Positions 1 to 64,000 of a stretch of 64,000 nt of DNA are shown here, in pieces (the first letter of the stretch is position 1; each line of letters opens with the position of its first letter). Below the pieces are notes generated by a model. It worked only from the letters and a program-made list of their open reading frames with translations. It was not told where the DNA came from and made no database searches. This DNA is from an uncultured Gammaproteobacteria bacterium (GTDB taxonomy: Bacteria; Pseudomonadota; Gammaproteobacteria; UBA6429; Thiohalophilaceae): the NCBI GenBank assembly GCA_913064945.1, contig CAJYAN010000001.1, positions 1 to 64,000 of the forward strand, written 5' to 3'. The position numbers were made by a program, and so were the translations under genes.

Positions 1-123
1 GCGACTTGCTTAACGCTCATGACGACAAACGAAGTAATCGGTTTTGTTCATTGATTTAGATTCGATCATTTTTTTGACCGAAATTATGGTTATTACCTAT
101 TGACGGGCAGAAGGCTCATATGT

Positions 124-558
124 GTTATACGCTTTTCTCACACTTCACCTTCATATGGCTTCAGGTCAGCAAACTCGTATATGTTTTTTATGTACTCTTT
201 ACCATTGTGATCTCTAGCATAAGCCTGAACTTCTATTTGTCTGTTTTTAGCTAAATAGATATCTGTTCTTAGCTCAACAACTGCCTCTCTATCTATTTCA
301 TGTTGCGACATTAATTTAGGAATCCATTCTTTGTAATATTCTATGCTTTTATTTATACGTTCGTTAAATAGGGGTAATACTTTCCCCTCAGGATATATCC
401 AGTATATAGAAACCTTTTCTCCATTAGCAGCATATGCCATGTCTTTTAAGCTATTAAATACAAAATCACCATCAACATAATTCTCAAAACTCACATATGA
501 ATGAGTTAGATTATGTGCAAATGATTTAATGTTCTTTAATTTCATTTTTGCGTATAAC
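124..558 (-). mobile_element. Gene cassette bounded by complementary core sites
   Basis: The plus strand has GTTATACGC at 124-132 and its reverse complement GCGTATAAC at 550-558. The pair encloses a single leftward ORF with almost no spare sequence. Integron cassettes have this form: the R' core begins the cassette and the complementary R'' core follows the ORF. The recombination site beyond the ORF (about 8-132, ending in GCTTAAC at 8-14) is AT-rich and I could not fold it convincingly, so its outer limit is uncertain. Confidence 0.5.
138..545 (-). CDS. Integron cassette ORF, unknown function
   Basis: A 135-aa protein that I do not recognise. The reading frame stays open to 602, but I start at the ATG at 545 because the upstream part translates a GC-rich hairpin (562-610) that looks like a recombination site. 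The protein is mixed alpha/beta in character and charged, without a signal peptide or membrane segment, so it is probably cytoplasmic. The ATG lies five bases inside a core site (GCGTATAAC on the plus strand, 550-558), and the stop is followed by the exact complement (GTTATACGC, 124-132). That tight fit with no promoter is typical of an integron gene cassette. It reads away from the integrase pseudogene at 2241, as cassettes do. Base composition is visibly more AT-rich than the flanking hairpin, which fits foreign origin. Confidence 0.6.
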   Translation of the reverse strand: MKLKNIKSFAHNLTHSYVSFENYVDGDFVFNSLKDMAYAANGEKVSIYWIYPEGKVLPLFNERINKSIEYYKEWIPKLMSQHEIDREAVVELRTDIYLAKNRQIEVQAYARDHNGKEYIKNIYEFADLKPYEGEV

Positions 559-610
559 GCCGTGCTGTGGGGCGCAAGCCGCAACGCGGCGTAGCGTCCC
601 ACACGAGCAC
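550..610 (-). repeat. attC-like hairpin at cassette junction
   Basis: After the core GCGTATAAC (550-558), an imperfect stem joins GTGCTGTGGGGCGC (562-575) to GCGTCCCACACGAGCAC (594-610). An inner 5-bp stem GCCGC/GCGGC lies at 578-590. An extended imperfect hairpin next to a GTT-type core is the structure that integron integrases recognise in attC sites. The distal half of this site may have been separated by the IS110 element to its right. Confidence 0.45.
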
Positions 611-639
611 CTTGTATGATTCAACTTCCCCATTATTTG

Positions 640-1770
<1,131 letters not shown>

Positions 1771-1797
1771 TAACTTGACGGGGAATCACAGTCGCTT

Positions 1798-2106
1798 GTT
1801 AGAGCCTCTATGATCTATTTGAAATAATATAATCATTTAAATTTTTCCCCTAGCTGTTCTAACCTGGTAGCAATCATTGTTGAGCTAACGCTTTGAAATG
1901 CAGTAAATGCAGCTACAGCAGCAGGAATAAGCGCCCAACCCCAACTAGTGAAATACCAAACTACACCAGCAATTATTAAAAAGAACCATGTTGCATTAGC
2001 ATGTTCCTGTGCAGCAGCATTGAATTGAGTAGCAGTCTTACCCATAGAAGCAGCTTTATAAGCAACATTGTCGTGAAATGACATTTGTGGTTTTCCTCGC
2101 TCTAAC
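1798..2106 (-). mobile_element. First integron cassette, core sites GTTAGAGC/GCTCTAAC
   Basis: On the plus strand GTTAGAGC (1798-1805) and its reverse complement GCTCTAAC (2099-2106) bracket one leftward ORF. The site at 2099-2106 lies between that ORF and the integrase pseudogene, where attI is expected, so it is probably the attI/cassette junction. The site at 1798-1805 is the R'' core of the cassette's own attC, now interrupted by the IS110 element. The exact complementarity of the two cores supports a genuine cassette. Confidence 0.55.
1833..2084 (-). CDS. Small membrane protein encoded by a cassette
   Basis: An 83-aa protein with two predicted membrane helices (about residues 31-48 and 50-66), joined by a short turn and followed by a polar C-terminal tail. 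I do not recognise a family. The ATG at 2084 is 15 bases inside the core site GTTAGAGC, and GAGGAAAACCACAA before it supplies a weak ribosome site. It is the cassette nearest the integrase, the position normally transcribed from the integron promoter. Small two-helix membrane proteins are common among cassette products, but no function can be proposed from the sequence. Confidence 0.65.
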   Translation of the reverse strand: MSFHDNVAYKAASMGKTATQFNAAAQEHANATWFFLIIAGVVWYFTSWGWALIPAAVAAFTAFQSVSSTMIATRLEQLGEKFK

Positions 2107-2240
2107 TATAAGTAGAGGACCTAAAAGTCCGATTTAAAAACGACATTTAGGGTGTATAATAAACCTGTTAGTATATATATCAACAACTTAGGCATAAAAA
2201 ACAGGACAGTTTTACTATTTATTTCTGCATGGAGGCTGAC

Positions 2241-2725
2241 ATGAAACAACCACGCTTGCTCGATCAGGTGCGCAATGTTTTGCGTGTCCATCACTATAGC
2301 CTTAGAACTGAAGATGCCTATATCCAATGGATAAAACGGTTTATTCATTTCCACAATAAACGCCGTGCAAACGATATGGGTGAATCTGAGATAACGGCAA
2401 TTCTCACTAGCCTCGCTGTTATTCGCAATGTGTCTGCTTCAACTCAAAATCAGGCTTTATCCGCAATTTTATTCTTATATAAGAAAGTACTAAAGCAAGA
2501 GCTGGATTGGATTGAAGATATTGTACGGGCAAAACGTCCTTCTCGTATCCCCACTGTTCTCGATAGAGCAGATGTCAAAAAATTACTCAACTCGCTTACG
2601 GGGACAAATATCTTACTAGGTTATTTTTATATGGTACTGGGATGAGAATTCTTGAAGCCTAACGACTCCGGGTTGTTGATATCGACTTTTCATATCGACA
2701 AATTAAAGAGGTCATGGTGGTTTAA
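2241..2725 (+). pseudogene. intI: Integron integrase pseudogene (intI)
   Basis: The ATG at 2241 follows GGAGG (2231-2235). The intact first part encodes about 134 residues of a tyrosine recombinase whose wording is that of integron integrases rather than XerC/D: LRVHHYSLRTEDAYIQWIKR, SASTQNQALSAILFLYKKV and VRAKRPSRIPTVL. Near 2620 the frame shifts: the ORF stops at 2643, while an adjacent frame continues LYGTGMRILEA, stop, RLRVVDIDFSYRQI to 2725. This matches the start of the IntI catalytic domain. The rest of the domain, including the R-H-R-Y active site, is missing. So it carries a frameshift, an in-frame stop and a 3' truncation, and cannot be functional. It reads away from the cassettes, as intI genes do. 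Confidence 0.85.
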
Positions 2726-3055
2726 TTTTGACCAAAACTAAAGTTGCATACGATAAAATCTCTACGACCCATTTAGTATAATAATCGTCACAGAAAATGT
2801 CATGGATTTATATCACCCAATGAGTATTGTTCATGGTAATATTATCGGTTGCACTAACCATTTGAAATCGCGTCACTTATTTGTGTAATTTGTTTGAGAA
2901 TACCTCAATATCAATTGAATTTTTTCCGCTGTATGTTGTCATGATGTTACGTGATGCTTTCCGACCCGGTGAGTATTGATATAGACCGTAATTTTCCCTT
3001 TAAGGCGATCACTTAGCATGTGGTCATGATTCATTTTTTAAATAAGGAAACAGCA
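2726..3055. other. Intergenic region, AT-rich, no gene recognised
   Basis: About 330 bases between the integrase remnant and the HiPIP gene. I see no ORF with coding character, no tRNA and no clear hairpin terminator. The HiPIP promoter must lie here, but I cannot place a convincing -35/-10 pair. The start is supported by AAGGAAA (3045-3051) just before the ATG at 3056. Confidence 0.4.
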
Positions 3056-3403
3056 ATGAATGATCAATCTCGAATGAACAAAAAACGTCGTATGATTCTC
3101 GGGGGGATGGCAGCGCTTGCAGGTGTGCCCCTGCTAAACACGATATTTAGCGCCCAGGCGCTGGCTGCGGGGCTCCCACACCTGAAGGATAATGATCCAA
3201 CAGCTAAGGCCTTACACTATCACCATGATGCCACCAAGGCGCCACGTGCTGACAAACCGAACATGCCGGCAAAAGATCAGTTTTGTCACAACTGTATGTT
3301 TGTCAAATCGGACACGGGTACCTGGCGGCCTTGCCAGCTCTTCCCAGGCAAGGATGTTAATGCCAATGGCTGGTGTGCTTCCTGGACACATAAGGCTGGC
3401 TGA
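3056..3403 (+). CDS. hip: High-potential iron-sulfur protein (HiPIP)
   Basis: A 115-aa precursor of a periplasmic [4Fe-4S] electron carrier, which usually links the bc1 complex or a sulfur- or iron-oxidising system to a terminal oxidase or reaction centre. The four cluster cysteines are C77 and C80 (CHNC), C93 (PCQLF) and C107 (GWCASW), in the family spacing. The N-terminus has a Tat-type signal: a twin Arg in KKRRMILGG, a hydrophobic stretch, and a cleavage site near AQALAAG. That is needed because HiPIPs fold with their cluster before export. The start is the ATG at 3056 with AAGGAAA upstream; the longer frame from 3020 has no ribosome site. It is monocistronic. The TatABC genes at 29863-31593 could export it. 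Confidence 0.95.
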   Translation: MNDQSRMNKKRRMILGGMAALAGVPLLNTIFSAQALAAGLPHLKDNDPTAKALHYHHDATKAPRADKPNMPAKDQFCHNCMFVKSDTGTWRPCQLFPGKDVNANGWCASWTHKAG

Positions 3404-3415
3404 TACGCCATAACT

Positions 3416-3445
3416 AAAAAAACGAATCAAAGAGGATTTGTTTTT
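3416..3445 (+). terminator. Stem-loop terminator after the HiPIP gene
   Basis: Just after the HiPIP stop, AAAAACGAATC and GATTTGTTTTT form an AT-rich stem with one mismatch, separated by a short loop and ending in a T run. The symmetry could serve both directions. The stem is weak because few G-C pairs support it. Confidence 0.4.
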
Positions 3446-3621
3446 AGGATTCGTACAGGCCAATATAAATTTATTGTCAAACTGCCATATTTCACATGGA
3501 AGTGAAATATGCCACGTAAACCACGCTTTCATCTAGTCGGTATTTCTCAGCATGTGATTCTCAGGGTAAGAGAATAATTATTTCTAATATAATAAAATTG
3601 GGCTAGACATTAGTGCGTCTT

Positions 3622-4086
3622 ATGAAACACTCCATATTTACCATTTTGATCTTGTTGCCGATATTGGCTTTTGCCAGCAATCACAAAAAAAACGCACTTA
3701 ATTTCGATGGCTTAACGGTAGGCTCGGCGAAGACAAGCGAAATAAATAGTGATTGCGGTTGCTCTTTTTTCACCCCGCCGGGTAAAAGACGCAAGGGCCT
3801 GGAAGTGTTGCAATGGGTGGATGGTGAGTCAGCGCACATGTTCATCGATAAACACCTGGTAAATCTAAACTTAGAGACTTCAATACCATTTGTATCTCAT
3901 CTTCATCAAAATATCTCAGTTTCTCTTAAGGGAGACGGCCTCCTGGTGACTGGTAAATTATCGAGTACGTTTGTTTGCCCAGTGAATTCAGAAAGCTGTG
4001 AGAAGACAGAATACACCGGCACGCTTGATGTCAAAAAAGGCAGGAAGTTGGCATCGTTTCCAGTCTGGGGATCGTGTGGTTGCTAA
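3622..4086 (+). CDS. Exported cysteine-containing protein, unknown
   Basis: About 154 aa with a clear signal peptide (hydrophobic residues about 5-18, cleavage near AFASN). The mature part is mostly beta in character, with cysteine pairs near the start (DCGCSFF) and at the very end (GSCGC), plus FVCPVNSESC in between. These suggest disulfides or metal binding in the periplasm. I do not recognise a family. A GTG at 3613 in the same frame is an alternative start; neither has a good ribosome site. It lies alone between the HiPIP gene and the repeat region. The function is unknown. Confidence 0.7.
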   Translation: MKHSIFTILILLPILAFASNHKKNALNFDGLTVGSAKTSEINSDCGCSFFTPPGKRRKGLEVLQWVDGESAHMFIDKHLVNLNLETSIPFVSHLHQNISVSLKGDGLLVTGKLSSTFVCPVNSESCEKTEYTGTLDVKKGRKLASFPVWGSCGC

Positions 4087-4372
4087 GCGTATCTTGAAAT
4101 AGGTAAGAAGTTTAATACTACCTATTCAAATAATTGCACCACCATCCATCAGGGGTCGGACCCAAGCAAGCCTTTGACTTCAATAATAAAATTGTGAAAT
4201 AACGCTACCATTTAGACTTAAACAGTCTATTTCAATATCAAAGTGATTGCTGCGAGAGTGAAATCTTGTCTCTGGTCAGGCTTGTTTATATAGAATTATT
4301 GTCTTCAGATACGAACCAATTCCACAAAATTATGATTAAAAAAAGAGTTACTATAAAACAACGTTCACACAA
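4087..4372. other. Intergenic region with a short GGGTC/GACCC palindrome
   Basis: I see no coding ORF with gene-like composition. At 4153-4163 the palindrome GGGTCGGACCC resembles the short motif often found in scattered repeats of gammaproteobacterial genomes. Nothing else stands out before the tandem repeats start at about 4373. Confidence 0.3.
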
Positions 4373-4506
4373 TATAAAAAGCCCGTCTTTTCGAAGGAGT
4401 AAGATGACTGAAGCAATCTCAAGTAGACCGGATAGCATCCCAGATTGCCACGTCAACACTGAAAAACAACGATTTTTCAGTGCATCCTCGCAATGACGAC
4501 AATGTT
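4373..4506. repeat. MITE-like interspersed repeat, copy 1
   Basis: A 134-bp unit that starts TATAAAAAGCC and ends CTCGCAATGACGACAATGTT. It contains GCAATCTC, a GATTGCC segment and an inner hairpin ACTGAAAAA/TTTTTCAGT (4458-4481). The outer ends form an inverted repeat (GTC..TTCGAAGG against CCTCGCAATGAC), slightly decayed on the left arm of this copy. Palindromic units with the CTCGCAATGAC motif are spread through many proteobacterial genomes and probably move with help from a transposase in trans. Confidence 0.75.
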
Positions 4507-4520
4507 GTAATTTTGCGTGG

Positions 4521-4654
4521 TATAAAAAGCCTGTCATTGCGAAGGAGTAACACGACTGAAGCAATCTCAAGAAGATCGGATAGCATCCCAGATTGCCATG
4601 TCAACACTGAAAAACAACGATTTTTCAGAGCATCCTCGCAATGACGACAATGTT
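4521..4654. repeat. MITE-like interspersed repeat, copy 2
   Basis: A second, nearly identical unit 14 bp after copy 1 and in the same orientation. Here the left arm is intact (GTCATTGCGAAGG) and matches the right arm (CCTCGCAATGAC). The two copies differ at only a few positions, mainly in the left arm and the central AGTAGACC/AGAAGATC segment. This suggests recent tandem duplication or two insertions at one spot. Confidence 0.75.
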
Positions 4655-4789
4655 CAATTTTGTGAGGACCTCTCTGGTGCAGAGAGCAATTGTTTTTAAT
4701 CGTAGAGCGTATTATTCTTCGCTATCGTTACCGAAATGCCAACTACTGATACCGCCACAAATTTTATAAATTACTTCTGGATTAATATA

Positions 4790-5365
4790 ATGCCTAAAGC
4801 AGGTGAAATTAAAAAGAACGCGGCCATTGATTATAATGGCAAGACGTACATTGTCAGAGATATTGAACGATCTGTTCCACAGGGCAGGGCGGGCGGCAGT
4901 CTTTATCGTATGCGTATGTATGATGTGGTGAGCGGTAGCAAGCTTGACGAAACCTTTAAGGATTCAGATATGCTAACTCTTGCCGACTTGATTCGCCGGC
5001 CTGTGATGTATTCCTACGCTGACGCCGACGAGCATGTATTCATGGACCAGGAAAATTACACGCCGTATAATTTAAATAAAGAATCGATTGTCGATGAGAT
5101 GCAATTTATTAATGAGGCAACGGTTGGTATTCAGGTCATTGTTATTGACGATGTGCCCGTCGCACTTGATTTGCCAGGGACGGTTGAGCTTGAGGTCATA
5201 GAGACGGACCCCTCTATTAAGGGCGCATCGGCGACATCAAGAACAAAACCTGCCAAACTGTCGACGGGACTAATCGTCAACGTGCCTGAATATATCTCAA
5301 CCGGAGATAAAATTAAGGTGCATGTAGAGGAGTGTAAATATTTAAGTCGGGCAGACAGTAAATAG
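4790..5365 (+). CDS. efpL: Elongation factor P-like protein (EfpL/YeiP)
   Basis: A 191-aa protein of the EF-P family, YeiP branch, which binds ribosomes and relieves stalling at difficult peptide motifs. The N-terminal KOW-like domain ([18 protein letters not shown]) carries the tip loop around SVPQGRAGG, where EF-P itself has the modified Lys/Arg. Two OB domains follow, with family landmarks [27 protein letters not shown] and [15 protein letters not shown] start at the ATG at 4790 because YeiP proteins begin MPRA/MPKA and are about 190 aa; the frame is open to 4736 but the extra residues are not family-like. It stands alone downstream of the MITE pair. Confidence 0.92.
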
Positions 5366-5454
5366 TTCGTTGGATTTAGGTAAGGGCTGCTCGATTGCAG
5401 GCTGCAATTGTCAACGAGAAAATGCGACTCCTGAAATTATTATAGTAACGGAAG

Positions 5455-5480
5455 GAGGTAGAGAACCTCGCCTTTTACCA
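5455..5480 (+). terminator. Possible terminator after efpL
   Basis: GGAGGT-AGAGA-ACCTC followed by GCCTTTT forms a short GC-rich stem with a brief T run, about 90 bases after efpL and facing the convergent gene that ends at 5485. The stem is short, so this is tentative. Confidence 0.3.
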
Positions 5481-5484
5481 AAAT

Positions 5485-5955
5485 CTACTGCTTGGCGACG
5501 CTACCGGCAATCTGTTTAATTTTTGGATTATTCATGAGAGCCATGAATTTTGGATTATTGGCAAGAGTTGTGTAGTCACCATTTTTGATCGCACTCACAA
5601 TTTTTGGATCAGACATTATTGCCTGTATGTCAGCGTCATTTTTTAGTCCATTAATTAATTTCATGCTTTGTGGGTTTGACATGATGCTTGATTTGAGTTG
5701 ATTAAAGTCTGTCCTGCCTGTGTTCGCCTGTGACGCTGGCAGGGTCGATGACGAGATGGACTGGACTCGATTTGCATTGACGTGGAACTTTCCGAGGCTT
5801 GGAGATTTGAAGGTATAGACACCATTTTGCATGGAGATTACTTCAACGTTCAAGACACTTCCATCTGTCAGCTTGATATGTTGTGCTTCACCAGCATAGG
5901 CGCTGCTGCTGATAATGACCGAGATTAAACCGAACGTAAGCAATGGAAAGCGCAT
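5485..5955 (-). CDS. Exported protein with NP-motif repeats, unknown
   Basis: 156 aa with a signal peptide (hydrophobic core LLTFGLISVIISSSAYA, cleavage near AYAG). Residues about 25-65 form a small beta domain (LTDGSVLNVEVISMQNGVYTF) like those that sense or bind at surfaces. The C-terminal half repeats short units built on asparagine-proline: NPQSMKLI, DPKIVSAI, NPKFMALM and NNPKIKQI. These resemble the STI1/heat-shock-binding helical repeat. The start at 5955 is chosen because GAGGT lies five bases before it; an ATG at 5967 is the alternative. The gene stands alone and converges on efpL. No function can be assigned. Confidence 0.75.
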   Translation of the reverse strand: MRFPLLTFGLISVIISSSAYAGEAQHIKLTDGSVLNVEVISMQNGVYTFKSPSLGKFHVNANRVQSISSSTLPASQANTGRTDFNQLKSSIMSNPQSMKLINGLKNDADIQAIMSDPKIVSAIKNGDYTTLANNPKFMALMNNPKIKQIAGSVAKQ

Positions 5956-5967
5956 TTGTGACCTCAT

Positions 5968-6673
5968 CTTTTATCTGGCACACCTGAAATCTTTAATAAG
6001 TATAATGATACTGAAGAAGTATAGAAGATATTACGGCGCATTACCTTATACGGGCCGATAAATGATGCCTGTAACTATAAAATGTAGGGTTCATTCGGGC
6101 TCTGAACCTAAGTAATTGCCATAGTAGCTTAGGAGCAGGTCATTGCAAGGCAACACCGAAAATGACGATTTTTCGGCATTGACGTGACACTATCGAGAAT
6201 ATACCGTGCGCCACACGTGATTGCGTCAGTTACCGAAGGATATCCTTACTGAAAAAAAATCCTTCCTTGTGCTGGGAGAATCGTTTTGTCTATTCACGAA
6301 TTCATTTTATGAGTAAGCCATTTATCGCGCTGGCGTCATAGTCCTGGCGATTAATACAATGGATGCAGATTATATTGCTATAATAGTCGCGCTTTTAAAT
6401 GGGCGCACACATTACGGCAAGCTGCCCAATGGTATTATAGGTATGCTGATGGCAGGCTTTCATTAAAACACATGGTATGTTCTGGGTGAGGATAATACAC
6501 TTTCCTCAGGAAACCGTTATTTACAGCGGATTTTTAATGATCCAGAGGTATAAGCCTGGTATTGCGTGGCTGGCGAAGCAGTAAAGAGTGAATGGATAAG
6601 CGTGATTCTGAGGTAATCCACAGAGACGGGGTCTCAGTGGCATCGAAGATATTTTTTTGTAAGGAAGAAGACC
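5968..6673. other. 700-bp gap with decayed repeat and promoter-like site
   Basis: I see no ORF with coding character. At about 6141-6180 a fragment GTCATTGCAAGGCAAC followed by the hairpin CCGAAAA/TTTTCGG resembles the inner part of the repeats at 4373-4654 and is probably a decayed copy. A TATAAT box at 6379-6384 is followed by a GC-rich discriminator (AGTCGCGC) but has no good -35. It could start a leader of nearly 290 nt ahead of fabV, or a small RNA. Confidence 0.3.
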
Positions 6674-7870
6674 TTGATTATTAAACCGAAAACCCGTGGA
6701 TTTATTTGTACGACAACGCATCCGACCGGTTGTGCCGCCAATGTAACTGAGCAAATAGCGAAGGTCAACGCTGGTGGCAAGCTTATGACGGGGCCGAAAA
6801 AGGTGCTGGTGATTGGTGCCTCTACCGGTTATGGCCTGGCCTCACGGATTACCGCGGCCTTTGGCTCGGCTGCGGCAACCATTGGTGTTTTTCTGGAAAA
6901 GCAAGCTACAGAGAAAAAGCCTGGTTCGGCGGGCTGGTATAATTCCGCTGCCTTTGAAAAAGCCGCACACGAAGCCGGTCTGTACGCCAGGAGTCTCAAT
7001 GGAGATGCCTTTTCCAATGAGATGCGTGTCAGGGTGATTGAAATGATAAAAGAAGACCTTGGCCAGGTCGACCTGGTCGTGTATTCACTGGCGTCGCCGG
7101 TACGCAAGTTACCGGAGAGTGGTGAACTTGTGCGGTCAGTACTTAAACCCATTGGTGAGACCTACCGCACCACGGCTATTGATACCTCGAAAGATATGAT
7201 TATCGAAGCAGAAATCGAAGCGGCGACGCAAGAAGAAGTAGCCAATACGGTGACGGTCATGGGGGGGCAGGACTGGGAACTGTGGATGCAGGCACTACTC
7301 GATGCTGGTGTGCTTGCCGAGGGCGTTAAAACGGTTTCCTATAGTTACATTGGTACGGATATAACCTGGCCGATTTACTGGCATGGTGCCCTGGGTAAGG
7401 CAAAAGAAGATATGGACCGTGCCGCCGGTGCCATTCGTCAGTCACTCGCAAAGATACACGGCAGTGCCAATGTTGCTGTTTTAAAGAGTGTGGTTACACA
7501 GGCGTCTGCTGCGATCCCGGTGATGCCTTTATATATCGCCATGAGTTTTAAAGTGATGAAAAAACTGAATATTCACGAAGGCGTTCTCGAACAGATTAAT
7601 CGGCTTTTTCGGACACAGTTGTATAAAACCGGAGGTGCGGATCTAGATGATATGCAGCGCATTCGCATGGATGACTGGGAGTTGCGTGACGAAGTACAAA
7701 ATGCGGTGAAAGAAATCTGGCCAAGGGTGACGACCGAGAATGTTTTTGAACTGACCGACTATCAAGGTTACAAGGATGAATTTCTCAAACTTTTTGGCTT
7801 TGGTGTCGCAGGAATCGATTACGAGGCGGACGTTGATACTGTGGTACCTTTCGAGCCTGTAGTAGTCTAA
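6674..7870 (+). CDS. fabV: Enoyl-ACP reductase FabV
   Basis: A 398-aa NADH-dependent trans-2-enoyl-ACP/CoA reductase, which performs the last reduction of each fatty-acid elongation cycle in the cytoplasm. The family start [17 protein letters not shown] is complete and forces a TTG start codon, with AAGGAAG (6661-6667) as ribosome site. The Rossmann nucleotide motif is [11 protein letters not shown] (48-58). The catalytic pair is Y235 and K244 in the FabV-type Tyr-x8-Lys arrangement ([10 protein letters not shown]), which separates it from FabI (Tyr-x6-Lys). The length matches the family (about 400). FabV enzymes are typically insensitive to triclosan. Monocistronic. Confidence 0.96.
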
Positions 7871-7975
7871 GCAAAGGGCCTATTACTTACGGCTAATGAC
7901 GCCGGGCTGTGAAGGCACAGAATTCTCAAATATCAACATACATAAAATCATTAACAGGAGAGAAAGGTCTTTGCT

Positions 7976-8152
7976 GTGAACACACTGATTGGAAAAAAAT
8001 ATGTAATATCAGGCATGAGCATCGAAGTTATTTCCGATGCCGGTGAGCGTTGGGAAATGCGTAATCTGACAAGCAAAGAAACCGTCTATATCAACAAAGC
8101 TGTCCTTGATAATGCCATCCGGCTGGGTAAGGCAGAAGCGGTGAGCGATTAG
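7976..8152 (+). CDS. 58-aa small protein, unknown
   Basis: An uninterrupted GTG-initiated ORF of 58 codons, starting MNTLIGKKYVISGMSIEV and ending KAEAVSD. AGGAG (7957-7961) and AAGG (7965-7968) precede the GTG, the second at a good distance. An internal ATG (codon 14) is an alternative start. The composition looks coding: alternating hydrophobic strands then a charged helix, no membrane segment. It resembles small one-domain beta proteins that measure or bind a nucleic acid or ligand, but I recognise no family. It lies about 105 bases after fabV and converges on the gene ending at 8198. Confidence 0.5.
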   Translation: MNTLIGKKYVISGMSIEVISDAGERWEMRNLTSKETVYINKAVLDNAIRLGKAEAVSD

Positions 8153-8197
8153 TGGTTAAAATATACAGTCACGAAGCGTCAGTCAATGGCGATACCA

Positions 8198-8602
8198 TCA
8201 GTCTTTTGAAAACGGCAGCACGTTTTTATCCAGCGTGAGATCATCTCCCAGTGCCTCGCCTAACATCACCTCCATGGCCTCCAGGGTTCTGTCGCGCACC
8301 ATGGCGGCGGCGACATGCCAGGTGCGTAGCTCGCACTGAATAGGCTCGTGGAGATTTTCACGGTGTTCGGTATTAAATTCTGTCCAGGCAATAATGGGCA
8401 TATCATTGAGCACGATATCGACGACGATCCAGGCATCCTTTTGCAGAATCAGGTCCAGGTGTTTGAGCTTTGGAATACGAAAACGGATCTTCGGGCCGAG
8501 TTTTTTTAGCGCAATCTGAACATGGTTGTAGTAGTTGGCTTTGACAGAGGCTTGACGCTTCGAAAGTATTGGGACTTCGTCATGCCGGGTATACAAGTCC
8601 AT
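8198..8602 (-). CDS. Conserved-looking 134-aa protein, unknown
   Basis: A soluble 134-aa protein, with no signal peptide or membrane segment. It has a basic N-terminal helix (LSKRQASVKANYYNHVQIAL) and a hydrophobic strand-rich centre (DAWIVVDIVLNDMPIIAWTEF), then a C-terminal helical part ending near VMLGEALGDDL. No domain is recognised. It starts 18 bases after the yqhA stop and is probably cotranscribed with it. Good coding character; function unknown. Confidence 0.7.
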   Translation of the reverse strand: MDLYTRHDEVPILSKRQASVKANYYNHVQIALKKLGPKIRFRIPKLKHLDLILQKDAWIVVDIVLNDMPIIAWTEFNTEHRENLHEPIQCELRTWHVAAAMVRDRTLEAMEVMLGEALGDDLTLDKNVLPFSKD

Positions 8603-8620
8603 GGGTGTGGTTAGGCCCGG

Positions 8621-9175
8621 CTAATGTTCAGCCTTACCGTGCGCCTCGAGTAGTGTTCTGGTCATGATGCGATCCGTATAGGCCATCGCCACCGCGGAGA
8701 GTAAAAAGGTTAAATGGATAGCAACCTGCCACTTGATGGTGGCCTCCGTAATATTTGCGGCATTGATAAAGGTCTTTAACAGGTGCACGGAGGAGATCCC
8801 GATCAGCGCCATCGACAGTTTGATTTTCATGGTGGCGGCATTGACGTGTGATAGCCACTCAGGTTGGTCGGGGTGTTCGCGGATATTGAGGCGCGAGACA
8901 AACGTCTCATAGCCACCGATAATCACCATGACCAGCAGATTGGCGATCATGACGACGTCAATCAATCCAAGGACGATGAGCATGATGCCGGTTTCGCCGA
9001 TTTTATTGGCACCGAGCACCAGGTGTGACAGCTCGACCATAAACAGGTAGACGTAGACACACTGTGCAACGATCAACCCCAGGTATAACGGTGCCTGTAA
9101 CCAGCGACTCCAGAAAATCAGCTGGCCCATAATGGCGAGTGTGGCATTGCGTGGTTTTAGGTCTTTTTCGGTCAC
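8621..9175 (-). CDS. yqhA: YqhA/UPF0114 family membrane protein
   Basis: A 184-aa inner-membrane protein with four hydrophobic segments: about residues 30-50, 62-88, 120-138 and 148-166. The stretch GYETFVSRLNIREHPDQPEW after the second segment, and MKIKLSMALIGISSVHLLK before the third, are typical of the UPF0114/YqhA family, whose role is not established. It follows purK by 36 bases on the same strand and precedes an unknown gene, so the purEK-yqhA unit may be one transcript. No unusual features. Confidence 0.85.
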   Translation of the reverse strand: MTEKDLKPRNATLAIMGQLIFWSRWLQAPLYLGLIVAQCVYVYLFMVELSHLVLGANKIGETGIMLIVLGLIDVVMIANLLVMVIIGGYETFVSRLNIREHPDQPEWLSHVNAATMKIKLSMALIGISSVHLLKTFINAANITEATIKWQVAIHLTFLLSAVAMAYTDRIMTRTLLEAHGKAEH

Positions 9176-9211
9176 CGTAGATACCTTTACTAATATTAAA
9201 TTATCGTTGTT

Positions 9212-10345
9212 TCAGGCTTGCTGTAAGCTTGACTGTGTTTCCAATGCTAACGCCAATGCCGCCTCTACTGTGGTGGCAATGACATTATAGTGTCCCATTT
9301 TACGCCCCGGGCGCGCTACTTTTTTCCCATACAGGTGCAACTTAATATTAGGGTGATCGAGCAGTTTTGACCAGTCCGGTGTCTGGCCCTGATGCCAGAT
9401 ATTACCGAGCATATTGATCATAACGACCGGGGATAAGAGCCGTGTGTCTCCCAGCGGCAGGCCGCAGACGGCGCGCACCTGTTGTTCAAACTGATCGGTA
9501 ACACAGGCATCCAGGGTGTAGTGACCACTATTGTGGGGCCGCGGGGCGATTTCATTGACCAGTAGTTCACCCTGGGAAATAAAAAACTCGACGGCCATGA
9601 CGCCGACATAATCCAGTTTGTTGGCGATCTGTGTAGCCATTGTGGTGACCTTGTCAGCCAGGACAGGCTCGATACGGGCCGGGACAATGCTAACGTCGAG
9701 AATGCCGTTGGCGTGAATATTCTCGGCGATCGGGTAGGTCACGACCTCGCCGTTGAGACCTCTCGCCAGGACAACAGAGACCTCGATGTCCAGTGGTATA
9801 CGCTGTTCCAGGACGCAGGCCTCGCCCTCAAGGCTGGCCCAGGCGCTGTCACCATCACCGCTGGCGCGGAGGCTAATCTGACCCTTGCCGTCATAGCCAA
9901 AGCGCGACACTTTGAGAATGGCGGGAGTGCCGATGGTCTCAACGGCGGCGTGTAAGTCTTCCAGCGAATGTATGACGGCAAAGGGCGCGGTGGGAAAACC
10001 ATTGTCGCGGAGAAAGGTTTTTTCGTGGATACGGTCCTGGGTGATCATGACGGCACGGGCACCGGGACGGACCGGGCAGTGGCTGGCAAGGCTGTCGAGC
10101 GAGGCGGCGGGTACATTCTCGAATTCCGTGGTCACGGCCGCACAGCCACTGGCCAGCTGATCAAGGGCCGCGGTGTCAGCATAATCGGCAGTTATATGCT
10201 GGGTGGCCAGTCTTCCGGCCGGGCTGTCACGGTCCGGGTCCAGCACGATGACTTCATAGCCCATGGTCCGTGCGGCAATCGTGAACATACGGCCAAGCTG
10301 GCCGCCACCTAACATGCCGAGGCTGTTACCTGGGAGAATTTTCAT
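9212..10345 (-). CDS. purK: N5-carboxyaminoimidazole ribonucleotide synthase
   Basis: A 377-aa ATP-grasp enzyme that makes N5-CAIR from AIR, ATP and bicarbonate in purine synthesis. The N-terminal motif [12 protein letters not shown] is diagnostic. The ATP-grasp part shows [12 protein letters not shown] (about 145-156) and [28 protein letters not shown] (about 248-275), with the metal- and substrate-binding residues in [12 protein letters not shown]. The length is normal. Its start overlaps the purE stop by four bases (10342-10345), so translation is coupled. Its product feeds directly into PurE, and the bicarbonate requirement is met inside the same CO2-fixing cell. Confidence 0.96.
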
Positions 10346-10833
10346 ACCTTGGGCAGTTTCATGGCGCGGACCTGTGCGCGCTGCTTTTTACGGAAGGTTT
10401 CGAGCTTTTTTGCATATTTGGGGTCGTTATTGGCCAGCATGGCGGCGGCAAACAGGCCGGCATTGGCGGCACCTGGCTCGCCAATGGCGAAGGTCGCGAC
10501 CGGAATGCCCTTGGGCATTTGTGCGATGGAGAGCAGTGAGTCGAGTCCCTTGAGGGCACGAGAGGTCACGGGGACACCCAGCACCGGGACAATGGTCTTC
10601 GATGCCAGCATGCCGGGCAGATGCGCGGCACCACCGGCACCGGCAATAATGACCTGCAGGCCACGCTCTGCGGCGGTCTCGGCGTATTCAAACAGCAAAT
10701 CGGGTGTACGGTGCGCAGAGACCACCTTGGCTTCGTAGGGGATTCCAAATTGCTTGAGCATTTCGACGGCATGGATCATGACCTTCCAGTCACTATTGCT
10801 GCCCATGACGACACCGACGAGTGGTTTTTTCAT
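10342..10833 (-). CDS. purE: N5-CAIR mutase
   Basis: A 163-aa class I PurE, which converts N5-CAIR to CAIR. The start [16 protein letters not shown] is the family N-terminus; the ORF is open 30 bases further up but those residues are not conserved. Signature segments are [11 protein letters not shown], with its catalytic His, and [16 protein letters not shown]. Length is as in the family. It is the first gene of the purEK pair and overlaps purK by four bases. It follows cbbO with about 108 bases between, so it probably has its own promoter, though I could not place one. Confidence 0.95.
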
Positions 10834-10941
10834 GCTAACTCCCAAATACGAACTAATTGTCATTTGCCAGAAGACTGACCAGACGCAGAATTATATTACA
10901 GACTGTCGTGTGGCGGTATCATCGGGATACCGCCGCAGAGG

Positions 10942-13293
10942 TTACTTGGTCAGGCTGGCAAAGAGGACAGGGAGCTGTTCCGGCAGGCGTTCAACATTAT
11001 CGATAACAGTGTAGTTGTTCGCACCAAAAATACGTTTGACGTAGGCATCTGCATCCGGGTCCAGCGTCAGGCAATAGCTCAGAATGCCTTTGCTATACAA
11101 TTCTTCGACGGCCTTTTTGGTGTCGTGACGAAGGTGCTGTGGATCGCGCTCGTCGATATCTGCCGGTTCACCGTCTGTCACAATGAGCAGCAGCTTACGC
11201 CGCTCCGGTTGTTTTAACAGGTGTTGCCCCGCATGCCGCATGGCCGCGCCCATACGTGTCGACAGGCCACCCTGCATGCCGGCGAGACGCGCCTTGGCGT
11301 CATCATCGAAGTGCTGATTGAAGTCTTTGAAGCGATAATACTGCACATCATGGCGTCCATCCGAGGCAAAGCCATGCAGCGCGAAGGGGTCGCCGATACC
11401 ATTAATGGCGGTGGCCACCAGCGTGGCGGCTTCGCGGGTGAGTTCCAGCACGGTTTTATCCGAGCCGCCAATTTTCTCATTGGTGGACTCCGACAGATCC
11501 ATCAGGACGACGACCGACAGGTCACGATTCTTCAATACATTACGCATGGTGATACGTGGATTCGGTTGTTCACCCATGCGGATTGAAATCATGGCATCGA
11601 CGGCGGCATTCAGGTCGATCTCGTCACCATCTTCCATATTACGTATGCGTTGTACACCTTCGGGCGACAGCAGATCGATAATCTGCTTTATGCGGTGGGC
11701 AATCGGTTTATGTTCCGTGAGAATCTTTTCAATGTCTTCCGGATTGCCTTTGGGCTGACGACGTTCGTAGATGGTCGCCCAGTCGGGTCGATGCAACTGA
11801 ATTTGGTAATCCCATTCCTGATAATGAAACGGGTCAGAGACCGGTTCTTTGCCCCACATTTCATTGAAGCTTTGGGTATTTTGCAGGTTGTCTTCGTAAG
11901 GAAACATTTCCGTCGGGCAAGTCCAGATTTCCTGGGCATCATCACCGGCCAGCTCACAATCAACCTCGTTGGCCATTTCCATCACGCTCACCGTGCGGCG
12001 CACCTGACGTTGTGAAGCGGCGAGATACTCGATGCCCTGGTCCCAGTTAAATTCTTCGAACTCCCAAACGTAGCGATTATCATCACGATAAGGAATACGA
12101 ATGCGTTCCAGGATGCGCAGACTGGGTACTTCGCGCCGTGCTGAGAAGAGATTGAATAATTCCACACCCATGTGCCAGGAGTATTGATTGTTATCCTGTT
12201 GTGCCTCGATCTCATCATGGAATCGCCGGATAAAGTCGCCTACTTCTTTGTCATCCGTTGAGACATTCCGGTCCATTAACATCAGGGCGATGCGTTCCAG
12301 CACTAACATGGTGGGGTGCTCAACATCATCTTCGTATTCCTGGTCGAGCAGCGCGCGCCAGAGTTTCTTTAAACCGGGAAAGGCCAGGGTGGCCTTGTAT
12401 TCAACGCGCGCATCTTCCATAAAGCCAATGAAAAACATTTGTGCCGGACTGAGCGCCTCTGCCGAGATAGCGGAGGTTGAGTAACACAGGTGTGAGGCCA
12501 TATGAGCGGCTGTGGCGCGATAGAGTTCGAGCCCGGCGATTTTATTTTCATCTTTGCCAAGGTCGTCGACTGCATCCGGTAGATGAAAAATGAGATTATC
12601 GATATAGGGTCTGAAATCCGTATAGTCGGCACCGGTAGGACGCAGGAAAAAGTCACGCCCCCACAACGCACGCAAGTAAAAGTTCAGCTTGCGTTGAGTG
12701 TCGATGAATAAAACACCGCGACGCTCTTTTTGTAAAACGGCACGACTGTCCTGTGATTCGAGATTGAAATAGGCGGTCAGGTTTTTATAGTCACGACGGT
12801 AGGCCTGGGTACCAAAGTTGGTCCAGCGGCGTAAACCACTCAGGGTTAACTTGGACAGGAGTTCATCGATGTGATTCAGCATAGGCCGTATGCCGCGACT
12901 TGCGGTAGAGGCCGTCTGGTGAATCAGGGTCAAATAACCACGGATTAATTCTGCATCGCCGAGGCGTCGCGCCGCCGTGGGCAGGCTGTTAAAGAGTAAT
13001 GAAATAACCTCACCCGAGGTCATGGAAGAAAGTTTTAAGGCCGCATTGACGCAATCCTGAATGATATCCTCGCCACATTCCTTGACGACCAGTGGGATCT
13101 GTTGCAGGTATGAAATGACCAGGTCCGTGCCACGGCCAAGATTACAGAGCGCCCGGCCACCTTCTAAATAGGTTTCCAGACCAGCCGGTGACATGACACG
13201 TGAGGCCTCTAAAAAACTACCTTCCAGCACGTCACGGACTTCAGGCGCGAGGTCTTTAATTTCTTCTTCGTAATCTTTCAGGCTAATACTCAT
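10942..13293 (-). CDS. cbbO: RuBisCO activase subunit CbbO (VWA domain)
   Basis: A 783-aa partner of CbbQ. The CbbQO complex uses ATP to remove tight-binding sugar phosphates from form I (and II) RuBisCO. The C-terminal von Willebrand A domain (about residues 585-783) has an intact metal-ion site DLSES (DxSxS) and the later VTDGEP loop. This domain is thought to bind RuBisCO. The N-terminal 550 residues are helical, as in other CbbO/NorD-type proteins. Length is typical. It is the last cbb gene in the leftward cluster, separated from cbbQ by a 290-base interval holding a possible 59-codon ORF. Confidence 0.93.
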   Translation of the reverse strand: MSISLKDYEEEIKDLAPEVRDVLEGSFLEASRVMSPAGLETYLEGGRALCNLGRGTDLVISYLQQIPLVVKECGEDIIQDCVNAALKLSSMTSGEVISLLFNSLPTAARRLGDAELIRGYLTLIHQTASTASRGIRPMLNHIDELLSKLTLSGLRRWTNFGTQAYRRDYKNLTAYFNLESQDSRAVLQKERRGVLFIDTQRKLNFYLRALWGRDFFLRPTGADYTDFRPYIDNLIFHLPDAVDDLGKDENKIAGLELYRATAAHMASHLCYSTSAISAEALSPAQMFFIGFMEDARVEYKATLAFPGLKKLWRALLDQEYEDDVEHPTMLVLERIALMLMDRNVSTDDKEVGDFIRRFHDEIEAQQDNNQYSWHMGVELFNLFSARREVPSLRILERIRIPYRDDNRYVWEFEEFNWDQGIEYLAASQRQVRRTVSVMEMANEVDCELAGDDAQEIWTCPTEMFPYEDNLQNTQSFNEMWGKEPVSDPFHYQEWDYQIQLHRPDWATIYERRQPKGNPEDIEKILTEHKPIAHRIKQIIDLLSPEGVQRIRNMEDGDEIDLNAAVDAMISIRMGEQPNPRITMRNVLKNRDLSVVVLMDLSESTNEKIGGSDKTVLELTREAATLVATAINGIGDPFALHGFASDGRHDVQYYRFKDFNQHFDDDAKARLAGMQGGLSTRMGAAMRHAGQHLLKQPERRKLLLIVTDGEPADIDERDPQHLRHDTKKAVEELYSKGILSYCLTLDPDADAYVKRIFGANNYTVIDNVERLPEQLPVLFASLTK

Positions 13294-13352
13294 CTCACTC
13301 TACCCTTTAATTACATTTTGTTGCGCTTGAAACAGCAGGTTCCGGGTCTATC

Positions 13353-13532
13353 TCAATTAGTGTCGTTTACAAACGTCTTGTTTGTGCATCGCACGCTATC
13401 GACGCATCCTGTGGTTGCAAAGGTGTCAATAGGATGTGCTGCCGGTATGCGTTGCTTTAGCATTGCCACCATCGTATCGAGTGCTGCCGCTTGTTGGCGA
13501 ACAATATCGCCTAAAAGCTTTTCGATATTCAT
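13353..13532 (-). CDS. Possible 59-aa protein between cbbQ and cbbO
   Basis: An open frame of 59 codons that begins MNIEKLLGDIVRQQAAAL and ends NKTFVNDTN, fitting neatly in the 290-base interval between cbbQ and cbbO on the same strand. The first 30 residues would form an amphipathic helix. Two cysteines (CVDSVRC) occur later. The ribosome site before the ATG is poor, and no family is recognised, so it may not be translated. Its position inside the activase pair makes it worth checking. Confidence 0.3.
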   Translation of the reverse strand: MNIEKLLGDIVRQQAAALDTMVAMLKQRIPAAHPIDTFATTGCVDSVRCTNKTFVNDTN

Positions 13533-13585
13533 TGAGGATAACGGGGGCTTTAAAACTATCCCGGTACCTCGGAGCCCGCCGCGAT

Positions 13586-14410
13586 TCAGCTTACGAAAAA
13601 GGTGCTGACCGCCGCTGACAGGGTTTCACGCATATCGGGGTCATCCGTCAATGGCGTTACCATGGTCATATTACAGGCCGCGATGGGTTCGACGCCTTTG
13701 TTGATTAATTGACCTGCGTAGACCAGCAAACGAGTGGAGATACCTTCATCGAGACCATGGCCTTTCAGGTTACGGGCACGATGGGCAATTTGTACTAACT
13801 TGGCAGCCGTTTCTGCATCGATACCGGATTCTTTAGAGACAATGGCGATTTCGACTTTCTCTTCAGGGTAATCAAAATCCAGGCCACCAAAACGCTGCTT
13901 GGTTGACTGTTTCAGGTCCTTCATCAGACTCTGGTAACCAGGGTTATACGAGATCACCAGCTGGAAGTCCGGGTGTGCTTCGATTAACTCGCCTTTTTTA
14001 TCCAGGGGCAGCGTACGACGATGATCGGTTAAGGGATGAATAACGACGGTGGTATCCTGTCGAGCCTCGACCACTTCATCCAGATAACACATAGCGCCAA
14101 TTCTGGCGGCGGTGGTTAAAGGGCCGTCCTGCCACTTGGTACCATCCTTGTCTAATAAGAATCGTCCCACCAGATCGGAGGCGGTCATGTCTTCGTTACA
14201 GGCAACGGTGATTAGCGGCCGACCCAGTTTATATGCCATGTACTCGACAAAACGAGACTTGCCACAACCTGTCGGGCCCTTGAGCATCATGGGCATACGC
14301 GCATTGTACGCCGCTTCATATAGGTCTATTTCATTACCGACGGGCTCGTAATAAGGTTCGGTTTTTACGATATATTGATTCGGGTCGACACTCGTAACAT
14401 TGTTAGACAT
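13586..14410 (-). CDS. cbbQ: RuBisCO activase AAA+ ATPase CbbQ
   Basis: A 274-aa MoxR-type AAA+ ATPase that forms a hexamer with one CbbO and remodels inhibited RuBisCO. Walker A is [15 protein letters not shown] (about 41-55), with the typical MoxR context FYEPVGNE before it. Walker B is [10 protein letters not shown] (about 107-116). Sensor 1 lies in [10 protein letters not shown], and the arginine-rich segment [11 protein letters not shown] follows. The C-terminal lid is [23 protein letters not shown]. Length and order match CbbQ/NorQ. It is 44 bases downstream of the 104-aa gene and is probably in the cbb transcript. Confidence 0.95.
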
Positions 14411-14454
14411 AACTCACCTTCATTTATATAGGTATATTTAAATTCGTTTGAGGC

Positions 14455-14769
14455 TCATTTTTCATCACCGGTCTCAGTTTCTCCTGACCAACCGGCGGAT
14501 TTTGCATTCTCAATAGCGGCACCATGAATTTTCTGATGCTTTAAAAACAGGTCTTCTGGTAAATGGCTGACGAGGCAACCGTATTTGTCCCATTCGGCAT
14601 TGACCTTGTCTAACAGGGCATCAATACCAGCCAGATTCCAGCCTTCACAGGTTTGTGTCTCTGGTATTAGGTCAAAGACCCAGGCATCACGAATAATTTT
14701 ACCAATCGTGGTCATGCCGCCATTCAGGTCATTGTTAATACCGACGTAAGTTTTTGGTTTACTTGCCAT
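14455..14769 (-). CDS. Small protein in the cbb operon, unknown
   Basis: A soluble 104-aa protein between cbbS and cbbQ. It has no signal peptide or membrane segment. Notable stretches are GINNDLNGGMTTIGKIIRDA, FDLIPETQTCEGWNLAGIDA and HLPEDLFLKHQKIHGAAIE; the C-terminus is acidic. I recall proteins of this size at this place in other cbbLS-cbbQO clusters, but I cannot name a family with confidence. It follows the terminator-like hairpin at 14797, so it and cbbQO are probably expressed at a lower level than cbbLS. A role with RuBisCO or its activase is inference from position only. Confidence 0.75.
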   Translation of the reverse strand: MASKPKTYVGINNDLNGGMTTIGKIIRDAWVFDLIPETQTCEGWNLAGIDALLDKVNAEWDKYGCLVSHLPEDLFLKHQKIHGAAIENAKSAGWSGETETGDEK

Positions 14770-14785
14770 GGTTTATTCTCACTCT

Positions 14786-14828
14786 CAAAAAAATTAAGCC
14801 CCTGCCCGAAACAGTCCGGTCAGGGGCT
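14786..14828 (-). terminator. Terminator-like hairpin behind cbbS
   Basis: On the minus strand AGCCCCTGACCG pairs with CGGGCAGGGGCT around a short loop (14797-14828) and is followed by TTAATTTTTTT. This is a strong GC stem plus T run. It lies between cbbS and the next gene of the same cluster, so it most likely acts as a partial terminator or as a 3' stabiliser of cbbLS mRNA, giving RuBisCO subunits in excess over the activase. Confidence 0.75.
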
Positions 14829-14856
14829 CGATTTTAGTGCTTGAGTCCTGGCCGGG

Positions 14857-15216
14857 CTATACAGAAACGCCGCGGTAAACTACCATTGCCGTTCCAGCGG
14901 ATTGTGAATAGTTATCAAAACCCATAAGGCGGACGTGATTCTTTGGATGTGCTTTGTGACAGGCCTCGATTTCAGCCAGGATAGCATCAACGTCAGTTTC
15001 ACCAAACAGGGGTAGTTTCCACATATACCAGTAGTTGCTGCGTGCATTTTCTGGTTCAGTGTGTTCAATACCCGGGTTCCAGCCTTTATCAACGATGTAT
15101 TGGATCTGGGCGCGAGTAGACTCTTTGCTCAAAGGTGGTAAGTATGAAAAAGTTTCATATTTACGGCTTGTGGCCGCATCGCTCAAGCTTGAATTATAAT
15201 CTTGCATATCGCTCAT
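14857..15216 (-). CDS. cbbS: RuBisCO small subunit, form I
   Basis: A 119-aa small subunit of the L8S8 enzyme. Landmarks are [47 protein letters not shown] and [20 protein letters not shown]. Length and the N-terminal [15 protein letters not shown] type resemble the non-carboxysomal form IA enzymes linked to cbbQO (often called IAq). It follows cbbL by 95 bases, a gap that contains a small hairpin (15269-15295). No carboxysome shell genes are seen in the window. Confidence 0.97.
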
Positions 15217-15268
15217 TGTAAATTCCTCAATGTATGTTCAAATTTGATAGTTGCTTTGAAGCGAATCC

Positions 15269-15295
15269 AGTGCAGACAGGTAAATGTGCTGCACT
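15269..15295 (-). other. Hairpin between cbbL and cbbS
   Basis: AGTGCAG and CTGCACT form a 7-bp stem with a 13-base loop in the 95-base cbbL-cbbS gap. There is no T run, so it is not a terminator. It may protect the cbbL message or mark processing between the two cistrons. Confidence 0.4.
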
Positions 15296-15311
15296 GAACC
15301 CACTGTCAAAA

Positions 15312-16730
15312 TTATTTATGTGCAACGTCAATCTTATCGACTGTATCAAATTCAAATTTGATTTCTTTCCAGGTTTCCATTGCGATCTTGAGTTCCGGGC
15401 TGTGTTTAGCCGCTTTAGTAAGGATGTCCTTACCTTCTTTCTCAATTTCAACACCGGAGTTACGTGCTTCAACACAGGCTTCAACCGCAACACGGTTAGC
15501 CGCTGCACCAGCCGCGTTGCCCCAGGGGTGACCCAGAGTACCGCCACCGAACTGCAGACAGGAGTCATCACCGAAGATGGCAACCAGTGCTGGCATGTGC
15601 CATACGTGGATACCACCAGAGGCTACCGGGATAACGCCAGGCATTGAACCCCAGTCCTGGTCGAAGAAAATACCACGTGAACGATCTTCTTTAATGAAGC
15701 TATCACGCATGATATCGATCCAGCCCAGAGTCGCATCGCGGTCACCTTCCAGCTTACCAACAACGGTACCGGAGTGCAGGTGATCACCACCAGACAGACG
15801 CAGTACTTTGGTGAGAACGCGGAAATGGATACCGTGATGCGGGTTGCGGTCGAGTACCGCGTGCATAGCACGGTGAATGTGCAGCAACATACCGTTGTTC
15901 TGACACCATTTGGCCAGCTGAGTATTTGCTGACAGACCACCCGTCAGGTAATCGTGCATGATGATGGGTGCGCCAATTTCTTTGGCGTATTCTGCACGAC
16001 GCATCATTTCATCTGCCGTCGGAGCAGTAACGTTCAGGTAGTGACCCTTGCGTTCGCCAGTTTCGGCTTCGGCCTTATGGATAGCTTCCATAACGAAGTC
16101 GAAACGGTGACGCCAGCGCATGAACGGCTGTGAGTTAACGTTTTCATCATCTTTGGTGAAATCCAGACCGCCGCGGAGGCCTTCATAACAGGCGCGGCCA
16201 TAGTTCTTGGCAGACAGACCCAGTTTGGGCTTGATGGTACAACCCAGCAGAGGACGGCCATACTTGTTCAGGATGTCACGTTCAACCTGGATACCCTGGG
16301 GTGGTCCATTACAGGTCATGACATAGGCGACCGGGAAGCGGATATCTTCCAGACGCAGGGCGCGCAGGGCCTTGAAGCCAAAGACGTTCCCAACCAGTGA
16401 AGTCAGTACGTTGACCACGGAACCTTCTTCAAACAGGTCGATGGGGTAAGCAACAAAGGCATAGAAACAGGTGTCATCACCGGGTACGTCTTCGATCGCG
16501 TAGGCGCGGCCTTTGTAGTAATCAAGGTCGGTCAGCAGATCGGTCCAGACAGTCGTCCAGGTACCGGTTGAGGATTCAGCAGCAACCGCCGCCGCAACTT
16601 CTTCACGAGGTACACCTTCTTGAGGGGTGATCTTGAAGCACGCCAGGAGGTCAGTATCTTTGGGCGTGTATTCAGGCATCCAGTACGTTTCGCGGTATTC
16701 TTTTACACCCGCATCATATTTCTTGGCCAT
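15312..16730 (-). CDS. cbbL: RuBisCO large subunit, form IA
   Basis: A 472-aa large subunit that carboxylates ribulose bisphosphate, the CO2-fixing step of the Calvin cycle. The carbamylated lysine lies in [17 protein letters not shown]. Other active-site pieces are [22 protein letters not shown] with its His, KLEGDR in loop 6, and [12 protein letters not shown] with its phosphate-binding glycines. Length and the N-terminal [17 protein letters not shown] are those of proteobacterial form IA. The companion cbbQ/cbbO and no shell genes suggest the cytosolic IAq subtype. AAGGAG lies nine bases before the ATG. A promoter and a LysR-type operator candidate lie upstream at 16841-16909. No cbbR gene is seen beside it. 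Confidence 0.98.
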
Positions 16731-16840
16731 TATTGGGCTCCTTAGGTTTGTAAATTATCGAGCTTACAAATTCTGTCTTACAGGGCGGTGACCCTGCCCT
16801 ATGTTTCAGGGTAGGAGGAGTATAGTCCGCTTAGGTATAA

Positions 16841-16869
16841 AGTATATTAAATGTTTTTGATAAGTTGAA
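16841..16869 (-). promoter_or_regulatory. cbbL promoter, sigma70-type
   Basis: On the minus strand TTCAAC (16864-16869) and TATACT (16841-16846) are separated by 17 bases, giving a -35/-10 pair with start near 16834. The leader to the cbbL ATG would be about 100 nt, containing a GC-rich hairpin near 16781-16815. The -35 is imperfect, as expected for an activator-dependent promoter. Confidence 0.5.
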
Positions 16870-16909
16870 TAAGGTATTGCTTATGTCTTAACACGCAAGA
16901 CAGAATAAG
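16869..16909. promoter_or_regulatory. Candidate CbbR (LysR-type) operator
   Basis: Three ATAAG/CTTAT half-sites lie in a row: ATAAG (16869-16873), CTTAT (16880-16884) and ATAAG (16905-16909). The first two make a dyad with a 6-base spacer, and CTTATGTCTT/AAGACA..ATAAG makes a longer one. Measured from the predicted start this covers about -35 to -75, where CbbR sits on cbb promoters. The regulator gene is not seen in the window. Confidence 0.45.
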
Positions 16910-17094
16910 GCTTGCCGGTCGTACTATATACATGATGGGTGACGGGTGTAGGCTTATCAGCTCACTGGCGGGCGCGGCATTTTCTACATAACCCTATAGT
17001 AAACAGGTAATTAGCTATCGCTCTAAATGTTTTCGCGTTTGTAGACGATAACGTAGTGACCCCGCGTGAGGGGGAGACGGAGACGACTGGTAAA

Positions 17095-17793
17095 ATGTAC
17101 TCAATTCTAATATTGAATCCGAAGGGAGGCGCGGGTAAGAGTACGCTGGCAAGTAATCTGGCAGGGTTTTTAGCCTGTTGGGGGGTGCGGGTCACCATGG
17201 CGGATTTTGATGCCCAGGCGACCTCATTAGACTGGCTTGCGGCGCGGCCAGCCTCGTGTCCTGCCATTACAGGTGTTGCCATCCAGGGTAACGTCCTGGC
17301 ACTGCGCCAGCCAACGGATTACCTGATTCTCGATGTTCCCTCCGGCCACTATGGCGAGGACCTGTTACCGTGGATCCGACAGGCAGACAGGATCCTGGTG
17401 CCGGTTGTTCCGTCGCCGCATGATATTCGTGCCGCCAGGCGCTTTCTCGACTGGCTTGCCACGGAGGAACGTGTTGAGCAGCGTTACAAATCAATTGCCA
17501 TTGTGGCCAACCGTGTGCGCGAGAATAGTCGTAGCTTTAAATTACTCAAAGCATTTCTGGGTTCGGCGCATCTACCCTGTATCGGGATACTGCGTGATAC
17601 ACAGAATTATGTGTTGGCGGCACAACATGGACTAAGTATCTTTGAATTACCAAATTCCAGAGTCCGCCGAGACCTGCAACAGTGGCAGCATATTGTCAGG
17701 TGGCTGTGTGTCGATGCCTCCATGTACCCTGACGTCCCGGTTAAACCTGAGCAGAGTGTCTATGAGGCGATCTACAATATAACCGCGAGATAA
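17095..17793 (+). CDS. Orphan ParA/MinD-like ATPase
   Basis: A 232-aa P-loop ATPase of the ParA/MinD superfamily. The deviant Walker A motif KGGAGKST (residues 10-17) has both signature lysines. The second motif is MADFDAQATS and Walker B is YLILDVPSG. No N-terminal DNA-binding helix-turn-helix and no ParB partner are nearby, so this is a short orphan ParA, the kind that positions cargo such as chemoreceptor arrays, carboxysomes or plasmids on the nucleoid. I start at the ATG at 17095; the frame is open to a GTG at 17056. It shares PSPHDIRAA, ANRVREN and LRDTQNY with the ATPase at 61081, so the two are paralogues. It is divergent from cbbL and precedes a two-component system and the che operon. 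Confidence 0.85.
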   Translation: MYSILILNPKGGAGKSTLASNLAGFLACWGVRVTMADFDAQATSLDWLAARPASCPAITGVAIQGNVLALRQPTDYLILDVPSGHYGEDLLPWIRQADRILVPVVPSPHDIRAARRFLDWLATEERVEQRYKSIAIVANRVRENSRSFKLLKAFLGSAHLPCIGILRDTQNYVLAAQHGLSIFELPNSRVRRDLQQWQHIVRWLCVDASMYPDVPVKPEQSVYEAIYNITAR

Positions 17794-17847
17794 AATTTAG
17801 TAGTCGTGAAATGGTCGCAGAAAAATAATTAAAGTGAAAAATTTTTT

Positions 17848-19635
17848 ATGTTGAAATTAATTTCATCATCACTGCGTATGCGCTTAATGTTATTGACACT
17901 CTTAGCCGTGATTCCAGCGTTGGGAATGATTTTCTATACTGAACACCTGGACAGTATAAGGGTCAACAGGCAGATTCAAAATAATCTCCACCGACTTGTA
18001 CAGATGAGTGTGGATAAATATTCGCGCTTACTGACAGATACACGGGAAATGCTGTATACCCTGAGTCGTACGGCAGAGGTCTCCGAAGAACGTAGGGTAG
18101 ACTGCAGCCAGCTGTTCGGTTTGCTTAAATCGGGTTATGGCCATTACGCCAACATTGGAGCAATTTCTGCTAGTGGCGATTTGTTCTGTAGTGCAGTACC
18201 GACCAGAAGCAGAATTAAAACAAAGAGCGATGGCTGGTTTAATAAAGCGCTGACAAGCGGAGATTTTGTATTAAGTGATTTTCACGTGGGACGCATCACC
18301 GGTGTCCCAGTGCTAGTGGCCGCACTTGGCCGCAAGGATATCAGTAAGGTCGTATTTGCCTCGATAGACCTTCGCCTCTTAAGCCACTGGTTAGGCCAAA
18401 GATATATAGATAAAAATACCAGTGTGATGTTGCTTGATGCGCATGGGGTGATTTTATCTCATTACCCGGATCATAATGACTGGGTCGGGCTGCCACAGGC
18501 GAACACGGTGCTATGGCGGACTATTCTGGCATCAGATAGTGAAGGCAGTTTCGAAGCCGTCGGTAGCGATGGCGTGTCGCGTCTCTACGATTTCTCGCCC
18601 TTAATGACCAGACAGGGTCAACGAATATTTATCGTCGCCGGCGTGCAAAGCTCGGTAATTCAGAATGAGATCACATCAATACGCAATGCAACATTAGTAG
18701 GCTCCGGTGTTGTAGCGCTGTTTTTTGTCCTAATCATCTGGTATGGCAGCGATGCTATCCTGCTGCGTCAGATACAGGCCGTTATTGCCGCCGCGCGTCA
18801 ACTCGCGGATGGCAATCTTGAAGCCAGGACCGGTCTTGCACATCAGGATAATGATATTGGAAAATTGGCGCGAGCGTTTGATGATATGGCCACGGAGTTG
18901 CAAACTAAAAATCTAAAGCACATTCAGCTTGGGCATGACATACGAGTTTCTGAGGAAAAATTACGAAACATGGTGGATGAATTACAAAGGACCCGGGAAG
19001 AAGAACGTCGACATATCGCACAGGATATACATGATGAGGTGGGCGGCATGTTGGCCGCCTTGAAGATGGACATCAATCGACTATCCAATAATTTGAATAA
19101 TACGGATGGGACTGCCAGAGAAATCGTCAGTAAGATTTCTGAACATATTGACATGTTAATACAGTTTGTCAGACGCATCATTACGAATTTAAGACCAAGC
19201 ATCCTCGATAACCTGGGTCTGGTAGAGGCGATTGAATGGCAGCTGACAGAATTTAAGGCTCGGTATAATATTGAAGTCCAGCTGGATAAATATTTGCCAG
19301 AGGGGGATATCGAGTTTAAAGATGATGCCTATAGCGCGTCGTTGTTCCGAATCTTCCAGGAGATCATCACCAATATTGCAAAGCATGCTGAGGCGAGCAT
19401 GGTAAATGTGTTTATTTCAATTGTGGATGGAAAGTTTGTGTTGAGTGTCAGCGATAATGGTTGCGGGCTGGATGAAACAAGCCGAAACAAAGTCGGCGCC
19501 TTTGGCATACAAAGTATAGAGGAACGTGTGCAAAGCCTGGGTGGGGAATGTGTTTTTGTGAGCAAGCAGGAAATTGGTACCACATTTAGCGTACAAGTCC
19601 CCATCATTCAAGTAAAAATCAGCGCCAGTGCCTAG
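17848..19635 (+). CDS. Membrane sensor histidine kinase (NarX type)
   Basis: 595 aa. Two membrane segments (about 14-30 and 282-302) flank a periplasmic domain of about 250 residues with Cache-like features (NIGAISASGDLFCS, SVMLLDAHGVILSHYPDH). A HAMP domain follows (about 305-360), then a coiled coil, the HisKA_3 phospho-acceptor helix EERRHIAQDIHDEVGG with its His, and an HATPase_c domain with DNGCGLD. This is the kinase type that pairs with LuxR/NarL regulators, and such a regulator follows 99 bases later. The ligand is unknown; Cache domains usually bind small molecules. It begins 54 bases after the ParA gene. Confidence 0.93.
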   Translation: MLKLISSSLRMRLMLLTLLAVIPALGMIFYTEHLDSIRVNRQIQNNLHRLVQMSVDKYSRLLTDTREMLYTLSRTAEVSEERRVDCSQLFGLLKSGYGHYANIGAISASGDLFCSAVPTRSRIKTKSDGWFNKALTSGDFVLSDFHVGRITGVPVLVAALGRKDISKVVFASIDLRLLSHWLGQRYIDKNTSVMLLDAHGVILSHYPDHNDWVGLPQANTVLWRTILASDSEGSFEAVGSDGVSRLYDFSPLMTRQGQRIFIVAGVQSSVIQNEITSIRNATLVGSGVVALFFVLIIWYGSDAILLRQIQAVIAAARQLADGNLEARTGLAHQDNDIGKLARAFDDMATELQTKNLKHIQLGHDIRVSEEKLRNMVDELQRTREEERRHIAQDIHDEVGGMLAALKMDINRLSNNLNNTDGTAREIVSKISEHIDMLIQFVRRIITNLRPSILDNLGLVEAIEWQLTEFKARYNIEVQLDKYLPEGDIEFKDDAYSASLFRIFQEIITNIAKHAEASMVNVFISIVDGKFVLSVSDNGCGLDETSRNKVGAFGIQSIEERVQSLGGECVFVSKQEIGTTFSVQVPIIQVKISASA

Positions 19636-19734
19636 CCCGATGAGAACGCGCATTGTTGCATTTGGCGAACAAAGATAGAATTCTTAAGGTAGATTATATA
19701 TTGTGGACCAAGTTGATAAAGTAAGAGTTAAACC

Positions 19735-20373
19735 ATGCGTATTTTGCTCGTTGATGATCACGCCATATTCAGGGCAGGCTTGAGACAACTGCTTGTTGAG
19801 GAATTAAACATTGCAAAAATTGAGGAAGCCGCAGATGGTATCACCGCGTTAAATATGGTACGCAGCAAAATGTGGGATGTTATTTTGCTGGATATTAATT
19901 TACCGGATAAGAATGGAATCGAAATACTCAAGGCCATAAGGCAGGCGGATAGTAAATTACCTGTGCTGATGCTGAGTATGTACTCTGAGGAGTATTATGC
20001 GGTACGTGCAATGCGCGCTGGTGCGGCCGGTTACCTGACAAAAGATGTGGCCCCGGATGAACTGATAAAAGCCATCCGACAGGTGGCGGAGGGTCGGCGT
20101 TACATTAACTCATCACTGGCTGAGACGCTGGCGGCGCATCTTCAGGCAGCTGAACTCGATGATCAGCCCCACAGGGCCCTCTCAGATCGTGAATACGAAA
20201 TCTTCATCAAGCTATCCTCCGGCAAGACCGTTTCAGAAATTGCCGACATGTTATTGTTAAGTGTAAAGACGATTAGTACGTATCGTACCCGCATCCTGAA
20301 GAAAATGAATTTAAAAAATAATGCCGAAATAATGCAATATGCCGTCGTCAATAAGATACATCCCTCCAGTTAG
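19735..20373 (+). CDS. NarL/LuxR-family response regulator
   Basis: 212 aa. Receiver domain with the acidic pair in LLVDDHAIF, phospho-acceptor Asp in VILLDINLPDKNG (about 54), the switch residue in LMLSMYSEE and Lys in GYLTKDV. The C-terminal LuxR-type helix-turn-helix is LSDREYEIFIKLSSGKTVSE followed by LLLSVKTISTYRTRILKKM. Overall it resembles GacA/UvrY and NarL. It is the obvious partner of the kinase just upstream. Target genes cannot be read from the sequence; the che operon starts 324 bases downstream. Confidence 0.94.
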   Translation: MRILLVDDHAIFRAGLRQLLVEELNIAKIEEAADGITALNMVRSKMWDVILLDINLPDKNGIEILKAIRQADSKLPVLMLSMYSEEYYAVRAMRAGAAGYLTKDVAPDELIKAIRQVAEGRRYINSSLAETLAAHLQAAELDDQPHRALSDREYEIFIKLSSGKTVSEIADMLLLSVKTISTYRTRILKKMNLKNNAEIMQYAVVNKIHPSS

Positions 20374-20697
20374 TGAAGTACACCTGTAACGGAAGGGGTC
20401 TTTGTAATCCGCATTGCCTTTTCCCGTCACGTTATCAACAAAAAATACTCATATATTTTATAAGTTTTTCAGAACTCTAAAGTGAAAAAGACGGCTGTGT
20501 TGTAAATTTGGTAGGACAAACACCGACAGAATAATCAGATTAACACGTATGGATATCTTTAGGGATGTGACGATACAGATATAGTAAGACGAACAACGTA
20601 AAAATATCATGGATCATTTTTGTGGTAACTGCAACGGCTGTAGTTAAGTTGAGTCATGAAATAAGTGTCGTCATAAAATTAAGTTGTCGAGGTCGAA
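20374..20697. other. Intergenic region before the che operon
   Basis: 324 bases without an ORF of coding quality. I looked for a flagellar sigma28 pattern (TAAA, about 15 bases, GCCGATAA) and did not find a good match. An inverted repeat GTAACGGAAGG/CCTTTTCCCGTCAC near 20388-20435 may be a weak terminator of the response-regulator transcript. Confidence 0.3.
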
Positions 20698-21912
20698 ATG
20701 TCTCACGGGAATAATGTCATGCTGGCCAATCAGCGTGAACCAGTATCACTGGCATTCGGTGTCCTTCCAGTTATGAATGGAGTGGTTGGGGCCGTTGCCG
20801 TGATGGTACTTAGTGGTGATGGTTACCAGGGCATCATGACAGGGAGCGCTCTAGTCGTATTGGGTCTAATTACCGGTTTGTGGAGTCGACGTCGCTATAA
20901 AGCACAACTCAAGCAACATGATGTGCCGGATGCGTTAAAGCCGGTTAGTTCGCAAAACCAACAGGATAGCAGCAGTGATCTGAAAGCAGTTTGCCTCAGT
21001 ACCTTACCCATCTGGCGGCGACATATCGAATCGGCTCGTTTACATACAGAAGAAGCAGTTGTTGGCCTGACGAACCGCTTTGCCGGACTGGTAGAGAGAC
21101 TGCAGGCGACGGTCGCCGCCTCAAGAGATACACATGATGAAAACGATGATGGTGGTATCGTTAACACGATTGAGCATAGCGAGTCAGTACTGGAGGACAT
21201 CCTAGTCTCCCTGCGGTCGACACAGCAAGGCCGTATTACGATGCTCAATGAAGTCCGTGTGCTGACGAATTATACCGATGAACTAAAACAGATGGCGACT
21301 GAAGTGGCGGCCATTGCAGCACAGACAAATTTGTTGGCATTGAATGCGGCAATTGAAGCCGCGCGAGCAGGTAGTGCGGGACGAGGTTTTGCAGTTGTAG
21401 CGGATGAAGTACGCAAGCTGTCTTCTTTGTCGAGTGATACAGGTCGAAGCATGACGGAAAAAGTGAATATTATAAACGAGGCTATCGATCGAACTTTTAA
21501 AAATGCCGAACAGGCGACGGTTGAAGATGAAGCGATTTTCAATCGCTCTGAGGCCTCGTTACATGAAGTGATCGAGAAATTTTCCAATATTGTAAATGAA
21601 CTCACGCGTTCGACAGAGACAATGCAGAAGGAAGGCGAAGGGATTGTTCATGAAATTGAATCACTTTACGTGGACCTGCAGTTTCAGGATCGTACCAGTC
21701 AGATACTAACACAAATTGAGAGCAACCTGGCTGAGCTGGAAGATACGGTCACGAATATGAGTGATGTCAATGGCAGTGACACTGGCCAGGTACTTGATGT
21801 CAATGTATGGCTTAATAAAATGGAGCAGAGCTATGTCATGCTGGAACAACGCATGAATCATGGTGGCGCTGAAGAAAAGAATAAAGATTCATCTGAAATA
21901 ACATTTTTTTGA
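20698..21912 (+). CDS. Chemoreceptor without periplasmic domain
   Basis: 404 aa. Two close membrane segments (about 18-37 and 45-62) are joined by only a few residues, so there is no periplasmic sensor; the rest is cytoplasmic. The signalling hairpin is complete: [20 protein letters not shown], then [23 protein letters not shown] cytoplasmic coiled-coil segment precedes it. Signals must therefore come from the membrane or cytoplasm. It is the first gene of the che operon and ends 11 bases before the cheY start. A C-terminal CheR-docking pentapeptide is not evident. Confidence 0.9.
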
Positions 21913-21923
21913 AGGAGTTCTGT

Positions 21924-22292
21924 ATGGCGAAGACCATCTTGATAGTCGACGATTCATCCTCTCTGCGTCAGGTGGTGAGCATGGCGTTAAAGGGTGCCGG
22001 TTATGACACCATTGAGGCCTGCGATGGTCAGGATGCCCTGAACAAACTGACAGGAGGTAAGGTTCACCTCATTATCAGCGATGTCAATATGCCCAATATG
22101 GACGGTATAACCTTCGTTAAGGAAGTAAAAAAGAATCCGAGTTATAAATTTACGCCGGTGATTATGCTAACCACAGAATCACAGGAAGGTAAAAAGTCAG
22201 AGGGGCAGGCGGCCGGTGCGAAGGCCTGGGTTGTGAAACCGTTTCAGCCGCAGCAAATGCTTGCCGCCGTCGCGAAACTGATCATGCCATGA
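21924..22292 (+). CDS. cheY: CheY-type response regulator
   Basis: 122 aa, a single receiver domain. DDSSSLRQVV carries the acidic pair, IISDVNMPNMDG the phospho-acceptor Asp (about 54), MLTTESQEGKKSEGQAAGAK the switch Thr and approach to the Lys, and VVKPFQPQQ the conserved Lys-Pro. It follows the sequence style of CheY proteins encoded next to cheA. I start at the ATG at 21924 because GAAGGAG precedes it; the frame begins upstream with a TTG inside the end of the receptor gene. Confidence 0.95.
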   Translation: MAKTILIVDDSSSLRQVVSMALKGAGYDTIEACDGQDALNKLTGGKVHLIISDVNMPNMDGITFVKEVKKNPSYKFTPVIMLTTESQEGKKSEGQAAGAKAWVVKPFQPQQMLAAVAKLIMP

Positions 22293-22313
22293 TGACTGAA
22301 TAGGGGCAAAATC

Positions 22314-22649
22314 ATGTTGAAAGTGAAGGAGTTGAAGCGCAAGTGCAGCGCGCAAATAGAAGGTGAAATGACAATCTACAACGCAGCTGTGTTGAAAGAA
22401 AAGCTGATGCCTGTCCTGGAAGACTCACGTGATTTGGAAATTAATCTGGCAGAAGTAACTGAAATTGACAGCGCCGGGGTACAGCTGTTGATGTTGGCAA
22501 AAAAGGAGCGGGCTGCACGGAGCTATGTATTAAACCTGACCGACCATAGTAGTGCGGTTGTCGATGTTTTTGAGCTGATGGATCTGGTGTCCTACTTTAA
22601 TGACCCCATTGTCCTGTCTGGTAAAAAAGGAGAACAGCGTGGATCTTGA
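22314..22649 (+). CDS. STAS-domain protein in the che operon
   Basis: 111 aa, a lone STAS domain like anti-sigma-factor antagonists. The motif EIDSAGVQLLMLAKKERAAR carries the serine that is phosphorylated in SpoIIAA-like proteins (about residue 58). Its end overlaps the cheA start by 11 bases, so it is translated together with CheA. STAS proteins at this position are frequent in gammaproteobacterial che clusters; their role there is not well settled. It may link CheA to phosphatase or partner-switching control. Confidence 0.9.
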   Translation: MLKVKELKRKCSAQIEGEMTIYNAAVLKEKLMPVLEDSRDLEINLAEVTEIDSAGVQLLMLAKKERAARSYVLNLTDHSSAVVDVFELMDLVSYFNDPIVLSGKKGEQRGS

Positions 22650-24831
22650 TTCGGCACTTCTTACCTACATTGCAGAAGGTCGTGAGTTGCTGGAGGAGAT
22701 GGAAGATATTCTCCTCCGCCTGGAGCATGAGGAGGACAAACAGGAAAGCCTAAATGCAATATTCCGGGCCGCTCATACTATCAAGGGTTCCGCAGGGTTA
22801 TTTGGTCTGGATGACATCGTCGCCTTTACCCATGGCGTAGAGAGCCTGCTTGACCAGATGCGTGAGGGGACAATGGTATTGAAACCGACCATCACAACAC
22901 TGTTGCTTAGTAGTCGAGACCACATCAGTGACCTCATCGATTATGTGGAAGCAGGTGGTAATAAAATTACGGACACTTTACGCGAGAAAGGTGACGAGTT
23001 AACCCAGCAGTTGAATGACCTGGGCGTTGGCGTGAATCAGACGGCGCCGGAGACAGGTGTGCAGAAGGGTCTGGCGCCAGCCCCGACTGAGACAGTCAGC
23101 CGCGTCTCAGGGAGTCATGCAGAAAGTGACAATTGGCATATTTCGTTGCGCTTTGGCCCGAGCTCATTGTGTGATGGTATGGACCCCCTGTCCTTCCTGC
23201 GTTATCTGGGCACCTTAGGCGAGATCGTTAATATTAAAACACTGGATGATGGCATTCCACCGGCGGAGGACATGGACTCTGAAGCCTGTTATCTCGGTTT
23301 TGAGGTCAACTTCAAGAGTAACGCTGACAAGCAGACGATTGAAAATGTTTTCGATTTTATTCGCGAGGAGAGTCTCGTTCGTATACTGCCACCACGGAGC
23401 GAGCTGGCCGACTACATCGCCCATATCCACGAATTGCCTGAAGAAGACATGCGCCTGGGTGAAATTCTGGTGCGGAGCGGTTCATTGACGCAATTAGAAC
23501 TTGACGAGGCTTTAAGACAACAAAGCGCTTTACAGGCACAGGAGACCAGTCTTCCTCTGGGTAATATCGTAGTAGAAAGCGGGATGACGACACAGACAGT
23601 GCTTGATGCCGCTGTGGCAAAACAGTCACAGGTACGTGAGGGAAAATCAAAAGAAGCACAGTCAGTCAGGGTCGATGCTGAAAAACTGGATGAGCTAATC
23701 AATTTGGTCGGGGAGCTGGTCATTGCCGGTGCTGGCTCGGCGCTGAATGCCATGACAACGGGAAATAACGTTTTAATTGAGTCCGTGTCGATACTTAATG
23801 GTCTGGTAGAGGAGGTTCGTGACTCTGCGCTGCGTCTGCGAATGGTACAGATTGGGGCCACGTTTAATCGATTTCAGCGTGTGGTCCGTGATGTCTCACA
23901 AGAACTGGGTAAAGAGATCGATCTAATTATTACCGGGGCAGAAACCGAGCTTGACAAAACAGTGATAGAAAAAATCGGCGACCCGCTCATGCATCTGGTA
24001 CGTAATTCTATAGACCATGGTATTGAATCTCCAGATTTGCGCCAGGCGCAGGGAAAGACATCCAGCGGTACCCTCAGACTTAATGCCTACCATGACTCCG
24101 GCAGTATTGTAATTGAAGTGTCCGATGATGGTGCCGGTCTGAATCGTGATCGTATCCAGCAAAAGGCCATTGAGAAAGAACTGATTACGGCGGAACAGCA
24201 ACTTGAAGATCAGGAAATCTATAATCTTATTTTTGAGCCCGGGTTCTCGACGGCGGACGCAGTTACGAACCTATCAGGACGCGGTGTTGGTATGGACGTT
24301 GTTAAACGTAATATCGAGGCCTTACGTGGCTCTGTTGAGTTAACGAGTGTACCCGGCAAGGGCACAACCTTTCGTGTACGCATGCCGTTAACGCTTGCCA
24401 TAATCGATGGTTTTCTGGTCGGGGTGGATAAATCATCATTTGTGGTTCCGTTGGATATGGTGCTGGAATGTGTTGAATTAAACCAGACCAACCGCGAGGA
24501 CAGTGTCGACAGAAATTACATCAATCTCCGGGGAGAAGTCCTGCCGTTTATTCGTCTGCGCGAGTTGTATATGGCTGGCGGAGTGGCACCACGACGTGAG
24601 AATGTCGTGGTAGTGCAATATGGCGGCAATAAGGCCGGCCTGGTAGTGGATCATTTACTGGGTGAATTTCAAACCGTGATCAAACCTCTGGGTAATATCT
24701 TCAGACATGTAAAAGGTGTGAGTGGATCGACCATACTTGGTAATGGTGCCGTGGCGCTGATACTCGATGTTCCCGGCCTGGTTCAGGAAGTGGCGTCAAT
24801 GGAAATGCGGGCGATGAATTCGGCGGCCTGA
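22639..24831 (+). CDS. cheA: Chemotaxis histidine kinase CheA with MshEN-like insert
   Basis: 730 aa from the GTG at 22639 (AAAGGAG upstream). HPt domain: H46 in AAHTIKGSAGLFG. A linker and a CheY-binding-like domain follow (about 160-255). Residues 271-294 and 306-329 hold two copies of an RLGxxLVxxG...L...L..Q motif (RLGEILVRSGSLTQ; PLGNIVVESGMTTQ), the signature of MshEN/GspE-N c-di-GMP-binding repeats. Then come dimerisation (about 340-400), the ATPase core with HLVRNSIDHGIE, DDGAGLNRDRI and GRGVGMDVVK, and a CheW-like C-terminus. The order and length are otherwise normal. It receives input from the receptors at 20698, 24866 and perhaps 45263, and phosphorylates CheY and CheB. Confidence 0.96.
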   Translation: MDLDSALLTYIAEGRELLEEMEDILLRLEHEEDKQESLNAIFRAAHTIKGSAGLFGLDDIVAFTHGVESLLDQMREGTMVLKPTITTLLLSSRDHISDLIDYVEAGGNKITDTLREKGDELTQQLNDLGVGVNQTAPETGVQKGLAPAPTETVSRVSGSHAESDNWHISLRFGPSSLCDGMDPLSFLRYLGTLGEIVNIKTLDDGIPPAEDMDSEACYLGFEVNFKSNADKQTIENVFDFIREESLVRILPPRSELADYIAHIHELPEEDMRLGEILVRSGSLTQLELDEALRQQSALQAQETSLPLGNIVVESGMTTQTVLDAAVAKQSQVREGKSKEAQSVRVDAEKLDELINLVGELVIAGAGSALNAMTTGNNVLIESVSILNGLVEEVRDSALRLRMVQIGATFNRFQRVVRDVSQELGKEIDLIITGAETELDKTVIEKIGDPLMHLVRNSIDHGIESPDLRQAQGKTSSGTLRLNAYHDSGSIVIEVSDDGAGLNRDRIQQKAIEKELITAEQQLEDQEIYNLIFEPGFSTADAVTNLSGRGVGMDVVKRNIEALRGSVELTSVPGKGTTFRVRMPLTLAIIDGFLVGVDKSSFVVPLDMVLECVELNQTNREDSVDRNYINLRGEVLPFIRLRELYMAGGVAPRRENVVVVQYGGNKAGLVVDHLLGEFQTVIKPLGNIFRHVKGVSGSTILGNGAVALILDVPGLVQEVASMEMRAMNSAA

Positions 24832-24865
24832 TTAATGTAACGATGTTCAGTTCAGGAGATTGGAA

Positions 24866-26500
24866 ATGTTAATGTTTAAGAATATGAAAATTGGTGCAAA
24901 GCTGATATCAGCCTTTCTTGCTGTGTCAGTGATTACAGGCATCGTTGGCTTCGTTGGTGTAACTAATATGGGCAAACTGAATCAGGCGGCAGATGATCTG
25001 TATCAGACTGAGCTTTTGGGAGTTTCGCATATTAAACAGGCGAATGTCGGAATCATCTCGATTGGCCGGGGACTGAGTAACGCTATCCTCGCCACGAATC
25101 AGGCGGAGCGTGAGATTTTTATAGCGAATATTAAAAAACGAATCCCGGAAATTGAACAGGACATAGAGTTTGCGAGAAAAGTATTTCGCACCGAAAAAGC
25201 AAGGCAGGCGTTATCGGTTTTACAGAAAGGCTGGACTGAATACGAGGCGAATATCAAGCAGGCAATCAGTATCATTACTGCTGAGCAGCTAAATGAACGG
25301 CGTAAATCGACAGATTATGTCCAGCATACTTTGAGAGATGTCGCGATTTCGCTTGATAAAAATTTAAATGAACTTGTTAACATAAAGGAAAAAGATGCCG
25401 AGGCCGCCGCGCATTCATCGAACAGATTGTATGACGAGAGCCGTGATATGATGATAATTTTTTCCATTAGTGGTGTGCTCATTGGAATTATCCTGGGCTT
25501 CTTAATCTCACGGGCAATTACGCGTCCGCTCAATGCAGCTGTCAATGCGGCCAATCAACTTGCCGAAGGGGATCTTACCGCCAGGATCGAGATCACCAGT
25601 AAGGATGAAACGGGCCAATTACTAACCGCGATGCAAACGATGGTGGGTAAACTGTCAGAGATTATTGGTGAGGTGCGTAGTGCGGCGAATAATCTATCGA
25701 GTGCCTCAGAAGAAGTATCTGCCACAGCACAAAGCCTGAGTCAGGGTTCGAGTGAACAGGCCGCCAGTGTTGAAGAGACCTCTGCCTCTGTAGAACAGAT
25801 GTCGGCCTCAATTAACCAGAATACTGAGAATGCAAAAGTGACCGACGGTATGGCATCGAAGGCAGCGAAAGAAGCTGATGAAGGCGGTGGTGCCGTGCGG
25901 GAAACCGTCGAGGCCATGAAATCGATTGCTGAAAAGATTGGCATTATTGATGACATTGCCTACCAGACAAATCTGCTGGCGTTGAATGCCGCAATTGAAG
26001 CCGCTCGTGCTGGTGAACATGGTAAAGGATTTGCTGTGGTTGCTGCAGAAGTGCGTAAACTGGCCGAACGTAGTCAGGTGGCAGCACAGGAGATTGGGGA
26101 AGTTGCCAAGGGTAGCGTTAGCCTGGCAGAAAAGGCAGGTAAGTTGCTAGATGAAATTGTCCCCTCAATCAGAAAGACATCTGACCTGGTGCAGGAAATT
26201 AGTGCGGCCTCCGAAGAACAGTCGTCTGGTGCTTCACAGATAAATGTTGCCATGGAGCAGTTAAACAAGATTACCCAGCAAAGTGCCTCGTCTTCCGAGG
26301 AACTGGCAGCGACGGCCGAAGAAATGAGTGGTCAGGCAGAACAGCTCCAGGATTTAATGGGGTTTTTTAAAGTAGACGGTACCTCAAATGTGCTGACGAT
26401 GACTAAGAAGAGGCCGCCGAGCATGAGTAATGTGGATGTGATGCCGGAAAGCCAGCCGCATAAAGTTGCTGTAGGTGAAGCTGATTTTGTCCGGTTCTAG
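24866..26500 (+). CDS. Methyl-accepting chemotaxis protein
   Basis: 544 aa. Membrane segments at about 9-30 and 190-212 enclose a helical periplasmic domain of the four-helix-bundle type (4HB_MCP), followed by HAMP (about 213-265) and a long methylation and signalling region. The hairpin tip is [20 protein letters not shown]. Glutamate/glutamine pairs such as [10 protein letters not shown] and [10 protein letters not shown] fit methylation sites. The ATG at 24866 follows AGGAG; a TTG six bases earlier is less likely. It lies between cheA and cheW. The ligand is unknown. The C-terminus EADFVRF has an aromatic end but is not a clear CheR tether. Confidence 0.95.
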
Positions 26501-26509
26501 GAGACGACC

Positions 26510-27046
26510 ATGAATTTACCTGTCACGGCCAACAGCAGTGCCAACGGAATAGAAAACGAAGAAGACGAGGAGGGGCAGTATCTAACGTTTTTTCTTGGTA
26601 AAGAGATGTTTGCCATTGGCATTCTCAATATTAAAGAAATTCTGGAACATGGGCAACTTACCACGGTACCAATGATGCCAGACTTCATTAGTGGCGTAAT
26701 AAACCTGCGTGGTGCCGTCGTTCCGGTTGTCGGATTAGCGGCTCGATTTGGTGGCAAACAGAGTGAAATCACAAAGCGTACCTGTATTGTGATTATTGAG
26801 GTCACGAATGACGAGGGTAAGCAGGATATTGGGGTAGTGGTTGATGCGGTATCCGAGGTTATGGAAATCCCCGCAAGTGAAATAGAACCCGCTCCCGGAT
26901 TTGGCGCGAAAATACGAGCGGATTTTATACAGGGGATGGGCAAGGTCAATGATAAGTTTGTCATAATACTGAATGTGGATAAGGTATTGTCGACGGATGA
27001 ATTGTCGATAGTGAGTGAGGCATTTATTCAGGGAAAGAGCGAATGA
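26510..27046 (+). CDS. cheW: CheW coupling protein
   Basis: 178 aa, a single CheW domain that links receptors to CheA. Family landmarks: YLTFFLGKEMFAIGILNIKE, TTVPMMPDFISGVINLRG and VPVVGLAARFGGK, then VIIEVTNDEGKQDIGVVVDA and SEVMEIPASEIEPAPGFG. The N-terminal 20 residues are acidic and flexible (ENEEDEEGQ). It starts 9 bases after the receptor gene. A 280-base gap follows before cheR. Confidence 0.95.
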   Translation: MNLPVTANSSANGIENEEDEEGQYLTFFLGKEMFAIGILNIKEILEHGQLTTVPMMPDFISGVINLRGAVVPVVGLAARFGGKQSEITKRTCIVIIEVTNDEGKQDIGVVVDAVSEVMEIPASEIEPAPGFGAKIRADFIQGMGKVNDKFVIILNVDKVLSTDELSIVSEAFIQGKSE

Positions 27047-27326
27047 TTGACTGTTCTATTAACAGCAGAGTTACGACATAAAAAATTTATATCGCCATGG
27101 TGCTGATTAGATGAACTGGGGGTGGTGAAACAATAAGGTCAAACTCAAAGGAATGACAAATGAACAATCAAAAAAATTATTCTCGAAGACAGGCGAGTGA
27201 TTGATGCCAGTTAGAATGAGCCACATAAATTTTTATACACCAGAATCTCCTCAGGGTATCTCCAATGTTGGTATATAGTGGGTGGACGATCGAAACACCG
27301 ATGCGAACTGACGGGCCGCCTTTACC
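27047..27326 (+). other. 280-bp gap inside the che operon with a relic ORF
   Basis: At 27160-27204 a strong ribosome site (AAAGGAATGACAA) precedes a 14-codon ORF starting MNNQKNYSRRQ and then stop. The arrangement resembles the start of a receptor gene that was deleted. The remaining sequence to 27326 has no coding character. The gap breaks the otherwise tight spacing of the operon. Confidence 0.3.
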
Positions 27327-28133
27327 ATGATTATGGATACGCCGGTCTTAAAAGACAAAGAATTTAAACTCTTTCAGAAAATGATCTATGACAGAGCAGG
27401 CATTAGTATGTCTGATGCCAAGAAGGCGTTAGTCAGCGGTCGTCTTACAAAAAGGGTGAAACATTTTGGGCTTTCCAGTTTTGAGGATTATTTCCGCCTG
27501 ATAAATACCTCGGCAAATGGCGAGTTGCAGACGGCCGTCGACTTGCTCACGACCAATGAAACATTTTTCTTCCGAGAGCCAAAACATTTTGATTTTCTAC
27601 GAGACTCGGTATTGCCTGACTGGTGGACTGGACCGCGACGCGTATGGAGTGCAGCCTGTTCGTCAGGGGAGGAGGCGTATACTCTGGCGATGATGTTTGC
27701 CGAACATTCACCAACAACCGCATGGGAAATTACCGGCACTGATATCAGCACACGTGTACTGGAAAAGGCCCGCTCAGGTCACTACCCACTGGAACGTGCA
27801 GAAAAAATCCCTTCGACCTATCTTAAAAAATATTGCCTGAAAGGTATTGGCCCGCAGGAGGGGACGTTCATTGTCGAACGAGGTTTACGTGATCGTGTGA
27901 GTTTTCTTCATGCCAATCTAACAGAAGATCTGAACAAGTTAGGAATGTTTGACATCATATTTTTGCGTAACGTTATGATCTACTTTGATATGGAGACAAA
28001 ACGTGATGTGGTGGCGCGCATGTTGCCGCAGTTAAAACCCGGAGGTCATTTTATTGTTAGTCATTCAGAAAGTCTGAATGGTATAACAGATGAGTTAAAG
28101 ATAGTAACACCTTCGATTTATTGTAAGCGATGA
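27327..28133 (+). CDS. cheR: Chemotaxis methyltransferase CheR
   Basis: 268 aa. N-terminal helical domain (about 5-70), then a SAM-dependent methyltransferase that adds methyl groups to receptor glutamates. The motif TTNETFFFREPKHFDFL is typical. The SAM site is VWSAACSSGEEAYTLAMM, and ITGTDISTRVLEKARSGHYP follows. The family ending FLRNVMIYFD and GHFIVSHSESL is present. It overlaps cheD by four bases (ATGA), so the two are translationally coupled. Confidence 0.96.
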   Translation: MIMDTPVLKDKEFKLFQKMIYDRAGISMSDAKKALVSGRLTKRVKHFGLSSFEDYFRLINTSANGELQTAVDLLTTNETFFFREPKHFDFLRDSVLPDWWTGPRRVWSAACSSGEEAYTLAMMFAEHSPTTAWEITGTDISTRVLEKARSGHYPLERAEKIPSTYLKKYCLKGIGPQEGTFIVERGLRDRVSFLHANLTEDLNKLGMFDIIFLRNVMIYFDMETKRDVVARMLPQLKPGGHFIVSHSESLNGITDELKIVTPSIYCKR

Positions 28134-28666
28134 AACAAGATGAACCTGTTGTTGATGTCTTTCTGCAACCGGGCGATTTTTATTTCGGTGGTAGAGATGT
28201 ACGTATCAGAACTTTGCTAGGTTCCTGTATATCGATTGTTATGTGGCACCCGAGGTTATTGATCGGTGGTATGTGCCATTACATGCTGGCTTCAAGGGGA
28301 AAAAATTTTTCGAATCTGGATGGCCGCTATGGCGATGAAGCGATTCTGAAGTTCTTTATTGAAGCAATTCGAAATAACTCAAACCCCAATGACTATATAG
28401 TGAAGATATTTGGTGGGGGAAAAATGCTTACAAGGTCTAAGGTCCATGTACCCTGCGCTGACAAACATTGCGATGAGGTAATTGATACGTGTAGGAATGT
28501 CTCATGCAAAAATGTGGTTAAAGGGGTATCTCTATTGGAAGATTATGGTTTTTCTATCAGTTCGAAAGACCTGGGTGGAACCGTTTCCAGAACGATTATA
28601 TTTGATATATCGAGCGGCGATGTCTGGGTACGAAAAAATGCCGGCGCGCAGAATGATAAAAAATAA
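28130..28666 (+). CDS. cheD: Chemoreceptor glutamine deamidase CheD
   Basis: 178 aa. CheD deamidates receptor glutamines to glutamates. Motifs: [20 protein letters not shown] with the catalytic Cys (C in GSC) and, shortly after, the catalytic His (CHYML); KIFGGGKML follows, and the late segment [20 protein letters not shown] carries the conserved GG..R. The start overlaps cheR by four bases, and cheB follows 11 bases later. Because enterobacteria lack CheD, this marks the older, wider type of adaptation system. Confidence 0.94.
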
Positions 28667-28677
28667 CAGGCGTATTT

Positions 28678-29748
28678 ATGGGAAAAATAAATGTACTGCT
28701 AGTTGATGACTCCGCCGTGGTTCGTCAGGTTTTACAGGCTGTGTTGAACCGCGACTCAGCCATCAATGTGATCGGGGCAGTATCTGACCCAATTTTTGCG
28801 ATGAATCGCATGGCTGCGCAGTGGCCTGATGTGATCGTCCTTGATGTGGAAATGCCGCGCATGGATGGCATCACCTTTCTGAAAAAAATCATGGCGGAGC
28901 ATCCAACGCCAGTCGTGATTTGCTCCACCCTGACTGAGAAAGGTGCTGAGACAACGATGAATGCGCTTGCCTCGGGTGCTGTTAGTATTGTGACAAAGCC
29001 AAAAATGGGTTTGAAAAATTTTCTCGAAGATGCCGCCAGCGATATTATTCAGGCGGTTAAGGCAGCGTCACGTGCGAATGTGGCCAATCTCCGCACGGGC
29101 TCAATCCCGGTGCAGCCCAAGCTGAGTGCAGATGAAGTGCTTCGCCCAGCCGGGCTGGCTATGACGAAGACAACCGAGCATATAGCGGCCCTTGGTACGT
29201 CAACCGGTGGAACCCAGGCGTTGGAGGCTGTATTGACCGCATTACCAACGACGGCTCCGGGTATCGTCATTGTCCAGCACATGCCGGAGAAATTTACCGC
29301 CTCCTTCGCCGAAAGGCTTGATTCCTTATGCGAGATTCGTGTCAAGGAAGCGTGTAACAATGATCGTGTCTTGCCCGGCCAGGCCTTGATTGCCCCGGGC
29401 GGTAAACACATGATGTTGACACGTAACGGGTCGCAGTATCATGTTGAAGTGATCAATGGTCCACTGGTAAATCGTCATAAACCCTCCGTCGATGTGCTGT
29501 TTCGTTCAGTCGCAAAATTCGCCGGCAAGAATGCTGTAGGTTTTATTATGACGGGTATGGGGGACGATGGTGCTCGTGGGCTTAAAGAAATGCGTCAGGC
29601 GGGTGCCTCAACGGTCGCGCAGGATGAGAGCTCCTGTGTTGTCTTTGGTATGCCGAAAGAGGCGATTGCGATTGATGCGGCAGAGAAGGTTATGCCACTT
29701 AGTAATATTCCCGCGGAGATCATGCGCTATGCCCACTTGCGAGGCTAG
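28678..29748 (+). CDS. cheB: Chemotaxis methylesterase CheB
   Basis: 356 aa. Receiver domain (1-125) with [13 protein letters not shown] and [13 protein letters not shown] (phospho-acceptor Asp), then a linker, then the CheB catalytic domain. Active-site residues: Ser in [11 protein letters not shown], His in [14 protein letters not shown], Asp in [11 protein letters not shown]. It removes receptor methyl groups when activated by CheA, opposing CheR, and also deamidates. It ends the che operon; the next gene (tatC) converges from the right with 114 bases between. Confidence 0.96.
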
Positions 29749-29862
29749 CCGCCTTCGCCGTAGACCTCTATTAATTTAAAGGTTCTGCTTGAGGCGTATT
29801 CGTTGATAAAATGACTACCATGGTAGCAACGCCAAAACCATGGTGGCGGTGATCGCTTCATT

Positions 29863-30735
29863 TTATTCTTTTGGCTTGTCCTGACCGAGATTTTCTTCCT
29901 CTGCAATTGCAGCATCCAGTTCGTCATCCAGGTCGGTCTCGCCAGCCTCTTCTTCGTTTTGATCTTCGGATTCGCTACGATCCTGTTCACGGCGTTTTAG
30001 AATAAGACGGGAGAAGAACAGGCCGGTCTCGAATAACATCCACATGGGGACGGCCAGCAGTGTCTGCGAAATAACGTCTGGTGGTGTCAGTAACATGCCA
30101 ACGACAAAGGCGGCGACGATGATATAAGGCCGTTTTGCGCTGAGGCTATCCGGGTTGGTGATACCGGCGAGGACCAGCAGTATCGTGGCGATGGGGATCT
30201 CAAAGGCAACACCGAAGGCAAAAAACAACTTGAGTACAAAGTCCAGGTACTTGCTGATATCGGTCATAACCGCGACGCCATGTGGTGCGGTGGCGGTTAA
30301 AAATTTAAAGACAAGCGGGAATACAACGAAATAGGCAAAGGCCATACCGACATAAAATAAAACAATACTGGAAACCAGCAAAGGGAAGGCCAGACGTTTC
30401 TCATGTCGGTAGAGACCTGGTGCAATGAAACTCCATGCCTGATAAAGCAGCATCGGGATGGAAATAAAGATAGCCAGTACCAGCGTTAGCTTTACCGGTG
30501 TAAAAAAAGGTGAAGCGACATCGGTGGCAATCATACTGCCGCCTTTCGGCAGGTGTGAGACCAGTGGTTCGGCGAGATAGGTATAGAGGTCGTTGGCGAA
30601 ATAGAATAAACCAAGGAAGACAATCAGGATCGTCGCGACGACGCGAATCATACGATCGCGTAATTCAATCAGATGAGCAAGCAGGGGGAGTTCCTGCTGT
30701 GCCTGGGATGAGTCTGAATCAGGCTTTGGGCTCAT
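29863..30735 (-). CDS. tatC: Sec-independent translocase TatC
   Basis: 290 aa with six membrane helices; it forms the receptor for twin-arginine signal peptides together with TatB. Conserved pieces: [18 protein letters not shown] at the N-terminus, [30 protein letters not shown] and [15 protein letters not shown]. The C-terminal tail after the sixth helix is long and acidic (about 245-290). It overlaps tatB by 17 bases. Likely clients in this window are the HiPIP (3056) and the cupredoxin at 53035. Confidence 0.96.
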
Positions 30736-31288
30736 GGGTTACAGGTGTTTCCGTGGTTTTTGTTGTCGGGGCTTCCGCCTTGGCAGGGGTGGGTTCATCA
30801 TCAATAGCCCTGACTTCAGACTCAGTATGCCTGTCGTCAGGTATTTGCGTGTTTTCTGTTGTCGGAGCTTCCGCCCTGGCAGGGCTGGGTTCATCGTCAA
30901 CAGCCTTGACCTCAGACGCAGTAATCTTGTTTTCTGGTGTTTGCGTGGTTTTCTTTGTTGCTGTTTTCGCCTCGCTGACACTGGGCTCGTCATCAATAGC
31001 CTTCACCTGATAATCGGGCTCAGAATAATCTTCATCCTCCAGGGTAAAGTGGTCTGTATTCATGATCTGCTTGATTTCATCCAGGCCCACATTATTTTCA
31101 ATCGCCTTGCGCAGTTCTTCCTGTTTCAGCTCTGCGCCTACGTCGGCTTTGACCTGATTGATAAAACGACGCGTCCGTCCCACCCAGACGCCCAGGGTAC
31201 GGGCGACTTCCGGCAGGCGCTCAGGACCAATCACCACCAGTCCAACGACGCCGATTAACACAATTTCCCAGAAGCCGATATCAAACAT
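30719..31288 (-). CDS. tatB: Sec-independent translocase TatB with repeated tail
   Basis: 189 aa. The conserved N-terminus [20 protein letters not shown] with GPERLPEV gives one membrane helix and an amphipathic helix (about 1-60), as in all TatB. The C-terminal tail (95-189) is three tandem units of 31-32 residues, each opening [27 protein letters not shown] and continuing with an Ala/Thr/Glu-rich stretch. It is disordered by composition and not needed for the known core function. It is the second tat gene; tatC overlaps by 17 bases. Confidence 0.94.
30722..31006 (-). repeat. Three tandem ~96-bp repeats within tatB
   Basis: The repeated protein units of the TatB tail (residues 95-126, 127-158, 159-189) correspond to 31006-30911, 30910-30815 and 30814-30722. 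Bases are similar as well as residues, so they arose by duplication. Units two and three are closer to each other than to unit one. Such repeats can change copy number by slippage. Confidence 0.75.
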
Positions 31289-31368
31289 GATTAAATCCGG
31301 TAGCGAGTTTCGAGGGAAAAGTTTCGAGGAAAATCAAACTCGATCCTAGGGCCTCGTCACTAATATTA

Positions 31369-31593
31369 TTAGGCCTTGTCTTCTTTCTTATGGGCCTCAC
31401 CCTCAATGGTGGTGCCTTCATGGGCTTCATTTTTTTCAAGTTTCTCGGTCTTGGCATCTTCTTCCTTGACGGCATTCTTGAAGCCCTTGACCGCAGCACC
31501 CAGGTCTGACCCAACATTGCGCAAACGCTTGGCGCCAAACAGTACCAGAACGATGACCAGAATAATTAATAACTGCCAGATACTAATACCCAT
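31369..31593 (-). CDS. tatA: Sec-independent translocase TatA
   Basis: 74 aa: a single N-terminal membrane helix ([19 protein letters not shown]), a hinge glycine, then an amphipathic helix ([20 protein letters not shown]) and a charged tail. TatA polymerises to form the pore when a client is bound. FGAKRL is the family signature. It is the first tat gene, 21 bases after hit, with tatB 80 bases downstream. Confidence 0.95.
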
Positions 31594-31614
31594 GTTATGT
31601 ACTCCTTCTAAAAA

Positions 31615-31953
31615 TTAATCAAAGCCAGGTAGTTTACTACCGCCCAGCAAATGTATGTGCAGGTGGAAAATAATCTGTCCGCCACCCTGGCCGGTATTGA
31701 TAATAGTACGAAAGCCGTCTTTCAGCCCCTGATTTTTTGCGATCTCAGGCAGCAGGCGTAACATATGTGCCATGAGCGGGTCGTCCTCCGTGCCGACTTC
31801 GTTGAGGCTGACGATATGCTTTTTTGGCACCATCAGCAAATGGACATCAGCCTTCGGGTTGATATCATTAAAGACGAGCACCTGTTCGTCCTCATAAATC
31901 TTGTCCGACGGTATCTCTCCGGCAATGATTTTACAAAACAGGCATTCGCTCAT
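31615..31953 (-). CDS. HIT-family nucleotide hydrolase (HINT type)
   Basis: 112 aa. The histidine triad HLHIHLLGG lies at about 97-105, and [19 protein letters not shown] at the N-terminus is typical of the bacterial HINT branch (HinT/YcfF), which cleaves AMP-lysine and aminoacyl-AMP-like phosphoramidates. The start overlaps the hisE stop by four bases, which is the usual his-hit-tat arrangement of gammaproteobacteria. The role in the his operon is not known. It ends 21 bases before the tatA start. Confidence 0.95.
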
Positions 31954-32270
31954 GATTTTTCCCGACGGGCCTTTTCTTCCAGGCCCGAGAGACCAAAACG
32001 CCGCGCCAGCTCGTTTAAAACATCCTCTGCGCTTAAACCCTGTTGCGATAACATCACCAGAGTATGGAACCAGAGGTCTGCGGTCTCATAGACAATTTTT
32101 TGTTTCTCACCATCTTTGGCCGCCATGACGGTCTCGGTGGCCTCTTCGCCGATCTTTTTCAGAATGGTATCCAGGCCCTTGCTGTAGAGTTTTGCAACAT
32201 ACGAGCTATCCGGGTCCGCGCCTTTGCGCTGCTCCAGAACCTCAGTTAGTTGTTGCAGGATATCGTTCAT
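31950..32270 (-). CDS. hisE: Phosphoribosyl-ATP pyrophosphatase HisE
   Basis: 106 aa, a separate HisE (not fused to HisI as in enterobacteria). It releases pyrophosphate from PR-ATP, the second histidine-pathway step. All-helical MazG-like fold with [31 protein letters not shown] and [13 protein letters not shown], the acidic residues of which bind magnesium. It sits 37 bases after hisI and overlaps hit by four bases. Confidence 0.96.
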
Positions 32271-32307
32271 TTATTCAGCTTCCCGTGGGTTAGATGAGAG
32301 GGCCAGG

Positions 32308-32694
32308 CTATTTATATATTTCATCTGGATCCTTGAGTACCGGCTCAACTTCAACCCATTGTTTATCCTGCAGTTGCTTGTAAAAACAGCGCTCGCGTCC
32401 GGTATGACACGCGATGCCGCCTACTTGTTCAATCTGCAGCAAAATAACATCATTATCGCAATCGAGACGAATATCCTTAATGTGCTGCACGTGTCCAGAC
32501 TCCTCGCCCTTGCGCCACAGCTTGCTGCGTGAGCGGGACCAGTAAATGGCGCGACCCTCGTCAACCGATAAGGCCAGAGACTCACGGTTCATCCAGGCGA
32601 ACATTAATACTTTACCCGAGACATGGTCCTGGGCGATCACGGGTACCAGGCCATCGGCGGTCCATTTTATGTCATCGAGCCATTGAGTCGTCAT
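32308..32694 (-). CDS. hisI: Phosphoribosyl-AMP cyclohydrolase HisI
   Basis: 128 aa, a separate PR-AMP cyclohydrolase for the third histidine step. Landmarks: [57 protein letters not shown] and [11 protein letters not shown]. The aspartates of LDCDND and the cysteines at CD, ACH and RC bind Mg and Zn. Length is normal. It is downstream of hisF with a repeat (32710-32802) in the gap between them. Confidence 0.96.
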
Positions 32695-32709
32695 GTAAAA
32701 AAGCCTTTT

Positions 32710-32802
32710 AACCGTAAAGGCGCGAAGGACGCAAAAGAGTAGAATAATGTTTTTTGTTCATATCTATGTATTTCTCTTTGCGACGTAGCGCCATTGCGTT
32801 AA
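32710..32802. repeat. Palindromic repeat between hisI and hisF, copy A
   Basis: A unit of about 93 bp. The left end TAAAGGCGCGAAGGACGCAAAAG and right end CTTTGCGACGTAGCGCCATTGCGTTAA are near inverted repeats built from GCGCAAAG-type words. It lies downstream of hisF and has no coding frame. It is related to the element at 33597-33688 on the other side of hisF. Confidence 0.65.
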
Positions 32803-32807
32803 TGATT

Positions 32808-33581
32808 TTATAAACGCATTTCGATACCTGCAGCGGCCATGCTCTGCTTGGCTTCCAGGATGCTGTATTCACCAAAGTGGAAAATGCTCGCTGCCAGCAC
32901 GGCATCGGCGTGGCCTTCCTTGACCCCTGCCGTAAGGTGGTCAAGATTGCCGACGCCGCCGGAGGCAATGACAGGCACCCGGACGGCATCAGAAATAGCA
33001 CGGGTCAGTTCCAGGTCAAAGCCGATCTTGGTGCCATCACGGTCCATGCTGGTCAGTAATATCTCGCCAGCGCCATAATCCACCATTTTAATGGCCCATT
33101 CAATGGCATCAATCCCGGTGGATTTGCGGCCACCGTGGGTGAAGATTTCCCAGCGGCCGGGCTCACCCTGGTCGCCAACGCGCTTGGCGTCAATGGCCAC
33201 CACGATACACTGGCTACCGAACTTCTCGGCCGCCTCACGGACAAATTCCGGGTTAAAAACCGCCGCCGTATTTATTGCAACCTTGTCAGCACCGGCATTG
33301 AGCATGCGGCGCACATCTTCGACCTTGCGGATACCGCCGCCGACGGTTAGGGGGATAAAGACCTGGCCGGCGACTTCTTCGACCACATGCACCATGGTCT
33401 CGCGGTCATCGGAGCTGGCGGTAATGTCGAGAAATGTAATTTCGTCGGCACCCTGTTCATCATAACGACGTGCGACTTCCACCGGGTCACCGGCATCGCG
33501 GATATCGACAAACTGAACGCCCTTGACGACGCGGCCGTTATCGACATCTAAACAAGGAATTATGCGTTTCGCCAAACCCAT
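32808..33581 (-). CDS. hisF: Imidazole glycerol phosphate synthase subunit HisF
   Basis: 257 aa TIM barrel that, with HisH, converts PRFAR to IGP and AICAR. The start [21 protein letters not shown] is the family N-terminus with the first catalytic Asp (DVD); the frame is open to 33638 but the extra residues lie in a repeat. The second catalytic Asp is in [20 protein letters not shown]-like and [13 protein letters not shown] segments bind phosphates. It is flanked by two copies of a palindromic repeat, so it is slightly separated from hisA and hisI. Confidence 0.96.
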
Positions 33582-33596
33582 GATAAGCCTATCTAC

Positions 33597-33688
33597 AACG
33601 CAAAGGCGCAGTGGCGCAAAGGATATCGAAATCAGCATTCTGTAATGTTATAAACATTTTTCTTCGTGTCTTAGCATCTCTGCGTTAA
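33597..33688. repeat. Palindromic repeat between hisF and hisA, copy B
   Basis: About 92 bp, beginning AACGCAAAGGCGCAGTGGCGC and ending TCTCTGCGTTAA; the two ends pair through CGCAAAG/CTCTGCG words. The middle is AT-rich. It resembles the element at 32710-32802 in length and ends. Words of this type (AACGCAAAGGCGC) occur as scattered repeats in many bacterial genomes. Confidence 0.65.
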
Positions 33689-33697
33689 AAATAATAG

Positions 33698-34435
33698 TTA
33701 CCCGTTTTGCTCATCGGCGTATTTCTGTGCCTCGGCGAAGTCGAGTGTGCCTTCGTATATGGCGCGCCCGGTGATGGCGCCCATGATGCCTTCGTCCGCG
33801 ACGGCGCATAACTTTTTAATATCATCCATATTGGTGATACCACCTGAGGCGATGACCGGAATGCGGACCGCCTGCGCCAGCTTGACCGTGGCCTCGACGT
33901 TGACGCCGCTCATCATGCCGTCGCGGCCAATATCGGTGTAGATAATGGCTTCGACGCCATCGTTTTCAAAGTGCTGCGCCAGGTCAATGACGTCGTGTTT
34001 GGACAGCTTTGACCAGCCGTCGATGGCGACTTTGCCGTCCTTGGCGTCCAGGCCGACAATAATGTGGCCGGGGAACTCCAGACAGATTTCATTGACAAAA
34101 TGCGGCGTACTGACGGCCTTGGTGCCGATAATGACGTATTGAACACCCGCATCCAGATAGGTTTGAATGGTGTCCTCGTCGCGGATACCACCGCCAATCT
34201 GAATCGAAAGGTCGGGATAGGCCTCGGCGATGGCGTGGACGACCTCGGCATTGACCGGTCTGCCTTCGAAGGCGCCGTTGAGGTCGACAATATGCAGGCG
34301 GCGGGCACCGGCCTCCACCCATTTGGCGGCAATAGCCACCGGGTCGTCGGAGAAAATGGTCTCGTCTTCCATACGACCCTGGCGCAGGCGTACACACTTA
34401 CCGTCTTTTAGATCAATGGCGGGAATAATCAGCAT
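33698..34435 (-). CDS. hisA: ProFAR isomerase HisA
   Basis: 245 aa TIM barrel with the HisA start [20 protein letters not shown]. The catalytic aspartates are in PAIDLKDG and [25 protein letters not shown] and [12 protein letters not shown] are further signatures. It performs the fourth histidine step. Same fold as HisF, but clearly HisA by these motifs. It lies 32 bases after hisH. Confidence 0.97.
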
Positions 34436-34467
34436 GGTTGGTTTCCGTTTATCAATGTACCGTTGAA

Positions 34468-35121
34468 TTATGCCGGGTTGCCGTCCCAGCGTAAAAAATT
34501 GGCATACAGCTGTAAACCCACGTGCTGGCTCTTTTCCGGGTGAAACTGGGTGGCGAAGACATTATTGTGAGTCACTGCACTGCTAAAGCTTAGACCATAA
34601 TCGCAGGTGGCCGCGGTGATTGCCTGGTCCTCCGGCTGGACGTAATAACTATGTACGAAATAAAACCGGCTATCTTGCGGGATATCCTGCCACAGGGGGT
34701 GGTTGATGGTCTGGTGTACCTGATTCCAGCCCATATGAGGGACCTTGAGGCGTTCGCCGCTAATCGGGTCATGCAGGTTGTCACCAAAATACCCGACCCG
34801 GCCAGGGAAGATGCCGAGGCAGTCGGTACCGCCGTTTTCGACGCTGTGTTGCATCAGGGCCTGCATGCCGACACAGACACCGAGCAGCGGGGTACCGGCG
34901 TCGACGACCTCACGCACTGCCTGGTCAAAGCCCAGGCGTCTGATTTCCGCCATGCAGTCACGAATCGCGCCCACCCCGGGCAGGACGACGCGATCCGCCC
35001 TGATGACCTCGGCCGGGTCGGCGCTAACCACGACGCGACTATCCACGGCGACCTTTTCCAGGGCCTTGGCAACGGAGTGGAGGTTACCCATGCCGTAATC
35101 AATGACTGCAACAGTATTCAT
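34468..35121 (-). CDS. hisH: Imidazole glycerol phosphate synthase subunit HisH
   Basis: 217 aa class I glutamine amidotransferase that supplies ammonia to His[13 protein letters not shown] is the family start; the catalytic Cys is in [12 protein letters not shown], the His-Glu pair in [13 protein letters not shown]. Oxyanion-strand PGVGAIRDC also is present. It is 27 bases downstream of hisB and precedes hisA. Confidence 0.97.
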
Positions 35122-35148
35122 AGTGCTACATATATAAGGAGTGTTGAG

Positions 35149-35742
35149 TTACAGGCTACCCTTGGTAGAGGGTGTGATACCGGCCATTCGCGGGTCCGCC
35201 TCCAGTGCCATACGCAGGGCACGGCCAAAGGCCTTGAAAACAGTCTCGGCAATATGGTGGGCATTTTTGCCGCGCAGGCAGTCAATATGCAGAGTGACCT
35301 GGGCGTGATTGACAAAGCCCTGGAAAAACTCTTTTAACAAATCCACATCGAAATCGCCAATACGGGCGCGAGGGTAATCAACGCCATATTCCAGGCCGGG
35401 ACGCCCGGAGAAGTCGACAACGACGCGGGAGAGGGCCTCGTCCAGGGGGACATAGGCATGACCATAACGGCGGATACCTTTTTTATCACCCATGGCCTGT
35501 GCAAAGGCCTGGCCGAGGCTGATACCGACATCTTCCACTGTATGGTGGGCGTCAATTTGCAGGTCACCGTTGGCCTTGATATCCAGGTCAATCAGGCCAT
35601 GGCGGGCGACCTGATCCAGCATATGTTCCAGAAAGGGGACTCCGGTGGCCATGTTCGCCTGGCCGCTGCCATCCAGATTAATGCCGATCTGGATCTGGGT
35701 CTCCAGGGTGTTACGTTCGATGTTGGCGGTACGTGACGCCAT
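35149..35742 (-). CDS. hisB: Imidazoleglycerol-phosphate dehydratase HisB
   Basis: 197 aa, the monofunctional dehydratase (the bifunctional enterobacterial HisB also has a phosphatase). Start at [16 protein letters not shown]; the open frame upstream to 35850 is not family-like. Metal-binding motifs: [27 protein letters not shown], and the later ENAHHIAE-like stretch [15 protein letters not shown]. It is the first his gene in this run; hisG, hisD and hisC are not in the window. The divergent fnr gene starts 167 bases away. Confidence 0.96.
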
Positions 35743-35908
35743 TTTTAGCTCCGTGGTGCTTTTTAAGTTGCATAGTTTCTGAACCGATATAGGATACAGG
35801 GATAGGGGGCAAGATAAAATAGAAAACTCGCTCAAACAAAACCGTTTCAAGCCCCTGTTAAGACGGTAGTTTTTGTTGCCTTGCCATGAACCGGAGTCAG
35901 TGCAGTTT

Positions 35909-36667
35909 ATGTCCGATCAAAAAGTTGTTGAAATTACGCAGGTTAGCCAGGCCTGCCGACGCTGTGGTCTGTACCACCTTTGCGGGCCTATGGGGCTGGA
36001 TGAAGGGGATATGGCCAAGCTTGATACGGTATTGAAGCGGCGGCATTCGCTACAAAAAGGTGATTATCTGTACCGTCTGGGAGAGCCATTTACGGCGATC
36101 TATGCCGTTCGCGCAGGTTCATTCAAAAGCTATACCCTGCTTGACGACGGTACTGACCAGATTACCGGTTTTCAGCTGGCGGGTGATTTATTGGGGCTGG
36201 GAGCCATTAGTACGAAAAAGCATACCAACGCGGCCAGGGCACTGGAAACGGCCAGTGTCTGCGAAATCCCCTTTGATCGTATCGAAAGTCTGGCTGGTGA
36301 AATTCCCGGCCTGCACTATCACCTGATGAGCCTGATGAGCGATGAAATACAGCACGATCAATGCAAACTGGTGCTGCTGGCAAAAATGTCGGCAGAGGCC
36401 AGATTAGCCACCTTTTTGTTGAATATCTCCGAGCGCCTGACTTCACGCGGATACTCCGCCTGTGAATTCAACCTGAGTATGTCGCGCAATGATATTGCCA
36501 ACCTATTAGGCATGGCGGTCGAGACTATTAGTCGCCTATTCAGCCAGTTTCAGGAGAGCGGGCTTTTACTCGCTAACCGCAAAGAAATTACCCTGCTTGA
36601 CCTCGATGGCTTACGCGCCATTACCTCCAGCTGCTCCGTTAAGTCCAACAACAGTCACGTCTCTTAA
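35909..36667 (+). CDS. fnr: FNR/ANR-type oxygen-sensing regulator
   Basis: 252 aa. Three N-terminal cysteines C16, C19 and C25 ([11 protein letters not shown]) and C118 (SVCEIPF) match the four ligands of the oxygen-labile [4Fe-4S] cluster of FNR. A cyclic-nucleotide-binding-type domain and dimer helix follow. The recognition helix ends [17 protein letters not shown]; Glu, Ser and Arg of ETISR are those that read TTGAT...ATCAA. A perfect box of that type lies before ccoN, directly downstream. I start at the ATG at 35909 (family-like); the frame is open to 35873. Confidence 0.95.
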
Positions 36668-36717
36668 TACACTCCCTGTTACGCTGTTAGTGAATTACGG
36701 AGATTACTTGATACTGG

Positions 36718-36731
36718 CTTGATCCAGATCA
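36718..36731. promoter_or_regulatory. FNR box upstream of ccoN
   Basis: TTGATCCAGATCAA is a perfect match to the FNR/ANR consensus TTGAT-N4-ATCAA. It is about 95 bases before the ccoN ATG and just after the fnr gene. With a class II promoter the start would fall near 36766. The regulator encoded upstream has the matching ETISR helix. Confidence 0.85.
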
Positions 36732-36781
36732 ATTCTCTATCTGCCTTTTTTAGCGACACTCTGAGCGGGGTGTCGATCAGG

Positions 36782-36797
36782 GATCAATTCCTTGATC
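36782..36797. promoter_or_regulatory. Second dyad GATCAA-TTCC-TTGATC near ccoN
   Basis: GATCAATTCCTTGATC is an exact 16-bp palindrome made of the FNR half-sites in the reverse order (ATCAA...TTGAT). It lies about 22 bases before the ccoN ATG, where it could lower expression or affect translation if something binds. Its order is not that of a normal FNR box, so its function is uncertain. Confidence 0.35.
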
Positions 36798-36818
36798 TAA
36801 CAACAAAAAGGGTGACCT

Positions 36819-38234
36819 ATGGATACACAAGATTCGTATAACTATAAGGTGGTCCGTCAGTTTTCAGTCATGACGGTGGTTTGGGGTATTGTCGGTATGA
36901 GTGTCGGTGTCCTGATTGCCGCGCAACTGGTCTGGCCGGAACTCAATTTTAACACGCCGTGGCTTACATACAGCCGCTTGCGTCCACTACATACCAACGC
37001 CGTTATTTTTGCCTTTGGGGGGTCGGCGCTGTTCGCAACGTCATACTATGTAGTACAGCGCACCTGTCAGGTGCGTCTGGCGTTTGACAGACTGGCCTCC
37101 TTTACCTTCTGGGGCTGGACACTCATCATTTTACTTGCCGCCGTTTCACTGCCCATGGGTTATACCACCGGCAAAGAGTATGCAGAGCTGGAATGGCCGA
37201 TCGACATTTTAATTGCCATTGTCTGGGTGTCATACGCGGTGGTTTTTTTTGGCACGATTCTAAAACGCAAAGTAAAACATATTTACGTTGCCAACTGGTT
37301 TTTTGCCGCCTTTATTCTTACCGTGGCCGTTCTGCATATTGTGAACAGTGCGGAGATACCGATAAGCCTGACAAAATCCTACTCCGTCTATCCCGGGACG
37401 ATCGATGCCATGGTGCAGTGGTGGTATGGCCATAATGCAGTAGGCTTCTTTTTGACAGCGGGCTTCCTTGGCATTATGTATTATTTTATTCCCAAGCAGG
37501 CCGAACGCCCTATTTATTCCTACCGCCTGTCCGTCGTTCACTTCTGGGCGCTGGTGTCGACCTACATGTGGGCGGGTCCACACCACTTGCAATACACAGC
37601 GCTACCCGATTGGGCGCAGTCACTGGGCATGGTGTTTTCGTTAATTCTGCTGGCACCATCTTGGGGTGGCATGATCAATGGCATTATGACGCTCTCCGGT
37701 GCCTGGCATAAGCTGCGTCACGACCCGATCCTTAAATTTCTAATCGTCTCGTTATCGTTTTACGGTATGAGTACCTTTGAAGGCCCGATGATGGCGATCA
37801 AGACCGTCAATGCGCTTTCACATTACACCGACTGGACCATCGGTCATGTGCATTCGGGTGCGCTTGGTTGGGTTGGCCTGGTCTCTATCGGTGCGATCTA
37901 CTTTTTAATCCCCAAGGTGTTTGGTCGTGAAGGTATGTACTCGACCAAACTGATTGAGACACATTTCTGGGTTGCGACCATTGGTATAGTTTTGTATATC
38001 GCCGCCATGTGGATCGCGGGTGTTATGGAAGGCCTGATGTGGAGAGCTGTCAACAGTGATGGCACATTGACCTACAGTTTTGTTGAGTCGCTTGAAGTCA
38101 CCTATCCCTTTTATGTTGTGCGTCTGATCGGAGGGCTGCTCTACCTCAGTGGTATGTTCCTCATGGCATACAATGTCTGGAAAACGATTGCAGGACCAAA
38201 AATGGTTAATGCAGCGATCCCGCAGAATGCATAA
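36819..38234 (+). CDS. ccoN: cbb3 oxidase catalytic subunit CcoN
   Basis: 471 aa, twelve membrane helices, the high-affinity oxygen-reducing subunit. Heme and copper ligands: His in [13 protein letters not shown] (low-spin heme), [10 protein letters not shown] and [10 protein letters not shown] (CuB), and [13 protein letters not shown] (two hemes). The tyrosine cross-link of cbb3 lies in the late helices ([14 protein letters not shown] context). Length is typical. It opens the ccoNOQP operon, with GGTGACCTATGG context at the start. Probably FNR-activated. Confidence 0.97.
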
Positions 38235-38245
38235 GGAGAGTCAGC

Positions 38246-38854
38246 ATGGGTCATGAAAAAGTCGAGAGTAATATTGGTCTCATGGCACTTCTCATTGTGC
38301 TGGTGATCAGTGTGGGTGGTTTAGTTGAAATCGTACCGTTATTTTTTATCAAGGATACGACTGAACCGGTAAAGGGTTTGCAGCCCTATACGGCACTACA
38401 GCTGGAAGGACGGGATATTTACCTGCGGGAAGGCTGTTATAACTGTCATTCGCAAATGATTCGTCCCTTTCGGGCAGAGACCGAACGTTATGGTCACTAT
38501 TCGGTTGCGGGGGAGTTTGTCTATGATCATCCCTTTCAATGGGGATCAAAGCGAACCGGCCCTGACCTGGCGCGGGTGGGGGGACGCTATTCCGATGCCT
38601 GGCAGCGTGTTCATCTGACAAATCCGCGTGATGTGGTGCCGGAATCTAACATGCCGGCATTTCCCTGGTTATTGAAGAATAAGATCGACCCAACAATGAC
38701 ACCGAAAAAATTGCGCGCGATGCGAGTGCTGGGAGTGCCTTATAGCGATGAAGATATTGCCACTGCCGCTGCTGCCGTCAAAGACAGGACAGAGATGGAT
38801 GCCCTGATTGCCTACCTGCAAGTGCTGGGTACTTCAATTAAGACGCGGAGGTAA
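38246..38854 (+). CDS. ccoO: cbb3 oxidase monoheme subunit CcoO
   Basis: 202 aa: an N-terminal membrane anchor (about 10-33) and a periplasmic cytochrome c domain with one heme motif [12 protein letters not shown] (CxxCH). The distal methionine lies in [26 protein letters not shown] is typical of CcoO. It starts 11 bases after ccoN. Confidence 0.96.
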
Positions 38855-38858
38855 GACC

Positions 38859-39035
38859 ATGGATTATCATGATTTTCGTGCACTGTATTCCGTGCTCATG
38901 TTTGTTACGTTCATAGGTATTATTATCTGGGCATGGAGTCGCAAACGGCAGCATGATTTTGATGAAGCGGCGCACTTACCATTGAATGAACCAGAACATC
39001 CTCGTGCTGATAATAAAAAAGGGGGCACGCTATGA
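38859..39035 (+). CDS. ccoQ: cbb3 oxidase subunit CcoQ
   Basis: 58 aa with one membrane helix (about 11-28; SVLMFVTFIGIIIWAWS) followed by a basic then acidic tail (RKRQHDFDEAAHLPL), the usual CcoQ form. The ATG at 38859 lies four bases after ccoO. The end overlaps the ccoP start by four bases. CcoQ stabilises the complex. Confidence 0.9.
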   Translation: MDYHDFRALYSVLMFVTFIGIIIWAWSRKRQHDFDEAAHLPLNEPEHPRADNKKGGTL

Positions 39036-39922
39036 GTACTGCCTGGAGCTGGTATGTGATCATTCTTACCTTAGCAAATGTCTTTGGCTGCATCTGGTTA
39101 ATTCGCTGGACGAGCAAACCAAAAGTTGGCGAAGTAAAAACGGGTGATGTGACCGGACATGTCTGGGATGAAACATTGCAGGAGTATAATAACCCGATGC
39201 CACGCTGGTGGTTGTGGATGTTTTACTTGACGATCATTTTTGGTCTTATCTATCTCGCGCTCTATCCTGCGCTGGGTAACTTCAAGGGACTCTTTGGCTG
39301 GACGTCAAAACAGGAGTATCAGAAGGAAATTGCTCAGGCCAATGCGGCCTATGGCCCGATTTTTGCGGCCTATGCAAAAACCGATATCGTGACGCTGGCA
39401 AAAGATTCCGATGCCATGCGCGCCGGGCAACGCCTCTTTCTCAACTACTGTGCGAGTTGTCATGGTTCAGATGCTGGCGGGGCGAGAGGCTTTCCCAATC
39501 TACGTGACCATGACTGGTTGTACGGTGGCACGCCGGAAATGATCCAGACGAGTATTCTGGATGGGCGTCGGGGGGTCATGCCAGCCTGGGGTGCGGTCCT
39601 GGGTGACAAGGGAGTGGATGAAGTTGCTGCCTATGTTATGAGTCTCAGCGACAGGAAGGCGGATGCTGCATTGGCGCGTGCCGGTAAGGCAAGGTTTGAA
39701 ACTTTCTGTGCGGCATGCCATATGCCTGATGGCAAAGGCAATCAGGGAATCGGTGCGCCCAATCTAACCGATAATATCTGGTTATATGGTAGAGCAGCTT
39801 CGACAATCAAGCAGACCATTCGTGATGGCCGAAATGGTGTCATGCCTTCACACCGCACTTTTCTGGGTGAAGACAAGGCACACCTGTTGGCCGCTTATGT
39901 CTATAGTCTGAGTGCTAAATAG
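39032..39922 (+). CDS. ccoP: cbb3 oxidase diheme subunit CcoP
   Basis: 296 aa. Two N-terminal membrane segments (about 5-22 and 56-76) with the CcoP signature DGIxE-type region WDETLQEYNNPMPRWW between them, then two cytochrome c domains: CASCHGSDAGG (about residue 150) and CAACHMPDGKGNQG (about 230). It takes electrons from a soluble donor such as a cytochrome or the HiPIP. Overlaps ccoQ by four bases. Complete. Confidence 0.96.
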   Translation: MSTAWSWYVIILTLANVFGCIWLIRWTSKPKVGEVKTGDVTGHVWDETLQEYNNPMPRWWLWMFYLTIIFGLIYLALYPALGNFKGLFGWTSKQEYQKEIAQANAAYGPIFAAYAKTDIVTLAKDSDAMRAGQRLFLNYCASCHGSDAGGARGFPNLRDHDWLYGGTPEMIQTSILDGRRGVMPAWGAVLGDKGVDEVAAYVMSLSDRKADAALARAGKARFETFCAACHMPDGKGNQGIGAPNLTDNIWLYGRAASTIKQTIRDGRNGVMPSHRTFLGEDKAHLLAAYVYSLSAK

Positions 39923-40012
39923 TTCAACAAATCAGGGGGTATCGGCAGCGGGTGTTCTCGATACCCTGGGGTCTAAGCCGTTATTCATTCCAACTGCAAC
40001 CTCAGGTGTACC

Positions 40013-41398
40013 TTGAATACAACGGACACACAAACCACGGAAGCTTACGCCAGCCATAAGAAAGTTTATCCCCGTGAGGTGCATGGCCTGTTTGCGAGTC
40101 TGCGTATTAGCGGGGTACTCGTTCTGCTGGGGCTGTATTATTTTATTCCATGGATATCCTGGGATGGTCACCAATCGGTTCTGTTTGACCTGCCGGCGCG
40201 AAAGTTTCATATTTTTGGTTTAACTTTCTGGCCACAGGATTTTTTCTATCTGGCCATTCTGTTAATTATCGCCGCCTTGTCCTTATTCTTTTTTACCGCC
40301 CTGGCCGGAAGATTGTGGTGCGGCTATGCCTGTCCACAAACGGTGTGGACAGAGGTGTTTTTATGGATTGAAGGCAAAATTGAGGGCGGCCGCAGTAAAC
40401 AGATTAAGCTGGATCATTCCCCCTGGGTAAAATACAAGTTTGTTCGCAAGACTGGCAAACATATCGCCTGGATAGTTTTTGCTTTGTGGACCGGTTTTAC
40501 GTTTGTGGGTTTTTTTACGCCGATTAGCGAATTGGGGCACTCCCTGTTGAATGTTAGTCTGGGGCCCTGGGAAACATTCTGGATTGTTTTCTATGGTGTT
40601 GCGACCTACGGTAATGCGGGCTGGATGCGTGAACAGGTTTGTATCTATATGTGTCCATATGCACGCTTCCAGAGTGCCATGTTTGATAAAAACACCCTGG
40701 TGATTTCCTACGATGAAAATCGTGGTGAGCCGCGTGGTTCACGCAGAAAAGGTCTGGATTATAAGCGCGCCGGTCTGGGAGATTGTGTCGACTGTACTAT
40801 GTGCGTGCAGGCCTGTCCGACCGGGATCGATATTCGTGATGGGTTGCAGTACCAGTGTATTGGCTGCGCTGCCTGTGTTGATATCTGTAATGAGGTGATG
40901 GATAAAGTCGGCTATTCTCGCGGCCTCATCAAATACACTACTGAAAACGCCCTCGAAGGCAAACCGACTCGTGTATTACGACCTCGTATGATCGTCTATG
41001 CGGTGTTGTTATGCGCGATGGGTCTCGGCTTAATCTACAGTATGGCCACGCGTGTGCCCCTGGGGCTGGATATTATTCGTGATCGCAACGCCCTGTATCG
41101 TGAAGCAGACAATGGCTGGATTGAAAATATCTACACGCTAAAGATAATTAATATGGATAAGACAGACCACCGACTTTCATTGAGTGCAGAGGGTATATCT
41201 GGACTGCGCCTGCAAGGGGCCGCCGCTGAATTTACAGCCGCCGCCGGGCAGGTGATGGAAAAAGTTGTACGACTACAGGCAGATCCAGAGGTACTAAATA
41301 AAGCGGGCTATGATATTAATTTTCGTATTCAGGCAATCGACCAGCCTGTTTTAACGTTAACTGAAAAAGGTCGTTTCATCGCGCCGGTGAGGTATTAG
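40013..41398 (+). CDS. ccoG: cbb3 assembly protein CcoG (FixG/RdxA)
   Basis: 461 aa membrane ferredoxin-like protein that reduces copper during cbb3 assembly. Family N-terminus KKVYPREVHGLFASLRI requires the TTG start at 40013. Five membrane segments, then CGYACPQTVW and two ferredoxin-type motifs CVDCTMCVQACPTGIDIR and CIGCAACVDICNEVMDKVGY. The C-terminus is an immunoglobulin-like periplasmic domain. It is separated by 90 bases from ccoP; fixH follows with no gap. Confidence 0.95.
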   Translation: MNTTDTQTTEAYASHKKVYPREVHGLFASLRISGVLVLLGLYYFIPWISWDGHQSVLFDLPARKFHIFGLTFWPQDFFYLAILLIIAALSLFFFTALAGRLWCGYACPQTVWTEVFLWIEGKIEGGRSKQIKLDHSPWVKYKFVRKTGKHIAWIVFALWTGFTFVGFFTPISELGHSLLNVSLGPWETFWIVFYGVATYGNAGWMREQVCIYMCPYARFQSAMFDKNTLVISYDENRGEPRGSRRKGLDYKRAGLGDCVDCTMCVQACPTGIDIRDGLQYQCIGCAACVDICNEVMDKVGYSRGLIKYTTENALEGKPTRVLRPRMIVYAVLLCAMGLGLIYSMATRVPLGLDIIRDRNALYREADNGWIENIYTLKIINMDKTDHRLSLSAEGISGLRLQGAAAEFTAAAGQVMEKVVRLQADPEVLNKAGYDINFRIQAIDQPVLTLTEKGRFIAPVRY

Positions 41399-41914
41399 AT
41401 GAGTATTTCATATGATAGGGATGAGCTTCCCTGGTATAAATATTTCTGGCCCTGGTTTTTTATTGGTTTGCCTTTGTTGACTGTGCTTGGTGGAATTCAT
41501 TATATGTACCTGGCCGTGCATGATTCCGATGGTCTCGTTGCTGACGATTATTATAAACGAGGCCTGGCCATTAATCAGGTGCTGGAAAAAGACCAGCGCG
41601 CCGATGATCTAGGGCTTATGGCAACCGGTTATTTTGATTTTGACAGGAAGCTGGTGCACCTGCATCTGACGGGCCTGAAACGCTGGCCAGCATCCATGAC
41701 ACTTGCATTACTTCATCCAACCCGAGCCCATCGCGACCATAAGATAATGCTGCATAAACAACCAGGCAATGGCGAATACCTGGGTGTTATTTCCAGTGTC
41801 AGTGCGGGTAACTGGCATCTAATGCTCCAGCCACCAGACAGGGATTGGCGGCTGACAACGCGTTTTCGCTGGCCCGGGGGGATGCACTGGAGTATGAAAC
41901 CCGTAAAAGAGTAA
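41399..41914 (+). CDS. ccoH: cbb3 assembly protein CcoH/FixH
   Basis: 171 aa with one N-terminal membrane helix (about 16-40, WPWFFIGLPLLTVLGGIHY) and a small beta-rich periplasmic domain containing ADDYYKRGLAIN, a FixH-type signature. It starts at the base after the ccoG stop. FixH is needed for cbb3 assembly. The usual partners ccoI (copper ATPase) and ccoS do not follow; a different small gene does. Confidence 0.88.
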   Translation: MSISYDRDELPWYKYFWPWFFIGLPLLTVLGGIHYMYLAVHDSDGLVADDYYKRGLAINQVLEKDQRADDLGLMATGYFDFDRKLVHLHLTGLKRWPASMTLALLHPTRAHRDHKIMLHKQPGNGEYLGVISSVSAGNWHLMLQPPDRDWRLTTRFRWPGGMHWSMKPVKE

Positions 41915-41943
41915 TGCTTGTCACGACAAAAGGAGGGGGGAGG

Positions 41944-42201
41944 ATGAAGAATAATGATAGCGAACAGGATATTCCGAAAATTCAGAAAATTATTGCCGTT
42001 TTCTGGCCGTCATTTTTGACCGCCGGGCTGGCGACAATTTTCTTTTTTACGGCCTTTGATCCGCAACTGATGATGCAGCTTGCTGGTTATACTGAGATTA
42101 GCCGGATGGCTGGCTATACCGTAGGATTTTTTTTATTCTGGGCGCTCACGGCCAGTACCTGTGCGCTGACCTGTTATTTTCGTCGCCCCTGTCCCCGTTA
42201 A
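41944..42201 (+). CDS. Small two-helix membrane protein, unknown
   Basis: 85 aa. Two hydrophobic segments (about 21-40 and 55-77) separated by a short acidic loop, with a basic, Cys-containing C-terminus (ALTCYFRRPCPR). Strong ribosome site (AGGAGGGGGGAGG) before the ATG at 41944. It follows fixH by 29 bases and ends the cco cluster, where ccoI/ccoS normally sit. No family recognised; a role in oxidase assembly is inference from position. Confidence 0.7.
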   Translation: MKNNDSEQDIPKIQKIIAVFWPSFLTAGLATIFFFTAFDPQLMMQLAGYTEISRMAGYTVGFFLFWALTASTCALTCYFRRPCPR

Positions 42202-42330
42202 TGCAGCGTAGATACAGCGTTTGTATGTGCGGGATGACAGGCCAGCACAGCATCAACGATTAAAACGGCTGTGCAGCTATTCCATCTAAAGCGGATATCC
42301 AAAAGCATCCATCGAGGCCGCGCCTGTTTC

Positions 42331-43035
42331 ATGTGTCGCTGGTGGCGACGACTGCGCTGGGTGGGTTTTATTCTGTTGTTGATGCTGGCGAGTGATCTTT
42401 TTTATTTATCCTTGCACTGGCCGGACTGGGATGCGATTGAGCATGGTGTCGTATCAAAATCCGCCTTTATTCACCAATATGAACGACGTCGCCGGCATGA
42501 GCCTAATTTACCTGCCTTGCAATGGCGGCCGGTTGCACGTCAGTCTATTCCTCGACACCTCAAGCAGGCGGTAATCGCCGCCGAAGATGCGCGATTTTAT
42601 CAGCACAACGGTTTTGATCTGCAGGCATTTAAAACAGCAATGAGTCGTAATTTTAAAATCCAGGAATTCAAATATGGTGCAAGCACCATTTCTCAGCAGA
42701 CGATTAAGAATTTGTATTTGAGTCAATCACGTTCGCCGCTGCGCAAATGGCATGAACTGGTAATGACCGTGGCGATGGAGCTGAATCTGAGTAAGGAACG
42801 CATTCTGGAGTTGTACCTGAATATTGCAGAGTTTGGTCCGGGGATTTACGGTGTCGAGGCAGCGGCAGAGCACTACTGGCATCTGCCGGTGTCCAGTTTG
42901 CAGCCCTGGCAGTCGGCACAATTAGCCGCCTGTCTACCAAGTCCACTCAGGCATAACCCGGCAACTGCAAGTCGTCAGTTTTATCGGCGTACAAACAGGG
43001 TCATTGGGTTTATGCAGCAACAGACCTGGCCGTAG
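42331..43035 (+). CDS. mtgA: Monofunctional peptidoglycan glycosyltransferase MtgA
   Basis: 234 aa. An N-terminal membrane helix (about 8-30) anchors a GT51 domain that polymerises lipid II. Motifs: AVIAAEDARFYQHNGFD with the catalytic Glu, YGASTISQQTIKNLYLSQSR, MTVAMELNLSKERILELYLN, and EFGPGIYGVEAAAEHYW. Length matches MtgA once started at 42331; the frame is open to a GTG at 42271. It is not part of the cco operon functionally. Confidence 0.94.
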   Translation: MCRWWRRLRWVGFILLLMLASDLFYLSLHWPDWDAIEHGVVSKSAFIHQYERRRRHEPNLPALQWRPVARQSIPRHLKQAVIAAEDARFYQHNGFDLQAFKTAMSRNFKIQEFKYGASTISQQTIKNLYLSQSRSPLRKWHELVMTVAMELNLSKERILELYLNIAEFGPGIYGVEAAAEHYWHLPVSSLQPWQSAQLAACLPSPLRHNPATASRQFYRRTNRVIGFMQQQTWP

Positions 43036-43177
43036 ACTGTCTGAAAAGACCTGGGCCAGCAAGCGGGGATTAAATTTTGTACTCAGCGGAGAGATAAAAA
43101 ATTTCCCAGCCTTCAGTCGTGGCGACAGGCAAAAAAGTAAGACGGATTGATGTCATTGAGGCTGTCGACATGCTGCA

Positions 43178-43708
43178 TCAACCGGCACGATGACGTTGCA
43201 TTAATCGCACATAGTGCTGAGCGGAATAGTGTATGGACTCTATCTCGTCAGGACTTAGCCTGCGTATCCTGCGCGCCGGGCTCCCCATCCACAAATAACC
43301 GGTCTCCAGAATTTTACCCGGGGTTATCAGGCTACCGGCACCTATCAGTGTCTGTGGTTCGACTACGACACCATCCATCAGGGTGGCCCCCATACCGATC
43401 AGGCAGTCGGCACCGACCTTACAGCCGTGCAGGGTGACGCGGTGGCCAACGGTTACCCGGTCACCAATTGTTAAGGCAAAGCCGTCGCGGTGATAGGACC
43501 CTGCATGAGTGACATGACAAACGCTGTGATCCTGAATATTCGTCTGCTGGCCAATCGTAATGGCATTCACATCACCCCGCATGACGGCGAAAGGCCAGAT
43601 AGAGCTCTGCGCACCAATCGTCACATCGCCAATCACCAACGCCGCTTCATCAATGTAGGCATCAGCGGCGATAGTGGGTGTGATGTTTTCAAAACGGCGT
43701 AGCGTCAT
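43178..43708 (-). CDS. Gamma-class carbonic anhydrase-like protein
   Basis: 176 aa left-handed beta-helix of hexapeptide repeats (IGDVTIGAQSSIWPFAVMRG; DVNAITIGQQTNIQDHS). Three zinc histidines fit the family: SVCHVTH and VGHRVTLHGC. It belongs to the YrdA/CaiE branch, many of which lack proven activity. In a CO2-fixing cell a carbonic anhydrase role is plausible but not shown. It ends 142 bases from mtgA and is convergent with it. Confidence 0.9.
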   Translation of the reverse strand: MTLRRFENITPTIAADAYIDEAALVIGDVTIGAQSSIWPFAVMRGDVNAITIGQQTNIQDHSVCHVTHAGSYHRDGFALTIGDRVTVGHRVTLHGCKVGADCLIGMGATLMDGVVVEPQTLIGAGSLITPGKILETGYLWMGSPARRIRRLSPDEIESIHYSAQHYVRLMQRHRAG

Positions 43709-43734
43709 ACAAGTGGCTTACCAGCAATACGTTG

Positions 43735-45084
43735 TTATCTCATGGTGACCAGTTCTTCGGAACTGGTAGGGTGTATCGCAACGCAATTATCAAAGTCCTT
43801 CTTGGTAGCCCCCATTTTTATGGCGACACCAAAACCCTGTAGCATTTCATCGGCCCCCTTGCCAATGATATGACAGCCAACAACTTTTTCATTGGCACCG
43901 ACGCAGACCAGCTTCATGGCGGTCTTTTGCGGATGGGGACTAAGCGCATGATACATGGCAGTGAAGCTGCTGGTATAAACCTTTACGGCATCACCGTGTT
44001 GGGCGCGGGCCTCGTCTTCCGTTAAGCCGATCGTACCGATGGGGGGGTGGCTGAACATGACGGTGGGGATATCGTTATAGTCAAGCTTACGGTCCGGCAT
44101 GTTATTAAATAATCGGTCCGATAGACGGCGTGCGGCGTTGATGGCGACCGGGGTGAGTTGTGCCTTGCCAGTCACATCACCAACGGCATAAATACCGGCA
44201 ACATTAGTCTGCTGGAATTCATCTGTTGGAATATACCCCTGCTTGTCATACTGCACACCCGCTGCATCGAGGTTTAATGCTGCGGTGTTGGGTGTACGAC
44301 CAATGGCCCAGATCAGTGCGTCGACTGCTTCCAGGCTGACACCGCCGGAACAATGAATGGTTAATTGGCCATTGCTATTCTTCTCGACGTTTTCAACATT
44401 AATACTGGAGAGAATATTAACACCGGCATTGTTCATTTCTTCCATTAGTGTGTCGCGCAACATGGCATCAAAATTAGAAAGAAAATGTGTGCGTCGTAAC
44501 AGCATGCTGACTTCACTGCCGAGGCCATTGAGGACGCCGGCCAGTTCCACCGCGATATAACCAGCACCGACGACCGCGACGCGTTTCGGTTGTGTCTGCA
44601 GGGCAAAGAAACCATCCGAGCTAATGCCGTGTTCGGCACCGGGGGTCGACGGGATTACGGGATAGCCGCCGGGGGCGATAACGATATGGTCGGCGGTATA
44701 TTGTTGCCCGCTGACTTCAACTGTATGGGCATCGACGAATCTAGCGGTGCCCTGGATATGATCGATATTGGAGTCTTTCAGATAGTTGTCGTACCAGGTG
44801 AGGATGCCACTGATATAGTCTTCGCGGGCTGCAACCAGTTTTGCCCAGTCAAAATGATTGACGCTGACATCAAAGCCATAGCCCGCCGCCGTTTGCATTG
44901 CCTCGGCAATCTCGGAGGCAAACCACATGACTTTTTTCGGGACGCAGCCGATGTTGACACAGGTGCCGCCGAGTTTCTGGCTTTCAATGACGGCCGTTTT
45001 TTTGCCGTATTCTGCGGCGCGTTCTGCCGCCGAGAGGCCGCCGCTGCCGCCACCGATGGCGATGAGATTGTAGTGTTGTGGCAT
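43735..45084 (-). CDS. gor: Glutathione reductase
   Basis: 449 aa flavoprotein disulfide reductase. FAD motif [18 protein letters not shown], redox disulfide [18 protein letters not shown]-binding [19 protein letters not shown], second FAD motif GIYAVGDV, and the C-terminal [11 protein letters not shown] with the catalytic His. These match the glutathione reductase branch of E. coli Gor. The start is the ATG at 45084 ([12 protein letters not shown]); the frame upstream to 45249 is not family-like. It regenerates GSH. Divergent from the receptor at 45263. Confidence 0.95.
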
Positions 45085-45262
45085 AGATGATCCCGCGAGA
45101 GTTGCACATAAAGAGGTTGAGTTTATCAAGTATTGATCAATGTTTCGCTGTATGAAGATATAAACATAAGAATAATGTGTGATTAGATTAAAGGTTTGGT
45201 GTATATATCCAATAGACCATACAGTTCGAGTGGTTAAAAAACCATGCAAAAGGAGTTGGAAT

Positions 45263-46849
45263 ATGAAGAATAATCAACCGGTGACGCAGCGGGAAATTGC
45301 TTTTTCGGAAGACATTAATATTTTATCCACGACAGATCCCAAGGGCAGCGTCAGCTATGTGAATGATGATTTTGTCGATTTAAGCGGTTTCAGGTGTGAA
45401 GAGCTTCTAAACAAAAACCACAATGTGGTACGTCATCCGGATATGCCACCGGCCGCCTTTCAGAATTTATGGGATACCCTCAAGGCACGACACCCCTGGA
45501 TGGGGATTGTCAAAAATCGCACCAAGGCGGGGGACCATTACTGGGTGAATGCCTTTGTAACGCCAATCAGTCGTGATGGAAAGATTGTTGAATATCAGTC
45601 AGTGCGGAGCAAGCCAAAGCGTGAAGAAATCGAGCGTGCCGAAACATTTTATCAACATATCAATGCTGGCAAGCTCCCCTGGTTGATGCGTTTACCGCCG
45701 CTACGCTTTGAATTTTTACTGGCGGTGGGTCTCTGTCTGGGGATCGCCCCCCTGGCGGTCCTCACCCTGATAATGAACCACGTCACGATATTCCCGGTTG
45801 TGGGCGGCGTGATGGCGGGTCTGCTCATCGGTGGTGGTTTGCTGTATCGCTGGAGTCGGCCGGTGCGTCGTGCCATCAATGAAGCCAATAAGGTGTTTCA
45901 TACTGATCTACTGCAATGGGTTTATACAGGGACGACCGCGGAGTCGGGTAAGTTATCGCTGGGACTGAAAATGCTCAAGACCGAGTTAGGTGCGATGGTG
46001 GGTCGTGTCTTTGATGTCTCAGAACAGATAAAAGCCAGGTCCGTGGCGCTGACCAATCATTCAAATGTGACGTTTCAGAATACACAACAACAGAATAATG
46101 AGTGTCTGCAGTTGTCGGTGGCGATGGAGGAAATGGACAAGAGTGCCGCCCAGGTTAAGGACAATGCCGAGGCGGCGGCGACAGCCGCGAATACCGCACA
46201 GCAGCACGTTGATGAAGGTCTGACAGTCGTGCAAAAGTCTGATGCCGCCATACAGCAGCTGGCGAGCCAGATGGAAGAATCGGCGGGCAGTATTCGTCAT
46301 CTGGCAGAACAGACCAGTGGTGTCGCCGAGGTTCTGAATGTGATCAAGGGTATTGCCGAGCAAACCAATTTGCTGGCATTGAATGCCGCGATCGAGGCGG
46401 CACGTGCTGGCGACATGGGTAGAGGTTTTGCCGTGGTAGCAGATGAGGTGCGTACCCTGGCGAATCGGACACAGGATTCAACCGTTGAAATCGAAAAAAT
46501 GATTGCCTTATTACAAATCAGTGCCAAAGATGCTGTAGAGACCATTGAGAAAAGTCGCCTGCATGCACAGGAAAATGTTGAACTGACGAAACAGACGGGT
46601 GAGTTTCTGCAGAGTATTGCCAACGCCGTTTATGGTATCCAGCAAATGAACCAGCAGATCGATCAGGCCGCGAAAGAACAAAGTGCGACGGTGGGTCAGG
46701 TGACGAATACAATGCAACATTTAGCTAGTTCTGGTGAGCAGACCATGGAAGCGGTAAAAGAATCTCGCACAGTGAGTGATGATATTGATGCGCTGGCGGG
46801 GATTATGTATGAGCTGGCAAGGCACTTTCGTGAGGTCGCTCGCGGCTAA
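45263..46849 (+). CDS. aer: Aer-like PAS chemoreceptor
   Basis: 528 aa. N-terminal PAS domain (about 15-115) with the Aer signature [28 protein letters not shown] and [21 protein letters not shown]. Two membrane segments (about 150-190) without a periplasmic domain, then HAMP-like region and the MCP signalling hairpin ([38 protein letters not shown]). Aer proteins sense the redox state through FAD in PAS. The ATG has AAAAGGAG upstream. It is probably the energy-taxis input for the che operon at 20.7-29.7 kb. Confidence 0.94.
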
Positions 46850-46899
46850 TAGTTAAACTGTGTATGATCGCGCTCATTATTTTATGGGAGTGATGAAAA

Positions 46900-47223
46900 A
46901 TGAGTGAAGGTTTACAACTATCGCGAGACATGATCGATGGTGTCATCAAGGCAATTACTGAGCACGATAAAAATGCCGGGCAAGACATGATGATCGTGGT
47001 GCAATATCTGAGTGCGATCACCGGTTTTTTGGCCGCTGAGTTTCCGGGCCCGGATGCCGAGCGTGAGGAATTTTTGAAATATCTCAATGACCTGATGCAA
47101 CACGTCTGCGCCGACAAGCGCAAACAGCATCAAGAGGCAGTGCCTCAGGCCGCCGCCGCGCCGATGGCCGGAAAAAGTGAGCCGACGGCAGACCCGGCCG
47201 TGGGGATCTGGAGGCCGGAATAG
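46900..47223 (+). CDS. Small soluble protein behind aer, unknown
   Basis: 107 aa: a helical core (about 8-75, DMIDGVIKAITEHDKNAGQD and MMIVVQYLSAITGFLAAEFP) and an Ala/Pro-rich flexible tail. GGGAG precedes the ATG. It starts 50 bases after the Aer gene and has no recognised family. The composition is coding-like. Function unknown; proximity suggests, but does not show, a link to Aer. Confidence 0.75.
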   Translation: MSEGLQLSRDMIDGVIKAITEHDKNAGQDMMIVVQYLSAITGFLAAEFPGPDAEREEFLKYLNDLMQHVCADKRKQHQEAVPQAAAAPMAGKSEPTADPAVGIWRPE

Positions 47224-47330
47224 TCTTATCAAACCCTGATAAAATGTAGTAGAGTATGACTCTCTTGTGCCAATATAACCATACAAAGAATATGGTAATA
47301 TGCATAACCCATCGATAGAAATGGGGTTCT

Positions 47331-48632
47331 ATGTCCATCAGTGCATTGCGAGTTCAGAAGCGATCGATTTCTGCGGTGTCCCGCCAGATCAGGCCAGGCG
47401 GGGTGTTGTTATTGTGTGCAGTTTTATTCGTACTGACTGCCTGTCATAGCGAAGTAAATTCCGCCAAAAGTGCTACGAAATTAACATCGACGTCGATACA
47501 GACCCACAAACATCTGGCCAGTCGTTATGTCTGCCCGATGCATCCGAATATAATTAAGGAAGTGCCGGGGACCTGCCCAATATGCGGTATGACACTGGTG
47601 AAAAAAAAGATTGATCTTGATGCGGGAGCCTATCCAAAAGTTACACTCAATCCGGCGGTAGTGCAGAATATGGGGATTCGTACGGCCAAAGTTACGCGTG
47701 GTGGCCTGTGGCGATTCATCAAAACTGTTGGTTATGTCTCTTATGACCAGGATCGTCTGAGCGTCGTTGATATGCGGACCGAGGGCTGGGTTGAGAATAT
47801 GGCCGTACGGGTAGTGGGGCTGCACGTGAAAAAGGGCCAGCTGCTATTCGAATTATATTCGCCTGAATTCTTGAAGACACAGAAAGCGTTTATTGCCGCC
47901 CAAAAAAAAGACGAGTCAGGTATTAATAAACAGTACTCCCGTCGCCAGGAAAGTGTGGACGCCCGAGATCATTTGCGTTATTTGCAGATCACAGAGAGTA
48001 TGATCAATGAAATTGCGCGTACTGGACGCCCACAATTTCGTATACCAATTTATGCCCCCCAGCAGGGTACGATCATCAAGTTCGATATCTATAAACATAA
48101 ATATATTTACCCTTATGAAGAGTTATTGACAATCGCAGATACCTCCACGGTCTGGGTAGAAGCAAGGGTCTATGAACATCAACTGGCATGGATACATCTG
48201 GGTTTGAAAGCGGATGTAATTGTTAAGGCTGTACCAGGACAGGTTTACCATGGAGAAGTTAATTATATTTATCCTGAGTTGGATTCCAAAACCCGCTCTT
48301 TGCGCGTGAGGTTACGTGTTCCCAACACGGACGGCAGGCTCAAACCAAATATGTTTGCTTATGTGCATATTTATGGCGGCCTTAAAAAAGATATCTTGAA
48401 AATACCCCGAGAGGCATTGATCGAGACAGGTGAGCGAGAAAGTGTGATTCTTAATCGAGGCAAGGGAAAGTTTCAACCCGTCGATGTTGTGACTGGCATG
48501 CGTAGCGACAAAGAAATAGAGATTCTATCCGGTCTAAAACAAGGTGACAGCGTCGTTTCCTCCGGCCAATTTTTAATTGATTCTGAGGCCAATATACAGG
48601 CCAGTTTCAAACGTTTGCAACATCACGAGTAA
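47331..48632 (+). CDS. cusB: Heavy-metal efflux adaptor CusB
   Basis: 433 aa periplasmic adaptor of a CusCBA-type RND efflux pump. A lipobox (LFVLTACHS) suggests a lipid anchor after cleavage. Residues about 66-90 hold a heavy-metal-binding YHS-like domain YVCPMHPNIIKEVPGTCPIC with GM next. The hairpin, lipoyl and beta-barrel parts follow (LYSPEFLKTQKAFIAAQKK; PIYAPQQGTIIK; VRLRVPNTDGRLKPNMFAYV). Six bases separate it from cusA. No outer-membrane cusC is nearby. Confidence 0.94.
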   Translation: MSISALRVQKRSISAVSRQIRPGGVLLLCAVLFVLTACHSEVNSAKSATKLTSTSIQTHKHLASRYVCPMHPNIIKEVPGTCPICGMTLVKKKIDLDAGAYPKVTLNPAVVQNMGIRTAKVTRGGLWRFIKTVGYVSYDQDRLSVVDMRTEGWVENMAVRVVGLHVKKGQLLFELYSPEFLKTQKAFIAAQKKDESGINKQYSRRQESVDARDHLRYLQITESMINEIARTGRPQFRIPIYAPQQGTIIKFDIYKHKYIYPYEELLTIADTSTVWVEARVYEHQLAWIHLGLKADVIVKAVPGQVYHGEVNYIYPELDSKTRSLRVRLRVPNTDGRLKPNMFAYVHIYGGLKKDILKIPREALIETGERESVILNRGKGKFQPVDVVTGMRSDKEIEILSGLKQGDSVVSSGQFLIDSEANIQASFKRLQHHE

Positions 48633-48637
48633 CGATT

Positions 48638-51600
48638 ATGCTTGCCAGATTAATTCGCTGGTCTATCGATAATCGTGTCTTTATTTTGGTGGCCAGCATC
48701 ATGCTCAGTAGTTGGGGCTGGTTTTCACTAAAACACACCTCGCTGGATGCACTTCCGGATCTCTCAGATGTGCAGGTGATTGTGCGGACGAGTTTTGCGG
48801 GACAGTCACCACAGGTGGTTGAAGACCAGATTACGTACCCACTTACTTCGACGCTGATGTCAGTACCGGGTGCGCAGGCCGTACGAGGTTTTTCATTCTT
48901 TGGTGATTCCTATGTGTACGTTGTTTTTAAAGACGGTACCGACCTGTACTGGGCGCGCAGTCGGGTACTGGAGTACCTTAACCAGGCGGTGGGTAGTCTT
49001 CCTGTTGGTGTTAAACCGCATATTGGGCCTGATGCGACCGGTGTGGGCTGGATTTATTCCTATGCACTAGTTGATAAAACCAGACAGCACGACCTGTCAC
49101 AACTCCGTAGCTTGCAGGATTGGTTTTTAAAGTTTGAATTACAAACAATCCCGGGTGTGGCCGAGGTCGCCACCGTCGGTGGTATGGTAAGACAATACCA
49201 AATTGTAGCTAACCCTGATCAACTTCGTGCCTATGGTATTTCACTTTCGACCTTAGCCAGCGCCCTACGTAAATCGAATCAGGAGGTCGGTGGATCGGTA
49301 ATAGAGATGGCCGAAGCTGAGTACATGGTCTATACCCGCGGTTATCTAAAATCATTGCATGATATTGAAATGATACCGGTGGCAGTGACGAAAAAAAATA
49401 TTCCGGTTCTGGTGAGAGATCTGGCGACTGTTCAAATCGGCCCGGAAATGCGTCGCGCGGTTTCGGACCTGGATGGTGAGGGCGAAGTAACCGGTGGCAT
49501 TATTGTTATGCGCTATGGTGAGAATGCTTTAAAAACAATTACAGCGGTCAAATCGAAGCTTGCTGCGCTAAAGAAAAGTTTGCCAGCAGGTGTCAAGATT
49601 GTTGAAACCTATGATCGCTCAGGTTTAATTCTGCGTGCTGTCGATAATCTGTATTCAAAATTAGTTGAAGAATTTTTAATCGTTGCATTGGTTTGTTTTC
49701 TATTTTTATTTCATTTGCGTTCTGCCTTCGTAGCGATTGTTACGCTGCCCTTAGGTATTTTGACGGCGTTTACCATCATGCACTGGCAGGGCATTAACGC
49801 CAATATCATGTCATTGGGTGGTATTGCGATTGCGATTGGCGCCATGGTTGATGCTGCGATTGTAATGATTGAAAATGCACATAAACACCTGGAACGATGG
49901 TATCGTGATCATTCAGGCTCGGTATTGTCAAGTACGGACCGATGGCAATTGATTTCACAAGCCGCCTGTGAAGTCGGGCCAGCATTATTCTTCTCCTTAT
50001 TAATTATTACATTGAGTTTTTTGCCAATTTTTACTCTGGAAGCGCAGGAAGGTCGGTTGTTTACGCCACTTGCATATACCAAGACGTATACTATGGCAGC
50101 GGCAGCGGGTATGGCCGTCACACTGGTGCCGGTATTAATGGGATATTTTATTCGCGGAAATATACCAAATGAAAGCAGAAACCCGATAAGTCGTTGGTTA
50201 ATTCGGAGTTATCAAAAATGGCTTGCCATTGTGCTGGCAAGACCACGGCGTAGCCTGATGATAAGTAGTATTTTGTTATTAACAATGTTTATTCCAATTG
50301 GTGGTGTTAGTGGCTTGTTGTCACCATTGAAGTGGCCAGTCACAAGCCTCGGTTGGTTACTTGGACCTGAGCTTGATAATAGTAATCGTGCTCATTATCT
50401 GGATACGATTAATGACTGGCAATACACCATTGCCAGTCATTGGCAGCAGTGGTTTTCCGGTACACCATGGTTATCACGGTTTGCCTCGGGAATGGGTACC
50501 GAATTTATGCCCGAATTATTTGAAGGCGATCTGATGTATATGCCGACGACCTTACCCGGTATTTCTATCGGTAAAGCTCGGGAATTATTACAGCAAACAG
50601 ATAGGCTTATACATAGCGTACCAGAAGTTAAAAGTGTCTTTGGCAAGGTAGGCCGAGCGGAGACCGCAACGGATCCTGCTCCACTGAATATGTTTGAAAC
50701 CATTATTCAGTTAAAACCTAGAAATCAATGGCGTGTCGGTATGACGCCAGCAAAACTAATTGAAGAACTCGATAGAACGGTTCACTTTCCTGGCCTGACG
50801 AATGCCTGGTTGATGCCGATTAAAACACGGATTGATATGCTATCAACCGGTATCAAGACGCCGGTGGGTATTAAAATTGCTGGACCAGATCTGCATGTCA
50901 TTGAGCATATTGGGCGTGATATTGAAAAAATTCTAGCACATGTGCGGGGAACAAGATCGGTTTATTCAGAACGTGTAGCCGGTGGACGCTATATCCAGGT
51001 CACTCCTGATCGGGAAAAAATGGCTTACATGGGGCTGAACATATCAAAGGTTAACAATGTGATCAGTGCAGCGGTCGGTGGTATTAACGTAACCAGCATG
51101 GTCGAAGGGTCTGAACGTTACCCAGTTAATCTTCGATTTGCGCGCGAGGTTAGGGACAATCTGGAAAAATTACGAGAATTACCGATAGCCTCATCGACCG
51201 GGCAGGAAGTGGCGCTGGGAGAAATCGCCGAGGTGAAAATCGTCGATGGCCCACCAATGATAAAAAGTGAAAATGCACGTTTAAGTGGCTGGACCTTTGT
51301 CGATATTCAGGGTGTTGATCTTGGGAGCTATGTACAGAATGCACAACACATTCTCGCACGCAAACTTGTTCTGCCCACGGGATATTCGATTAGCTGGGCG
51401 GGGCAATATGAATATTTACAGCGTGCCAAGTCGAAGTTGATAGAAGTGATACCCTTGACATTGATGATTATCTTTATACTACTTTATTTCACCTTCCGTC
51501 GTATTACAGAAGCCATTCTGGTCATGGCAACACTACCATTTGCATTGATTGGTGGTTTTTGGCTTTGTTTTTTACTGGGTTACTCTATGTCTGTGGCAAC

Positions 51601-51961
51601 AGCAACAGGTTTTATTGCGCTGGCAGGTGTGGCAGCTGAATTTGGTGTGATTATGCTGGTGTATTTGGATAACGCCGTTGAAGAGCGTCGACAGCAGAAT
51701 AATCTAAATAGTCGTGCCGAGTTACTGGCGGCGGTTATGGAGGGGGCCGTTATGCGGGTGAGGCCCAAGGTGATGACTGTTGCGGTGATCGTCGGGGGGT
51801 TACTTCCCATTATGCTGGGTAGTGGTACAGGCTCGGAGGTGATGCAGCGTATTGCGGCACCGATGGTGGGCGGTATGTTGACGGCACCACTATTATCTCT
51901 GTTTGTGATCCCGACGATTTACGTTACGTGGCGGACAAGAGAACTAAAGTTGCCGAAATAA
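48638..51961 (+). CDS. cusA: Heavy-metal RND efflux transporter CusA
   Basis: 1107 aa, twelve membrane helices and two large periplasmic loops, CzcA/CusA family. MLARLIRWSIDNRVFILVAS starts the first helix. The proton-relay helix is GAIGAMVDAAIVMIENAHKH-like (AIAIGAMVDAAIVMIENA), with GVAAEFGVIMLVYLDNAVEE in the second half. Metal-site methionines (for example GSEVMQRIAAPMVGGML) fit a Cu/Ag pump, but the exact metal cannot be fixed from sequence. Codon bias shifts to more AT in the middle of the gene. A terminator follows. Confidence 0.95.
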   Translation: MLARLIRWSIDNRVFILVASIMLSSWGWFSLKHTSLDALPDLSDVQVIVRTSFAGQSPQVVEDQITYPLTSTLMSVPGAQAVRGFSFFGDSYVYVVFKDGTDLYWARSRVLEYLNQAVGSLPVGVKPHIGPDATGVGWIYSYALVDKTRQHDLSQLRSLQDWFLKFELQTIPGVAEVATVGGMVRQYQIVANPDQLRAYGISLSTLASALRKSNQEVGGSVIEMAEAEYMVYTRGYLKSLHDIEMIPVAVTKKNIPVLVRDLATVQIGPEMRRAVSDLDGEGEVTGGIIVMRYGENALKTITAVKSKLAALKKSLPAGVKIVETYDRSGLILRAVDNLYSKLVEEFLIVALVCFLFLFHLRSAFVAIVTLPLGILTAFTIMHWQGINANIMSLGGIAIAIGAMVDAAIVMIENAHKHLERWYRDHSGSVLSSTDRWQLISQAACEVGPALFFSLLIITLSFLPIFTLEAQEGRLFTPLAYTKTYTMAAAAGMAVTLVPVLMGYFIRGNIPNESRNPISRWLIRSYQKWLAIVLARPRRSLMISSILLLTMFIPIGGVSGLLSPLKWPVTSLGWLLGPELDNSNRAHYLDTINDWQYTIASHWQQWFSGTPWLSRFASGMGTEFMPELFEGDLMYMPTTLPGISIGKARELLQQTDRLIHSVPEVKSVFGKVGRAETATDPAPLNMFETIIQLKPRNQWRVGMTPAKLIEELDRTVHFPGLTNAWLMPIKTRIDMLSTGIKTPVGIKIAGPDLHVIEHIGRDIEKILAHVRGTRSVYSERVAGGRYIQVTPDREKMAYMGLNISKVNNVISAAVGGINVTSMVEGSERYPVNLRFAREVRDNLEKLRELPIASSTGQEVALGEIAEVKIVDGPPMIKSENARLSGWTFVDIQGVDLGSYVQNAQHILARKLVLPTGYSISWAGQYEYLQRAKSKLIEVIPLTLMIIFILLYFTFRRITEAILVMATLPFALIGGFWLCFLLGYSMSVATATGFIALAGVAAEFGVIMLVYLDNAVEERRQQNNLNSRAELLAAVMEGAVMRVRPKVMTVAVIVGGLLPIMLGSGTGSEVMQRIAAPMVGGMLTAPLLSLFVIPTIYVTWRTRELKLPK

Positions 51962-51986
51962 AAAAAGGAGGCATAGCCTCCTTTAA
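51962..51986 (+). terminator. Rho-independent terminator after cusA
   Basis: AAAAAAGGAGGC-ATA-GCCTCCTTT forms a perfect 9-bp stem (AAAGGAGGC/GCCTCCTTT) immediately after the cusA stop, A-rich before and T-rich after, so it can act in both directions. It separates cusBA from the convergent cupredoxin genes. Confidence 0.85.
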
Positions 51987-52029
51987 AGTACGAGTTAAGA
52001 CTCGCTATGCGATAAACGCTTGATTATAG

Positions 52030-53022
52030 TTATACGACCGTAATACTGGTACGTGTTGTTCCCAGCACGGCACCTGTGATCCAATCCAGAATATCAGTCT
52101 CAATTAGGTAAGTACCCGTTTGAGTTGGTTGGAAAATGATGTCGTATCTTTCTGCCGCGCTAGCACGTATCTGTGAGACGGTGACGGGGTTTGGTAACGG
52201 GCGACCATCAGACTGGTAAATCGTCCCAGTTAAGCCGCCCCCGAAACGCAGAAGCTGCGGATAGTAGCCAGCACAGATATAGCGAGCGAGTAATTTCTGT
52301 CCGAGCTGAATTGTGGCCGCGATGTTAGGTGCGCTCATGGCGCTGTTACCACTGCCATCGATACCGGAAATGACGAAATAGTCTGGATTGAGGTCGTTCA
52401 GACCGACATCTCCTCCACAAGTACCGGCATTCCATGCCAGGGTATGCCAGGACGAATCAATTTCGTCCACAACCCAGAAGACCTCGGCATTATATGTTGG
52501 ACCACCTGAAAATAAGGTGCCGGGACCTTCCGGCGGATCAACAATGATGGCGCCATACATACCCATTTCAGCGTGTAATACGGTATTTGTATGACAGTGA
52601 TAGAAAAATGTACCGGCGTGTGAAGGTTTCCACTGGTAGGTATAGGTGCCATTGTAAACATCCCAGGTAATATGGCCGACACCATCGGAGGTATGAGCCG
52701 GTTCAATACCGTGATGATGTACGGTATGCATCCACATCATGCCAACATCCAGTGTTGTGTGAGCAATCTGGCCCTGGGTCAGGCGCATGGGGGCAGACGG
52801 ATAGGTAGCGCCTCCACCCATGCCGCCACCGCCATCAGCAAAGCCCCACATGTTGACGACGGTGCCGTTATCCATGGTCAGCGGGATGTTCATGTCAATG
52901 GTGCGACTAAATGTAATATCAGCAGTGACCAGACCTGGTGTTGCGGGGGCGTCAGGGTAAACATAACAGGTACCACCACCATTCGTTGACATCAGTTTGT
53001 GTTTTTTCAACAGGTTAAACAT
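52030..53022 (-). CDS. Two-domain cupredoxin with type 1 copper site (subunit B)
   Basis: 330 aa in two cupredoxin domains. Domain 1 has H99, H102 and H104 (HTVHHHG, an HxxHxH motif) and HCHTNTVLHAEMGM, giving H142, C143, H144, H150 and M155. These are the ligands of a type 1 copper and half of a trinuclear cluster, in the style of domain 3 of large multicopper oxidases. Domain 2 (about 215-330) has no copper ligands. There is no signal peptide. The ATG follows GGGGAG (SD) 12 bases after the stop of the next-upstream gene. Together with that gene it seems to make one oxidase. Substrate unknown; copper context from cusBA. Confidence 0.88.
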   Translation of the reverse strand: MFNLLKKHKLMSTNGGGTCYVYPDAPATPGLVTADITFSRTIDMNIPLTMDNGTVVNMWGFADGGGGMGGGATYPSAPMRLTQGQIAHTTLDVGMMWMHTVHHHGIEPAHTSDGVGHITWDVYNGTYTYQWKPSHAGTFFYHCHTNTVLHAEMGMYGAIIVDPPEGPGTLFSGGPTYNAEVFWVVDEIDSSWHTLAWNAGTCGGDVGLNDLNPDYFVISGIDGSGNSAMSAPNIAATIQLGQKLLARYICAGYYPQLLRFGGGLTGTIYQSDGRPLPNPVTVSQIRASAAERYDIIFQPTQTGTYLIETDILDWITGAVLGTTRTSITVV

Positions 53023-53034
53023 TTTCGACTCCCC

Positions 53035-54039
53035 TTATTCAAAATAAATGTCGGTTAGTGAGCCAAACATATAGAGTCCACCGCCCGCTGTTTGCGTCAT
53101 TTCATTATGCAGGTGCATCGGATAGACCCCTGTCTGAACTGCTGGCCAGGCGTCCGGTGGTGGCTCAAAAGGATAAATGGCATCAAATTTCCCCATATTC
53201 CCATCCAGGTTAATACAGTCTTTCAACCAGACATCGCTGCGTATCTGGCCATTTTCAGTCAACCATTCCATGTGGTTGGCATGGACATGGACGGAGTTTT
53301 GGCATTTGCCAGCATTCAGGACGCGTATTAGTGTGCGGTCTCCAATATGACCGTGTAGAGAGGAGCGTGGATCGACCATGGCATCAATATTGGGATCTCC
53401 GGCACCAGGTGCGCCGGGTGGACGAGCACTCAGACCATTGAGAGTAAAATAACGCGGCTTGTATGTTGTGGTCGGTGTGCTGCCGTTGCTAATCGCAGTA
53501 TGCCATGCGGGATCGATATCGTGGAATAGCCAGAAATACTGCTGCACAAAAGTGGGGCTGCCAGAATAGAGCGTGTTACTACTTCCGCTCGGCATGATGG
53601 CAAAACCACCGTGTAAGCCGACAAGGCGATTGTATGGCGCATTGGAGGGGTCAAGATAAAAGTAGGAACCTGGCGCACCCGCAGTAAAGCTTAGGGTCTT
53701 TGATGCCCCGGCATTGATGGTAATGGTAGATAAGCCAAGACCATCAATTGTAAAAGCATGCTGGTGCCCCAGAGTGTTGATGATAGTAATGTTTACCGTA
53801 TCACCTTGCTGGACAATCATTTGTTCGCCAGGAACATTCAGCACGCTTTGACTGCTGCTAAAACCACGGAAGTAGACATCGACACCGTCCGGCTGAGTGA
53901 TTAAACCATCGGTGATGTAGAAGGTTTTATTAATGGTGCTGGCATAGGCTCGGGGGGTCCAGGCGATTAGTCCCGTCGAGGCCAGGGCAGCGGTCGCCAT
54001 ACCTGCGCTGCTCAGCTTTAAAAAGTTTCTCCGCTTCAT
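53035..54039 (-). CDS. Tat-exported cupredoxin with half a trinuclear site (subunit A)
   Basis: 334 aa. A clear Tat signal: RRNFLK at residues 3-8, hydrophobic stretch, cleavage near AYAST. Domain 1 (about 40-150) has a cupredoxin fold (SYFYLDPSN in place of a copper loop) but its copper ligands are missing. Domain 2 has HVHANH (H251, H253) and YPMHLHNEMTQTAGGGLYMF (H309, H311), like domain 1 of multicopper oxidases (HWHG and HSH types). It has no type 1 Cys. So it would supply four trinuclear-site histidines, and the downstream protein the other four plus type 1. RBS AAGAGGTAGC before the ATG. First gene of the pair. Confidence 0.88.
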   Translation of the reverse strand: MKRRNFLKLSSAGMATAALASTGLIAWTPRAYASTINKTFYITDGLITQPDGVDVYFRGFSSSQSVLNVPGEQMIVQQGDTVNITIINTLGHQHAFTIDGLGLSTITINAGASKTLSFTAGAPGSYFYLDPSNAPYNRLVGLHGGFAIMPSGSSNTLYSGSPTFVQQYFWLFHDIDPAWHTAISNGSTPTTTYKPRYFTLNGLSARPPGAPGAGDPNIDAMVDPRSSLHGHIGDRTLIRVLNAGKCQNSVHVHANHMEWLTENGQIRSDVWLKDCINLDGNMGKFDAIYPFEPPPDAWPAVQTGVYPMHLHNEMTQTAGGGLYMFGSLTDIYFE

Positions 54040-54326
54040 GATGCTACCTCTTGAGTTATGGTGGTGGAGTTGTGTTGTTTTATAGAATTATTATTATTAG
54101 GTTTATTACTGAGAGGCGTTAATATGCATTATTTTTATTTGTAGATAAATATTCTTTATAAGTAAAGTTGAATATGCTATTTTTCTAAATTTCTACATAA
54201 ATTGTTGATAATAAAAGATACATCTACTTTATAGATTAAATACATCTAAATATTTGATGTAAATAAATGAGCATCTTCATGATTTGTCGTAAAGATGTAA
54301 TGAGAAATGATCACACTAGAGAGTTT
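54040..54326. promoter_or_regulatory. AT-rich upstream region of the cupredoxin pair
   Basis: 287 bases between the pair and srkA, very AT-rich and without a coding ORF. Reading leftward (minus strand), the word AGATGTAT is repeated (minus of 54206-54240) and AGATG, TACATC and ATGTAG words recur at spacings of about 20 bases. They may be sites for a regulator. No CueR/CusR-type palindrome is obvious to me. Confidence 0.3.
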
Positions 54327-55316
54327 TTATATTTTGGGGACGGGGTCTTGCAGCCTTTCCATTTGTTGGCGCAGATCGATCATCTGATCCTCCCAGTGGC
54401 GCGGGCTGGCAAACCAGGGGAAATGATGCGGGAAGGTCGGGTCGCCCCAGCGACGGGCAATCCAGGCGTTATAGTGCAGCAGGCGTAGTCCGCGTAAACA
54501 CTCGATGAGGGCCAGCTGGGAAATATCAAAGCTGGCAAAGGTCTCATAACCATTGAGTAACGGTGTGAGCTGTTGCTTCATGGTATCGGTGTCACCATCC
54601 AGCAGTAACCAGAGGTCCTGCACCACCGGACCCATCAGGCAGTCATCCAGGTCCACCACAAACAGACCGCGGGGGTTCTGCAGGAGATTACCGGCGTGAA
54701 AATCGCCGTGTAGGCGCTGCAGTGGAAAATTACCCAGGGCGGTTATTTGCTGTTCAATGGCGACGACCAGGGCATCGGCGGCGGCAAAAAAATTGTGCGC
54801 GGACTCTGGTGGGACCAGGGATGACTGGCGAAGGTGACGAATGGCCTCATGGCCAAAGGCCTCGACGCTCAGCCGTGGGCGGTGTACAAAGGCCTGCTGG
54901 TGACCAATGGCGTGCAGGCGTCCTAGCAGGCGTCCAATTTGCTCAAGGGATTCAGGGGTCTCGAGGTCCGGCCGATGACCTCCACAGCGGGGAAACAGGG
55001 CAAAGCGGAAGCCCTGGTGGTGGAACAAAGTCTGGTCCCGGGGGTCTTTAATGGGCGCGATAACCGGTAGCTCCTCAGCTGCCAGCTCCAGGCTGAAATC
55101 ATGTTCCTCCTGGATTGCCGCATCGGACCAGCGTGGCTGGCGATAAAACTTGCCAATAACAAAGTCGCCGGCCTCCAGGCCAATCTGGTAGACGCGGTTT
55201 TCATAGCTGTTGAGTGCCAGTAAATGGCCCGAGGGCTCAAATCCCTGCTGTTCGACAGCATCGAGCACGACACCTGGCGTGAGGTCTTGGTAGTAATGGG
55301 CGATATCATTCGTCAT
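54327..55316 (-). CDS. srkA: Stress response kinase A (SrkA/YihE)
   Basis: 329 aa aminoglycoside-phosphotransferase-like kinase of the YihE/SrkA family, a Ser/Thr kinase that counters stress-induced death in E. coli. Catalytic loop RLHGDFHAGNLLQN with Asp and Asn; metal loop FVVDLDDCLMGPVVQD. Nucleotide-binding part FVIGKFYRQPRWSDAAIQEE. Length matches (328). Start at the ATG at 55316 (MTNDIAHYY); the frame upstream to 55409 overlaps the prlC promoter region. Divergent from prlC. Confidence 0.95.
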   Translation of the reverse strand: MTNDIAHYYQDLTPGVVLDAVEQQGFEPSGHLLALNSYENRVYQIGLEAGDFVIGKFYRQPRWSDAAIQEEHDFSLELAAEELPVIAPIKDPRDQTLFHHQGFRFALFPRCGGHRPDLETPESLEQIGRLLGRLHAIGHQQAFVHRPRLSVEAFGHEAIRHLRQSSLVPPESAHNFFAAADALVVAIEQQITALGNFPLQRLHGDFHAGNLLQNPRGLFVVDLDDCLMGPVVQDLWLLLDGDTDTMKQQLTPLLNGYETFASFDISQLALIECLRGLRLLHYNAWIARRWGDPTFPHHFPWFASPRHWEDQMIDLRQQMERLQDPVPKI

Positions 55317-55432
55317 AGTGTGATCGATATGCGGTGACAGTTTTTTGTTGCCAGCGCTAGAGTCGTGGTAGATTAAGCGCCCATTATATATAGTGAAGTT
55401 GTCCCCCAAACAGGAAAACCATCAGGAAAACC

Positions 55433-57472
55433 ATGTCGAATCCATTATTAGGCCTGCAGGGCTTACCCCCGTTTAAAGCCATTCTACCCGAACACATCGA
55501 AGCCGCGGTTGACGCGGTACTGGCGGAGAACCGCGCTCTGGTCGAAGACCTGCTCAAGCAAAAGAGCTACCGCTGGGAAAATCTGGTGCAACCACTGGAA
55601 GAGGCCGATGATCGTCTGGGACGTCTCTGGTCGCCGGTGAGTCACATGAACTCGGTCGTCAATTCCGAGGCGTTACGTGAAGCCTACAATGCCTGCCTGC
55701 CAAAACTCAGCGCCTATGGTACAGAGATGGGGCAGAATGAAAGACTCTATCAAGCCTATAAGTCGATCGAGGCGTCAACAGTGTTTGCCGAAATGGATAC
55801 GTCCCAACAAAAAATTATTCGTAATGCGCTGCGCGATTTTCATTTATCCGGTGTTGACCTGCCCGCCGAGAAAAAGATGCGCTACAAGGACATTCAACAA
55901 CAGCTCTCCCAGTTGACGACACGCTATGAGGAGAACCTACTTGACGCGACCAATGCCTGGTCGAAAGTGATTGACGATGAAGTGGCCCTGCGTGGGTTGC
56001 CTGAGTCGTCACTATCGATGTTGAAACAAAACGCAGAACAGAATGATGTTAGCGGCTGGCGTCTGACACTGGACTTTCCCTGTTATCACGCGGTGATGAC
56101 GTATGCTGAAGATCGCGGCCTGCGTGAAGCGATGTATACCGCCTATGTGACACGTGCCTCGGACCAGGGTCCGCACGATAAAAAGTGGGACAATAGCGAG
56201 GTGATGGAACAGATTCTGGCATTACGCCATGAAGTGGCGCAGCTGTTAGGCTTTAAACATTATGCTGAACGTTCGTTAGCAACCAAAATGGCCGACAGCA
56301 CGGAGCATGTCCTGGAATTTTTATATGACCTGGCGAAACGATCAAGACCGATGGCGGAACAGGAATATAAGGCGCTGTGTGAATTTGCTCAATCCATTGA
56401 CGGCATCGAAGACCTCGCCACATGGGACATGGCCTATTATTCCGAAAGGCAACGCCAGGAACTCTTTGACCTGAAGCAACAGGAACTCAAACCCTACTTT
56501 CCTGAGTCACGGGTGATTCAGGGTATGTTTGAAGTGGTAAAACGTTTATATGCTATCGAGATTACAGAAGTCGACGGGGTAGAGACCTGGCACCCCGATG
56601 TGCGGTTTTATGAAATACGGGATAGCAAAGGTGAGCGACGCGGTCAGTTTTATCTTGACCTGTATGCGCGGCAGCATAAACGTGGTGGTGCCTGGATGGA
56701 TGATTGTATGGGGCGCTTTCGTTTAAGCGATGGTCGTCTGCAGACTCCCGTGGCCTATCTTACCTGCAACCTGACCCCCCCGGTTGGTGAAGACCCGGCA
56801 CTGTTTACACACGATGAAGTCATCACCCTGTTCCATGAATTTGGTCACGGCCTGCATCATATGTTGACACAGGTTAACCATATCAGTGTCTCCGGCATTA
56901 ATGGTGTCGCCTGGGATGCGGTAGAGCTGCCCAGTCAGTTCATGGAAAACTGGTGCTGGGAGCGAGAGGCCATTGATCTGATCGCGGCGCATTACCAGAC
57001 CGGTGAACCCATGCCAGAGGATCTGTATCAGCGCATGTATGCGGCACGTAACTTTCAGGCCGGTATGATCATGCTGAGACAGCTGGAATTTTCCCTGTTT
57101 GATTTTCGGCTGCACGCCGAGTATGACGCGGCACAGGGTGGACGAATCCAGGCGTTACTGGATGAAGTCCGCGAAGAAGTTGCTGTAGTGAAACCGCCGA
57201 AATTTAACCGTTTCCAACACAGTTTTTCGCACATCTTTGCGGGCGGTTATGCGGCAGGTTACTATTCTTATAAGTGGGCCGAGGTGCTATCTGCCGACGC
57301 CTTTGCGCGCTTTGAAGAAACCGGCATATTTAATGCGAAGACGGGTGCCGAATTTTTGCAGCACATCTTAGAAAAGGGTGGTTCACAGGATCCCATGGAG
57401 TTGTTCGTTGCCTTTCGTGGACGTGAACCACAGATTGATGCCTTGTTACGCCATTGTGGTATAGCCGCCTAA
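55433..57472 (+). CDS. prlC: Oligopeptidase A
   Basis: 679 aa M3 metallopeptidase that degrades peptides such as cleaved signal peptides in the cytoplasm. Zinc motif FHEFGHGLHHML (HExxH) with the third ligand Glu about 25 residues later in WDAVELPSQFMENW. Length matches E. coli OpdA/PrlC (680). The N-terminal MSNPLLGLQGLPPFKAI is the family start. The next gene begins 11 bases later. Confidence 0.96.
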   Translation: MSNPLLGLQGLPPFKAILPEHIEAAVDAVLAENRALVEDLLKQKSYRWENLVQPLEEADDRLGRLWSPVSHMNSVVNSEALREAYNACLPKLSAYGTEMGQNERLYQAYKSIEASTVFAEMDTSQQKIIRNALRDFHLSGVDLPAEKKMRYKDIQQQLSQLTTRYEENLLDATNAWSKVIDDEVALRGLPESSLSMLKQNAEQNDVSGWRLTLDFPCYHAVMTYAEDRGLREAMYTAYVTRASDQGPHDKKWDNSEVMEQILALRHEVAQLLGFKHYAERSLATKMADSTEHVLEFLYDLAKRSRPMAEQEYKALCEFAQSIDGIEDLATWDMAYYSERQRQELFDLKQQELKPYFPESRVIQGMFEVVKRLYAIEITEVDGVETWHPDVRFYEIRDSKGERRGQFYLDLYARQHKRGGAWMDDCMGRFRLSDGRLQTPVAYLTCNLTPPVGEDPALFTHDEVITLFHEFGHGLHHMLTQVNHISVSGINGVAWDAVELPSQFMENWCWEREAIDLIAAHYQTGEPMPEDLYQRMYAARNFQAGMIMLRQLEFSLFDFRLHAEYDAAQGGRIQALLDEVREEVAVVKPPKFNRFQHSFSHIFAGGYAAGYYSYKWAEVLSADAFARFEETGIFNAKTGAEFLQHILEKGGSQDPMELFVAFRGREPQIDALLRHCGIAA

Positions 57473-57483
57473 AGGAGTGTGTA

Positions 57484-58281
57484 ATGTTTGATCGACGTGT
57501 CTTACTAGGTCTGATATTAATTTTTATCAGCAATATTGTCGGTGCGGAAACAATGTATGTGACAGACCGTATATTGCTGGGAGTGCATGAACAGCCTCAG
57601 GAAGACAGCATCTTATTGAAATCTATTGTCAGTGGCACGTCGGTCGATGTAATAAGCACCCAGGGTACCTTTAGCAAAATTAAACTGCCCGATGGTACGC
57701 AAGGCTGGGTGACCAGTGGTTTCCTGAAACAGGAGCAACCTGCGGTTGCCGAACTGGATGCAATGCATAAAAAATATGATGAGAGCGCCAAAACAGTCAA
57801 ACAGTTAAATGATGAAATTAACAAGAAAGAACGAGAGCTGCAGATACGACGAGATGAACTTTCGAATGCGACGACGACCATCAAAGAACTGAAAAAACAA
57901 ATGGCGGCGAGTGGCAAGACGCCTGCTGTTGATGAAACGAAATTTAATCAGGCCGAGAAAAAAATTGCGACACTGACTAAACAGCTGGCGGACATGACGG
58001 CCGCGAAAGCCGCGGCGGAGAAGACCATGCAGGGTATGGGTAATACGGATATCGAGACCCTGCAGAAACAGAATAATGATTTAAAGGCCCGCATAGCCTC
58101 TGCTCAGGCCAATCTTAACGGTGATACCGTGCCAACACCGGAGCAGTTAGCGGCGATCCGCCCGGACTTTCCTATCTGGTACTGGGGACTGATATTGCTG
58201 GTATTTATTCTTGGACTGATTGTCGGTTTACAGTGGATGGATCACCGTAACCGTATGCGTCATGGTGGTTTTCGTATCTAA
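57484..58281 (+). CDS. SH3-domain membrane protein (YgiM type, TIGR04211-like)
   Basis: 265 aa: signal or N-terminal membrane segment (RRVLLGLILIFISNIVGA), SH3b domain (about 22-90, VTDRILLGVHEQPQEDSILL; DGTQGWVTSGFL), a coiled coil (about 95-205), and one C-terminal membrane helix (WYWGLILLVFILGLIVGLQW). Reading outward, the SH3 domain is periplasmic. This build is that of YgiM-like proteins. AAAGGAG precedes the ATG at 57484. It likely shares a transcript with prlC. Role in the envelope, not established. Confidence 0.88.
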   Translation: MFDRRVLLGLILIFISNIVGAETMYVTDRILLGVHEQPQEDSILLKSIVSGTSVDVISTQGTFSKIKLPDGTQGWVTSGFLKQEQPAVAELDAMHKKYDESAKTVKQLNDEINKKERELQIRRDELSNATTTIKELKKQMAASGKTPAVDETKFNQAEKKIATLTKQLADMTAAKAAAEKTMQGMGNTDIETLQKQNNDLKARIASAQANLNGDTVPTPEQLAAIRPDFPIWYWGLILLVFILGLIVGLQWMDHRNRMRHGGFRI

Positions 58282-58526
58282 ATTCATGATGTCCAGTGTC
58301 ATATCAGTAGATTGATTACATTGGTATACCTGCGTTCACTACTCATCAATCTGCGTGATTTGTGGTGTTGGCTCTGCAAGGATGGCAGGGGTTGAGTCAG
58401 AGACTGGTAGTCTGTTTAGTCTATCCAGGGGCATCAGTGAAAAAATTTTATATTCCGTGCTGGCTTGATCGGTAAGCAAGGTCAGATGCCAAAGAAGTCG
58501 ACGACTGTAGAGATTTGAGACCGTAT

Positions 58527-59996
58527 ATGAAATACAAAGACCTCCGTGATTTTATCGGCCAGCTGGAAAAACTCGGTGAACTCAAGCGTATTACGCAGGA
58601 GATCGACCCCGATCTTGAAATGACCGAAATCTGTGATCGTACTTTGCGTGCCGCAGGCCCGGCGTTGCTGTTTGAAAATCCCAAGGGTTACGATGTTCCG
58701 GTGCTGGGAAATCTATTTGGCACGCCGAAACGTGTTGCCATGGGCATGGGGGAGGACTCGGTAGAGGCGCTGCGCGAAGTCGGTAAATTACTGGCCATGT
58801 TGAAAGAACCGGAACCGCCCAGGGGCATGAAAGATGCGTGGGAAAAACTACCGGTCTTTAAACAGGTGCTCAACATGTCACCCAAGGTGGTGAAAAAGGC
58901 CGCCTGCCAGCAACATGTCATCGAGGCGGATGACGTTGATTTATCAACACTGCCGATTCAGACCTGCTGGCCGGAAGATGCCGGTCCCCTGATTACCTGG
59001 GCCCTGGTGGTCACCAGAGGGCCTAATAAGGAAAGACAGAATCTGGGTATTTATCGGCAACAGGTGATTGCGAAAAATAAAGTTATTATGCGCTGGCTGG
59101 CCCATCGTGGTGGTGCGCTGGATTTCAAAGACTGGTGTGAACAACATCCAGGTGAACCTTTCCCTGTTGCGGTGGCACTGGGGGCCGACCCGGCAACTAT
59201 CCTCGGTGCGGTGACACCGGTGCCTGATTCATTATCTGAATATGCCTTTGCCGGTTTGTTGCGTGGCGATAAAACCGAGGTCGTCAAGTGTCTTGGTTCC
59301 GAACTGCAGGTGCCGGCCTCAGCCGAATTTGTACTTGAAGGCGTGATTCAGCCTGGCGAAATGGCCGACGAAGGTCCATTTGGCGATCACACCGGTTACT
59401 ATAATGAAGTCGATCGCTTTCCGGTATTTACGATTGAGCGTATTACACATCGCAGTGACCCGATTTATCATTCAACCTATACCGGTCGGCCACCGGATGA
59501 ACCGGCCGTGTTGGGCGTGGCTCTGAATGAAGTCTTTGTGCCGATCCTGCAAAAACAGTTTCCTGAAATTGTGGATTTTTATTTGCCGCCAGAAGGTTGT
59601 TCATATCGTGTTGCCGTGGTCAGCATGAAAAAGCAATACGCCGGTCATGCCAAACGCGTCATGATGGGGGTCTGGTCTTTTCTGCGGCAGTTTATGTATA
59701 CCAAGTTTGTTATCGTGACTGACGACGATGTCAATGTGCGTGACTGGAAAGATGTCATCTGGGCCATGACGACACGCATGGACCCGGGGCGCGATACCAC
59801 GGTCATCGACAATACACCGATTGACTATCTCGACTTCGCCTCACCGGTGTCTGGCCTGGGCTCCAAGATGGGATTCGATGCGACCAATAAATGGCCCGGG
59901 GAGACGAACCGTGAATGGGGTAAACCCATTACGATGACAGCGGAGGTCAAGCAACGCGTTGATGACCTCTGGGATGAGCTGGGTATTGGACAGTAG
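58527..59996 (+). CDS. ubiD: 3-octaprenyl-4-hydroxybenzoate decarboxylase
   Basis: 489 aa prenylated-FMN-dependent decarboxylase of ubiquinone synthesis. [20 protein letters not shown] is the family start at the ATG at 58527. Landmarks: [35 protein letters not shown] with the catalytic Glu region ([20 protein letters not shown]), and [20 protein letters not shown]. It needs UbiX-made prFMN; ubiX is not in the window. Length is typical. Monocistronic. Confidence 0.96.
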
Positions 59997-60094
59997 CGCA
60001 GCCCTGCAGCTGTTAGAATAAAATCCGCTATGAATTATTGACGCTTAGGTTTAGTCTTTGCGGTCTAGAGTGATTGTTCAGAGGGATTGTTACC

Positions 60095-60625
60095 ATGCGC
60101 CATCTCCTTTTAACCCTGATACTATTAATGTTGAGTGCCTGTCAGATGACACCGCTTCGGGGTGAGCAGGCACCTGCCTATATGGCCGTACCGGTGGGTT
60201 CGTCATTAGTATTAACCCGGGGCATCACTATCCCTGCCAATCAGACCAGCGTCTATGTTCAGGACGGCAAGCTGACGACCTATAGTGGTCGTGACCAGTA
60301 CGCGCCTAACTGCAAATTTGAATTGTATTCGATTAGTGATAGGCCCCGAGCGGTCAAGGCCGATACCTTTCGTGTTACCCGGGTGGAACATGACACGGAT
60401 TATGCCAGTGCGGCGAACCTCATGTATGCCGGACCTGTCGGCTATTCGGACGGTGGTCCGCTGGCGATTATTTATTCGGTGACGTTTTCATTACAATCCA
60501 CACAGCAGCCGGATGTGTTTCGTCTGAGTTGTGAATACTGGGCAGACCCGTTGAGCAGTGACGACCTGACCCTGGCGGAGGTACGGCAAAGCTTAAAACC
60601 GCTATTTGCCCTGAACCTCAACTAA
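60095..60625 (+). CDS. Lipoprotein, unknown
   Basis: 176 aa with a signal peptide and lipobox (LLMLSACQM), so the mature protein is probably anchored by a lipid at Cys 17 to the outer membrane. The mature part is beta-rich. It has two cysteines (PNCKFEL; RLSCEYW) that might form a disulfide. I do not recognise a family beyond this. The start MRHLLLTL at 60095 is chosen; an ATG or alternative at 60074 is less likely. Between ubiD and a convergent gene. Confidence 0.82.
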   Translation: MRHLLLTLILLMLSACQMTPLRGEQAPAYMAVPVGSSLVLTRGITIPANQTSVYVQDGKLTTYSGRDQYAPNCKFELYSISDRPRAVKADTFRVTRVEHDTDYASAANLMYAGPVGYSDGGPLAIIYSVTFSLQSTQQPDVFRLSCEYWADPLSSDDLTLAEVRQSLKPLFALNLN

Positions 60626-60637
60626 TCAGGTGCTGGC

Positions 60638-60985
60638 TTACTTATTTTGCGCCTTACTGGCGGCGAGGTAGGCATCGACAATCCCATATAGCCAGCAAAT
60701 TATAATAAGCGTAATCGACAGGCTATAACCGCAGGTGGTGGCGTGTTGCACGCTGTCGCTGGTAATGCGGCTAAGCGTTGACAGATCGACCATCGCTCCC
60801 TGAAGCTGGATTTGTTGTAAGGCCGATGTTGCGGCCTTCATCGCCACCACCAGGATGTAGAGAAAGCCGACGAGTGTGACGGCCAGTAGCGCAATGCCGG
60901 TTCGAAAACGTTTTAGATAGAGCTGTCCGGCACCTGGAATAACAAGGGCAGACAGCAGTACGGCTTTGCTGATAGAAGGCTTCAT
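60638..60985 (-). CDS. Small membrane protein, unknown
   Basis: 115 aa with three hydrophobic segments (about 7-22, 28-48 and 84-105). An N-terminal VIPGAGQLYLKRFRTGIALL motif is like the TM2-type GAGQxY motif of small membrane proteins. The C-terminal AYLAASKAQNK is basic. It converges on the lipoprotein gene with 12 bases between stops and is divergent from the ParA-like gene. The frame is open upstream to 61333 but that part overlaps the ParA gene. Confidence 0.8.
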   Translation of the reverse strand: MKPSISKAVLLSALVIPGAGQLYLKRFRTGIALLAVTLVGFLYILVVAMKAATSALQQIQLQGAMVDLSTLSRITSDSVQHATTCGYSLSITLIIICWLYGIVDAYLAASKAQNK

Positions 60986-61080
60986 GAACCGCAGTGTAGC
61001 CGAAAGTCGACACTGCCGCCGTGATTTGCGGTATTGTTTCCCGTATAGTGTTTGCAGATTCATAACGGGGAGGGGGCGTG

Positions 61081-61725
61081 ATGCGGTCCATTCTGGTCCT
61101 GAATGCCAAGGGCGGCTGCGGCAAAAGCACGATTGCGACCAACCTGGCCAGTTATTTTGCCTGGGAAGAGGAAAAATCCGTCGCCCTGGTCGACTTTGAT
61201 CCGCAGGCCTCCAGTATGGAATGGTTACAGGCCCGCAGTGAGGAGTGGCCGGAGATACGGGGGTATGCCGCCTATCGTGATAATGTCCGAATTCCCAGCA
61301 ATGTCGATGTGGTGATCTACGATGCCCCGGCACGGGTGAGTACCTCCGAGATATCCGCCCTGGTGCGTCGTGCCGAGACGGTCATTATTCCCGTCCTGCC
61401 TTCACCTATTGATATACGTGCCGCCGCCCATTTTATCCGTGACCTGCTCACTGTTGGCAAGGTCTCGCGTGAGCAGACCAAATTGGCGATTATTGCCAAT
61501 CGTGTACGTGAGAACACGCTTATTTATCAGTCATTACAGTCCTTTGTAAAAACCCTGAAAATTCCCTTTATCACCACCCTGCGGGATACGCAGAACTACA
61601 TACATGCAGAAGAGCGTGGAATTGGTATTTTTGAAATGGCGCCCTCCCGAGTCTGGCAGGACCTGGAGCAATGGGAGCCATTAATTAAATGGCTGCGTAG
61701 TAAACGCAGTCGAATAAGCCGTTGA
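61081..61725 (+). CDS. Second orphan ParA/MinD-like ATPase
   Basis: 214 aa. Deviant Walker A AKGGCGKSTIATNLA (residues about 8-22), second motif VALVDFDPQASSMEWL and Walker B VVIYDAPA. No HTH and no parB nearby. It shares SPIDIRAA, IIANRVRENT and TLRDTQNYIHAEERGIGIFE with the protein at 17095. Alternative start GTG at 61078. It is divergent from the small membrane protein at 60638-60985 and upstream of the DUF2892 gene. What cargo it moves, if any, is unknown. Confidence 0.85.
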   Translation: MRSILVLNAKGGCGKSTIATNLASYFAWEEEKSVALVDFDPQASSMEWLQARSEEWPEIRGYAAYRDNVRIPSNVDVVIYDAPARVSTSEISALVRRAETVIIPVLPSPIDIRAAAHFIRDLLTVGKVSREQTKLAIIANRVRENTLIYQSLQSFVKTLKIPFITTLRDTQNYIHAEERGIGIFEMAPSRVWQDLEQWEPLIKWLRSKRSRISR

Positions 61726-61861
61726 GAGTTAATATGGCGCTGGGCCCATTGAAGTGGTACAAACGAAGTAGCAACAGGCGTGATGAGTACGCTAACCCCC
61801 TGACTGATCGCATCAGCCAGTTCATGAATAAACACCAGACGAAACCAGAAGGAGACACGAC

Positions 61862-62059
61862 ATGCAGAAAAATGTAGGTGGTATAGACAAAGGGATTCGA
61901 GTCATCGTGGGAATTGCGATTATCGCCGCGGGGGTCGTCTATCAAAGCTGGTGGGGTGCGCTTGGCTTGATTCCGCTGGCGACGGCAGTGTTGGGCTGGT
62001 GCCCGCCCTATGCGATTTTTGGAATTAATTCCTGTAAAACAAAACACCCGGAGTCCTGA
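61862..62059 (+). CDS. DUF2892 membrane protein
   Basis: 65 aa with two membrane helices: VGGIDKGIRVIVGIAIIAAG and LGLIPLATAVLGWCPPYAIF. The pattern MxxNVGxxDxxxRxxxG and GWCPxYxxxGxxxC is that of DUF2892 (also the C-terminal part of YgaP sulfurtransferases). Often found beside sulfur-trafficking genes; here it precedes a methyltransferase by six bases. Strong SD GAAGGAGAC. Function not known. Confidence 0.92.
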   Translation: MQKNVGGIDKGIRVIVGIAIIAAGVVYQSWWGALGLIPLATAVLGWCPPYAIFGINSCKTKHPES

Positions 62060-62065
62060 TAGAGT

Positions 62066-62674
62066 ATGAGTGGCATGAGCTGGGATGAGCGTTATGCTGA
62101 AACGGATTTTGCTTATGGTACGCAGCCAAATGGTTTTCTGCTTGAAGTCCTTGCGGAGATACCAAAGGGTAGGGTGTTGTGCCTTTGTGAAGGTGAAGGA
62201 CGCAATGCCGTTTATCTGGCGGAGCAGGGTTATACCGTTACCGCGGTTGACGCTTCGAGCGTCGGTATGGCGAAGGCACAACGCCTGGCGACAGATCGAG
62301 GCGTGAGTATTGAAACCATAGTTTCTGATCTGGGTGACTTTGTTATCCCAGCCAATACGTTTGATGCCGTCATCTCGATTTTTTGCCATATCCCCAAGCT
62401 CCTGCGTGAAAAAGTCCATCAACAGGTCGTGCGGGGTTTGAAGAAAAATGGTGTATTGGTGCTGGAGGCCTATGTCCCCAGACAGCTGGAATTTGCCACC
62501 GGAGGACCACCGACCGCAGAATTAATGATGGACCTGCAGAGTCTGAAGCTTGAGCTGCAAGGGCTTGAGCTGTTACATGCCGAAGAGAAGGTGCGTGACG
62601 TGGTCGAAGGCAGGTATCACACCGGCCAGGGCGCAGTGGTGCAGATTGTCGCCAAAAAGTCGACGGCAGCCTGA
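62066..62674 (+). CDS. SAM-dependent methyltransferase
   Basis: 202 aa class I methyltransferase. SAM site VLCLCEGEGRNAVYLAEQGY and AVDASSVGMAKAQRLATDRG. The core resembles TehB/thiol-type methyltransferases (SWDERYAETDFAYGTQPNGF at the start). GGYHTGQGAVVQIVA-like tail. Substrate unknown; homologous proteins methylate chalcogens or small molecules. It starts six bases after the DUF2892 gene and overlaps the next gene by one base (TGATG). Confidence 0.88.
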   Translation: MSGMSWDERYAETDFAYGTQPNGFLLEVLAEIPKGRVLCLCEGEGRNAVYLAEQGYTVTAVDASSVGMAKAQRLATDRGVSIETIVSDLGDFVIPANTFDAVISIFCHIPKLLREKVHQQVVRGLKKNGVLVLEAYVPRQLEFATGGPPTAELMMDLQSLKLELQGLELLHAEEKVRDVVEGRYHTGQGAVVQIVAKKSTAA

Positions 62675-64000
62675 TGTTCCTCCAGCAGATGACGGCTGAA
62701 AAATTCCGTACGTTTATGCGCTGGCTGACCGCTCTCCTGCTCTCCCTGTTCCTTGTTTATCCGGCGGGCGCGGCGAGTCTAAAGAATCAGTTACTCAATC
62801 ATGCCTCCCCCTACCTGGCCATGCATGGACATGACCCCGTGCACTGGCAGGAATGGAATGCAGCGACGCTGGCGCGTGCCCGGCAAGAAAATAAAATGAT
62901 CTATGTCTCCAGTGGTTACTTTTCCTGTCACTGGTGTCATGTGATGCAAAGAGAAAGTTACCGTGACCCCGTTATTGCCAAGCTCCTCAATGATAACTTT
63001 ATCCCGGTCAAGGTGGATCGGGAATTAAATTCTGCACTGGATGCCCGACTTATCGAATATGTCGAAAACACACAGGGATTTTCCGGCTGGCCCCTGAATG
63101 TCTTTATTACACCTGAGGGCTATCCCCTGGTGGGAATGGTCTATGTCCCACCGAAAAATTTTTTAAAAATTGTGACCAACCTTAAGCACGAGTGGCAAAA
63201 TAATCAGAAAGAATTAAAACAACTAGCGATTAATGTCAGCAGCGAAGTCAGCGGTGTTCAGGATATTCAGTCAACCCCGATTACCGCCGCACTTGTGAAG
63301 CAGAGTGAATCTGCACTTTTGCAGAAGGCCTTCAGCATGGCCGATGAGATGCAGGGGGGCTTCGGTGAGACCAGTAAGTTTCCTTCGGCCCCTCAGCTTA
63401 AAATTCTGCTAAAGGTGTACCAGCATAGTCGTGACGATCGTCTCTATCGGTTTCTCGTTCTGACTTTCGATCAAATGGCGAGCCAGGGATTGCGTGATCA
63501 TCTGGGGGGAGGCTTCTTTCGTTACGTGGTTGATCCTAATTGGCAGATCCCACACTTTGAAAAAATGCTCTATGACAACGCCCTGCTGGCCGCGCTGTAT
63601 CTACAGGCTGCGAAAGTACTGAAACATCCGCAGTACAGGGTAGTTGCCAGCGAGACACTGGATTTTATGCAGTCGCAGATGCGGTTAGCTTCTGGCGGTT
63701 TACTGACAAGTCTGTCTGCCATTGACGCCAAGGGAGTTGAGGGTGGTTATTATCTGTGGGATACAGATGAAATAAAAAAGATCCTGTCTAAAAAAGAATG
63801 GTCGTTGGTCAAAGTATACTGGGGCCTGCAAGGTGCTCCTGAGCTGGAACATGGCCATCACCTGGTAGAGGCCAACAGTGTGACGCAACTGGTACGTGAG
63901 ACCGGCTGGTCAAAACAGGACATTATCGGGCAGTTACAGAGCGCTAAAAAGAAACTATTGAAGCGTCGCCAGGGGCGTGGCTTACCGGAGGATCGAAAGG
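62674..64000 (+). CDS. DUF255/thioredoxin-like protein, cut by window end
   Basis: The first 442 codons of a gene that runs past the edge. A signal peptide (WLTALLLSLFLVYPAGA) precedes a thioredoxin-like DUF255 domain with LNHASPYLAMHGHDPVHWQE and the redox motif SGYFSCHWCHVMQRESY (CHWC). A glycosidase-like helical part follows (GGFGETSKFPSAPQLKILLK; HLGGGFFRYVVDPNWQIPHF). This is the YyaL/SSP411 architecture, but exported. Translation is coupled to the methyltransferase by a one-base overlap. 3' end not seen. Confidence 0.9.
   Translation, partial: MFLQQMTAEKFRTFMRWLTALLLSLFLVYPAGAASLKNQLLNHASPYLAMHGHDPVHWQEWNAATLARARQENKMIYVSSGYFSCHWCHVMQRESYRDPVIAKLLNDNFIPVKVDRELNSALDARLIEYVENTQGFSGWPLNVFITPEGYPLVGMVYVPPKNFLKIVTNLKHEWQNNQKELKQLAINVSSEVSGVQDIQSTPITAALVKQSESALLQKAFSMADEMQGGFGETSKFPSAPQLKILLKVYQHSRDDRLYRFLVLTFDQMASQGLRDHLGGGFFRYVVDPNWQIPHFEKMLYDNALLAALYLQAAKVLKHPQYRVVASETLDFMQSQMRLASGGLLTSLSAIDAKGVEGGYYLWDTDEIKKILSKKEWSLVKVYWGLQGAPELEHGHHLVEANSVTQLVRETGWSKQDIIGQLQSAKKKLLKRRQGRGLPEDRK

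Follow-up and report, generated by a model that had tools for sequence, protein, structure and literature searches.

A probable two-gene split multicopper oxidase, with one subunit probably exported on the other

Two adjacent genes on the reverse strand of the window (the whole 64,000-nucleotide stretch of DNA from an uncultured gammaproteobacterium analysed here) very probably encode two subunits that complement each other in a single heteromeric multicopper oxidase of type C two-domain ancestry, with subunit B exported on subunit A. There are no copper, activity or interaction data for the pair, and its assembly into a complex is an inference. A heteromeric oxidase with the trinuclear cluster at the interface had been suggested in the initial annotation; support for it comes from the pairing of the genes, the complementary loss of ligands, the co-variation of the A and B trees, AlphaFold2 models of two pairs and a sister family with three genes.

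Gene A (53035..54039, reverse strand) encodes a two-domain cupredoxin subunit of 334 aa, beginning MKRRNFLKLSSAGMATAALASTGLIAWTPRAYA, in which domain 2 alone carries half of a trinuclear site. Gene B (52030..53022, same strand) encodes another two-domain cupredoxin subunit, of 330 aa, beginning MFNLLKKHKLMSTNGGG and without a signal peptide. Both were defined from open reading frames and alignment. The stop of A and the start of B are separated by a spacer of 12 bases (53023..53034, reverse strand; GGG GAG TCG AAA), which is in frame, and the distance given in the initial annotation is exact. Pfam Cu-oxidase_3 is matched by both proteins (27.8 bits for A and 38.2 bits for B; cut-off 21) and, being ~30% identical across part of their length, they are paralogues. 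The closest solved relatives of B are the type C two-domain oxidases 3g5w from Nitrosomonas europaea and 2zwn, a metagenomic laccase; the B half of the predicted structure of the pair matches 2zwn with a Z of 26.2. A single-sequence search of the PDB with A gives only weak matches, the best being to copper nitrite reductases (NirK). These are also two-domain proteins and form trimers, but NirK has no trinuclear cluster, whereas A and B keep eight trinuclear histidines. With a profile of A, the best matches are 2zwn and 3g5w, and nearly the whole length of A is covered.

Two-domain oxidases are described as homotrimers with trinuclear sites between neighbouring identical chains, and those of type C have the type 1 copper in domain 1 (PMC3192119, PMC13151041). 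B has both features of type C, two cupredoxin domains and a type 1 site in domain 1, and A has the two domains without the type 1 site. In 3g5w and 2zwn, as predicted for A and B, each chain has two cupredoxin domains, the type 1 copper is in domain 1 and the trinuclear site lies between domains 1 and 2 of different chains. The homotrimers, however, are described as having three complete sites, whereas A and B divide the halves between two different proteins, one of the two domains being dead in each. A–B would work as the type C two-domain oxidases do, yet it lacks their defining property, both trinuclear halves on a single chain; each chain lacks one half in all members of the family.

Ligands were assigned by reference to complete two-domain oxidases from other genomes (L090-L097). 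In A, H251-V-H253 (53281..53289, reverse strand) and H309-L-H311 (53107..53115, reverse strand) are the first and second HxH of domain 2; they are invariant in a 27-row alignment, fall in the columns of the type C domain-2 HxH and HDH, respectively, and are predicted trinuclear ligands. In B, H99-T-V-H102-H-H104 (52711..52728, reverse strand) and H142-C143-H144...H150...M155 (52558..52599, reverse strand) also occupy invariant columns. The predicted trinuclear eight are H102, H104, H142 and H144 of B together with H251, H253, H309 and H311 of A, and the predicted type 1 site lies entirely in B (H99, C143, H150 and M155). Every ligand residue named in the initial annotation is present at its position, and its claims that each gene supplies half of the trinuclear histidines and that B alone has a type 1 site, with none in A, have held. 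Its HxxHxH motif of B (99, 102 and 104) is also there, but alignment with the complete type C oxidases makes H99 the first type 1 ligand and not a trinuclear one.

Set against the complete oxidases, B retains HTxHxHG and YHCHxxTxxHxEMGM of domain 1, and neither of the domain-2 motifs survives in it; in A the two domain-2 HxH remain and both domain-1 motifs are gone. In alignments of 45 A and 42 B proteins, the kept ligands are found in every intact sequence and stand among the few invariant columns of the two profiles, and the ligands of the opposite half are missing from all 45 and all 42. The eight histidines in four HxH motifs that characterize a multicopper oxidase are provided by A and B jointly and by neither alone; the type 1 His/Cys/His/Met set, linked via HCH to the cluster, is provided by B. 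As judged from the aligned sequences, this complementary pattern is not the product of chance.

Some other features of these alignments may be recorded. A third histidine in the HxHxxH of A domain 2, H256 (53272-53274), is invariant among the A proteins; H92 and H94 in A domain 1 are present in the window and are not conserved among homologues. One A homologue (L047:5007-5972) has a frameshifted C-terminus and has lost the last HxH, which reflects either a sequencing error or a broken gene. The complete type C oxidases of L092-L095 lie near one or two nitrite-reductase-like paralogues without HxH motifs.

The search for the adjacent pair in other genomes, proposed with the initial annotation, drew on relatives and a scan of genomes, which gave 46 non-redundant A homologues. 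In 42 of these 46 loci the next gene downstream, on the same strand, is B; the remaining four A genes run into contig edges, so that B is present wherever there is enough contig (42/42). The distance matrices of A and B are strongly correlated (Mantel r 0.957 for 39 pairs, against a maximum of 0.42 in 2000 shuffles), and A, B and the complete oxidases form three separate clades in the tree. As linked inheritance explains part of r, the correlation demonstrates long co-inheritance rather than contact. A B profile (E<=1e-40) run against 398 genomes sampled evenly across the phylum matched only the source genome; the family is therefore limited to certain lineages. A tandem duplication, A-B-A-B, occurs in one genome (G008, L052:4715-9354).

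It might be supposed that A and B share no trinuclear site and have independent functions, B carrying electrons with its type 1 copper or storing copper and A serving as a scaffold that binds copper; B alone does hold a complete type 1 site, and no A–B complex has been observed. We regard this as very unlikely, because no intact sequence has lost any of its trinuclear histidines, although neither chain could use its four without the other's, the two genes are never apart where contigs allow and the same division is repeated in the three-gene family. The loss of one half of the ligands from each protein could also be taken to mean that one gene is a decaying duplicate and the pair is on its way to becoming a pseudogene. 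Hardly any credence can be given to this, as it is contradicted by conservation: the loss is complementary, old and common to all members, which are 25-80% identical, neither frame is interrupted and the kept ligands do not vary. A pseudogene or frameshift of one longer oxidase was considered too, and was ruled out: every relative conserves the two separate frames, and no single frame fusing A to B was seen among the 46 A loci.

In type C oxidases, three identical chains form a ring in which each trinuclear cluster lies where domain 1 of a chain meets domain 2 of its neighbour. If A and B are two halves of one such oxidase, these roles are divided. Domain 1 of B would hold the type 1 copper, which takes electrons from the substrate, and four of the trinuclear histidines, and domain 2 of A would supply the other four. 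Domain 1 of A and domain 2 of B would be retained as structure only. A single active interface, A domain 2 against B domain 1, would then reduce O2 to water, a reaction that is inferred.

The structure prediction called for in the initial annotation was made with AlphaFold2. As the reading frame of A continues through its stop codon and the 12-base gap into B, the pair can be read as one chain for folding, and the model comprises mature A and B from the window's own DNA, read through the stop and gap, with an alignment of 65 rows of which 16 were paired. The mean pLDDT is 91.1 and the pTM 0.91; the joint between A and B is disordered and of low confidence. The top Foldseek matches are ceruloplasmin, MnxG and the related coagulation factors V and VIII. 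VIA-align superimposes residues 1-636 of the model on residues 1-697 of human ceruloplasmin (4enz) over 508 residues, with an rmsd of 3.9 Å and a Z of 24.3. In this register, which spans ceruloplasmin domains 1-4, domain 2 of A meets domain 1 of B as ceruloplasmin domain 2 meets domain 3. The ceruloplasmin cluster sits at the interface of domains 6 and 1, and the pseudo-symmetry of the ring makes the domain 2/3 interface one of the same type. A second model, built for the divergent pair of L048, a Sec-branch locus (pLDDT 85.7, pTM 0.87), again matches ceruloplasmin. The placing of A domain 2 against B domain 1 at a trinuclear-type interface is supported by these predictions, but the meeting of all eight histidines in one site is not established, as the models contain no metal and distances between the histidines were not measured. 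The flexible read-through linker could also favour the A-then-B order, and ring closure is not covered; no natural in-frame B-then-A example was found for a control fold in the reversed order.

In at least 12 loci (L086, L141-L152), three consecutive genes encode cupredoxin pairs of Sec type. Chain 1 has domain-1 ligands only (HxH, HCH), chain 2 has domain-2 ligands only (HxH, HSH) and chain 3 is a ligand-free cupredoxin pair, usually longer, of up to 1650 aa. On the evidence of these motifs, the arrangement is exactly what would be expected if three two-domain chains formed a ring and only one of its interfaces were live, and the family looks like a heterotrimeric split six-domain oxidase of three chains. 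By extension from such a ring, a second A or B would probably occupy the remaining position in the two-gene form. As two alternating subunits cannot evenly fill a ring of three places, the stoichiometry of A and B is open, and any figure for it is inferred; the gene order A-B-B in one lineage (G075, discussed below) is a hint of an A-B-B ring. No third two-domain paralogue was detected in the source genome with Pfam Cu-oxidase_3 and the B profile, only CopA- and CueO-like proteins.

Ceruloplasmin and MnxG resemble the proposed A–B oxidase in being rings of cupredoxin pairs with one trinuclear site and the other interfaces degenerate. They are, however, single chains with the type 1 copper by the cluster in the last domain, whereas A and B are separate products with the type 1 copper in the domain-1 half; six cupredoxin domains in one chain are not present here, but two chains of two domains. 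The MnxEFG complex of Bacillus sp. PL-12 resembles the proposed A–B oxidase in that several gene products together make up the working multicopper oxidase. The only oxidase among them is MnxG, and MnxE and MnxF are unrelated small accessory proteins that it needs (PMC5622069). No heteromeric, heterodimeric or heterotrimeric multicopper oxidase with a trinuclear site split between gene products was found in the literature, from which subscription papers were not covered.

The first 33 residues of A (MKRRNFLK...AYA; 53941..54039, reverse strand) form a predicted Tat signal, which passes NCBIfam TIGR01409 (19.0 bits, cut-off 16.7) and falls below the Pfam cut-off (18.1 bits, 22.7 required). The RR motif is present in every A homologue of the Tat branch, with an RRxFL-type signal in the branch of the window. 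The initial annotation gave A a Tat signal and B none, and this is upheld by the NCBIfam match and by the absence of a hydrophobic stretch from the leader of B. In the Tat branch generally, B leaders are short or rich in Gly/Thr/Met, again without a hydrophobic stretch, and the 14-residue hydrophobicity mean of these tails is <=0.84 once one spurious ORF extension is removed (the value of 2.16 for the B of L009 stems from such an upstream extension). In nine loci of a Sec/lipoprotein-type branch (L038, L041, L043-L046, L048, L050 and L153; the N-terminus of A in L050 is cut by the contig end), B has its own hydrophobic signal. The Tat pathway carries folded complexes and Sec does not; a B that hitch-hikes on A is thus predicted to lack a signal beside a Tat-type A and to have one beside a Sec-type A, which is the pattern seen. 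The hitch-hiking of B through Tat is supported by this comparison, and the dependence of its export on A is inferred.

The mark of a Tat hetero-oligomer, one subunit with a Tat signal and a partner with none, is found in the loci with a Tat-type A, with one exception. In G075 (L049:5009-6621 and L054:4441-6638, on overlapping contig ends), A is followed by two B genes, each of which encodes a Tat-like lipoprotein signal. The proposal in the initial annotation that B rides through Tat on A accordingly fits the signals across loci, but hitch-hiking is not universal. This lineage, and the many Tat-branch B proteins that begin with short Arg-rich, Gly/Thr/Met-rich tails, leave room for a heteromeric oxidase in which B is exported by an unrecognized route or the pair stays in the cytoplasm. 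That seems unlikely, given B tails without a hydrophobic stretch, a Tat signal on A and, in the nine Sec/lipoprotein-type loci, the B signal expected if unfolded export cannot carry a partner. With B carried by A, and only A bearing an export signal in most Tat-type members, the pair would most likely fold and assemble in the cytoplasm; B would cross the membrane attached to A and receive copper in the periplasm, a loading that is also inferred.

The surroundings make a link of A–B to copper likely. The genes cusB (47331-48632, forward strand) and cusA (48638-51961, forward strand), for copper/silver-type RND efflux, are convergent with A–B, and a terminator-like hairpin (51964..51984, reverse strand) lies 3' of B, between the A–B operon and cusA. 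The hairpin is weak evidence alone (2 terminator-like sites in the region, 2.1 expected in shuffles) but is in the right position. The initial annotation was correct in placing the pair next to cusBA, but with the genes on opposite strands and the hairpin between them they do not form one operon in the window. In L031, L033 (Thiobacillus denitrificans RG) and L035, A-B-cusB-cusA lie on one strand; in L022, cusA is again convergent with A–B. Elsewhere, the pair adjoins Crp-type or MerR-type regulators, or has no recognized copper genes nearby. Oxidation of Cu(I) beside Cus efflux is the likeliest role and the simplest guess, the substrate being inferred. The source genome also encodes a CueO-like oxidase and a CopA, so a role in copper defence may not be A–B's own. 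The CopA-like oxidase (L101, contig C8, ~20.6 kb) is of Tat type and has a long repeated Met/His segment of GMDMSGMQHGKQDMK units.

A and B probably represent an undescribed class in which the trinuclear site comes from two gene products. The class would have two- and three-gene forms, and the three-gene one would amount to a six-domain oxidase divided among separate chains. Export of the Tat-type form would be linked to completion of the active site, because that site can form only once the signal-less subunit has joined the complex in which it is exported. The family would offer a naturally occurring oxidase whose two half-sites can be mutated independently, and a comparative test of Tat co-export in its Sec-type relatives, with a signal on both subunits; Thiobacillus denitrificans RG, with the pair beside cusBA, is an available named strain. 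Six-domain oxidases are single chains thought to have descended from triplicated two-domain ones (PMC3600357). A split-cluster family would be intermediate between the homotrimeric two-domain and the single-chain six-domain oxidases, with most interfaces silenced without fusion of the genes, and through it the two-domain origin of the six-domain enzymes would become directly testable.
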